Below the pieces are notes generated by a model, which was given only the letters and a program-made list of their open reading frames with translations, did not search any database and had not been told where the DNA came from. From a virus: DNA of 35,114 nt. Positions 1-35,114 of this stretch are shown piece by piece. Made by a program: the position numbers and the translations under genes. The stretch lies in IMG/VR virus record IMGVR_UViG_3300045135_001547, positions 1 to 35,114 of that record. One strand, written 5' to 3'. How positions within the stretch are numbered: position 1 is the first letter of the stretch; every line of letters starts with the position of its first letter.

Positions 1-280
1 AATTAACTTTTTGTTGCATAAAGATGTCAGAATACTCTGCAGCATTCCAATCTTGTAGTGTTACAGATACTTGTGAGAAATCCACATTAAGAGGTGTAAC
101 GTCAGTTTGTGGCACACGAAGTGTAGCCGCGCCTTTACCTACTTTAGGAAATTTCACAACTTCGCCCTCAACGCCTCGTCTCATGCGTGTAGCACCAACT
201 AATTGTGCTTTAGCTTGGTACGCCTGTTTAACTTCGGCATCAAAGAGCGTAACAAAAGCATTAGATAAACCAATAGCCAT
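1..280 (-). CDS. Major capsid protein, N-terminal part (crosses the circular junction)
   Basis: This is the first third of the capsid subunit gene. It starts at ATG 280 behind a GGAGAA ribosome site and runs off the window start in frame. The N-terminus begins MAIGLSNAFVTLFDAEVKQA. Joining base 1 to 34962 keeps the frame and gives a 280-residue protein. The gene follows the scaffold gene and precedes a small capsid-associated protein, the normal head-gene order. The 152 bases at the window end repeat this stretch. No database match was run; the identity rests on position, length and resemblance to podovirus capsid N-termini. Confidence 0.85.
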   Translation of the reverse strand, partial: MAIGLSNAFVTLFDAEVKQAYQAKAQLVGATRMRRGVEGEVVKFPKVGKGAATLRVPQTDVTPLNVDFSQVSVTLQDWNAAEYSDIFMQQKVN

Positions 281-459
281 GTTATTCTCCTTATAGAAAT
301 TAATAAAAAATTAATCGCTGTGGTATGCCAGAGAATCTGGGCCGGTGCTTGCTATTTACGATAGCCAGACGACAAGTGTACTTGCGTTTAGGGTTGTATA
401 CAGAATAGATACAATATGCCTTGATCCAATTATAGTATCAAATCAAGGCTATTGCAATA
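281..459 (-). other. Structured leader upstream of the capsid gene
   Basis: This 179-bp gap separates scaffold and capsid. It holds a promoter (429-457) and several inverted repeats. Arms 418-425 and 442-449 (GCCTTGAT/ATCAAGGC) overlap the -10 box. Arms 351-355 and 361-365 (GCTAT/ATAGC) and arms 328-332 and 336-340 (CCAGA/TCTGG) would form hairpins in the capsid 5' leader. A TTAATTTTTTATTAA stretch lies just before the ribosome site. The leader may stabilise capsid mRNA or mark a processing site; that role is inference. Confidence 0.5.
429..457 (-). promoter_or_regulatory. Sigma70-type promoter for the capsid gene
   Basis: On the minus strand, TTGCAA (452-457) is followed after exactly 17 bp by a perfect TATAAT (429-434). 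Transcription would start near 422, about 140 nt before the capsid ATG. The -35 box touches the scaffold stop codon. A separate promoter would let the most abundant virion protein be made in excess over the genes upstream. Confidence 0.7.
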
Positions 460-1260
460 TTAACCGAAGTTTTGAGCAAAAAGTTGTTCAACTTTTTTGC
501 GATAAGATGGGTCTTCGTGATATTTAGGGTTAGCTACCATTTGATATAGCTCATCTTTAGATGGCGCGCCTTCTACAGGTGTAGTTTCTATAGGTAATCT
601 ACCTTCATAAGCTTCACGAAGCTTTTCTAATGCAGATATACCACGTGCAGTACCACCCATAATTTTAAATTCTTCAAAATCGTCTTTACCCCATACACCT
701 TTATGAACTAAACCTGATGCCCATTTAGATATATTTGTAATACGTGTATCTGCATTAGGGCCTAATAGTTTACGTTCGTCTTCTAAACTAGCTTGTGCTT
801 GTGCAAAATTAGCTGTACCCATTTCCACAACCGCACTTACTAATGTATCTAGTGCCGCTTGACTTACACCATATTCAGATGCCCAATTCATGACATGCTG
901 TCTAACTGGATCATCTTCAGGTGTATCGCCAAAGGCAGATGTATCATATTTACCATCTTCAGGTGCTTTATGTTTGCCTTGAGAGATTTGTTTGCGCAAA
1001 TCCATCCAAGATTTGGCAATACCTTCTAGATCGGGTTCTGATGCATCGCCTTTCCAAAAGTTTTCAGGCCACCAATCAGGACGTTCTAAAGGTTCGTCTG
1101 GTTCTAGTGCTGCTAATTCTTCAGGATCACGATGATCTATTTCTACTTCTTGTGGATTACTTGAGCTGGCTTCCTCATTTTCGACTGTTGCTGAATCGAG
1201 TAGGCCAGTTTCTTCAGATTGCTCTTCTTGAACACTAGGCTCGATTGTTTCTTCGCTCAT
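460..1260 (-). CDS. Capsid assembly scaffolding protein
   Basis: The 266-residue protein is very acidic over residues 1-60, rich in Glu, Ser and Gln. It then has the Trp-rich segment RPDWWPENFWKGD near residue 60 and a helical, charged C-terminal half. Acidic, low-complexity, helical proteins immediately upstream of the capsid gene are characteristic of T7 gp9-type scaffolds, which guide procapsid assembly and leave before DNA fills the head. The ATG overlaps the stop of the 87-residue gene (TAATG), so the two are probably translationally coupled. The gene ends at the capsid promoter. The assignment is by composition and position; no sequence search was run. Confidence 0.8.
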   Translation of the reverse strand: MSEETIEPSVQEEQSEETGLLDSATVENEEASSSNPQEVEIDHRDPEELAALEPDEPLERPDWWPENFWKGDASEPDLEGIAKSWMDLRKQISQGKHKAPEDGKYDTSAFGDTPEDDPVRQHVMNWASEYGVSQAALDTLVSAVVEMGTANFAQAQASLEDERKLLGPNADTRITNISKWASGLVHKGVWGKDDFEEFKIMGGTARGISALEKLREAYEGRLPIETTPVEGAPSKDELYQMVANPKYHEDPSYRKKVEQLFAQNFG

Positions 1261-1523
1261 TATAATTTCCTTGCTCTAATTAACCTTGCTTCTAAATCTC
1301 TAATTATACTGTTCTGTCCTTCACGGTAGTAAGCATAACTTGAGTCGCTACCCGGCAAGGCAACAGGTTGCTCTAATACAGCTTCTCTTAACCATTGCAT
1401 AAGCTTTGCACCATCTTCTTGGCCCATGACTCGCAATACTAATCGATCTGTATCGTCTCTTTGTTGATTAACGTCTCTTGTATCAAGAGGCAATGATTGT
1501 TCTAGGTCATCCCATCCAGCCAT
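1260..1523 (-). CDS. Conserved phage head-module protein, 87 aa
   Basis: This small, charged, soluble protein has a C-terminal segment with the pattern QPVALPG...SYAYYREGQNSIIRDLEARL. I recognise similar patterns in short proteins lying between portal and scaffold in podophages (Bbp19-like), but function is unknown for that group. It has no membrane segment and no Cys. It is separated from the upstream 113-residue gene by 1 bp and overlaps the scaffold ATG by one base, so it belongs to the head operon and is probably expressed with it. A minor head component or assembly factor is possible; this is inference. Confidence 0.75.
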   Translation of the reverse strand: MAGWDDLEQSLPLDTRDVNQQRDDTDRLVLRVMGQEDGAKLMQWLREAVLEQPVALPGSDSSYAYYREGQNSIIRDLEARLIRARKL

Positions 1524-1524
1524 G

Positions 1525-1866
1525 TTATTTCCTTGTACCTATAATATTTGAATTTGTCATCATAGAGATGTCATCTTCAGGATTTTTAAATGGCGATTTA
1601 CCTTGAGAAGAGCGTAATAAATACCATTCCATTGCTTTACGTTCCATTTCAGGAGTAATTTCTTGACCATTTAAAATTAAATTTATTTCTGCTTGTGTTG
1701 TACTAGGTACAATAGATGGCATAGATACTCTTTTGCCATTGATATCAAAATCAATAGAATGTTCTGTGACATGTTCACCCTTGCTATTAATGTGAATACC
1801 TTTCCAGCCTGTATATTTTTGACCATCAGCTGGGTTATGTCTCATCCCATAATTTTTTTTAGTCAT
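1525..1866 (-). CDS. Conserved phage protein of the portal-scaffold interval, 113 aa
   Basis: The sequence contains GWKGIHINSKGEHVTEHSID, then PSIVPSTTQAEINLILNG, and ends in an AMEWYLLRSSQGKSPF segment. I recall short podophage proteins near the portal gene with the same build (S/MPSIVP, then a helix, then RxSQGxSPF). Their function is unknown. There are no catalytic motifs or membrane helices. It starts 2 bp after the portal stop and ends 1 bp before the 87-residue gene, so it is part of the tightly packed head operon. A virion-associated or assembly role is likely but not shown by the sequence. Confidence 0.75.
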   Translation of the reverse strand: MTKKNYGMRHNPADGQKYTGWKGIHINSKGEHVTEHSIDFDINGKRVSMPSIVPSTTQAEINLILNGQEITPEMERKAMEWYLLRSSQGKSPFKNPEDDISMMTNSNIIGTRK

Positions 1867-1868
1867 TA

Positions 1869-3458
1869 TTAGCCTTGTTGAGCAGCTTGAGCGACTTGAG
1901 CAACAGCTTCAGGATTCTCAGCTGCCATTTGCATCATTTGTTGTTGTTGTGCAGCTTGTTGCATTTGTTGTTTAATCATCATACGTTCTCTAGGTGTAGG
2001 TCTTAACTTTTGTGGTACGCCTAGTTTTTCTGCAATGTGATCACACATCTCATCAATCTTAATATTAGCTACACCTTCTGGCCCAACGCCTTGTACAATT
2101 TGTGCATATTGCAATATATTTTGTACATCTTCCATATTTTGTGCCATAGCTAAAGGTGCAACAGGACTAATCTTAACTTCAAGCCCATTAACTTTTAAAG
2201 GTAAATTAATAACACCAGCATCATCCATAACTTCTAAAATTTTAGACACTAATGGAATCATAGTTTCGTTAATTAAACGACCAAAAGCAGAACCTAAATT
2301 TTGTGCTAACTCTTTCATACGCTCAACTACTTCTGTTGCAGAACGTGCTGACATATTATCAGGAGGTAATGATTCGTCTAATAATATACGTTTAATATTT
2401 TGACGTAAATCATTCATAACAAGCTGTGATACATCAAAGTTACCAGCACGAGGTAATGGTCTAAGTGATTCACCTTGTGGACCACCATTGCGTGCTACAG
2501 GAATAATAGCCCCAGGCATAATACGTACTGTATTTGGATTAAGTACACCATCATCGGCTGCAGTATAAACACCACTAATAGCAAGAGATGCATTTTTTAA
2601 CACAAGTTCAACAGCTTTATTTAAAGTTTTAATATCAGGTAAAGCAGTAATAAGAGGGCCTCGACCATAAATTTCACCCGCAACTTTAGCATAACGAGAT
2701 ACAATCCATGGACTACGTTTCATGCGTTTATATAGCAACTCACCTTTACTGTCTTTATGAATAACATGATAGCAATAGTCCCCACGTTTTTGATCAAAGA
2801 TAGTTGCTTCAATTAAATCATAATCTTCTGTTGGTTTTTGTTCAATCTTGTCTGCTAAATCTTTTGGAATTTTAGCATCAGGCCATTGCCTTTGAATTGC
2901 TTCACCTTTCATGCGCACTCGTCTATACACATTGTCCACATGACCATTTGCACCTTCTTCAAATGCAACTAAATATTGTGGTATAGGAATAAAATTAATA
3001 GGCGATTTATCATCACCAGGTTGTACCATCATTACCGCAGTACCTACACACAGATCAAGCAAAAATTCACCAATAGCAATATCAAAGTTAGATTGTTTCA
3101 GAGTGTCAAACATTTTTTCTGAATACGCATCTAACGCTAATTGAGCTTCTGCTTGTCTATCTTGTGGAATATCAGAGCCTGGCTCTAAACGACACCATTT
3201 TCTTTGTGGAGGAAAAATACCTGATTGCATTCTGTTGGCAAAACGTTGAGTAGAATTAATAGCCGTAGAATCAAATACACGATTCATTTTTTTATTGCCA
3301 CCTACTTTGCCTTCATAATAGCCATCATATAAATTACGTTGTGGCAAAGCAAACTCATAGCACTCTTCATATAAATTACGCCAATCTTCTTTACGTACTA
3401 ATGCCTTTTCATGTCGTTTAAGTACGTCTTCAGGTTTTAATCTCATCATTTCTGCCAT
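1869..3458 (-). CDS. Portal protein (head-tail connector, T7 gp8 type)
   Basis: At 529 residues the length matches T7-like portals (about 500-540). It opens with a helical region (KPEDVLKRHEKALVRKEDWRNLYEECYEFALPQRN) typical of the gp8 head-tail connector family. It continues through DSTAINSTQRFANRMQSGIFPP and a stem/crown region near SARSATEVVERMKELAQNLG around residue 370. It ends in a Gln/Ala-rich tail (QQMQQAAQQQQMMQMAAENP). Twelve subunits would form the ring through which DNA is packaged by TerL and ejected. It lies in the head operon just after DUF6321-like and other small genes. Confidence is high from the overall pattern and size. Confidence 0.93.
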   Translation of the reverse strand: MAEMMRLKPEDVLKRHEKALVRKEDWRNLYEECYEFALPQRNLYDGYYEGKVGGNKKMNRVFDSTAINSTQRFANRMQSGIFPPQRKWCRLEPGSDIPQDRQAEAQLALDAYSEKMFDTLKQSNFDIAIGEFLLDLCVGTAVMMVQPGDDKSPINFIPIPQYLVAFEEGANGHVDNVYRRVRMKGEAIQRQWPDAKIPKDLADKIEQKPTEDYDLIEATIFDQKRGDYCYHVIHKDSKGELLYKRMKRSPWIVSRYAKVAGEIYGRGPLITALPDIKTLNKAVELVLKNASLAISGVYTAADDGVLNPNTVRIMPGAIIPVARNGGPQGESLRPLPRAGNFDVSQLVMNDLRQNIKRILLDESLPPDNMSARSATEVVERMKELAQNLGSAFGRLINETMIPLVSKILEVMDDAGVINLPLKVNGLEVKISPVAPLAMAQNMEDVQNILQYAQIVQGVGPEGVANIKIDEMCDHIAEKLGVPQKLRPTPRERMMIKQQMQQAAQQQQMMQMAAENPEAVAQVAQAAQQG

Positions 3459-3460
3459 AA

Positions 3461-3733
3461 TTATGCCTTTTTATTTTTGTTTGCAAAGTTTCGTGCAGCT
3501 TCTTTGCTACCAAAACCCCATGCTTGTAGTGCTTTTTTTAAACGAGTCGGTCGACCTTGTTCATCTTTTAACGGCCCAGCCATGCCAGAAAAACGAGCAG
3601 CAAAAGATACACGCCGACCATCAGTACCAGACTTTTGCGGTGCTTTAAGGTTTGAACCTTCTGTCCTTTTGAAGTATTCTCTCCCAGCTTCATTCAATCC
3701 TCCTTTAGGATTCTGATATTTTTTAGCTACCAT
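3461..3733 (-). CDS. DUF6321-like small basic phage protein, 90 aa
   Basis: The sequence pattern GGLNEAGREYFKR...LKAPQKS...RRVSFAARFSGMAGPLKDEQGRPTRL is one I recognise from a widespread family of 70-100 residue basic proteins encoded near portal genes in podophages (DUF6321, by memory). Most relatives have a Cys in the S-F-C-A-R-M motif; here it is Ala. Function is unknown. The protein is strongly basic, so nucleic-acid contact or a head-interior place is possible. It overlaps the upstream 194-residue gene by one base and is followed by the portal after 2 bp. Confidence 0.8.
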   Translation of the reverse strand: MVAKKYQNPKGGLNEAGREYFKRTEGSNLKAPQKSGTDGRRVSFAARFSGMAGPLKDEQGRPTRLKKALQAWGFGSKEAARNFANKNKKA

Positions 3734-4317
3734 TATTCATACCACTCTAATGTTAATGTGGCATTTTGTGACGCCCCACTTATATTAGTCATTTTAATTC
3801 CATAATTTGTTAGCGGAGCTAAAATATATTCTAATGCCTCAGCCCCACCACCAGCAGCAGCTTTTTTAACACCCCCTGGCAACAATTCAGCAAACAATTC
3901 TGTACCTAATACTGATATAGTTGGATCAAGCAATGATGCTGTGCTACTTGTTTTAAGGCTTGTTCTGTTTCTATTCCTTGCTAATTTACTTGTGCCACCT
4001 GTGGCTGTTGTCCCTTCATATAAATAGAGTTCAGCATCACCACCACAAAACGCACCAATCGTCATGTGCATAGGCACACCCAATGCAGAGGCAATGACAA
4101 TATCAATAGAGGCGTTATCAAGCAATTGTGATCCATTAAGTCTGTTTTCATAAATAAAAAATGCATTACCTTCATGTAATCTATGATGATTAACAGCTAC
4201 CGTAATAAGTGGTCGTTCACTTCCTGTTACATGCTGAACATTACTTTCATCCGCCTGTGTTAATACAACATGCCTACTGTTAGTATTGTCTGATTCTCTT
4301 GTAACATTGAGAACCAT
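3733..4317 (-). CDS. Putative virion structural protein, 194 aa
   Basis: The predicted fold is mainly beta: alternating hydrophobic strands such as RPLITVAVNHHRL, ASIDIVIASALG and DAELYLYEGTTATGG. The C-terminus (ATLTLEWYE) looks like an edge strand. Proteins of this size and build occur among the small head genes of HTVC010P-like podophages, where they are listed as hypothetical or structural. There is no enzymatic motif, signal peptide or membrane helix. Its ATG overlaps the stop of the 46-residue gene (TAATG), and its own end overlaps the next ATG by a base. A capsid decoration or head-fibre function would fit but is not proven. Confidence 0.75.
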   Translation of the reverse strand: MVLNVTRESDNTNSRHVVLTQADESNVQHVTGSERPLITVAVNHHRLHEGNAFFIYENRLNGSQLLDNASIDIVIASALGVPMHMTIGAFCGGDAELYLYEGTTATGGTSKLARNRNRTSLKTSSTASLLDPTISVLGTELFAELLPGGVKKAAAGGGAEALEYILAPLTNYGIKMTNISGASQNATLTLEWYE

Positions 4318-4457
4318 TATGCTTTAGCTTTTTTCTTAGGAAACCCAGCTTTCATCATAGCATAGGCTTTCTCAGAAATTGTTGACTTAGACTTTGGTCG
4401 GCTAGTGCCAGCCTTTTTACGTGCATTCATATTTGCATAAAGTCCAGGTTTGCTCAT
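4317..4457 (-). CDS. Short basic phage protein with GLYANM motif, 46 aa
   Basis: This gene starts at ATG 4457, overlaps the upstream stop as ATGA, and ends at TAA overlapping the next ATG (TAATG). It reads MSKPGLYANMNARKKAGTSR, then a Lys-rich helix with AYAMMKAGFPKKK. The N-terminal GLYANxxAxKK pattern is one I know from very short proteins in many podophage and marine phage genomes, where it is conserved but uncharacterised. The strong positive charge suggests DNA or RNA contact inside the head. Coupling at both ends and the familiar motif make it a real gene. Confidence 0.8.
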   Translation of the reverse strand: MSKPGLYANMNARKKAGTSRPKSKSTISEKAYAMMKAGFPKKKAKA

Positions 4458-4654
4458 TTTTTATCCTTTGACTTATCTGATTTTAATTTATCTTTTACCC
4501 ATTTTAAAATAGAACTATCACCCATCGTGCCACGGGTTGTAAAATGTTTATTTTGTAGCTTATTAAATAGTTCTTTGTCGTTTTTGAATGCCCACTCCAT
4601 AGATGCTTTAGTAGGCTTACCATCTTTACCGTACTTAATTATATCTTCACTCAT
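4454..4654 (-). CDS. Hypothetical protein, 66 aa
   Basis: This is a charged, Lys-rich small protein with no motif I recognise. It contains KYGKDGKPTKASMEWAFKND and ends in KLKSDKSKDKK. A clear GGAGG lies seven bases before its ATG, and its stop overlaps the following gene (ATGA), so it is translated within the head operon. It has no membrane segment or Cys. Its place between two short basic proteins suggests a small head-associated component. That is inference from neighbourhood only. Confidence 0.7.
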   Translation of the reverse strand: MSEDIIKYGKDGKPTKASMEWAFKNDKELFNKLQNKHFTTRGTMGDSSILKWVKDKLKSDKSKDKK

Positions 4655-4655
4655 A

Positions 4656-4988
4656 TCAAACCTCCGGGGGAATACCTAAATCTGTTCGTCTAATACCCAA
4701 CCCTGTATCACCTAATGAAGGTAATCCACCTGTTGTGCCTTCTGATCCAATAATGCTAACACCAGCAAGTAAACCACCACCACCAGCTCTTGCACGCCTT
4801 CGTGCTGCTGCGGCTTCGGCTGCTAAATTACGTCCTTTAATAGTAGGTTTTTTTTCTTCAGCCACGACAGGAGCAGCTTTTGGTTTTGATGGTGCAACTG
4901 CTTTTACTACAGGTTTTGCAACTGTTTTTGCAACGTCTGTTACAACTTTTACAGGAGCAGTAACTACTTTAGCAACTTTTTTTCCCAT
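4656..4988 (-). CDS. Lys/Ala-rich small head-module protein, 110 aa
   Basis: The N-terminal half is a Lys/Val/Pro/Ala low-complexity stretch (VAKVVTAPVKVVTDVAKTVA and similar), followed by an Arg cluster RRRARAGGGGLLAG near residue 65 and a Gly-rich end. The RRR...GLLA element also occurs in the neighbouring 81-residue protein, suggesting a shared short binding motif or distant paralogy. Similar RRR-G-LLA small proteins appear in podophage head modules from memory, without known function. It follows its neighbour by one base and leads directly to the 66-residue gene. Confidence 0.7.
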   Translation of the reverse strand: MGKKVAKVVTAPVKVVTDVAKTVAKPVVKAVAPSKPKAAPVVAEEKKPTIKGRNLAAEAAAARRRARAGGGGLLAGVSIIGSEGTTGGLPSLGDTGLGIRRTDLGIPPEV

Positions 4989-4989
4989 A

Positions 4990-5235
4990 TTAAGCTCCTA
5001 ATGTTTTTTTAGTTGATTCATCATCAATGCCTAATTCAGGACTAAAGCGAGAACTAGCAAGCAAACCTCTATTGCCACCTCGTCTTCTTGCTTTCATTGA
5101 TGATGCCATTTCTTCGCCATACTGACGTTTCTCTGCTTCAGCTTTATCACGCGCATCCTTGAGTTGTTCTCTTTGTAAGCGTATAGACTCCATTGCAGCA
5201 GAAGTGTCTGGTTTTTTTCCTAACAGTCCACCCAT
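4990..5235 (-). CDS. Small coiled-coil head-module protein, 81 aa
   Basis: After MGGLLGKKPDTSAAMESI there is a charged helical region, residues 17-48, rich in Glu, Lys, Arg and Ala (RLQREQLKDARDKAEAEKRQ). It is likely a coiled coil. Then comes RRRGGNRGLLASSRFSPELG, which echoes the RRR-GLLA motif of the next gene. The start overlaps the stop of the acetyltransferase-like gene by one base. No enzymatic motif is visible. It is probably a minor virion or assembly protein given its position between terminase and portal, but the function is not known. Confidence 0.7.
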   Translation of the reverse strand: MGGLLGKKPDTSAAMESIRLQREQLKDARDKAEAEKRQYGEEMASSMKARRRGGNRGLLASSRFSPELGIDDESTKKTLGA

Positions 5236-5720
5236 TATTGTTTCCTCATAATATAGTTATCTTCTTTATCAGCACTATATTGAAGCATTAAACCTTCAGG
5301 CACAAAGCCTAAAGTTTTTGCCCAACCCATAGCACGCTTATCTGTAGATTTTACTGTAATTTGTAAGCGATGTAAATTAAATTGTCTTTCTACTGCCATA
5401 AAGAAATGTTTTGCAGCTTTAGTCATCGTAACAGGATATCGTCTTGCTTTTTCTGATAACATAGACCACGCTTCACCAACCCCAGGCCACAATAACACAC
5501 AACCAAACACAGCGATAGGCTCATTATGAGCAAACGCAGTAATGCACGGGCCAGCCTTAGACTGTATGTCCAACATACGGATTCTATCTGCAAGCGCAAT
5601 TTGTTCAGATTCATACTCATCTACTGCTTTACATTGATATCCATGATCTAAATGAAAAGGTAAATAATATGTTCCACGAGTCGTGGGCATATATTTAATA
5701 ATGTCAATTTCATTATACAT
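5235..5720 (-). CDS. GNAT-like / T7 gp13-like protein, 161 aa
   Basis: The sequence has an acetyltransferase-like order: AVFGCVLLWPGVGEAWSML (strands 4-5 with a Gly-rich bend), a helix KAAKHFFMAVERQF, then LHRLQITVKSTDKRAMGWAK and LGFVPEGLM, the usual last strands of the GNAT fold. T7 gp13-type internal virion or assembly proteins (DUF2833) share this layout. A clear Q/RxxGxG/A acetyl-CoA loop is not obvious, so it may be structural and not catalytic. It begins where TerL ends (one-base overlap), the same place gp13-like genes occupy in some relatives. Function is inferred at family level only. Confidence 0.65.
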   Translation of the reverse strand: MYNEIDIIKYMPTTRGTYYLPFHLDHGYQCKAVDEYESEQIALADRIRMLDIQSKAGPCITAFAHNEPIAVFGCVLLWPGVGEAWSMLSEKARRYPVTMTKAAKHFFMAVERQFNLHRLQITVKSTDKRAMGWAKTLGFVPEGLMLQYSADKEDNYIMRKQ

Positions 5721-7279
5721 TATGAAAACACATCAAAGTCTGAATTAACAACTGTTTGTGTAATTATTGTTTTGGCACTTAAATTAGATTTAGTCATGCG
5801 TTTGTATTCGCCACCTCCTAGCATCAAGTAGCCAAATGCATCGCCAATGTGTGAATGTTCATTTTTATTAGGACTGTCTTTAAATCGTTCTTGACCCGCA
5901 CCAATACTTAATCGTTTAAAATGATAACCACCCGCAAGTGATTTGCGTAAACGCTTGCATGATGTATCAATAATAAGTCCAGGTTTACCATTGATTAAAC
6001 GTTGCATCGGTGCGGCTGCACCTTCACGTCTGACTTGAAAGTTATTAGATGCTGTAGGTTGCGCACGTAATCCAAGCGTTCTTAAATAATCAAAGGCTGT
6101 GACTTCATAAATAGCATCACGTTGCATACCCGCTGGGTCACCCCATACTAAGATTTGTGCTTTAGGATAACGAGCATTCAGTTCAGCTAACAGTTGATTA
6201 CCAAACCGCTCTAGTCCCATATCTTCAGTCACAATCTCATGTAACACAACCCATCTGCCATTATTTAAACGCTGACCAATAGCAGCAGCGGGCGTTAAAC
6301 CAAAGTCAAGACCGACATGAATAGGTAAGCTTGGATCATAGTCAATATGATCACTCATCATCTGATCATTGTATTCAGGCCATACAGGTCGACCTTCTTG
6401 TACGTAAGTATACTTACCTTCAGCATAACAACGTATCCAATCTAGATTCTTACCTCCCAACATTTGCATGTAGTAACCACTCGGTAAGTTCTTAACATTC
6501 TCAGCTTTACCATTAATCTTCCACCAACGTCCACCACTAAAGACATGATCATTCGCTTCAGGATTTTCAGGCAAGTCATCAGGATCAACCTCGACTACAC
6601 CACCGGGTTGTTTAAAAAAATCCCAACCATACTTACCACTTAACTTTTCTTTTTCTGCTAGTCTGTACCACCAATGGTCATCGTCCATTGGGTTCGTGTC
6701 CATCCAGACTCCGTGCCAAGTAGGTCCTCCATCCTTCTGAGTTGGATAACGACCAACACGATGAGTAAGACCATCAATAACAGCTTTAGGTAATTCTCTG
6801 GCTTCATTGACCCATGCTCCTGTCAGTTCTAAAGATAATAGTTTACGCACATCTTTGGGTTGGTCCAATGCTAAAAAAATCACTTCACAATCTATACCCG
6901 CTGCATCACCGCGGGAAGGGAGGCGAATGTGATGTGTGATTGGAGGAGTATATAACATCGGACCAAAAGTATTCTCAGGAAACAACTCTTGCCATGTTTT
7001 AATCGTTGTTGTCTTGAGTTCTGGATAAGAGTTTCGTACAATAACAAAACGGGTGTATCGTATACCATCGATAGGGGATGGCTTTTGCCTAACGGCACGC
7101 ATCATGATTTCAGCAGCACAGGCGTAAGATTTGCCTGAGCCTACTGGCCCCATCAATCCTCGTACAAATTTATTGCTTTGTAAAAACCGATAGACTTCTG
7201 GACTTGTACTAAAGTCTAAATCTATTCCCGGCCCAGCTAATGATCGATTACTTCGTTCCTTCTTATTGCTCATCGTCAT
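5720..7279 (-). CDS. terL: Terminase large subunit
   Basis: This 519-residue packaging motor combines an ATPase and a nuclease. Walker A is GPVGSGKS at residues 44-51. The Walker B region is AWVNEA with the catalytic Glu at 159. The RNase H-like nuclease carries acidic residues Asp325 (HVGLDFG), Asp381 (VWGDPAG) and Asp480 (HIGDAFGYL). It docks on the portal, pumps DNA into procapsids and cuts concatemers. The gene overlaps the 54-residue coiled-coil gene; ATG codons at 7279 and 7273 are both possible, and neither has a strong ribosome site, which suggests translational coupling. TerS lies two genes upstream. Confidence 0.95.
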   Translation of the reverse strand: MTMSNKKERSNRSLAGPGIDLDFSTSPEVYRFLQSNKFVRGLMGPVGSGKSYACAAEIMMRAVRQKPSPIDGIRYTRFVIVRNSYPELKTTTIKTWQELFPENTFGPMLYTPPITHHIRLPSRGDAAGIDCEVIFLALDQPKDVRKLLSLELTGAWVNEARELPKAVIDGLTHRVGRYPTQKDGGPTWHGVWMDTNPMDDDHWWYRLAEKEKLSGKYGWDFFKQPGGVVEVDPDDLPENPEANDHVFSGGRWWKINGKAENVKNLPSGYYMQMLGGKNLDWIRCYAEGKYTYVQEGRPVWPEYNDQMMSDHIDYDPSLPIHVGLDFGLTPAAAIGQRLNNGRWVVLHEIVTEDMGLERFGNQLLAELNARYPKAQILVWGDPAGMQRDAIYEVTAFDYLRTLGLRAQPTASNNFQVRREGAAAPMQRLINGKPGLIIDTSCKRLRKSLAGGYHFKRLSIGAGQERFKDSPNKNEHSHIGDAFGYLMLGGGEYKRMTKSNLSAKTIITQTVVNSDFDVFS

Positions 7280-7427
7280 CTATGTCTGGATGTTTAGCAT
7301 TGAGTAGCTGACGAAGGCGGACATTATCATGCCATAAGTCATCAATGATTTTCATAACACGAGTATTGTTCATGTTAGCCATCCGAAACTCTTCACGCAG
7401 TAATTCAATCTCTGCTTTGATTTCCAT
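7263..7427 (-). CDS. Small coiled-coil protein between DUF3310 and terL, 54 aa
   Basis: The gene begins at ATG 7427 behind a strong GGAGGA site and ends at TAA 7263 inside the terL start. It reads MEIKAEIELLREEFRMAN followed by a second helix (MKIIDDLWHDNVRLRQLL) and an acidic end DIDDDEQ. Heptad-like Leu/Ile spacing suggests a short coiled coil. It overlaps the DUF3310 gene by 23 bp and terL by 17 bp, so ribosomes probably pass from one to the next. Its role is unknown; a packaging cofactor is only a guess from position. Confidence 0.7.
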   Translation of the reverse strand: MEIKAEIELLREEFRMANMNNTRVMKIIDDLWHDNVRLRQLLNAKHPDIDDDEQ

Positions 7428-7641
7428 GATCTTTCCTCCATTGTTTCCAAAGTTGTAAAGTATGAATTGCTTTATCTATGTCTTCATCACCATTACCCTT
7501 ACGGTCAACACGTACAATGTACTTAACAGCCGTATGTTGCATGGGGTTTAATCCATTTGCCATGGAAAACTCCATGGGCTGAATCTTCATTTGTGCATAG
7601 TGATTACCACCCACTTGGGTGTCTTTTGGATTAGTCGACAT
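7405..7641 (-). CDS. DUF3310 family protein, 78 aa
   Basis: The pattern VGGNHYAQMKIQPMEFSMANGLNP...AVKYIVRVDRKGNGDEDIDKAIHTL fits DUF3310, a small phage family with conserved N-H-Y, M-x-I-Q-P and K-Y-I-x-R elements. It is often annotated as a nucleotide-kinase-like protein without biochemical proof. At 78 residues it is the compact form. It overlaps the TerS stop by 11 bp and is itself overlapped by the next gene. A role in nucleotide metabolism has been suggested for the family; here it is only family-level knowledge. Confidence 0.85.
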   Translation of the reverse strand: MSTNPKDTQVGGNHYAQMKIQPMEFSMANGLNPMQHTAVKYIVRVDRKGNGDEDIDKAIHTLQLWKQWRKDHGNQSRD

Positions 7642-8047
7642 CTGTTATCTCCGGGGCTTTCACGTTAATACCAATGACGGATGGTTTATCAGATTCATCT
7701 GGGTTGTCTAATAATCCACTAGCTTTCGCAAGCAGTCGTAATGTTTGAACTTTATCCCACAGTTCAATCTCAATCTCACCCGTCTTTGGATTGGTCTTAA
7801 TGCGTTTAATGGCTTGCATAGCATGTTCAGGAATATCCTTACTGGCTTTGACCTTGACATTACCCGCCTCATCCCACTCCATGATATCACTTAATTTAGT
7901 GTTTGCCATACACAAAAGGCTGTATGCAACAGCCTCTCGGTTTGCAGCAATGGTTGTGCTGCGCTCCAAACTCTTCTGCAGCTGCCTAACACCGCCGTAT
8001 CCCGCCAAAGACGGGATCGGCTTTTGCTTGTTTTTAGTCTCAGCCAT
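7631..8047 (-). CDS. terS: Probable terminase small subunit
   Basis: The 138-residue protein has a central MEWDEAGNVKVKAS...IPEHAMQAIKRIKTNP..GEIEIELWDKVQTLRLLAKASGLL. This strand-turn-strand then helix pattern is typical of the C-terminal part of TerS proteins (Terminase_2-like), where it promotes oligomer formation. The N-terminal DNA-binding helices are shorter than in classic members. TerS recognises phage DNA and feeds TerL, which lies three genes downstream. The ATG abuts the stop of the SSB-like gene with one-base overlap. The motif pattern supports the call well, though the short N-terminus leaves some doubt. Confidence 0.8.
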   Translation of the reverse strand: MAETKNKQKPIPSLAGYGGVRQLQKSLERSTTIAANREAVAYSLLCMANTKLSDIMEWDEAGNVKVKASKDIPEHAMQAIKRIKTNPKTGEIEIELWDKVQTLRLLAKASGLLDNPDESDKPSVIGINVKAPEITDVD

Positions 8048-8337
8048 CAGAAGGGAATATCGTCCGCGAGGTCTTCGATTTCCACAGTTTGACCCGCTGG
8101 TTTAGTAGCCTGTCTTGGTTGCGGTTGAGACTGGGTAGCCTCCACAGGATTACCAATTCTGATGGATCGATACTGAGTACCTGAACTTGAGGTCGCATCC
8201 CATACATCGACCCAATGTTCTGTACCGTCAGGTAATAAGATTTTGCCACGGTAGTCTGCGTGCCAATCTTCTGTTTTTCTATCGTTTGCCCAAGCACTAC
8301 CTCTGCCGGGTTTTGGTTCATACTTATTTTCAGCCAT
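8047..8337 (-). CDS. SSB-like small protein with acidic DDIPF tail, 96 aa
   Basis: The start chosen is ATG 8337, overlapping the rusA stop by 8 bp; longer readings lie over rusA. Residues 10-60 (GRGSAWANDRKTEDWHADYR, then KILLPDGTEHWVDVWDATSS) resemble short phage proteins with a small beta-barrel. A Gln/Pro linker follows. The protein ends EIEDLADDIPF, matching the acidic tip by which bacterial SSB recruits host replication and repair proteins. It may bind ssDNA or act as an SSB mimic at phage forks. The core is too divergent to prove an OB fold by eye. Confidence 0.7.
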   Translation of the reverse strand: MAENKYEPKPGRGSAWANDRKTEDWHADYRGKILLPDGTEHWVDVWDATSSSGTQYRSIRIGNPVEATQSQPQPRQATKPAGQTVEIEDLADDIPF

Positions 8338-8704
8338 GCTCTTCTCCTTCGTCTTCATATAAATAAACAACGGTTTTACCACCGTCAACTTGCTCGCCTC
8401 TAGCAATTTCAATGTAATCAATCTGACTGTCATCATTGTACATGCCAGCCTTCATCAATGCATCTAAGATTGCCTTTAAAAGATTATCCAAGTCAAATCT
8501 TCTTTTATCTCTTGGATGAATCATTATCTGTATCGCCAACCGCTTATCGCCAAATGATTTAAATTTTGAATTTTTGACAATAAGAGATACCTCATCAGTA
8601 AACGCCACCCCCTGTTTAGATATAAATCGTCTATGTCCGTTGGCCCGCCAATACGTATTCACGGTCGGTGGGTAAGGGAGGATCAGTTTAACCGATGGAC
8701 TCAT
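8330..8704 (-). CDS. rusA: RusA-family Holliday junction resolvase
   Basis: At 124 residues this matches the usual RusA length (about 120). The catalytic acidic set is visible: RFDLDNLLKAILDAL with Asp71 and Asp73, and DDSQID with Asp91/Asp92. The N-terminal strand LILPYPPTVNTYWR is characteristic. RusA dimers cut four-way junctions, which arise during recombination-dependent replication. Here the partners are the YqaJ nuclease and ERF annealase of the other arm. The start overlaps the stop of the ribbon-helix-helix gene as ATGA, so the two are coupled. Confidence 0.93.
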   Translation of the reverse strand: MSPSVKLILPYPPTVNTYWRANGHRRFISKQGVAFTDEVSLIVKNSKFKSFGDKRLAIQIMIHPRDKRRFDLDNLLKAILDALMKAGMYNDDSQIDYIEIARGEQVDGGKTVVYLYEDEGEEHG

Positions 8705-8835
8705 TTACCGTATTGCTTTTGTATCGCTTCATTAATTAACATTGCCTTGGTCTTGCTTTGTTCTTTAGCTGCTTTATTTAGAATCTCTACACTTTCGGGT
8801 GTGAGTCTGACCAAGAAGGGTTTTAAATCGCCCAT
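8701..8835 (-). CDS. Ribbon-helix-helix (Arc/CopG-like) protein, 44 aa
   Basis: The gene starts at ATG 8835 after a GGAGAA site and ends at TGA 8701 overlapping the rusA ATG. Residues 6-12 form a strand (PFLVRLT) followed by a helix PESVEILNKAAKEQS, the turn KTK and a second helix AMLINEAIQKQ. That is the strand-helix-helix arrangement of Arc/MetJ/CopG repressors, which bind DNA as dimers through the strand. Candidate sites are the dyads at 9533-9558 or 11818-11850. Family assignment is by pattern; the targets are unknown. Confidence 0.75.
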   Translation of the reverse strand: MGDLKPFLVRLTPESVEILNKAAKEQSKTKAMLINEAIQKQYGK

Positions 8836-8836
8836 A

Positions 8837-9118
8837 TCATTCTCCTTTATACTTAGTTTTTACTTTGTGTTTCTGTTTCCTTGCTTTAAGCATTTTATCT
8901 TTACCTAATTTCCAAGACCGCTCTAGTGCTTCTCTATCTTCTCGCGCTTGTTTTAACATTTCTAAATAACTACTGGCGGGAACTTCTCTACCAGCTTGGT
9001 GCTGCCAACCCTTAGTTAATTTAAAATAACCATCCTTTCGTGTAAATTTAGCTGGCAGAGGTTTCCCATCGTTAAACTCTTGACACAACCATACATACAT
9101 ATCTTTAACGGTCATCAT
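8837..9118 (-). CDS. Hypothetical protein, 93 aa
   Basis: This is a basic, soluble protein starting MMTVKDMYVWLCQEF, with a central WQHQAGREVPASSYLEMLKQ and a highly basic C-terminal helix (residues 60-90) full of Lys and Arg. I recognise no family. The start overlaps the end of the upstream wHTH gene by 14 bp, and it is followed after one base by the ribbon-helix-helix gene. It is therefore expressed with the first, probably regulatory, genes of the leftward arm. Nucleic-acid binding through the basic tail is possible, but this is inference. Confidence 0.7.
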   Translation of the reverse strand: MMTVKDMYVWLCQEFNDGKPLPAKFTRKDGYFKLTKGWQHQAGREVPASSYLEMLKQAREDREALERSWKLGKDKMLKARKQKHKVKTKYKGE

Positions 9119-9530
9119 GATTATCTATTCTGTTCACATTCAGTATATGTTTAATATCTTGGTTATCTAGCATATAGTCTTTGACATCATCCCACTTGAC
9201 TTTCTCATCATAAACAATACGTCTTAGATTACCACGGATACCCGGAAAGGCAGATCGAGGTCGCATTTCTACATACCCCAATCCCATCAGCTTCTTTAAA
9301 TGATACTGCACACCTTGGGGTGATATCTGTAAATCACGGCCCAGGGTATTTATGCCCACAATAGAGAATCCTTGTTTATTACAATACGCTGCGAGTATTG
9401 CCAATACACGAAGATTACCGTTAGTGACTTTTCTATCTTTTATCGCTTTAAAGGGCAGAACTACAAAATGTCTGTGATCCTTATTTCTAAACTTCTTAAT
9501 CTGTATAGATTCAGGTATTTTGTATTCCAT
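9105..9530 (-). CDS. Winged helix-turn-helix DNA-binding protein
   Basis: This is the first gene of the leftward arm, 141 residues. Residues 37-85 form a winged HTH: NLRVLAILAAYCNKQG, then INTLGRDLQISPQGVQYHLKKLMGLGYVEM, with the recognition helix around ISPQGVQYHLKKL and a wing near RPRSAFPGIRGNLRRIVYD. The build resembles MarR/ArsR-type regulators and the N-terminal domain of some phage replication initiators. It has no replication C-domain, so a regulator of the divergent control region is the simpler reading. Its promoter lies directly upstream with a dyad between the boxes, which suggests autoregulation (inference). Confidence 0.8.
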   Translation of the reverse strand: MEYKIPESIQIKKFRNKDHRHFVVLPFKAIKDRKVTNGNLRVLAILAAYCNKQGFSIVGINTLGRDLQISPQGVQYHLKKLMGLGYVEMRPRSAFPGIRGNLRRIVYDEKVKWDDVKDYMLDNQDIKHILNVNRIDNHDDR

Positions 9531-9532
9531 AG

Positions 9533-9558
9533 AGATATCATATCATCTAAAGATATCT
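9533..9558. promoter_or_regulatory. Candidate operator: AGATATC/GATATCT dyad
   Basis: The 7-bp arms AGATATC (9533-9539) and GATATCT (9552-9558) are separated by 12 bp and overlap the -10 box and spacer of the leftward promoter. A dimer bound here would block RNA polymerase. The wHTH protein encoded just downstream, or the ribbon-helix-helix protein, are natural candidates; binding is inference. Confidence 0.45.
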
Positions 9559-9564
9559 AGTCAA
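9537..9564 (-). promoter_or_regulatory. Promoter of the leftward arm
   Basis: On the minus strand TTGACT (9559-9564) is followed after 16 bp by TATGAT (9537-9542), both close to sigma70 consensus. Only 6 bp separate the -10 box from the ATG at 9530, so transcription would start at or beside the start codon and give a leaderless mRNA. Confidence 0.6.
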
Positions 9565-9821
9565 TAGGTTTCATAATGTTTCAGTATGTTTAATAAGTAA
9601 AACTAATCAGGAAATCTGTAGACAGATAAAAATCAGATGTTAGAATGACATACATGGGGCCATGACCTAGCCCACCTGTCGGTAGCTATGACCAAGGGTA
9701 TAAACAACATTAACGTGTCCGGGTGAAACTGGGAGTACCACGGTAAGTTTAACAAACTTATATTGATGATAAACAAGAATAGCCAGAGAAATCTGTATTT
9801 ATTAATACAGGTTTGGTTTAT

Positions 9822-9899
9822 ATGGAGGAACGAACAGTAATCATTCTCACCGTTTGTCATACTCCATTGTCTTTTTTTTATATAAAAAAAAATATATGA
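9822..9899 (+). CDS. Possible 25-aa leader peptide coupled to the DUF1289 gene
   Basis: An ATG at 9822 opens a 25-codon frame (MEERTVIILTVCHTPLSFFY and five more residues) whose TGA overlaps the ATG of the DUF1289 gene (ATGA). The downstream gene has no ribosome site of its own, so it may be translated only by re-initiation from this small frame. The leader itself has its GGAGG inside the coding part and no good site upstream, which keeps confidence low. Confidence 0.3.
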   Translation: MEERTVIILTVCHTPLSFFYIKKNI

Positions 9900-10078
9900 A
9901 ACCTGTGAACGATTCTCCATGTGTTAACCAATGTCAATTGGATAGCGATTATGTCTGTAAAGGATGTGGTCGTACACTTGATGAGATAGATTCATGGTCA
10001 ACTCTCGATCCTACAGACAAAGAAAATGTCTTCAGGATTGCCAATGAAAGACTTTTCAAAAAACTAGCAAAAAATTGA
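9896..10078 (+). CDS. DUF1289 family Cys protein
   Basis: The 60-residue protein is a compact DUF1289 domain. SPCVNQCQLD gives Cys9 and Cys13; VCKGCGRTLDEIDSW gives Cys21 and Cys24 plus the family hallmark G-R-T-x-D-E-I-x-x-W. DUF1289 proteins are common in proteobacteria and are predicted metal or Fe-S binding, with unknown function. A phage copy suggests capture from a host. ATG 9896 is preferred over an in-frame TTG at 9854 because the family starts at the S-P-C region. There is no clear ribosome site; translation may be coupled to the small upstream frame. Confidence 0.85.
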   Translation: MKPVNDSPCVNQCQLDSDYVCKGCGRTLDEIDSWSTLDPTDKENVFRIANERLFKKLAKN

Positions 10079-10127
10079 GTGTAGTACCTATATGGTATGG
10101 CCCTGGTATGGGGGGGTCAATGGTCAC

Positions 10128-10147
10128 TTATCCACATTTTATCCACA
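10128..10147 (+). promoter_or_regulatory. Two tandem perfect DnaA boxes
   Basis: TTATCCACA occurs at 10128-10136 and again at 10139-10147. Both match the strongest E. coli-type DnaA box exactly, in the same orientation and 11 bp apart, so they lie on the same helix face. Chance occurrence of two such 9-mers one turn apart is unlikely. They suggest host DnaA binding to start phage replication. Confidence 0.7.
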
Positions 10148-10346
10148 ACCCAATCATATTATGTTAAATCAACCTGGATCATAAAAAAGATAGATGATTT
10201 ATTTAGGGTCAAAGTATTTAGATGGTTTTTTAGGCTTGTTTGTTTTCTTTTCCAAACTAGTTAAATACTATCTCTCATTAATCATGATAGATAACATTTA
10301 TACCTTTAATATATATACTTGCTGCTTTGATTTAGAATACTTATCA

Positions 10347-10389
10347 CAATCCAGGGATTGATAAATTATTTATATCATACCTGGTATTG
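10347..10389. repeat. Long imperfect hairpin in the origin region
   Basis: The arms CAATCCAGGGATTGATA and TATCATACCTGGTATTG pair as CAAT/ATTG, CCAGG/CCTGG and TGATA/TATCA with small bulges around a 9-nt AT loop (10364-10372). There is no following U-run, so a terminator is less likely. A structural element of the origin or a single-strand initiation site is possible. Confidence 0.5.
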
Positions 10390-10415
10390 CATCGCGATAT
10401 CTTTATTGATATATT
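10387..10415 (+). promoter_or_regulatory. Candidate early promoter
   Basis: TTGCAT (10387-10392) and TATATT (10410-10415) are separated by 17 bp, about 35 bp before the first gene of the small-protein cluster. The -10 box matches 5 of 6 positions and the -35 box only 3, so this is a moderate candidate. Confidence 0.4.
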
Positions 10416-10448
10416 AAATCGTCTTTATTAATCTTGAAAGGATAAAAG

Positions 10449-10622
10449 ATGATACTCAAAGTTCAAATTAAACAAGTTTACGGTAATGAATTGGTTTATC
10501 CTGTTTGTGATCAATCCATCATTTTAAGTAAACTATTAAATAGCAAGACATTCACAAAACGACATATTGATTATTTAAAACAATTAAATTATCAATTTGA
10601 AATTACATCTCAATCAATCTAA
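10449..10622 (+). CDS. Conserved short phage protein (VYGNELVYP), 57 aa
   Basis: The gene starts at ATG 10449 behind the repeated TTGAAAGGATA ribosome element and ends at TAA 10622. Its N-terminal IKQVYGNELVYPVCDQS and the later SKTFTKRHIDYLKQLNYQFEI match a pattern I know from very short proteins of many environmental phages (IKNVYG..xIYPxC, then KTLT..xIxxIKxLGY). Function is unknown there. It probably folds as a small beta-hairpin plus helices. It leads the rightward cluster of small early genes, a usual place for host-takeover proteins. Confidence 0.8.
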   Translation: MILKVQIKQVYGNELVYPVCDQSIILSKLLNSKTFTKRHIDYLKQLNYQFEITSQSI

Positions 10623-10634
10623 AAAGGATAAAAG

Positions 10635-10847
10635 ATGACAAATAAAACTGATTTAACCAATTACAGTACCAAAGAATTGACATTACAAGTTTTTAATAGT
10701 GAATATTTATATCTATTAATTACAGACACATGGAACTTAATAAACACTATTAATGACATGTTCGCTTATCGTAATGATCAATTTGATGATCTCATTGAAT
10801 CAATCAATGAATACAATCACGAATACTATTTAGATAACATTCAATAA
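10635..10847 (+). CDS. Hypothetical early protein, 70 aa
   Basis: This acidic, Asn- and Tyr-rich small protein contains LTNYSTKELTLQVFNSEYLYLL near the start and an acidic C-terminal half (RNDQFDDLIESINEYNHEYY). No family is recognised. It is led by an AAAGGATAAAAG ribosome site 12 bp after its neighbour and followed by another copy of the repeated AATCTTGAAAGGATA element. Position and composition fit an early host-interaction protein, but no function can be read from the sequence. Confidence 0.65.
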   Translation: MTNKTDLTNYSTKELTLQVFNSEYLYLLITDTWNLINTINDMFAYRNDQFDDLIESINEYNHEYYLDNIQ

Positions 10848-10864
10848 TCTTGAAAGGATAACGA

Positions 10865-11518
10865 ATGAATACAATCACATTTTTTAAAACTAAAAAGGAT
10901 GCAATGAAAATATCGCATTCTCTATCCATAACTTCAAAGATGCCTTGCAATTCTTATTCGTTACCATCATATGCATGCAAAGTCGGTGCAAAGATGGCAA
11001 AGATTAAAGATTCAATATGTTCTAAATGCTATGCATCAAAGGGATCTTATATATGGTCAACCACGATCAATGCGATGGAAAAAAGATTAAATAGCATTAA
11101 TGATCCTCTTTGGGTTGATGCCATGATTAAATTAATAGGTAACGATTCTTATTTTAGATGGCATGATTCAGGCGATATTCAATCAATAGAACATTTTGAT
11201 AAAATATGCAAAATAGCAAAGGCATTACCGAAAACATTATTTTGGATTCCGACAAGGGAATATTCTATTATCAAAGATTATGCAAAGGATCATGTTATCC
11301 CTAAAAATCTTATAATCAGACTTTCCGCTATGTTTATTGATCAAAGGGTAACCATGCCAAAATCATTAATCAATATTCCAAATATCACCATCAGTAATGT
11401 ACATTCTAAAGATTCATTAGGGTTTGAATGTAAGGCTTATAAACAGAATAATGAATGCAAAGAATGCAGAGCATGTTGGAATAGTGACATTAAAGAAGTA
11501 TCTTATAAAGTACATTAA
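10865..11518 (+). CDS. GP88-family Cys-rich phage protein
   Basis: The 217-residue protein has the ordered Cys set of the phage GP88 family: Cys28 (KMPCNSYS), Cys38 (YACKVG), Cys52 and Cys55 (ICSKCYASKG), and a C-terminal cluster Cys189, Cys198, Cys201, Cys204 (NECKECRACW) ending in His217. A central FRWHDSGDIQS (residues 97-107) and TREY segment are also characteristic. Two Cys clusters imply a bound metal or iron-sulphur centre. No reaction is known for the family. It has a repeated TTGAAAGGATAACG leader, so it is expressed with the early block. Confidence 0.85.
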   Translation: MNTITFFKTKKDAMKISHSLSITSKMPCNSYSLPSYACKVGAKMAKIKDSICSKCYASKGSYIWSTTINAMEKRLNSINDPLWVDAMIKLIGNDSYFRWHDSGDIQSIEHFDKICKIAKALPKTLFWIPTREYSIIKDYAKDHVIPKNLIIRLSAMFIDQRVTMPKSLINIPNITISNVHSKDSLGFECKAYKQNNECKECRACWNSDIKEVSYKVH

Positions 11519-11540
11519 TTAAATCTTGAAAGGATATATT

Positions 11541-11804
11541 ATGCCAAATTTAGATATACAAGCTTTAAATGATTTAAACATAAGCAAAGAATCTCAATTG
11601 AGATTACATTTAACAACCAATTTTTTTCCAAACTTACCTGAATTCGTGGTGAAAACATTTATTGATGCATTCAAACAATATTGGAATTACGATATTGATA
11701 TAAGAGAATTAGAAGATGAATTATCTATTGTTTATAAAGGGAGTTTATCAGACTATGGATTTTGGAATTTTCTAAATGATGAAGATTTAGAGGATGCCTA
11801 TTAA
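11541..11804 (+). CDS. Hypothetical early protein, 87 aa
   Basis: ATG 11541 is chosen because it follows TTGAAAGGATATATT at good spacing; the in-frame upstream codon at 11526 lies within that ribosome element. The protein is acidic at its C-terminus (DYGFWNFLNDEDLEDAY) and carries a helix LPEFVVKTFIDAFKQYW. I recognise no family. It has the third copy of the shared AATCTTGAAAGGATA leader. It is followed by a non-coding stretch with dyads and a promoter. Confidence 0.65.
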   Translation: MPNLDIQALNDLNISKESQLRLHLTTNFFPNLPEFVVKTFIDAFKQYWNYDIDIRELEDELSIVYKGSLSDYGFWNFLNDEDLEDAY

Positions 11805-11817
11805 TAAAGTAATAATT

Positions 11818-11875
11818 CAAAGATATTTATTTGACATATAGATATCTTTGGAGTTATTATTTAATTGTAATAACT
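11818..11875. promoter_or_regulatory. Dyad-rich promoter region before the 158-aa gene
   Basis: CAAAGATAT (11818-11826) and ATATCTTTG (11842-11850) form a perfect 9-bp inverted repeat that spans a consensus -35 box TTGACA (11831-11836). The matching -10 is TATTAT (11855-11860), 18 bp on. A second dyad AGTTATTA/TAATAACT (11852-11859, 11868-11875) overlaps the -10 box. This looks like a regulated internal early promoter. The AGATAT core recalls the dyad at 9533-9558. Confidence 0.5.
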
Positions 11876-11908
11876 ATTTAACTAACTTAAATCTTGAAAG
11901 GATATGTT

Positions 11909-12385
11909 ATGACTATTAATCGTATGAATATTGCATGGGTTGATATAGATGGTATAAAGCACATGAGCGATAATACCATTATTCAAGGTATCAAAACCAT
12001 TGCTCATGATATAGAAGCAAAATTCAAATTACATGATAGCAATTATGAACATGTATTAGATATGTATCATGATGCATTACGTAAAATCAATAAACTTGAA
12101 AGGCAATTAGCAGAGATTGAAATTGCCAAAAATCAAACTAATCTAAATTATGTAGAAGCATTGCAGATTTTAGAGAAATACAAGTCACCTGATAATGTTA
12201 TGTCATCCTATAGACATATTCCTATTGAATATGTCAATGCTATTAAAAAGCATTTTAGAGGTAAATTCCGTATCTTGTATCGTGGATCATCCAAAAAAGG
12301 ATATAAGCGACCACAAGCTTATTGCAATATGAGATATGCAGATACATTCGCTTTATACGAGCCTAACAGATGGAGGGTTGAATAA
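11909..12385 (+). CDS. Hypothetical coiled-coil protein, 158 aa
   Basis: ATG 11909 follows the fourth TTGAAAGGATA element. Residues 30-90 are helical and charged with heptad-like spacing (KINKLERQLAEIEIAKNQ), suggesting a coiled coil. The C-terminal part is basic and aromatic: KKHFRGKFRILYRGSSKKGY then CNMRYADTFALYEPNRWRVE, a compact strand-rich domain I have seen in short early proteins of other phages but cannot name. The stop overlaps the next ATG (TAATG). No enzymatic residues stand out. Self-association through the helix is the only function-related property visible. Confidence 0.65.
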   Translation: MTINRMNIAWVDIDGIKHMSDNTIIQGIKTIAHDIEAKFKLHDSNYEHVLDMYHDALRKINKLERQLAEIEIAKNQTNLNYVEALQILEKYKSPDNVMSSYRHIPIEYVNAIKKHFRGKFRILYRGSSKKGYKRPQAYCNMRYADTFALYEPNRWRVE

Positions 12386-12582
12386 TGAATGAATATATAG
12401 AACGCCTTAAATATGCAGATTGGTTTTTTGATTATTCCGATGATTATATAACATGGAATATGGGTTACCTTGAATTTAAAAAATTAATAGAGATGGCAAA
12501 AGTCTTTGATCCTAACTATGTGCATTGGAATTACTACTGTAAAAACGATGCTTTAAAACAAACTACTTTATTGGGAGGATAA
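12385..12582 (+). CDS. Hypothetical early protein, 65 aa
   Basis: This is an aromatic-rich, acidic small protein (KYADWFFDYSDDYITWNMGY and NYVHWNYYCKND). It has an unusually high Tyr/Trp/Asp content but no recognised family. It begins at an ATG overlapping the upstream stop by one base and ends four bases before the next start. The aromatic/acidic composition is reminiscent of DNA-mimic or protein-inhibitor peptides, but that is speculation from composition alone. Confidence 0.6.
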   Translation: MNEYIERLKYADWFFDYSDDYITWNMGYLEFKKLIEMAKVFDPNYVHWNYYCKNDALKQTTLLGG

Positions 12583-12585
12583 ATC

Positions 12586-12759
12586 ATGAGTTTAAAAATA
12601 GGTAGTCAAACTGTTTTAAATGAAGAAAAAAGTAAGGATGTATATTTCAAAAATGCAAGGGATATGGGTTGGGGTAAATCTCAAGCATGGTGGTATGCAG
12701 AAGATACATTTTTAACTTTAGGTAATGTCATTCTAGATGAAAGGGGGGAAAGAATATGA
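12586..12759 (+). CDS. Hypothetical protein, 57 aa
   Basis: ATG 12586 lies behind GGGAGGAT and the TGA at 12759 overlaps the following ATG, so the gene is coupled. It contains SLKIGSQTVLNEEKSKDVYF and MGWGKSQAWWYAEDTFLTLG. There is no membrane helix and no family that I recognise. Good ribosome site, coupling at the 3' end and codon use like its neighbours support a real gene. Confidence 0.6.
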   Translation: MSLKIGSQTVLNEEKSKDVYFKNARDMGWGKSQAWWYAEDTFLTLGNVILDERGERI

Positions 12760-13007
12760 CTCACAAAGTAGTCAGTTGTAATTATGGATGCCGATGGTTA
12801 GCCATCGGTATTCTTATTGGTACTTTAATTGGTATTGCTTTAAAAAATACCATTGAAGATTTTATTGATCTTTGGTATCCGATGCCACATGAAGTGGTTT
12901 GTCAAAAGGGGATTCTCTTTGAGCAAATTATGTATGGTGGTTCGGTTTATCGTAAAACGAATAAAGAATGTATTGAAACGGCATTAGAGGAGGTGAAGAT
13001 TGACTAA
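12756..13007 (+). CDS. Small membrane protein, 83 aa
   Basis: After a short Cys-containing N-terminus (VVSCNYGCRW) there is one membrane helix, residues 14-30 (LAIGILIGTLIGIALK), followed by a soluble C-terminal domain of about 50 residues with two Cys (EVVCQKG and NKECIETA) that could form a disulphide if exported. It is preceded by AAGGGGGGAAAGA and followed, with overlap, by a second small membrane protein. In an early gene cluster this may act on the host envelope, for example superinfection exclusion. That function is inference. Confidence 0.6.
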   Translation: MTHKVVSCNYGCRWLAIGILIGTLIGIALKNTIEDFIDLWYPMPHEVVCQKGILFEQIMYGGSVYRKTNKECIETALEEVKID

Positions 13008-13116
13008 TGCCACATACTATTCTTTGGTAGTCTTTGGCTATGTTTTCGGTACAGGATTGGCACTCGGATTCATAGCATTTTTAATTGATCAATTTATTAA
13101 ATGGAGGAAAAAATGA
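13000..13116 (+). CDS. Single-helix membrane peptide with TTG start, 38 aa
   Basis: The start is TTG 13000, chosen because a full GAGGAGGTGAAGA ribosome site precedes it at ideal spacing; no ATG is available. The stop TGA overlaps the next gene's ATG. The peptide starts MTNATYYSLVVF, spans the membrane once (about residues 8-28, LVVFGYVFGTGLALGFIAFL) and ends in a basic KWRKK tail, indicating a cytoplasmic C-terminus. It overlaps the end of the 83-residue membrane protein by 8 bp, so the two are likely made together. Confidence 0.6.
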   Translation: MTNATYYSLVVFGYVFGTGLALGFIAFLIDQFIKWRKK

Positions 13117-13283
13117 AACACAAATTAGCGATTAAACATTTTACATACTCAATTGCATTGGCAAAGCATTTAAATAAGCATGGTCATATCAAAGGGTGGA
13201 ATATGTTTGATCAAATTAAATCAAGTAATGAAATTATTCAACGATTAATAGGAAAGGAAAAACATGGTAGGAAAAGTGACTAG
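13113..13283 (+). CDS. Hypothetical basic protein, 56 aa
   Basis: ATG 13113 follows TGGAGGAAAAA and overlaps the preceding TGA. The protein is Lys/His-rich and helical (KHKLAIKHFTYSIALAKHLN, then a helix around SNEIIQRLIG). I do not recognise it. Its end overlaps the start of the YqaJ nuclease gene by 20 bp, so it sits at the head of the recombination block. A nuclease cofactor or DNA-binding role could be imagined but is not shown. Confidence 0.6.
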   Translation: MKHKLAIKHFTYSIALAKHLNKHGHIKGWNMFDQIKSSNEIIQRLIGKEKHGRKSD

Positions 13284-14250
13284 TAACAAACAATTATCAG
13301 CATCCCAAATCCCTGTATTGATGGGATTATCAAAGTTTCAATCTCGTAATGAGTTATTGAAAATGATTATGGATGCTAACAAGGGGATCGAGCCTGAGCA
13401 AATTAGCAATGAGTCAATGGATTGGGGTAATACATTAGAGCCAATCATATTGAATGAAGCATGTGCAAGGTTAGGTTTAGGCAATCCTAAAACCACGCAT
13501 GATCAACCGTATCAACACGATACATTACCGATTGCATGTTCCCTGGATGGTACAGTCCAGGGCAATGACCAAGAAATCATGACTGATTTAGAAAAGGGGA
13601 TTATATGTGTTAACGCTGACAAGATTAAGTTAAGCGGCAACATTATCCTTGAATCTAAATTGACTGCTCATGAGGTGGAAAGTGCAGATCAATTGCCACT
13701 CTATCGTGGCCCATTGCAATTGCAAATGCAGATGGATATTACCCATGCAGAAGTGGGTGTGGTGTGTGTGTTATATAAAGGCACAACACTACGCCTGTTT
13801 GTTTATCAGAGGGATGATGAAGTCATTGGTGAAATTCATGAAGCCATCATGGACTTTCAGAAAAGGATCGATAAGTATCTCACCAATGATGAAATTGATT
13901 GGTATGAAAGTCAGAATTCTGATGAAGCATCAAGGGTATTTAATGTATCTTATAAAAGCACCATTGAATTGCCTACGATGGAAGACATTGCAGAAAAGAT
14001 ATTGACTTGGCGTGATGAAATTACAGATCGTGCCAAGAAAATAGATGACATGCAAACAATCATCATGGATCAAATGCGAGATAATGAGCGTGCATTAATA
14101 GGTAGATATGAAGCGATATGGGGTACAACACAATATAAAGCTACGGCTGAACGTTATGTCCCAGCAAAACCCGCACGTACAGTCCGTCATTCTAAACTTA
14201 AAATCAGAGATAGGGAGGATTTAAATGGTAACAACGACACTCGTGAATGA
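13264..14250 (+). CDS. YqaJ-type (lambda exonuclease-like) recombination nuclease
   Basis: This 328-residue protein has the PD-(D/E)xK motifs of YqaJ/lambda exonuclease. MDWGNTLEPII holds Glu59; ACSLDGTV holds Asp95; IILESKLTA holds Glu130 and Lys132; LQLQMQMDIT near 151-160 holds the conserved Gln helix. These nucleases degrade one strand of DNA ends to give 3' single strands. The ERF annealase encoded 500 bp downstream would pair those strands, forming a two-component recombinase like Exo/Beta. The C-terminal third is a helical extension (DEITDRAKKIDDMQTI). Confidence 0.92.
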   Translation: MVGKVTSNKQLSASQIPVLMGLSKFQSRNELLKMIMDANKGIEPEQISNESMDWGNTLEPIILNEACARLGLGNPKTTHDQPYQHDTLPIACSLDGTVQGNDQEIMTDLEKGIICVNADKIKLSGNIILESKLTAHEVESADQLPLYRGPLQLQMQMDITHAEVGVVCVLYKGTTLRLFVYQRDDEVIGEIHEAIMDFQKRIDKYLTNDEIDWYESQNSDEASRVFNVSYKSTIELPTMEDIAEKILTWRDEITDRAKKIDDMQTIIMDQMRDNERALIGRYEAIWGTTQYKATAERYVPAKPARTVRHSKLKIRDREDLNGNNDTRE

Positions 14251-14575
14251 TAAAAAAAAGGCTAATAGTTTACGATTATTGGCTTTAGATAATGTGCATG
14301 ACAAACAGTTGTATCTTATATATAAAGATGAAAACTGTTTGCAAGAAATTATTGCATGCGAATTACTAGGTTTTAGTTACGAGTTAGCACCGTATAACAT
14401 TAATCAATTGTCATTAGGACTTAGAAAGCAAAAACAATCAGAAAGAAATATGATTCTTGAATCTAAGTTGAAGAAATTTCTTGACATAAATTATGTGTAT
14501 ACACCAAAGCAATGGATCAATTTAAAAACATATTTATTAAACCATGATCAATTGAAGGAGGATTTAAATGAGTGA
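14225..14575 (+). CDS. Hypothetical protein, 116 aa
   Basis: This is a helical soluble protein (LRLLALDNVHDKQLYLIYKD, then LGFSYELAPYNINQLSLGLR and a Lys-rich C-terminal half). No family is recognised. It overlaps the YqaJ gene by 26 bp and starts behind GGGAGGATTTAA. The same GGAGGATTTAAATG start element is repeated at the next gene. Position between exonuclease and annealase suggests a recombination accessory protein, but the sequence itself gives no proof. Confidence 0.65.
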   Translation: MVTTTLVNDKKKANSLRLLALDNVHDKQLYLIYKDENCLQEIIACELLGFSYELAPYNINQLSLGLRKQKQSERNMILESKLKKFLDINYVYTPKQWINLKTYLLNHDQLKEDLNE

Positions 14576-14774
14576 TATCAATAACTTAGGTGGTGATCAA
14601 TATGGTGATAGTTTTATTGATAGTTACCTATTAAAACAAGCAAAGAAACAACAACGTAATCAGGAATTCTTAAAGCTTATCTATGAACATGTCGGTTCAA
14701 GGGAAGGCAGACAGGATTTAATTAAACTTTATTTTGGAGGTCAAGATGACAACAACAATTTCGGTGATTGCTAA
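14568..14774 (+). CDS. Hypothetical protein, 68 aa
   Basis: This small soluble protein contains GGDQYGDSFIDSYLLKQAKK, a helix NQEFLKLIYEHV, and an Asn/Asp-rich end (GGQDDNNNFGDC). The start follows AAGGAGGATTTAA and overlaps its neighbour by 8 bp. The 3' end runs 29 bp into the ERF gene. No known family is apparent. It is part of the recombination block by position. Confidence 0.6.
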   Translation: MSDINNLGGDQYGDSFIDSYLLKQAKKQQRNQEFLKLIYEHVGSREGRQDLIKLYFGGQDDNNNFGDC

Positions 14775-15186
14775 GGCATTACTTAAAGCACAAAAGGAAT
14801 TTGGCCCAGCCTTAAAGACGGCAACCAACCCACATTTTAGAAGTAAATATGTGGCACTCGATGGATGTATTGAGGCGGTCATCGATGCGCTACATAACAA
14901 TGGCATTGCATTGACACAACGCACGCATGATTGTGAAAGTGGTATTCGTATTGAAACCATATTGATCCATGAAAGTGGGGAAAGTTTAAGTGGTGGCATA
15001 TTACATGTACCCGCTGCCAAACAAGACCCACAAGGTTACGGCAGCGCTTTGACGTACAGTCGTAGGTATTCGATCATGACATTCTTGGGAGTCCCAGCTG
15101 AAGATGATGATGGCAATCAAGCTACAAAATCTATGGCTGAAAAGGTACGTGAGGCAGCGCCTGTCTCAAAAAAGTCTACACCCTGA
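14746..15186 (+). CDS. erf: ERF single-strand annealing protein, zero-frame product
   Basis: ATG 14746 is preferred over the upstream TTG at 14734 because GGAGGTCAAG lies just before it. The 146-residue zero-frame product is a whole ERF domain: KALLKAQKEFGPALKTATNP, FRSKYVALDGCIEAVIDALH, then IRIETILIHESGESLSGGIL and DPQGYGSALTYSRRYSIMTFLGVPAEDDDG, the signature end of the family. It anneals complementary single strands produced by the YqaJ nuclease. Typical ERF proteins exceed 200 residues. Here the frame stops early, and the missing C-terminal part continues in the -1 frame. Confidence 0.92.
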   Translation: MTTTISVIAKALLKAQKEFGPALKTATNPHFRSKYVALDGCIEAVIDALHNNGIALTQRTHDCESGIRIETILIHESGESLSGGILHVPAAKQDPQGYGSALTYSRRYSIMTFLGVPAEDDDGNQATKSMAEKVREAAPVSKKSTP

Positions 15187-15413
15187 GTCTGCCGGGGAAA
15201 GAACCTACGGACTTTGCAGATGAATATCAGTACGTAGATCGGTACAAAAAGGTACTCAAAGAGGTGCTTGCTGTTGAGCAATGGGATAGCAAGGAAAAGT
15301 TAAAAAAGATTATGGCTTTTGCTGAAACTAACAAAGGTACAGTATCTACATTGTTAGGTGCAAATACAGTCGCAATCAAAAATGCATTTCACGATGCGGT
15401 GAAAGGATTGTAA
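14746..15413 (+). CDS. erf: ERF full-length product by -1 frameshift at 15168-15174 (about 222 aa)
   Basis: At codons 141-143 the sequence TCA AAA AAG contains the heptamer A AAA AAG, the most efficient bacterial -1 slippery site (as in dnaX). Shifting there continues with VYTLSLPGKEPTDFADEY and a helical region to a TAA at 15411-15413, adding 79 residues. A TGAGG sequence lies about 13 nt upstream and a modest hairpin can form downstream (AGT-CCG paired with CGG-ACT, near 15184-15210). The TAA overlaps the next ATG. A sequencing indel in the A6 run is the alternative. Confidence 0.6.
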
Positions 15414-15736
15414 TGGCTGAATCAGACTTAAATTATCATGGTGATCCTGAAGCGGAGCGTATGACTTATCAGATCAGTTATGCAAAAGATGATTGGCGTG
15501 GCAGACTTGTTCTAAGTATCTTAGAAAAAGCCATTGGTGATTATCTTGCAAGAACGATTTCTAATAAGTTACGTAATGATGCAAAGGATTTTTTATACAA
15601 CGATAATCCTTTGTTTGAAGTGGCTATGGCTATACTCAATCAAGACCCTGATATGTTTCGTAAACAGCTAAATAAGATGCGTAAATTAAATCTTCCCTTT
15701 CAAAAGCGTTATGAATTTTCAGGGGAGCAACGATGA
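15413..15736 (+). CDS. Hypothetical protein, 107 aa
   Basis: The protein carries a pattern I have met in small phage proteins near recombination or methylase genes: an amphipathic helix ILEKAIGDYLARTISNKLRN, then DAKDFLYND..LFEVAMAILNQDPDMFRKQL. It looks like a short helical DNA- or RNA-interacting domain, but the family is not named here. It starts exactly where the frameshifted ERF ends (TAATG) and overlaps the methyltransferase ATG by 4 bp, so it is expressed between them. Confidence 0.65.
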   Translation: MAESDLNYHGDPEAERMTYQISYAKDDWRGRLVLSILEKAIGDYLARTISNKLRNDAKDFLYNDNPLFEVAMAILNQDPDMFRKQLNKMRKLNLPFQKRYEFSGEQR

Positions 15737-16926
15737 ATTATCTATCTGTATGTAGTGGCATTGAAGCAGCAACGGTGGCTTGGCATGACTTAGGTTGGAA
15801 GCCTGTTGCATTTTCTGAAATCGAAAAGTTTCCTAGTGAAGTATTGGCACATCGTTATCCCGGTGTGCCAAACCTAGGTGACATGACTAAATATAAGGAG
15901 TGGAATTTTGATCAATCAATTGAACTTGTTTGTGGAGGTACACCCTGTCAGTCCTTCTCAGTCGCTGGACTTAGGAAAGGACTCGAAGACCCAAGAGGCA
16001 ACCTTGCCCTTACCTTTTGTGGAATACTTGACAAGTTTAGACCCAAGTGGTTCGTTTGGGAAAACGTGCCAGGTGTCCTCAGTTCAGGAGGTGGACAAGA
16101 CTTTGGTAGCTTCCTCGGGGCGCTGGTTGAACTCGGGTATGGGTTCTCATATAGGGTGCTTGACGCTCAATACTTCGGAGTGGCCCAAAGACGAAGAAGA
16201 GTGTTTGTTGTCGGACACCTTGGAGACTGGAGACCTACCGCAGAAGTATTATTTGAGTCCGAAAGCTTGCAAAGGCATATTAAACCGAGCAGAAAATCGA
16301 GGCAAGAAGCTGCCTCCAAGCCTGAACGAAGCACTAAGCTACGTAGCAAATCAGGAATGATCCCTTTGCTACATCAAGATAAGATTGATGCTCTATGTGC
16401 AAGAGATTATAAAGGTTTAAATTCTGATAGCCTAGATAAGAAAGCCATTGTACATGTGGCAGATAAGTGTCCAACCATTACATCAAGTGCAAGTGGATAC
16501 AGTCGAGTAGGTAATGGTACAACTGAACATGAAACCTATGTTGCTCAAGCCTTTCATGCATCACAAGACCCTATTAGTGGTGAAGTATCACCCTGTTTAG
16601 GATCAACGAGTAAGATAGGTGTGGCTTATAATATTACATTTTGTGATGCGAATGGCACAAGAAAAGATAGGCCTAACGGTGGGTTGTATGTTAATGAAAC
16701 AGAAGTATCAAACACCATGACGCATGCGGGTGTTGGAACATATCAATTAGATATGGCTGTCAGAAGATTGACTCCGATTGAGTGCGAAAGATTACAAGGA
16801 TTTCCTGATGGTTATACTAATATCAAAAACAACTGTCCTGATGGGCCAAGATACAAAGCATTAGGAAATAGTATGGCTGTGCCTGTGATGAAGTGGATTG
16901 GAAAAAGAATAGAGGCTCAAGGATGA
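15733..16926 (+). CDS. C5 cytosine DNA methyltransferase
   Basis: The 397-residue enzyme contains all key motifs: I (LSVCSGIEAATVAWHDLGW), IV with catalytic Cys72 (GGTPCQSFSVAG), VI (WENVPG, Glu110-Asn111-Val112), VIII (AQRRRRVFVVG), IX (RRLTPIECERLQGFPDGY, about 344-362) and X (YKALGNSMAVPVMKW). It transfers methyl groups from SAM to cytosine in a specific DNA site, probably protecting phage DNA from host restriction. The target-recognition part lies between VIII and IX. No matching nuclease is present, so it is an orphan enzyme. Residues about 59-209 are double-coding with the ORF at 15908-16360. Confidence 0.95.
   Translation: MNYLSVCSGIEAATVAWHDLGWKPVAFSEIEKFPSEVLAHRYPGVPNLGDMTKYKEWNFDQSIELVCGGTPCQSFSVAGLRKGLEDPRGNLALTFCGILDKFRPKWFVWENVPGVLSSGGGQDFGSFLGALVELGYGFSYRVLDAQYFGVAQRRRRVFVVGHLGDWRPTAEVLFESESLQRHIKPSRKSRQEAASKPERSTKLRSKSGMIPLLHQDKIDALCARDYKGLNSDSLDKKAIVHVADKCPTITSSASGYSRVGNGTTEHETYVAQAFHASQDPISGEVSPCLGSTSKIGVAYNITFCDANGTRKDRPNGGLYVNETEVSNTMTHAGVGTYQLDMAVRRLTPIECERLQGFPDGYTNIKNNCPDGPRYKALGNSMAVPVMKWIGKRIEAQG
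15908..16360 (+). CDS. Overlapping ORF inside the methyltransferase gene, conserved-looking
   Basis: A 150-codon frame lies in a different phase wholly within the methyltransferase gene. It has features I recall from separately annotated phage proteins: SLDPSGSFGKTCQVSSVQEV, SSGRWLNSGMGS, LNTSEWPKDEEECLLSDTLE and TGDLPQKYYLSPKACKGILN followed by RAENRGKKLPPSLNEAL. The start (TTG 15908) is uncertain; no strong ribosome site is seen. It may be a true overprinted gene or a by-product of strong methyltransferase conservation. Function is unknown. Confidence 0.5.
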   Translation: MINQLNLFVEVHPVSPSQSLDLGKDSKTQEATLPLPFVEYLTSLDPSGSFGKTCQVSSVQEVDKTLVASSGRWLNSGMGSHIGCLTLNTSEWPKDEEECLLSDTLETGDLPQKYYLSPKACKGILNRAENRGKKLPPSLNEALSYVANQE

Positions 16927-16937
16927 GCCTCATTCAA

Positions 16938-17009
16938 TTACTTATTGCATACGTACATTGTGACTTCGAAACCGAAACGCATTTCAGTAGCTGATGGTGT
17001 TGACCACAT
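16938..17009 (-). CDS. pqqA: PqqA, pyrroloquinoline quinone precursor peptide
   Basis: The 23-residue peptide begins MWSTPSATEMRFG and ends FEVTMYVCNK. Length, Met1-Trp2, Pro5, Arg11-x-Gly13, the Glu15-Val-Thr-x-Tyr19 core and the Asn-Lys end all fit bacterial PqqA. Glu15 and Tyr19 are the residues that PqqE (with PqqD) cross-links and that become PQQ after PqqF/PqqB/PqqC action. AGGAG lies 7 nt before the ATG. It is on the minus strand in the 142-bp gap between two rightward genes, downstream of the leftward late arm. No other pqq gene is present, so host enzymes must process it. Confidence is very high for identity, inferential for use. Confidence 0.93.
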   Translation of the reverse strand: MWSTPSATEMRFGFEVTMYVCNK

Positions 17010-17068
17010 AACCTGTCTCCTATTAATAGTGTTTGTCAAGATTGTATGATAAAAATTTTAGGGATAAA

Positions 17069-17278
17069 ATGAATCAAGATTTGTATGAGTTAAGACTAAT
17101 GATATATCCTGATCACCACTATGTTGTATTCGATGGCTTTGGCGATAGCCTTCGATCCTTTTCAACCTATGATTTAGCAGAAGAGTTCGTAAGAATTAGA
17201 CCTGATTGTCAGATTGTAGAGATAAAACCTCTAACCAATGAAGAATTTACTGCTATTCATGGTGAACCCCCCTTCTGA
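17069..17278 (+). CDS. Hypothetical protein, 69 aa
   Basis: ATG 17069 follows TTTTAGGGATAAA, a reasonable ribosome site; the in-frame TTG at 17033 lacks one. The protein contains LRLMIYPDHHYVVFDGFGDS and YDLAEEFVRIRPDCQIVEIK, suggesting a small alpha/beta fold. I know no family for it. It is the last rightward gene, separated from the methyltransferase by the pqqA gap, and a hairpin follows its stop. It might be an early regulatory or accessory protein, but nothing in the sequence decides. Confidence 0.6.
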   Translation: MNQDLYELRLMIYPDHHYVVFDGFGDSLRSFSTYDLAEEFVRIRPDCQIVEIKPLTNEEFTAIHGEPPF

Positions 17279-17283
17279 GACCG

Positions 17284-17314
17284 TACAAGCCTCACCATGA
17301 GGACTTTGTATTTT
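17284..17314 (+). terminator. Hairpin at the convergence of the two arms
   Basis: TACAA (17284-17288) and CCTCA (17290-17294) pair with TGAGG (17298-17302) and TTGTA (17306-17310) around a CCA loop, followed by TTTT. It sits six bases after the last rightward gene and could end rightward transcription. The U-run is short, so strength is uncertain. Read leftward it has no U-run, so late transcripts might continue toward pqqA. Confidence 0.45.
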
Positions 17315-17371
17315 ACCTATACCTTACCCTAGGACACATTGAGATCGGCTCACCACGAGCGTTATACGAGG

Positions 17372-17599
17372 TCATTTTTTAGATCGAACGTACAAAACAG
17401 GACGATTATGGTCAATGTACTTATATTCGTGTTTAAAATCTTCAGGTAAGTTAATAAAGTCTTCGTGCATACAAATCGTACGTAGATCAGCGATGAAATT
17501 TTTCTCAGCATAGGCATGTGCGACTTCACAATTTAAGAATGTACCTACGTATTGTGGTTCGCCACCCATCATAATGAGTAAAACGAAATGGAGTTCCAT
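17372..17599 (-). CDS. Hypothetical protein, 75 aa
   Basis: This small soluble protein begins MELHFVLLIMMGGEPQYVGT, a strand-rich start, followed by a helix CEVAHAYAEKNF and an RTICMHEDFINLPEDF segment. The shape recalls tiny ferredoxin-like phage proteins, but no family is recognised. It overlaps the upstream 98-residue gene by one base (TAATG) and ends the leftward arm, about 90 bp from the convergent hairpin and 360 bp before pqqA on the same strand. Confidence 0.65.
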   Translation of the reverse strand: MELHFVLLIMMGGEPQYVGTFLNCEVAHAYAEKNFIADLRTICMHEDFINLPEDFKHEYKYIDHNRPVLYVRSKK

Positions 17600-17895
17600 T
17601 AATGTACCTTGTCAGGCTTTGGCTCGACTAGGTAAAGGTCAGCACCGTCACAATGGATAATAAGAAAATGATCTTCTTTATCTGAGAATATAATCTTGAT
17701 CATTGATTGGCTATCGGATTCTAGAAACTCGATGTTCCAAATCTTCTTGCCAACCAATGTGTCAAGTAACTTAGCCTGATTTTCATCAGCCTCGGTTATA
17801 AACTCTACGTCTAAACTATCTTCCCTATCCAATCTCCACCGTCCTTTAATACCATTGGCATTAGTTTTGGTTGTCCTTCTATTATCATACCACAA
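17599..17895 (-). CDS. Hypothetical protein, up to 98 aa
   Basis: The ATG at 17895 would make the gene overlap the metallophosphoesterase by 85 bp. An in-frame TTG at 17832 behind AGGACGGTGGAGA would shorten it to 77 residues and the overlap to 22 bp, which is more plausible. The common part (DSLDVEFITEADENQAKLLD, then GKKIWNIEFLE and FSDKEDHFLIIHCDGADLYL) looks like a small beta-sheet protein. No family is recognised. The gene is followed by a one-base-overlapping small gene at the end of the late arm. Confidence 0.6.
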   Translation of the reverse strand: MWYDNRRTTKTNANGIKGRWRLDREDSLDVEFITEADENQAKLLDTLVGKKIWNIEFLESDSQSMIKIIFSDKEDHFLIIHCDGADLYLVEPKPDKVH

Positions 17896-18518
17896 CCAAC
17901 GATGAATCTTGTTTTAAAGTTCTTAGCATACTCAAATGCAAGTGACTTCTGATTGATAAGACTACCTACTTGCATACCCCAGATCAACGCATCAGGGTTA
18001 GAGTAGTAACCGATAGAGAACTTGGTATGGTAGTGGCCCTGAACGGTATTCATACCATACTGCTGTGCCACACGTAATACATCTGCAGCAAGACCATGCG
18101 TAAAGAAGCATCGTGAATTATCAGACAAGGTAATGCGTAGGTCATCAACCCATTGCCAACCTTTGCCGACATTCAGATACTCATTGTAAGAGCGTAAGTA
18201 TTCCTTGGGTAATCCATACTTCAACGCACGTCTAAAGACTAAGGAGGAGTGGTTGGAGTGTACTAGGAACATCCTAGGAAAAATTTTTTCTAACTCTTTG
18301 ATATACAAACGAGACGATTTCAACTCATCCCCGGCTGACATGAGATCAGGGTTATGATCATGCATGCTGATGGCATGCTGATCTAACTCATCGCCAATGT
18401 TAACCACGAGGTCAGGCTTATATTTATTTTTAAGTGCCGCTAGAAATTTGAATGCGTCTTTGTGATGGTAAGGGATGTGGAGGTCTGATATAACAAGTAC
18501 CGATTTATATTTAGTCAT
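17811..18518 (-). CDS. Calcineurin-like metallophosphoesterase
   Basis: ATG 18518 is chosen because GAGGATATGT precedes it; the longer reading begins at a GTG without a site. The 235-residue protein has the two-metal motifs: Asp12-Leu-His14 (ISDLHIPYHH), GDELDQ with Asp43, SNH (Asn89-His90, where most relatives have GNH), His141 and GHYH (His162, His164). It would hydrolyse phosphate esters; the substrate is unknown and may be nucleotide or nucleic acid. It lies after the lysis genes. Similar enzymes are common in phages with unclear roles. Confidence 0.88.
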   Translation of the reverse strand: MTKYKSVLVISDLHIPYHHKDAFKFLAALKNKYKPDLVVNIGDELDQHAISMHDHNPDLMSAGDELKSSRLYIKELEKIFPRMFLVHSNHSSLVFRRALKYGLPKEYLRSYNEYLNVGKGWQWVDDLRITLSDNSRCFFTHGLAADVLRVAQQYGMNTVQGHYHTKFSIGYYSNPDALIWGMQVGSLINQKSLAFEYAKNFKTRFIVGCGMIIEGQPKLMPMVLKDGGDWIGKIV

Positions 18519-18560
18519 ACATATCCTCACATAAGTTTACCTTATAAGGATATCATATAT

Positions 18561-19001
18561 CTATGGCTTGTAAATAGATATACCTGACTTATCAATCACA
18601 TAGGATTGTCTTCGAGGTTCTTCACCTAGCTTGGGAAACTGGATATGGATCCATGAATTGTATTCAATGATGAGCTTGTCGTATTCTATGGAAGACCCAA
18701 CCAAATCCAAAAAGACATCGTCAACACTCCCAAAACGATGGCAAGTAAAATCACATGCGAGGCCCAATGTGTGATAGCTCGTGTCTTTACTACCAAGGGT
18801 ACGGTTGACAGATAAGCACCTATAGCCACTAGATATAATAATAGGTAGTCCGCCCAACCTAGACCTAACGAGTTCCATTCCATGTGCAGTCCTCTTTAAG
18901 TTCTCTAGAATCTCAGGACTTGGGGTGTTATCGTATCCCAAGCGTGCTGCTATTTGTGACTTGGTAAATTCGTCAAGATGGAAATGCTCAGAGAGCTGCA
19001 C
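18561..19001 (-). CDS. M15-type peptidase endolysin
   Basis: The start is GTG 19001, overlapping the holin stop as TAGTG. The 146-residue protein is a Peptidase_M15_3 domain: LSEHFHLDEFTKSQIAARLG at the N-terminus, SSGYRCLSVNRTLGSKDTSYH in the middle, zinc ligands His77 and Asp84 (YHTLGLACDF) and His119 (WIHIQF). It would cut peptide cross-bridges or stems of peptidoglycan after release across the membrane by the adjacent holin. There is no signal peptide or separate cell-wall binding domain, as usual for small endolysins of phages infecting Gram-negatives. Confidence 0.9.
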   Translation of the reverse strand: MQLSEHFHLDEFTKSQIAARLGYDNTPSPEILENLKRTAHGMELVRSRLGGLPIIISSGYRCLSVNRTLGSKDTSYHTLGLACDFTCHRFGSVDDVFLDLVGSSIEYDKLIIEYNSWIHIQFPKLGEEPRRQSYVIDKSGISIYKP

Positions 19002-19393
19002 TATTTAGTTAGACCTTTAAGCTTTTCCCATGAACGTAAACCAGCCATGCCTAACATAGCAAAGGTAAGTTCTAATAAGATGTCATGATCAATGGTAGGT
19101 ACTGGACTGACCACACCATCTAATGCATCAAAGTATACAAACAAAGGATGTCCGACAAATAGCCAAAAAATTCCAATGGCACAAGACCAACCAATCATCG
19201 GTCTCCAACCAGCAACAAAGACACTACGATGTGCTGCTTCTGTCTTATTGATCTCAGCTTGTGCAAGGTTAAGTTGATTAGCATTTTCAACGAGCGTCTT
19301 TTCTATTTCTTGCTTGGCTTTCTCTGCGCCATTCTTATCTGGAATGACTCGATCAAGTACAGTTCCTATGAGTGGTAGTATGGCTTGTAACAT
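19001..19393 (-). CDS. Holin, GTA_holin_3TM-like
   Basis: The 130-residue protein begins with a hydrophobic helix LQAILPLIGTVLDRVI, then a charged helical section (KQEIEKTLVENANQLNLAQA), then VAGWRPMIGWSCAIGIFWLFVG, the typical AGWRPxxGW...CA entry into the second membrane helix, and a third segment LLELTFAMLGMAGLRSWEKL. This is the arrangement of the three-TM holin family first named in gene transfer agents. It would form membrane lesions at the end of infection. It is coupled to the endolysin by a one-base overlap. Confidence 0.88.
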   Translation of the reverse strand: MLQAILPLIGTVLDRVIPDKNGAEKAKQEIEKTLVENANQLNLAQAEINKTEAAHRSVFVAGWRPMIGWSCAIGIFWLFVGHPLFVYFDALDGVVSPVPTIDHDILLELTFAMLGMAGLRSWEKLKGLTK

Positions 19394-19397
19394 AATC

Positions 19398-19586
19398 TTA
19401 CTTCATCCAACCTGTTAACCAAGACCACACTTTCTTAACAACAATCTGTAATAATGCGTTGACTAAGTGGAACAGGCTTTTGACTTGTTTCTTTATCCAC
19501 TCCCATATCAGTTCGTATGTTGATGCCATCCACGCTACCATGAGTGCTAGTAGTAGTAGTGCTAGTGCCGCCATCAGAATGTCCAT
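19398..19586 (-). CDS. Small membrane protein of the lysis cassette, 62 aa
   Basis: One strong N-terminal membrane helix (residues 3-20, ILMAALALLLLALMVAWM) is followed by an amphipathic, aromatic and basic region (YELIWEWIKKQVKSLFHLVN and VVKKVWSWLTGWMK). The start follows GGAGGAAGAAC. It lies between the XhlA-like and three-TM holin-like genes, so it probably works in lysis as an accessory holin, antiholin or a pinholin-like peptide. The sequence cannot tell which. Confidence 0.7.
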   Translation of the reverse strand: MDILMAALALLLLALMVAWMASTYELIWEWIKKQVKSLFHLVNALLQIVVKKVWSWLTGWMK

Positions 19587-19598
19587 GTTCTTCCTCCA

Positions 19599-19772
19599 TT
19601 ATAAATGCAATGTTGACATGACTACGGCTACCACGATAGCACCGAAGCCAGCCATGATTCCCCATATCAGTTTGTTAAGCATCGTCTCAATGCGATCGAG
19701 GCGTTTGTGTATCGTACTGTATCTCTCAGCACAGAGCTTTTCATGAGCAACTAATTCTTCATGCGGTGTCAT
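19599..19772 (-). CDS. XhlA-like membrane protein, 57 aa
   Basis: ATG 19772 is preferred because AGGA lies 7 nt upstream; an earlier ATG at 19778 overlaps that site. The peptide starts MTPHEELVAHEKLCAERYST, continues IHKRLDRIETMLNKLIW and ends in one membrane helix (GIMAGFGAIVVAVVMSTL). A short helical head with an H-E-x-L...R-L-D-x-I-E pattern plus one C-terminal helix is the build of haemolysin XhlA-type phage proteins, which cooperate with a holin and endolysin. It follows the oxygenase gene by 8 bp and begins the lysis cassette. Confidence 0.75.
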   Translation of the reverse strand: MTPHEELVAHEKLCAERYSTIHKRLDRIETMLNKLIWGIMAGFGAIVVAVVMSTLHL

Positions 19773-19780
19773 ATCCATTC

Positions 19781-20893
19781 CTATTTAAAATATGGGCCAA
19801 CCATCCATGTCACCACAGAATACCTAACCCCTTTAGTTACTGGCTCTACGCCATGCACCATGTATGAAGGAAATACTAGCACAGTTCCAGCTTTTTGTGG
19901 AGGATAAAATGCTGTTCCAGCTGCATTAAGAAAAAATTTTCCACCCTCAAAATCATCATTCAAAAAAGCCAAAGCCGTGAGTTTCCTAGTCTCATCGGTG
20001 TGCATGTGAAATGTATCAACGTGCGGAGTGTAATGTCCGTCTGGTTCATACATTAAAAACTCTGTTTGGTTGCTATGTGTAATGTTATATTGCCACCAAT
20101 AGTGGTTAGCATTAAGTGCGGTTGATGTCAGTATGCCACCAATACCTTGGTTCTGTGGCAACATCAAACGCTTAACATCACGTATCTCTTTATCAACTGT
20201 GCCTTCATCTCCACCACCAATGACGGGATCAAGTTTGTCATGTTCTTCTTTACTGTATTCAGTAATAATATTCTGACAGAATGATGTGGTTAGATGTGAT
20301 TCAAATACAGCACAATCTGTTAATACTCTCTGAGTTTGTTGATGCGCTTTAGGCTTACCTAATGCTTCTCTGCCATCATACTTCTCATCTTTGTGTGGCC
20401 CATTAGCATCCACATAATGTAAGAATACTTGTGCTTGCCATTCACCTTGCGTGTATTCACCACGCCAATGCTCGACTTCTTGTCCACGATACAGCACAGC
20501 ATCACCGACTTTCATATTGACTGCATGCCCATCCATAAAGATAGGCCACACCTTACCATCAAAGCCAAGCGTAACTGTCGCACTAATCTCACAGGCTGGT
20601 CGATCAGTATGCTTTTTTAATTCCTCACCTGGAGCATATAGCCTAGCGTATGAGTAAGTAGGTAATAACTTAAGTCCACTTGCCGTTTCAAAGTGAGGTA
20701 ATAAATCTTCTAATAACTTGTCAAATGTAGCATGCCCATGCACGGCTTGTGACTTTGGGCATTGAATATCTTTTTCTGTTAAACCATCCTTAACAGCTTG
20801 CTTTAGTATTTGTGTCAGCTCTGCACAATTCTGATCATCTAAAAAATCTTTGAGGTGAACGTATTTGTGAGCAGCAAATTGCTCAGCAGTCAT
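19781..20893 (-). CDS. Tandem 2OG-Fe(II) oxygenase
   Basis: The 370-residue protein seems to have two double-stranded beta-helix domains. The C-terminal one is classic prolyl-hydroxylase type: PHVDTF (His291, Asp293), PSYMVHGVEPV (His347) and KGVRYSVVTWM (Arg357 for 2-oxoglutarate). The N-terminal one has YSYARLYAPGEELKKHTDRP (His95, Asp97) and EVEHWRG (His142), but I see no matching arginine. Such enzymes hydroxylate protein or small-molecule substrates with O2. In other phages they sit beside tail-fibre genes, as here, possibly modifying fibres or host targets; that role is inference. Confidence 0.85.
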   Translation of the reverse strand: MTAEQFAAHKYVHLKDFLDDQNCAELTQILKQAVKDGLTEKDIQCPKSQAVHGHATFDKLLEDLLPHFETASGLKLLPTYSYARLYAPGEELKKHTDRPACEISATVTLGFDGKVWPIFMDGHAVNMKVGDAVLYRGQEVEHWRGEYTQGEWQAQVFLHYVDANGPHKDEKYDGREALGKPKAHQQTQRVLTDCAVFESHLTTSFCQNIITEYSKEEHDKLDPVIGGGDEGTVDKEIRDVKRLMLPQNQGIGGILTSTALNANHYWWQYNITHSNQTEFLMYEPDGHYTPHVDTFHMHTDETRKLTALAFLNDDFEGGKFFLNAAGTAFYPPQKAGTVLVFPSYMVHGVEPVTKGVRYSVVTWMVGPYFK

Positions 20894-21204
20894 TATGGAT
20901 TGTTGATGACTTCAACAATAGACCAAGAATCTGTATCCCAGTTCCATTCCCATTCTTGAGTTGTATCGCCATCAGCGTTAACGGCTAATGTTCCTGTTCT
21001 AAGAACAGACTCTGGAAGTGGTTTAAATGTATTATCTTTCCACCAATACTTAAAAGACTCTACATTATCTGGACAATCATGCCATTGTAAATTTGGATGA
21101 ACTTCAAACTCTTGTCCAGCATCAACAACTTCTAGTACACGATAGCCAGGATTATCTGGATTACCAGCTATTTCTATTGTTGATACTAATGCTTTTTTTG
21201 CCAT
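20893..21204 (-). CDS. Fibre-associated protein, 103 aa
   Basis: The sequence EVHPNLQWHDCPDNVESFKYWWKD followed by NTFKPLP resembles short proteins encoded just after fibre genes in marine and freshwater phages, from memory. These are usually unannotated and may be chaperones or fibre caps. The C-terminal part is Trp/Asp-rich (TTQEWEWNWDTDSWSIVEV). It has a GGAGATAATTAA site, 15 bp after the second fibre gene, and ends on the oxygenase ATG with a one-base overlap. Function is inferred from neighbourhood only. Confidence 0.65.
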   Translation of the reverse strand: MAKKALVSTIEIAGNPDNPGYRVLEVVDAGQEFEVHPNLQWHDCPDNVESFKYWWKDNTFKPLPESVLRTGTLAVNADGDTTQEWEWNWDTDSWSIVEVINNP

Positions 21205-21218
21205 TTAATTATCTCCTA

Positions 21219-22409
21219 TTAATATTCTACTATAACAACACCATTAGCACCATTACCTTTTTGTGGGGCTGGAGTTGGATTACTGGGACTTATGTTTGCA
21301 GAACCACCATTACCATAATTTGAGCCTACTTGTCCTATAAAAAAGTTTCCAACTGGATTAGGAATTGGACCTACAATAGGAAGAGACACTCCTCCTAGTC
21401 CTTGATTTTCACCAAAGTATGAACCTCCACCTTTTCCTTTAAGTCTATCGGCGGTAGGATAAGTTTTTCCCCATCCACCAGTTCCACCTGTTAAATTAAA
21501 TGTACCTCCAGAACCAGCTCCGCCTGCTCCTCCATCAGCATATGTGCTAAGAGAAGGATGACCACCTTTTCCTCCACCACCTCCAGTAGCTGAGCAATAA
21601 GCACCAAATGATGAAGTTCCACCAGCAGCTCCTGGATTAGTTGCATTAGGATAATTATTACCACCAGCACCACCAGTACCAATAGTAACTGGTACAGGTG
21701 AAGTAGGTATAGTTACAACTTCAACAGCAGCACCGCCACCGCCACCGCCTCCTGCACCTTGGAAACCTTCAGCAGGATTACCATGGGCACCTCCGCCACC
21801 AGCACCTACAACAGTAACTTTAACTTTGGTGACTGAGCCTGGATTAGTCCATGTGCCAGTAGCAGTGATAACGTCCATGTTAGAGAATCCACCACCACCT
21901 GTAGATGCAATCGTAATTGCACCCGAACCATTAGTCACAGAAATACCTGAGCCAGCAGTCAGAGTTGCTTTATTTAATGTATTGCCTGTTGAATTACCAA
22001 TAAGCAATTGACCATCGGTGTAAGTTGTTTGTCCTGTACCACCCTTACTGACAGCAACTGTGCCTAGTGTCGCTGTAATAGCTGTTGTGCCAGAGCCTGT
22101 CACATCTCCAGATAATGTAATGGTTTGGTTAGCTTGTAATGCTGAATCAGCCGTTGCACCTTGTGCTGCGGTTGCATAATCTGTGGCTGCTGTGGTTGCT
22201 GCTGTGCCTAAACCTAGAGATGTGCGAACAGTTGCTGGATCTTCGGCTACCCAATTAGTGCCGTCACCAACAATTACATTACCATCTGTTTTGGCAAGAC
22301 CAGATATGGTATCAAGATCAGCATCATGTGCTTGTATCGTTGATCCAACTTCGGCAGTCAAGTCAGCATCTGTGATTGAACTTGTTGCTATGTCTCTTGC
22401 TTTAGTCAC
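21219..22409 (-). CDS. Second tail fibre / adhesin with glycine-rich tip, 396 aa
   Basis: The start is GTG 22409 with GGAGAG upstream. Residues 1-174 are fibre-like repeats (ITLSGDVTGSGTTAITATLG, then KGGTGQTTYTDGQLLIGNST). Residues 175-396 form a glycine-rich domain with Gly runs such as GAGGGGGGGAA, GGAGGAGSGG and a final NGVVIVEY. This tip is closely similar to the end of the 1013-residue fibre, including identical stretches such as TWTNPGSVTKVKVTVVG and GTSSFGAYCSATGG. Gly-rich sandwiches of this kind act as receptor-binding adhesins in other phages. There is no portal-binding N-domain, so it probably attaches to the main fibre. Confidence 0.8.
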   Translation of the reverse strand: MTKARDIATSSITDADLTAEVGSTIQAHDADLDTISGLAKTDGNVIVGDGTNWVAEDPATVRTSLGLGTAATTAATDYATAAQGATADSALQANQTITLSGDVTGSGTTAITATLGTVAVSKGGTGQTTYTDGQLLIGNSTGNTLNKATLTAGSGISVTNGSGAITIASTGGGGFSNMDVITATGTWTNPGSVTKVKVTVVGAGGGGAHGNPAEGFQGAGGGGGGGAAVEVVTIPTSPVPVTIGTGGAGGNNYPNATNPGAAGGTSSFGAYCSATGGGGGKGGHPSLSTYADGGAGGAGSGGTFNLTGGTGGWGKTYPTADRLKGKGGGSYFGENQGLGGVSLPIVGPIPNPVGNFFIGQVGSNYGNGGSANISPSNPTPAPQKGNGANGVVIVEY

Positions 22410-23059
22410 TTATACTCTCCTATTAATTACCATTCTACTATCACTATGCCACCAGCGCCTGGGCCACCACTAGCTCTATCACCACAGCCTCCACCGCCAC
22501 CACCATAATTCAAACCAGGAACGCCTGGTTGCAGATAAGCCTGTCCCCTTCTAACTGAGCTACCAGCAGATAGTAATGATGTTCCACCCCAACCATTAGC
22601 AGTATTATCTCTTATATCTGCAGCGCCAGACGACCATGGTTCTTTACTTTCGGGACCACCATGACCACCATTCATATTGAAACTTCCTCCAGAACCAGCC
22701 CCACCAGCACCTCCGTAATATCTTCTATAATCTGGCCCTGGGTTTGCTGTAATAGAACCAGCTCCTCCTGTTGCTGAACAGTAAGCACCAAAGGATGAAG
22801 TGCCACCAGTACCACCATTAGCACCGCCTCCGCCACCAGCACCGCCGCCGCCAACAGTTACAGGAACTGGCGAGGTTGGTATGGTTGCAACCTCAATAGC
22901 TGAACCTCCTCCTCCGCCACCACCTGACATACGAAAGTTTGCTCCAGGGTGAGAGCCACCAGCGCCACCACCACCACCAACTACGGTTACTTTAACTTTA
23001 GTGACGCTACCTGGATTAGTCCATGTGCCTGAGCCTGTAAATACTTGCATGTTAGAAAA
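21222..23059 (-). repeat. Duplicated glycine-rich adhesin domain (two copies)
   Basis: Copy A is 21222-21887 in the 396-residue gene; copy B is 22430-23059 at the end of the 1013-residue gene. Both begin FSNM, share the TWTNPGSVTKVKVTVVG segment and a GTSSFGAYCSATGG segment, and end I/VVIVEY/W. DNA identity is high at the domain start (for example around 21820-21857 and 22990-23029) and breaks down in the loops. This fits duplication followed by loop divergence. Confidence 0.8.
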
Positions 23060-25468
23060 ACCACCAGCAGCAGCAGCTACCCATGACATTGATCCATCAC
23101 CATCTGAAGATAGTAATTGTCCTGATGTGCCTGTGCCAGCTACATTGAGTTCGTCTGTGCCAACTGCATTGGCAGCAATGCTTGCTGTAATAGCTGTTGT
23201 GCCTGAACCAGTTACATCGCCTGAAAGTGTAACTGTTTGATTACCTGTTAAGTAACCACCTGTGGCATGATCACCCCAGCCATAAGCTGTGTCCCATTGA
23301 CCAACTTTAGTATCGGTAATCGTATTAACACCCATATCAATGATGTTGCCATTCGCATCAAGTGTGCCACCTAGCTGTGGTGTTGTATCAGAAACTAAAT
23401 CTGTATTGACAGTTCCCCATGATGAGTTTGTGCCATCGGTTGTAAGATACTTACCAGCATTACTTGTTTGTGATGGTGTAACTTCATCAAAAGTTTTAGG
23501 AACAAAGTTAGAACCATTGTATTGTAATAAATCATTAGTTGCTAAACCGCCTAAATCTACGTTAGCTGCATCACCAATACTAAAGCTAGCTAATGAGAAT
23601 GTTCCGTAAGCAATGATGTCAACTGTATCTGTGCCTGATGTTCCAATCGCTGAAGCAAAGACAATGCTTGTGCCTGATGTAGCTGTAATGTCTGTGCCAT
23701 TAACCATCTTGACACCATTGAGATAAACATCAACAAAGCCAGCATCATAAGCAAGCGTATTGCCATTAGCATCAACACCACTAATAGTGGTTGTGCTAGA
23801 AGATACGCTGTAAAGGTATCGATCAGCCGTGCCATTAACAGATGAACCCGCAGCTACCCAACCACCTGAGCCATAAACTTTCATGGTAGATGTTGCTGTA
23901 TCAAAATATAAATCACCTATTTGTAATGCAGAGCCATCTGATCTTAATGTAGGCGCAGTTGCTGAAGGGCCATAGTAAACATCAGCAAAGTTGCTAATAT
24001 CTACAATGTTAGTTGCAGCAGTTGTTACGTCTGAGCTAATACCAGCAACAGAAGTTACATCAGCAGAGATGCCAGCCACAGTGGTTATGTTAGCAGAGTT
24101 TCCAGCAACGGTTGTCACATTAGCTGATATACCGCCTACTGTATTTACATTAGCAATGTTAGTAGCAGTAGTATTTACATTAGCAATGTTTGTTGCAACT
24201 GTTCCAATGTCTGCTGTATCACTTGCTACCGTAGTAACGTCAGCAGATATACCAGCAACAGTAGTAACATTTCCTGAAACACCAGCTACCGTTGTCACAT
24301 TAGCCGAGTTTCCAGCTACCGTTGTAACATTAGCAGAAATACCAGCAACGGTTGTAACATCGCCTGATATGCCAGCAACAGTATTAATATTGTTTTGATT
24401 AGATACAGTTGGTGTGAGTTGATACCATGTTGTTGTGCCAAGGTCATAAACCTTCATCACATTATCAGTTGTATTAAAATATAAAGCACCATCTTGTAAT
24501 GCATCACCATCATTATCTAATGTTGGATCAGATGCTTTAGCACCTAAGTATGTATCATCAAAGTTATCTGTATAAGCAGCAGCAGCAGCCTCACTTGCAG
24601 CGGCAGCACTTGCTGAGGATGATGCAGCACTTGCGCTAGATGCGGCAGCAGTTGCTGAGGATGATGCAGCACTTGCGCTTGATGCTGCATTGGTTTCAGA
24701 GGTGGCTGCGTTAGTTTCAGATGTTGCTGCATTGGTTTCTGATGTAGCGGCGGCCGTTGCACTAGCAGCAGCAGCACTTGCTGAGGATGAAGCACTTGCA
24801 GCATCTACCATTAAATCCCATTTTGCTATGTCAGCATTGGTGCTAAGTGGTAATGCGCCAGAAGATGTATGTGCAGTTACACAAATATAAACATTATTAT
24901 TAGTAGTATCTTTAACTAAATCACGTTTGTTATAAGCTGTTGATGCTGCCCAATTACCACGCCAGTTACCTACAATTTCACCTGTGGTTGGATTACCATC
25001 TGCATCAAACGCTAATGTTTTATTTGCCCTAATAGTATTGAGTGGCAATGTCATATTGATCGTAGTAGGATCAGTATTAGGTGCACGTAATGATCGATCA
25101 GATTGTTCTAAGACTTGTTGAACAAATATGGTTTGACTATCAAACTCATCATTAAGAGAGGTAGCAAAGAGTGGGCCACCTGTGGTAAAGTCTGTGGTTC
25201 TTTGAATAGTTCTATCACCCACAATCGTAATACGATCAGAAGCAGTTGGTGTGCTAGGAACGCTAGAGCCAGTAACAATAGTTACAGAGCCTGTACCATC
25301 AGCATTAACCGTAACAGTATAGTCCGTAGTTAATGTTAGCTCAGTCGTATTAAAGTATACGGCAATGTCAGTCTGTGTTAATACCTCAAACGCAAATGCG
25401 TAAGGGCCTACACCTGATGCGCCTGTATATACTATACGCCTAGTGGTTGCTGATATATCTATAGCCAT
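22427..25468 (-). CDS. Tail fibre with T7 gp17-type N-terminus, 1013 aa
   Basis: Residues 1-150 match the T7 tail-fibre attachment domain (RRIVYTGASGVGPYAFAFEV, then VYFNTTELTLTTDYTV and DRTIQRTTDFTTGG). Residues 223-300 are an Ala/Ser/Thr linker with SETNAAT repeats. Residues 361-490 hold about 13 copies of a decapeptide like VTTVAGISAN, predicted to form a beta-helical or triple-stranded shaft. After further fibre repeats, residues 804-1013 form a glycine-rich tip similar to the second fibre. The protein would trimerise on the tail and bind the host surface. It begins 7 bp after the large internal virion gene. Confidence 0.93.
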   Translation of the reverse strand: MAIDISATTRRIVYTGASGVGPYAFAFEVLTQTDIAVYFNTTELTLTTDYTVTVNADGTGSVTIVTGSSVPSTPTASDRITIVGDRTIQRTTDFTTGGPLFATSLNDEFDSQTIFVQQVLEQSDRSLRAPNTDPTTINMTLPLNTIRANKTLAFDADGNPTTGEIVGNWRGNWAASTAYNKRDLVKDTTNNNVYICVTAHTSSGALPLSTNADIAKWDLMVDAASASSSASAAAASATAAATSETNAATSETNAATSETNAASSASAASSSATAAASSASAASSSASAAAASEAAAAAYTDNFDDTYLGAKASDPTLDNDGDALQDGALYFNTTDNVMKVYDLGTTTWYQLTPTVSNQNNINTVAGISGDVTTVAGISANVTTVAGNSANVTTVAGVSGNVTTVAGISADVTTVASDTADIGTVATNIANVNTTATNIANVNTVGGISANVTTVAGNSANITTVAGISADVTSVAGISSDVTTAATNIVDISNFADVYYGPSATAPTLRSDGSALQIGDLYFDTATSTMKVYGSGGWVAAGSSVNGTADRYLYSVSSSTTTISGVDANGNTLAYDAGFVDVYLNGVKMVNGTDITATSGTSIVFASAIGTSGTDTVDIIAYGTFSLASFSIGDAANVDLGGLATNDLLQYNGSNFVPKTFDEVTPSQTSNAGKYLTTDGTNSSWGTVNTDLVSDTTPQLGGTLDANGNIIDMGVNTITDTKVGQWDTAYGWGDHATGGYLTGNQTVTLSGDVTGSGTTAITASIAANAVGTDELNVAGTGTSGQLLSSDGDGSMSWVAAAAGGFSNMQVFTGSGTWTNPGSVTKVKVTVVGGGGGAGGSHPGANFRMSGGGGGGGSAIEVATIPTSPVPVTVGGGGAGGGGGANGGTGGTSSFGAYCSATGGAGSITANPGPDYRRYYGGAGGAGSGGSFNMNGGHGGPESKEPWSSGAADIRDNTANGWGGTSLLSAGSSVRRGQAYLQPGVPGLNYGGGGGGCGDRASGGPGAGGIVIVEW
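23999..24388 (-). repeat. 30-bp tandem repeats coding decapeptides in the fibre shaft
   Basis: About 13 units of 30 bp encode variants of VTTVAGISA(N/D). The core is VTTVAG, with units such as VTTVAGNSAN occurring twice. The repeats are in frame and degenerate, so copy number can vary without breaking the gene. They form part of the fibre shaft. Confidence 0.85.
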
Positions 25469-25474
25469 AATTAT

Positions 25475-28400
25475 TTACCTTATATCCCTTAAAAATTCAT
25501 TCTTATCCACTTTACTATTACCTAGTTTTAAATCTTTTTGTTGCACAATTTTGATTTTTAAACGTAAGTTTGCATCATTTGCTATTAACATCTCTTTTGC
25601 ACCTGTGTAAGCCTCTGAAATAACTTGGTTAATAACACCACGTTTTTCTTCTTGAGGAATATTAAGGTCTTTTAATTGCTCACCTAATTTTACGATAGTC
25701 TTAGCTAAAAGTCCATCTCTTGTAGCAAACAAAATAAGTTGATCAAGTTGGTTACCTGACAATTGAACGCCATCAATGACTTGATATTCTTTCCACTTGT
25801 CATAACTAGCACCATATGTTGAAATGACATTATTAGCGCTTGGGGCTATGCCTTCTTTGACTTTAAATGGTGACCAGGCATCATATAAATTACCCATACC
25901 ATTATAGATAAGCGCTCCTGTAATAGGGTCTCTTTTTCTAGGCAATAAATCACTACATTCAGATGTACCAGCACAAGCTTTTCTAACCGATTTTTCCCAT
26001 CCGTCTAAAATAGATGACATACCTACCGTAACAACATCATCATAATTATTGGCTTCTTTCATTTCAGTTGGCGATTGCCAATTAGATGCAGTTGGATTTT
26101 GCATTTTTTCTATGTTACGCCAAAACGAGCTTTGCAATGGTGCAACATAAGTATCTACCCCGGCTACTTCTACAGGGAATCCTACAGGCGAAGGTGTGCC
26201 ATGAATAAAATAATTGCCATATTCTTCTGATGCTTTAGTAAGCATGTCATACAATTCATTGCCTTCACTATCATAACTAGTAAAGATAGACATAAGTCGA
26301 CCTAAGCCACTTAACAAAGGATGCTCTGAAACAAACTCAGTTGCTGCTAACATACCATAAATACTGCTTTCTAATAACGTATTATCGTTTTGTGGATTGA
26401 GCATAGACAATTCTGCTGTGGTTGCAGCCATGGCTACTAAAATTGATATAGGTTCAATACCTTGATACGAGATGTATATTTTATCTTTGGTCACACTTAC
26501 ATTCGTAATCTTTTTAAATCTTTCAATAGCAGCCTCTGACAATGCCCCTGTTTCAAATACAATAGAGTATGGTTGCCAACCCGCAGCAATCATAGCATTG
26601 CGATCTTCTGTTCTGACAGGCATACCACCAGTAATTCTTCCATCTAATGCTAGTGTATGCACGCCATACATAAATGTACCGCCAGTCAGTTGTCTTGAAA
26701 TAGCTAAGTCTGCTCGAATACCACCCGCTCTAAGGTTTGCAAGTGTGCGTGGCGCAGCAAATCCTAAAATTGGCACACGTTCTACGGCTGATCCAATAAT
26801 ATTATTAGTCACTTTTAAAAACATACCAAACAATTTCATTAAAGGATTGTTAGCATATTTTTCTACGGTTCTCATCAAACCAGTTAAATCTGTTGTTTGT
26901 GTTAAATAACGTGAATACGCAATACCTTGCTCAATCATATCATCGGTGGGTTCAAGCAATAATCTTTCTTCTAATGCTTGTGCTGTTTTACGTGCTTCGT
27001 TTGGATCAACGCCATTATCAATTAAACGCATTTCCTCATCAATTCTAGCACGCACAGACAATTGCCTAATCTTACGAGCAAAAGCAACAGCTTTCATAAA
27101 CTCATCTTCGGCTGATAATATACGCCCTGAAATAGTTGTATATAAACCTAACAGATGAATAGGCTTCCCAACCACAGGCACATCGTATTTAAATGCATCT
27201 TGATTGCGTACATCTGTCATATCTATTTTAGCAGCACGATCTCGTAATTTATTATGTCGTAATGTTTGCCAAAATGCAGCAAAAGCATCAACACCATTAA
27301 ATTTAAACAAATTGATTTCTTCAAGAATTTCTTTAAAGTAAAGTCGTTCTTTTTTCCCGCCCATTGCAATTCTGACAGGACCAACAATATAAGCTGGGAT
27401 ATGTTCAATTTTATTAAATGTACTTAATGATGCATAACCTAATAAGTTGCGTAAATGTGTAGGTATGCCTGAAATTAAATTATTTGTATAGGTTGTGGGA
27501 ATAATCCGTGATACTCGTTTCCACCAAGGGTTAGTTGTTTCTTCTGCTAACCTAGTACGTTTAGCTTGATCTTTCTGTTTAATATATTTTTTAGCAAAAT
27601 TATCAACAGCATCTTTGCCACCCCAACTTTGAAGAGCCTCGTCAGTTAAACGACCAATATTAATATCACTTGCCTTACGTGCTTGACCTAAAATACCTAA
27701 TGATCGAGCTAAATCAACTTGAATGCCTTTAACCTTTTTACCTAACACACCTTCTAAGGCAACTAATTGTTGGAACTCAATACGCATAGCATCTGATACA
27801 TTTCCCGTATTAATGGCTTTAACTAATTCCTCACCTTTTTGATACGCTTGATTACTTACATCAGTAAGTAGTTTGAAAGCTTTAAAGACTTCACGAGGAT
27901 CAGCAATAGTTTTACGGCTTGCAATATTTTGTGGGTCTAAAAATTTAGTCACCCATTCTTCTGAATAGGATGGTTCTTCTACAATTTTGAATGTAGGTGG
28001 CGTTCTGCCTTGAGCTGTTGCTTCTTTACTTGCACGTTTGACATATTGATCTGCACCTTTTTGAGTGCTAGAAATATGCTCTACGACACCATCTTCATTT
28101 AAAATTTGATATTTAGGTTGATTGTATTTTGCAGCAATTTTTTTGTATGAAATCTTGTCAACTTTGTCTAAGCCTTCTAGTTTTGCATTAGCTTCTATCC
28201 AATTTGCTAATGATTCATCATCAGCAATATTATTAGGATTAAATACATCTTTAGGTTTTTTCTTAACACGCTCTGCATCTTTAAGTTTTTCAGCTTCATT
28301 TAAACGCTGTTTAAGTTCTTTAGTTTGTTTAGCACGTTGTGTTTTATCAAACTGCTTAATGACCCCACTAACCACATCTTTTAAACCAGCTACTTTAACT

Positions 28401-28624
28401 TCAGCACCTTCAACAAATACTGATGGATAATTATCAGGATCAACCACAGACTCAAGTGGTTGAGTATCTTCTACGGCTGTAGCTAAACCGGGATCAGCAT
28501 ATTTATCTGAATTTAAATCAAACTCTGTTGCATCACTTACGCCAGACTCTGGAATAGGTTCAGGCGTTACAGGAATTGTTTGTAAACTTAACTCATCCAT
28601 TCTATTGTTAATATCTTGTGCCAT
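25475..28624 (-). CDS. Large internal virion (DNA ejection) protein, 1049 aa
   Basis: This long, mostly helical protein sits where T7 gp16 lies: between gp15-like and fibre genes. It has a charged N-terminal region to about 120 (KDVVSGVIKQFDKTQRAKQT), a long helical middle, several hydrophobic stretches (THLRNLLGYASLSTFNKIEH, YIVGPVRIAMGG, ISILVAMAATTAELSML) that could insert in the host membrane, and a Lys-rich C-terminus. I see no lysozyme or transglycosylase motif like that in T7 gp16. Ejected cores of this type build the DNA channel across the envelope. Its ATG overlaps the preceding stop by one base. Confidence 0.75.
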   Translation of the reverse strand: MAQDINNRMDELSLQTIPVTPEPIPESGVSDATEFDLNSDKYADPGLATAVEDTQPLESVVDPDNYPSVFVEGAEVKVAGLKDVVSGVIKQFDKTQRAKQTKELKQRLNEAEKLKDAERVKKKPKDVFNPNNIADDESLANWIEANAKLEGLDKVDKISYKKIAAKYNQPKYQILNEDGVVEHISSTQKGADQYVKRASKEATAQGRTPPTFKIVEEPSYSEEWVTKFLDPQNIASRKTIADPREVFKAFKLLTDVSNQAYQKGEELVKAINTGNVSDAMRIEFQQLVALEGVLGKKVKGIQVDLARSLGILGQARKASDINIGRLTDEALQSWGGKDAVDNFAKKYIKQKDQAKRTRLAEETTNPWWKRVSRIIPTTYTNNLISGIPTHLRNLLGYASLSTFNKIEHIPAYIVGPVRIAMGGKKERLYFKEILEEINLFKFNGVDAFAAFWQTLRHNKLRDRAAKIDMTDVRNQDAFKYDVPVVGKPIHLLGLYTTISGRILSAEDEFMKAVAFARKIRQLSVRARIDEEMRLIDNGVDPNEARKTAQALEERLLLEPTDDMIEQGIAYSRYLTQTTDLTGLMRTVEKYANNPLMKLFGMFLKVTNNIIGSAVERVPILGFAAPRTLANLRAGGIRADLAISRQLTGGTFMYGVHTLALDGRITGGMPVRTEDRNAMIAAGWQPYSIVFETGALSEAAIERFKKITNVSVTKDKIYISYQGIEPISILVAMAATTAELSMLNPQNDNTLLESSIYGMLAATEFVSEHPLLSGLGRLMSIFTSYDSEGNELYDMLTKASEEYGNYFIHGTPSPVGFPVEVAGVDTYVAPLQSSFWRNIEKMQNPTASNWQSPTEMKEANNYDDVVTVGMSSILDGWEKSVRKACAGTSECSDLLPRKRDPITGALIYNGMGNLYDAWSPFKVKEGIAPSANNVISTYGASYDKWKEYQVIDGVQLSGNQLDQLILFATRDGLLAKTIVKLGEQLKDLNIPQEEKRGVINQVISEAYTGAKEMLIANDANLRLKIKIVQQKDLKLGNSKVDKNEFLRDIR

Positions 28625-29094
28625 TATTTTTTAGCCTTTGATTTGTTGTATACTTGTACAGCTTTTCTTACACCTGTTTCTACTAGTTTAGTAGGTGCAA
28701 CTAGCTCTCCTGTACTTTGTGCAGCCTTAGTTATATCATCTTTAATAGGTTGCCATCCTAAACTTGTTAACCAATTATTAATTTTTTCTGTAGTAAACGG
28801 CACAGTATCATAGCCTTCTGCAAATTGTTGGTAATTACCTTTCTCCTCAGGATCAACAGACAACATATTTAATAATCCTGTAGCAATACCTACTAAATCA
28901 GGAAGTGTACCAATCCCAGCAGACACAACTCCTTTAGCAAAAGCACTTCCAACATCAGCTAATGATTTGCTTTCAGCTTCAAGTTGACCAGGTTGCCCAC
29001 CCATGTCAGCTAATGTCTGAACTAAAGCTGATGGCTTCATAGCTTGTTGTTTATGGTATTCAAAAAAATGTTGTTCGGTATCGTAATTGTTCAT
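28624..29094 (-). CDS. Virion-module protein, 156 aa
   Basis: This short protein has QTLADMGGQPGQLEAESKSL, a Gly-rich and hydrophobic middle (AFAKGVVSAGIGTLPDLVGI, then ATGLLNML) and a basic C-terminus (RKAVQVYNKSKAKK). The pattern suggests an amphipathic or weakly membrane-active protein. It is sandwiched between two internal virion genes with 1-4 bp overlaps, so it is likely ejected or structural. No family is recognised. Confidence 0.65.
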   Translation of the reverse strand: MNNYDTEQHFFEYHKQQAMKPSALVQTLADMGGQPGQLEAESKSLADVGSAFAKGVVSAGIGTLPDLVGIATGLLNMLSVDPEEKGNYQQFAEGYDTVPFTTEKINNWLTSLGWQPIKDDITKAAQSTGELVAPTKLVETGVRKAVQVYNKSKAKK

Positions 29095-30791
29095 CGTTGA
29101 CCTTTTTTCATTGCATCAGTTAAACGCTTAAATGCTTCTTTTACTAACTCTCTGTCTGAAGGTTTTCTAATGTCTTTTAATTCATCATCAGACAATATGC
29201 CGTTACCATCAATATCAATAGTCCAAAAATTTTCTTCTGTGATATTAAAATTACTGTATGTATTAATTGTTGCAATGTCTGTTTTTATAGCTTCATTAAA
29301 TTCTATAATTTTTAACTCACTTAATATTTTCTCTACCTCTGCTGTCTCATTAAATGCAACACCATCATTTAACGCTTTTTGACTAGCCTCTGTTAATCGT
29401 TTAGTTGCTCTATAGTATTGTATTTTACGCTCAGCAGTAACACGACTCCAATCAGTATTCTCAGGTAAATGTAATGCTGCTTTAATTAAAGAAATACCTG
29501 TTTTGACATCTTTAGTCACAGTTGTGTATTTAGTAAGCAATCGAGCATAACCTTTGGCAGTAATATCGCCATTTGTAAAAGCTGTAAGAATATCAGCTTG
29601 ATTAGCTTTAGAAGTTACAATATCAAACTCTAAGTCAGCTTCAAACTTAGTTGTTTCATCAGTTTCTGGTTGAGGTGCAGTTAAAGCATTAATTAAATCT
29701 CTAGATAATACCTTGCCATAAGAACGTAATTCTTTAATAGCATCTGCTCCAGTGATCTCATTATTAGCAAATTTAATATATACATCTTGTTCTTTTTCTC
29801 GTATGGCAATGTTATTAAGTGCTATTTGATTGTCATCTAAATCTTTAACACGCCCAATAGAAGAAATAATATCTTCTTCTAATACTTTGCGTTCAGATAA
29901 ATCTAACATAGCCCATACATCTGAAAAGACACCCGCATTACCTTTGCGTAATTCAGCTAATAATGTGCTGCCCTTTGGCACAAATGATCCTGAGTTGTCA
30001 GTTACATATTGTACTAACGCAGATTTATAAGCAGACATTTCTGCTGTATTTAACGCATCCATGTTAGCTACTTGTGTAGAATGGCTACGCTCAATTAATT
30101 TTACAATATTGCTTCGTTGAGATTCTAGAGCAAATCCTGTAGTTTCTATATCGCCATTATTTGCAACAAGTGAATCACGCAACATGTATTCATAATTTAA
30201 CATGTTTTGTTTAATTAAAACATTGAGTTCAGCATCAGCACGTTTTTGTACCAAATCTAATGACGCAGAGTATAATTTATTGCCTACTGTATATTGAGAA
30301 GCTCTAAACTTAACTGCTTGTTTTGGGCTAATTTGATCTAATACAGTTGCATACCCTTCAACACGAGCTTCTAAATAATCAGCAATTTGATCAGAAGTCA
30401 TATCGTCTGGCATAGCACCAGCATTAATAGCAGCTAATAGTTGTGTAGAGTCATTGAGCATCATACCTTCTAAGTCTTGACGGTATAATTCACCTTGAAT
30501 TTCTCTAGCTGCATCACCAAAAATTGTACCGCCTTGAGCAAAGATAGTAGATGGATCATCTTTGCGATCAATAGAAGCTGCTATTTGATCTATGCTTGGT
30601 TTGTTTTTAACGCCATATAATTGACCTTGCGTAACTGCTTGATCTTTTAATTGCTCGTAAAACAATGAAGACATACGATCTAGTCTGTTTTGTAATGATG
30701 TAGATTGTTTAGCAGCAACTTCTAAATTGCTAGGTTGCAATGCAATATCAAATTTTGCTCGTGCTGATCTGTCGTATCTATCAAGTGCCAT
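29091..30791 (-). CDS. Internal virion protein with an EF-hand loop, 566 aa
   Basis: This helical protein of 566 residues lies where T7 gp15-like genes lie. The N-terminus is YDRSARAKFDIALQPSNLEV and the rest is mainly charged helices. Residues 526-537 (DIDGNGILSDDE) are a textbook EF-hand loop: Asp1, Asp3, Asn5, Gly6, hydrophobic 8 and Glu12, with a helix after it. That suggests one calcium site close to the C-terminus. It overlaps neighbours by 1-4 bp. A role in the ejected core is inferred from order; the calcium site is seen in sequence. Confidence 0.75.
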   Translation of the reverse strand: MALDRYDRSARAKFDIALQPSNLEVAAKQSTSLQNRLDRMSSLFYEQLKDQAVTQGQLYGVKNKPSIDQIAASIDRKDDPSTIFAQGGTIFGDAAREIQGELYRQDLEGMMLNDSTQLLAAINAGAMPDDMTSDQIADYLEARVEGYATVLDQISPKQAVKFRASQYTVGNKLYSASLDLVQKRADAELNVLIKQNMLNYEYMLRDSLVANNGDIETTGFALESQRSNIVKLIERSHSTQVANMDALNTAEMSAYKSALVQYVTDNSGSFVPKGSTLLAELRKGNAGVFSDVWAMLDLSERKVLEEDIISSIGRVKDLDDNQIALNNIAIREKEQDVYIKFANNEITGADAIKELRSYGKVLSRDLINALTAPQPETDETTKFEADLEFDIVTSKANQADILTAFTNGDITAKGYARLLTKYTTVTKDVKTGISLIKAALHLPENTDWSRVTAERKIQYYRATKRLTEASQKALNDGVAFNETAEVEKILSELKIIEFNEAIKTDIATINTYSNFNITEENFWTIDIDGNGILSDDELKDIRKPSDRELVKEAFKRLTDAMKKGQR

Positions 30792-31471
30792 TATGCAGTT
30801 GGCCCTCCTAACCTAGAATATAAGAATGCACCTTCACCTAATTTAGCTGCTGCATCCAAGTATGAGCCTGTAATTGCATCTTTAGCTGCCGTTTTATCTA
30901 TAGCAACTTGTGCATTACCAGCATAAATATCATTACGTAAATTAAATAAATCCATACGATAATCTTCGCCATACTCTTTATTGCTTACTATTTCCATAAG
31001 AGCTGCTGACCCATCAAACTGCACACCACCACCATAAGCTTTAGCTAAATTAGCAGCTTGTATGCGTTTTAATTTTCTTAATCTTTCTAATCCATCTAAT
31101 TCAAAATTAAGCTTTTTAAGCTCCATATCATTAATACGTTGATTAGCTTGTAATTCATACAATGCATTTTGTATCTTGCCTTGTCGTATGGTTTGTAATG
31201 TACTAGCAACTTGGGATACGCCAAAGCCCACATCCATTAACGATATGTCTTTAAGAAGCCCAGTTGTACCAAACGGATTACTAAAAAATGAAGATAACGA
31301 AAAGCCAGCGGATGGTAAACTACCGCCTAAAGCTGCTGGCGTACTATAAAGTAAAGGTATTGAACTAGCGGTTGTAACAGCAGTAGTTACACCAGCTAAC
31401 GCACCTGACGTTGCTGCTGCACCTCCAAATCCTGTCATCGTTGCCCCGGCAAAGGGTACGGCTGCTCCCAT
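30791..31471 (-). CDS. Internal virion protein, T7 gp14-like, 226 aa
   Basis: The first 75 residues are Gly/Ala/Ser/Thr-rich and hydrophobic (ATSGALAGVTTAVTTASSIP). Then comes a long helix (NALYELQANQRINDMELKKL and the following Leu/Arg-rich run), and a NLAKAYGGGVQFDGSAALME segment similar to the end of gp14-type proteins, where A..A..G....GS precedes a helix. gp14-like proteins are ejected first and insert in the outer membrane. It starts 2 bp after the tail tubular B stop and overlaps the next gene by one base. Confidence 0.75.
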   Translation of the reverse strand: MGAAVPFAGATMTGFGGAAATSGALAGVTTAVTTASSIPLLYSTPAALGGSLPSAGFSLSSFFSNPFGTTGLLKDISLMDVGFGVSQVASTLQTIRQGKIQNALYELQANQRINDMELKKLNFELDGLERLRKLKRIQAANLAKAYGGGVQFDGSAALMEIVSNKEYGEDYRMDLFNLRNDIYAGNAQVAIDKTAAKDAITGSYLDAAAKLGEGAFLYSRLGGPTA

Positions 31472-31473
31472 AT

Positions 31474-33441
31474 TTATCTTCCTTGATAAACTGACACTTT
31501 ATATTCTAAACCTAGTAATGTAAGCTTAAGAGGGGCAGACTGTGTCACCGTAATTTGCCCATCATTGCTAAATCCTAGTATACCATGTAATACTTTTGTT
31601 CCTGTAAACTCAGGCACAGGTGATCCTAATGCACCCGCACCTAATGATCGAATAGGAACAAGATTATTGTTAATAACAATATTTTGTGTTTCGTATAATA
31701 ATGCATTGACTTCTACAATACGTTTTCTAAAACCAATACGTGTACCATTTTGCACTTTAAGTTCAATAGGCAATGTTTTGATTTGAACATCAATAGGCAA
31801 TCCTACCTCACATGATGTTGTGGGTGTATTGACAAATGTAACAGCACTATCAGCAGTTTGATTTAATTCAACATAACCATCTGAAATAACATTAACAGTT
31901 TGTCCATCAATATGAGACATATCTAAACTAGCAACTGCGCCACCTTTTTTAGCACAATCTGTTAAATAAGTATCATCAAAAACTTCAACATAATACTTAT
32001 CAACACCATTATCATCTCTTTTTACTACAGTATAAATGTCTGTAATATCTACACCTACATCAAGATAATCACCTTCGGTAGTAAACTCAGATGGGGCAAT
32101 TACATTTTGCGCACGTAATAACGAAAACGCAGCCATACTGCCATCATTTGCATTTACAATAAATAATAGATCATTTTCATCTGTTGCCACAGCACGTCTA
32201 ATATCCATGCGTTTTGGCCCTTTAAGTAAATGACCTGATAATAAAGAAATTTTAGAAGTTAAGTAGGTTAACTGCGTATCAGAATATGCAATCTCAGATA
32301 ATTGTTTACCTTGTCTTTGAATAAATAAAATGCCTGATTCCAATTGTTTGACTCTAACACCTTCTTTTGAGCCATTTCTTGATGAAATAGAAAAGAAAAA
32401 TGAAGACGGTGTAATTGGCGTTAATCCTTCTTGCGGAACATAGAACTCACCACCTGTCGTAAACACCTGTAAATCCCTACCGCTAATAATGTCAACAATA
32501 GCATTATATGTATTGGTATCAAGAGTAGCTTCCACAGCATCATCATCAAGTCCTTCTGTTGGATCAAAATCAAAAAATAAATTTACTTTAGAACCCCAAA
32601 TAGTTGATGGTCGTGCTTTAGCTCCACCAAAATATAAACGTCCTTGATGAAAAGTAACTGTTCGAGGCCACCCTCTAGATACCGACCATACATTTTCATA
32701 TCCTGTCTCAAGTTCCCAATCACCATTTGCAATAGCAGATGTATTAAAAAATGGAAATTCTGTGACAACATCAACTGATGTACCGCTTGTGTATTTAACA
32801 ATCTTGGCTCGACCTTGTGGCTCTGCATTAATATATTGACCAACATGACCACTATTAAATACACTTGATGATGCAGTAATCGTTACTTTCCCTGATACGT
32901 CACTTGGAGTAATTGTTCCAGCTGGATTGCTTGTAGATAATGTAAATGCATATTTAGGCACAGAATCAAATGTAATATTACTAATTGTCCAAGTTGAATC
33001 ATTAGCACCACGTACAATTTTAATTGGGTTTATTTCTTCATGAACAACAATCAATGTATCCGCAGATTGCGTAAAACACATATTGTCTAATCTTGAACTT
33101 GCAATAGTAGTCGTTAAATAATCATCACCTGTACCATTAATATTAGTAATCAGTTGTTTATCTTTATAAACATACATGCGATTATTAGTAAAACATAACA
33201 TGTAGCTATCAGAAACTGAAAATTCAAAACCAACTAAACGTACACCATTAGCGGGTGTACCACCTAATTCATTAATAAATTTACTTCCAGGTCTACGTGT
33301 CACTCCACCTTGAGGTTGGCAGATAACATTTTTTGCAGTATCTAATGCATTGCCATAAGACTCAATATCTACTCTTGAGCGAACAAGAGGATCAAGTTCA
33401 CCTGAAGTAAAGTTGGTTTGTATACTAACAAAGCGAGTCAT
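31474..33441 (-). CDS. Tail tubular protein B (T7 gp12-like nozzle)
   Basis: The 655-residue, mainly beta protein starts MTRFVSIQTNFTSGELDPLV, the usual opening of podophage nozzle proteins (F..GE.sP...R.D...Y). It continues with QPQGGVTRRPGSKFINELGG, which is highly typical of the family. Hydrophobic strands and the segment GRLYFGGAKARPSTIWGSK around residue 268 also match. Six copies would form the tail nozzle below the adaptor ring encoded upstream. It overlaps the adaptor gene by one base. Identity is secure by pattern and length. Confidence 0.92.
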   Translation of the reverse strand: MTRFVSIQTNFTSGELDPLVRSRVDIESYGNALDTAKNVICQPQGGVTRRPGSKFINELGGTPANGVRLVGFEFSVSDSYMLCFTNNRMYVYKDKQLITNINGTGDDYLTTTIASSRLDNMCFTQSADTLIVVHEEINPIKIVRGANDSTWTISNITFDSVPKYAFTLSTSNPAGTITPSDVSGKVTITASSSVFNSGHVGQYINAEPQGRAKIVKYTSGTSVDVVTEFPFFNTSAIANGDWELETGYENVWSVSRGWPRTVTFHQGRLYFGGAKARPSTIWGSKVNLFFDFDPTEGLDDDAVEATLDTNTYNAIVDIISGRDLQVFTTGGEFYVPQEGLTPITPSSFFFSISSRNGSKEGVRVKQLESGILFIQRQGKQLSEIAYSDTQLTYLTSKISLLSGHLLKGPKRMDIRRAVATDENDLLFIVNANDGSMAAFSLLRAQNVIAPSEFTTEGDYLDVGVDITDIYTVVKRDDNGVDKYYVEVFDDTYLTDCAKKGGAVASLDMSHIDGQTVNVISDGYVELNQTADSAVTFVNTPTTSCEVGLPIDVQIKTLPIELKVQNGTRIGFRKRIVEVNALLYETQNIVINNNLVPIRSLGAGALGSPVPEFTGTKVLHGILGFSNDGQITVTQSAPLKLTLLGLEYKVSVYQGR

Positions 33442-34055
33442 TAGTACCTCACATCAATAAGTGCAAAGTCTTGTAAGGCGTTAGTAGGTTGTCCTTGAGA
33501 ATCAATTGACATTGCTGTGCGCATATAGCCACCTCGACCATTATCTCCAACTGTGCCTTCTGCAACAATTTGCCAATATTGTGCTTTTTCATCTTGATCA
33601 GTTACAGGACCAGCTAAATGCCACGCCATTTCATATCGTAATAATTGAACAAAAAAGTGAGGCATAGCATATTCAGGAACAGCATATTGATAATCAATAT
33701 ACACTTTTTCATAATTAGTTAATATTTTATCACCTTGAATTGCATAGTCTCTTCTAGCTACAGCATAAGTTGTTCCTGAGTCATAAACTGTTCTAGGACG
33801 TGCAATCATATCTGATGGCATTTGATATTCATATTTATATTCATTAGTAGGTGTGGTAATTAAGCGTGAGAGTTGTGTTTTTTTAAATGAAAACGACCAC
33901 GGAAAACTAGCTAATGTTTTAATTTTTACATCAGGATAAAGTCGATCACATATTTTTGCTTCATCTGTTCCTTCAGTAAAAGATGAAATTGGGTTTGCAC
34001 CTAGCAATAACAGCGCATCAGAACATATTTTAATATCGGTATCACCAGTTGCCAT
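33441..34055 (-). CDS. Tail tubular protein A (T7 gp11-like adaptor)
   Basis: The 204-residue protein opens with DIKICSDALLLLGANPISSF and continues EAKICDRLYPDVKIKTLASFPWSFSFKK, the standard start of podophage adaptors. A PSDMIARPRTVYD section and YIDYQYAVPEYAMPHFFVQLL are also typical. Twelve copies would link the portal ring to the nozzle. It lies just before the nozzle gene and after a hairpin that follows the small capsid gene. Start ATG 34055 has TTTGGAGATA upstream. Confidence 0.92.
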   Translation of the reverse strand: MATGDTDIKICSDALLLLGANPISSFTEGTDEAKICDRLYPDVKIKTLASFPWSFSFKKTQLSRLITTPTNEYKYEYQMPSDMIARPRTVYDSGTTYAVARRDYAIQGDKILTNYEKVYIDYQYAVPEYAMPHFFVQLLRYEMAWHLAGPVTDQDEKAQYWQIVAEGTVGDNGRGGYMRTAMSIDSQGQPTNALQDFALIDVRY

Positions 34056-34079
34056 TCATTATCTCCAAATGTGCAAATA

Positions 34080-34101
34080 GACGGGAGCATACACCCCCGT
34101 C
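34080..34101 (-). terminator. Intergenic hairpin after the capsid genes
   Basis: GACGGG (34080-34085) pairs with CCCGTC (34096-34101), extended by a G-U and a G-C pair, around a 6-nt loop in the 60-bp gap between the 88-residue gene and tail tubular A. On the minus strand only a short, mixed TATTT follows. It may reduce read-through from the strong capsid promoter into tail genes or protect mRNA 3' ends, more than stop transcription fully. Confidence 0.5.
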
Positions 34102-34115
34102 ATATTGCATATTAC

Positions 34116-34382
34116 TTATACTACTGAAATAGAAGTTCCAGCAGATACATCAACAACGCCAGAAGCGTTGGTTAAAACAACGTGCATACTTGCAGTCGGT
34201 GTTGCTGTGTCATATACATACACAAGATCACCTACTTTAAGAATAGTTGACGCGTTGTTAAAGTAACCTGATGCTGCAACAGTTGCCTGTGCATCAGCAG
34301 ATTTGTATGTCCACATTTGTGGAGCATCGCCAGCTTTAGATTGACCACCCGCAGCCGCTAAACCATCTTTATTATAAGCCAT
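34116..34382 (-). CDS. Small capsid-associated protein, 88 aa
   Basis: The sequence AAAGGQSKAGDAPQMWTYKSADAQATVAASGYFNNASTILKVGDLVYVYD is a pattern I know from 80-120 residue proteins encoded directly after the major capsid gene in many phages, including WTYxxxDxxxTVxxxGYF and VGDxIYVYD. They are beta-rich and suspected to decorate the capsid, though rarely tested. A GGAGAAATAACC site precedes the ATG, 17 bp after the capsid stop, so it shares the capsid promoter. A hairpin follows it. Confidence 0.8.
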   Translation of the reverse strand: MAYNKDGLAAAGGQSKAGDAPQMWTYKSADAQATVAASGYFNNASTILKVGDLVYVYDTATPTASMHVVLTNASGVVDVSAGTSISVV

Positions 34383-34399
34383 GGTTATTTCTCCTTATC

Positions 34400-35114
34400 T
34401 TAAGATTCACGACATGTGAGTTTAACAATACCCTCGTCATCAATAGCAACTGCGTTAGCAGAAAGAATTGTATTCACAAGGAATGAAGTCTTTTCTGGTA
34501 CATAGTTGATTTCTGTACGAGGAGCGATACCTTCAGCGTAACCTACTGCTTGTTTGTGGAATGCAAATAAGCTACGGTCAAGAGAACCGTCAACTGCTAA
34601 ACCACCTTCAGTACGATCACCAAGTACATGGAAGTTGAAACCTAAGAATGTATTGATTTCGCCTTGTACTAAAGCTTTGATTGTATTGAAGTCAGATGAA
34701 GTTACTGCTGTTTCAGCAAGTAATGATGCTAAAGAGTTAGCATGGATAACCATATGACGATCTGTTGGAGGAACGTTATTTTTATCCATGAGTTTTTTAG
34801 CTTCACGTAATTTTGCTACGTTTAAGTTTGTGTCAGTACCACCAATATCATTAGAAACTGTTAATGAAGTTGATGATGCTGTTAATGCATCAAGAATAAG
34901 TTGATCTTGTCTACGACCGATTGCGTTCGCTAAAACTTGAACGAGTTCTTGTCTTTCGTCAAAATTAACTTTTTGTTGCATAAAAATATCAGAATACTCT
35001 GCAGCATTCCAATCTTGTAGTGTTACAGATACTTGTGAGAAATCCACATTAAGAGGTGTAACGTCAGTTTGTGGCACACGAAGTGTAGCCGCGCCTTTAC
35101 CTACTTTAGGAAAT
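34400..35114 (-). CDS. Major capsid protein, C-terminal part (continues past window end)
   Basis: This is the same capsid gene seen from the other end of the linearised circle. The frame is open from the window edge to the stop at 34400. The Met at 35077 is internal, because the upstream codons match the N-terminal copy at 1-152. The protein would assemble into the icosahedral shell on the scaffold encoded at 460-1260. The segment ends in an ordinary mixed alpha/beta region (VAIDDEGIVKLTCRES). The 88-residue gene begins 17 bp downstream. Capsid identity is inferred from context and from general likeness to capsid proteins of T7-like marine podoviruses. Confidence 0.85.
   Translation of the reverse strand, partial: FPKVGKGAATLRVPQTDVTPLNVDFSQVSVTLQDWNAAEYSDIFMQQKVNFDERQELVQVLANAIGRRQDQLILDALTASSTSLTVSNDIGGTDTNLNVAKLREAKKLMDKNNVPPTDRHMVIHANSLASLLAETAVTSSDFNTIKALVQGEINTFLGFNFHVLGDRTEGGLAVDGSLDRSLFAFHKQAVGYAEGIAPRTEINYVPEKTSFLVNTILSANAVAIDDEGIVKLTCRES
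34963..35114. repeat. 152-bp terminal redundancy with bases 1-152
   Basis: Bases 34963-35114 repeat bases 1-152 with two differences, a/g opposite positions 23 and 26. Both fall at third codon positions of the minus-strand capsid gene (GAC/GAT and ATC/ATT) and leave Asp and Ile unchanged. The overlap lies inside a gene and joins it in frame. It therefore most likely marks a circular or circularly permuted genome cut arbitrarily during assembly, not a packaged direct terminal repeat. Confidence 0.9.

Follow-up and report, generated by a model that had tools for sequence, protein, structure and literature searches.

Lone pqqA, encoding the precursor peptide of PQQ, in a small MEP301-like phage and in phages of Methylophilales

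The sequence analysed here, referred to as the window, is the whole 35,114-nucleotide stretch of IMG/VR record IMGVR_UViG_3300045135_001547, the phage character of which is seen in the terminase, head-tail adaptor, endolysin and other proteins that it encodes. The same protein stretch (FPKVGKGAATL...FMQQKVN) is found at both ends, at 2-280 and 34400-35113 (minus strand); this repetition points to a short direct terminal repeat, and the genome thus appears complete and circularly closed. Towards its middle, close to where two gene blocks converge, lies a 23-codon gene for the precursor peptide PqqA, with the following features in and around it:

15733..16926, plus strand: C-5 cytosine DNA methyltransferase gene, a neighbour that is convergent with pqqA
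16912..16931, no strand assigned: hairpin GAGGCTCA-TCCT-TGAGCCTC followed by a T-run (as read on the minus strand), predicted terminator of pqqA
16938..17009, minus strand: pqqA, PQQ precursor peptide PqqA, 23 codons, identified by model matches and by conservation in relatives
16953..16955, minus strand: codon TAC of Tyr19, one of the two PQQ-forming residues, Tyr in 180 of 180 viral peptides
16965..16967, minus strand: codon GAA of Glu15, the other PQQ-forming residue, Glu in 180 of 180 viral peptides
17017..17021, minus strand: Shine-Dalgarno sequence AGGAG, 7 nt 5' of the ATG
17041..17046, minus strand: candidate -10 element TACAAT, ~37 nt 5' of the ATG, weak and with no matching -35 element
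17069..17278, plus strand: gene for a hypothetical protein of 69 aa without a family match, a neighbour and the last rightward gene
17811..18530, minus strand: calcineurin-like phosphoesterase gene, the syntenic anchor for sampling independently of pqqA

Translation of 16938-17009 from the minus strand gives MWSTPSATEMRFGFEVTMYVCNK, followed by a stop codon. The original prediction had recognised PqqA in this peptide by M1, W2, P5, R11, G13, E15-V-T-x-Y19 and N22 and by an AGGAG 7 nt upstream of the ATG; each of these residues stands at its predicted position, the AGGAG is found at 17021-17017, and the glutamate and tyrosine that form PQQ have the E-x-x-x-Y spacing (E15, Y19). The identification is upheld by both curated models, the peptide scoring 42.3 bits against NCBIfam PqqA (TIGR02107, an equivalog model; cut-off 20, E 4.4e-11) and 39.5 bits against Pfam PqqA (PF08042; cut-off 21.1, E 5e-10). 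When the complete 35-kb record was searched in all six frames with the PqqA model, this was the single match (E 2.4e-11), and the model had zero matches in 14 control genomes. PHROGs has no family for the peptide, and neither the window nor the peptide matched any PDB sequence. A chance ORF is ruled out by the model scores, by the coding constraint described below and by a clear score gap, since among the related contigs of the anchored sample no true copy scores below 42 bits (42-69) and no next-best frame above 8.9. On its sequence, the identity of the window gene as pqqA is near certain.

The gene had also been predicted to lie antisense to the local genes, which holds for its two immediate neighbours but not for the leftward genes, which resume at 17372 and share its strand. 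The hairpin past the stop codon (16931-16912, with its T-run) is bidirectional, and the terminator may possibly serve the rightward methyltransferase gene as well. Similar signals accompany other copies, with a Shine-Dalgarno-like site 5' of 125 of 126 viral pqqA genes and terminators 3' of 53 of the 116 viral genes compared (shuffled sequence: 8) and of 105 of 127 host copies (shuffled: 13). Upstream of the viral copies TATAAT is present in 66 of 147 cases, where shuffles give ~25, and GTATAATT in 31, where they give 0.6, mostly 31-60 nt 5' of the start. A full -35/-10 pattern was seen upstream of 2 of 146 viral copies, which is no enrichment, and a sigma-70 promoter search gave nothing above chance, TACAAT being all that the window has at this place. 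We read viral pqqA as what would be a small self-contained transcription unit.

A tblastn search of 50,697 phage records identified convincing pqqA genes in P19250A, Venkman, MEP301, MEP401, MEP402, four Melnitz strains and the uncultured ctXG6705. All nine Methylophilales/Methylophilaceae phage isolate records that were checked carry the gene, a count that is small, includes the four Melnitz strains, excludes the later isolates MEP431-434 and Venkman EXVC038S, and could have let a pqqA-free Methylophilales isolate escape notice. None of the ten carrier records bears a pqqA label: five small-phage records have no annotated feature at the match, whilst in ctXG6705 and the inspected Melnitz record an unrelated hypothetical ORF lies antisense over it, which bears out the warning that gene callers would tend to overlook such a gene. 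Probes of the Methylobacterium and Pseudomonas types of PqqA added no further phages. A match in a gut phage record (E 5) was too weak to convince. Another, under the name 'Acinetobacter phage MD-2021a', was rejected as the inspected record is bacterial DNA in which pqqBCD, a radical SAM gene and ppk adjoin the match; this entry, CAKLQF020000010.1, is chromosomal (pqqBCD, ppk, fur) and its label looks wrong, and the same pqqA match is found in CAKLQH020000055.1, which is labelled likewise.

By terminase, the carriers group as the window with MEP301 (88.6% identical), Venkman with ctXG6705 (73.7%), P19250A, and MEP401 with MEP402. Melnitz is a T4-type myophage (PMC9004378), and in all the carriers make up about five lineages, the terminases of which are unrelated. 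Among the phage records pqqA was confined to phages of Methylophilales hosts, and no terminase relative on another host (Pelagibacter, Vibrio and others) was among the carriers. As the terminases of the carriers are unrelated and their terminase relatives on other hosts are free of pqqA, carriage tracks the host and not phage ancestry, and repeated acquisition is thereby implied.

Among metagenomic viruses, a scan with the fixed motif EMRFGFEVTMY found it in at least 120 IMG/VR contigs, which are partly near-duplicates. Of those listed, 93 of 120 encode at least one protein shared with the compared phage genomes; this sharing, together with the presence of pqqA in sequenced isolates, rejects host contamination as its source. 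The predicted absence of pqq enzymes was found to be correct: no significant match to PqqB-E was obtained in the window, in five phage genomes or in the fetched DNA of the 120 listed IMG/VR loci, no PqqE above the cut-off was present in 48 viral records, and the window has no complete pqqABCDE cluster, in which pqqB-E would adjoin pqqA.

A second sample, anchored on the phosphoesterase gene of the window, was blind to pqqA. The gene is present in 55 of its 80 contigs, in all cases on the same strand and downstream of the anchor, and in 40 of the 40 that extend for more than 4,846 bp downstream; in two apparent negatives (L320 and L347) a copy is located in another part of the record. The sample includes near-identical contigs and comprises 36 distinct coding sequences. 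Two near-complete relatives that were found by terminase, G114 (88% identical) and G117 (87%), lack pqqA where synteny would place it, between the phosphoesterase and ERF genes. Since these close relatives are without it, pqqA is not essential, and in the wider phage group the gene appears, on the genomes compared, to be common yet dispensable rather than universal.

The original prediction turned, furthermore, on the frame and on Glu15 and Tyr19 being kept in related phages, and all 180 complete viral peptides retain them. As the first scan had fixed the motif, selection was recomputed on the phosphoesterase-anchored contigs, in which pS is 0.507 and pN is 0.068 (pN/pS ~0.13) and the diversity at codon positions 1, 2 and 3 is 0.07, 0.06 and 0.31. 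The comparison with Methylophilales that had been proposed gave Methylophilales phages and hosts as the best matches. The window peptide is two residues apart from a PqqA of OM43 strain LSUCC0665, which also has the closest host DNA, and that of P19250A, MWTTPAATEMRFGFEVTMYVMNK, is the commonest Methylophilaceae PqqA (53 of 127 host copies). Host-identical coding sequences account for 2 of the 115 distinct viral ones.

These data bear on several other explanations. A bidirectional hairpin adjoining the gene, and a location close to where two gene blocks run towards each other, might suggest that the element acts as DNA or RNA, be it as a terminator between converging operons, as an antisense RNA or as recombination homology with host pqqA; however, variation falls chiefly on third codon positions (0.31 as against 0.06-0.07), 6 of 69 bases separate the gene from even the closest host DNA, and neither the window nor the peptide matches Rfam, so that we consider this the least probable of the alternatives. 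Capture of so short a gene from the many scattered host copies should be easy, and two relatives are without it, as might be expected of a neutral passenger that is often taken up from multi-copy host genes and confers no benefit. The substitution pattern, with synonymous sites strongly diverged and the protein constant, largely refutes such a passenger, and its presence in every sufficiently long anchored contig and its recurrence in phages that are unrelated but share a host group also make this highly improbable. A lone peptide, carried with no enzymes, could also compete with host PqqA, acting as a decoy that occupies PqqD/PqqE, lowers PQQ and halts methanol oxidation in the favour of the phage. 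Loss of Glu15/Tyr19 or drift away from the host would then be expected, whereas both residues are kept in 180 of 180 peptides and host PqqA is matched exactly by some of the phage peptides; a decoy is thus most unlikely.

The RiPP precursor PqqA is spent one-for-one, whilst PqqB-E are catalysts, and the product of xoxF is a PQQ enzyme. The pqqA gene was present in all 80 genomes of a Methylophilaceae sample, at 1-12 copies each; the 1.3-Mb genome of LSUCC0665 has three copies, two of them in tandem, and encodes one PqqE above the cut-off far from them. Methylophilaceae have been reported to combine several pqqA copies with a single pqqBCDE set (PMC4109929), the copies differ in expression in a methylotroph production strain (PMC9851590), and in OM43 no transcript is as abundant as that of xoxF (PMC5120137).

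Taken with this host biology, it is quite probable that phage pqqA is a substrate-only auxiliary metabolic gene which would sustain host methanol dehydrogenase during infection. From the identity, conservation, constraint and distribution of the gene and from the host pathway we infer its expression, processing and benefit, which may be pictured as follows. A phage that shuts off host transcription would starve the PQQ pathway of substrate first, and from its self-contained mini-gene it would express additional copies of the 23-residue precursor. Host PqqD/PqqE would bind this peptide and cross-link Glu15 to Tyr19, host proteases together with PqqB/PqqC would complete PQQ, and the cofactor would load the host methanol dehydrogenase XoxF, allowing methanol oxidation, with the energy and carbon that it provides, to persist despite the transcription shutdown. 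The catalytic enzymes would persist in the cell and need no supply from the phage, the substrate alone being the economical remedy. Supply of only what is consumed would explain the absence of pqqB-E from the phages, and it matches the host strategy of multiplying pqqA alone.

This role should nevertheless be considered with caution. XoxF with bound PQQ may outlast the lytic cycle, in which case new PQQ might not be limiting; any benefit of pqqA is not absolute, as the two near-complete relatives with terminases 87-88% identical do without it; and it also counts against the role that the window has no good promoter match and that a terminator is present at only about half of the viral copies. 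Alternative fates are conceivable for a RiPP precursor, and the peptide might be kept for some other PqqD/PqqE-derived product or signal and not for cofactor supply. No result points to one, and since phage and host PqqA are the same peptide, an identical product should be expected from the host enzymes, which leaves this alternative with a very small probability. As to precursor supply, we lean, with some reserve, towards the broader view that lone pqqA is near-universal and independently acquired in Methylophilales phages, that supply of the precursor is the metabolic bottleneck common to infections of these methylotrophs, which the phages would meet with nothing but the consumed substrate of a host RiPP pathway, and that such genes form a substrate-only class of auxiliary genes too short for ordinary gene callers.

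The phage gene resembles bacterial PqqA (TIGR02107, PF08042), especially the stand-alone Methylophilaceae copies, in its 23 residues, the Glu/Tyr pair and the leader residues, in the small-gene anatomy with a Shine-Dalgarno sequence and terminator, and in passing the family cut-offs; it differs in that the phage copies come without pqqBCDE and their DNA has diverged from that of the host copies. A host-type metabolic gene on genuine phage genomes, sequenced isolates included, is a putative auxiliary gene, and viral pqqA in itself is not new. It has been tied to Methylophilaceae in the Lake Baikal T4-like virus VP_266, with support of methanol oxidation proposed (PMC7678222), but VP_266 also carries methanol dehydrogenase, whereas the window and most related records have pqqA without that enzyme, and the window belongs to a small MEP301-like phage and not to a T4-like one. 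In reservoir sediments viral pqqA, pqqD and pqqE have been listed as auxiliary genes and framed as phosphate-solubilising (PMC13188868), with no link there to methylophages or to lone pqqA. MEP301 (MW452941), the nearest isolate by its terminase, likewise has pqqA opposite the early genes and between the ERF gene and the phosphoesterase gene; it differs in that its pqqA is unannotated and that only the window has the extra DNA methyltransferase gene beside it. Papers on OM43 and LD28 phages that deal with auxiliary genes or gene content do not mention pqqA (PMC8024684, PMC9004378, PMC10580990, PMC8163748), but the deposited genomes do contain it. Viral pqqA was therefore known previously, whilst its lone, substrate-only form across unrelated methylophages seems to be undescribed in the open-access literature.

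If the role is confirmed, methanol oxidation via XoxF would be the metabolic step that these phages guard, a single 72-base gene would let a phage steer a cofactor pathway, and pqqA would be a metagenomic marker for methylophages. Isolated phage-host pairs are available and direct testing is therefore possible. The finding also argues for micro-peptide searches of phage genomes without a length cut-off.

Several further observations were made on the IMG/VR records. In the 72-kb record of contig L041 (G094), which resembles the Lake Baikal methylophages, pqqA is accompanied by a PQQ-dependent alcohol dehydrogenase at 34049-35731 (608 bits over the joined frame), this being the one record of the 33 viral ones searched with a methanol-dehydrogenase-type gene. 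A different PqqA (23 letters, with /R as a variant) is found in L517, L518, L530, L534, L549, L553, L566, L572, L574, L584, L592 and others, and in L549 structural-looking phage genes adjoin it. The second of the PqqA patterns gave false positives in L519-L521, L526-L528, L533 and others, where it picks up another viral protein that shares the motif SLGIEVTVYS. An enterobacterial-type PqqA, MWKKPAFIDMRLGLEVTLYISNR, in L525, L532, L546, L552, L559, L575, L580, L582 and L590 lies mostly a few hundred bases from one end of the stretch, with no adjoining pqqB, and possibly marks prophages integrated beside host pqqA. The 265,895-base contig L604 and L605, from one sample, have a Methylobacterium-type PqqA (MKWSAPIVQEVCVGMEVTSY...EIDTFN) with no PqqB-E nearby and no PqqE above the cut-off; large phage or host DNA are both possible. 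The window itself has a further candidate auxiliary gene at 19781-20893; its 370-aa product contains a 2OG-Fe(II) oxygenase domain (Pfam PF13640), and its relatives are widespread among viral contigs.
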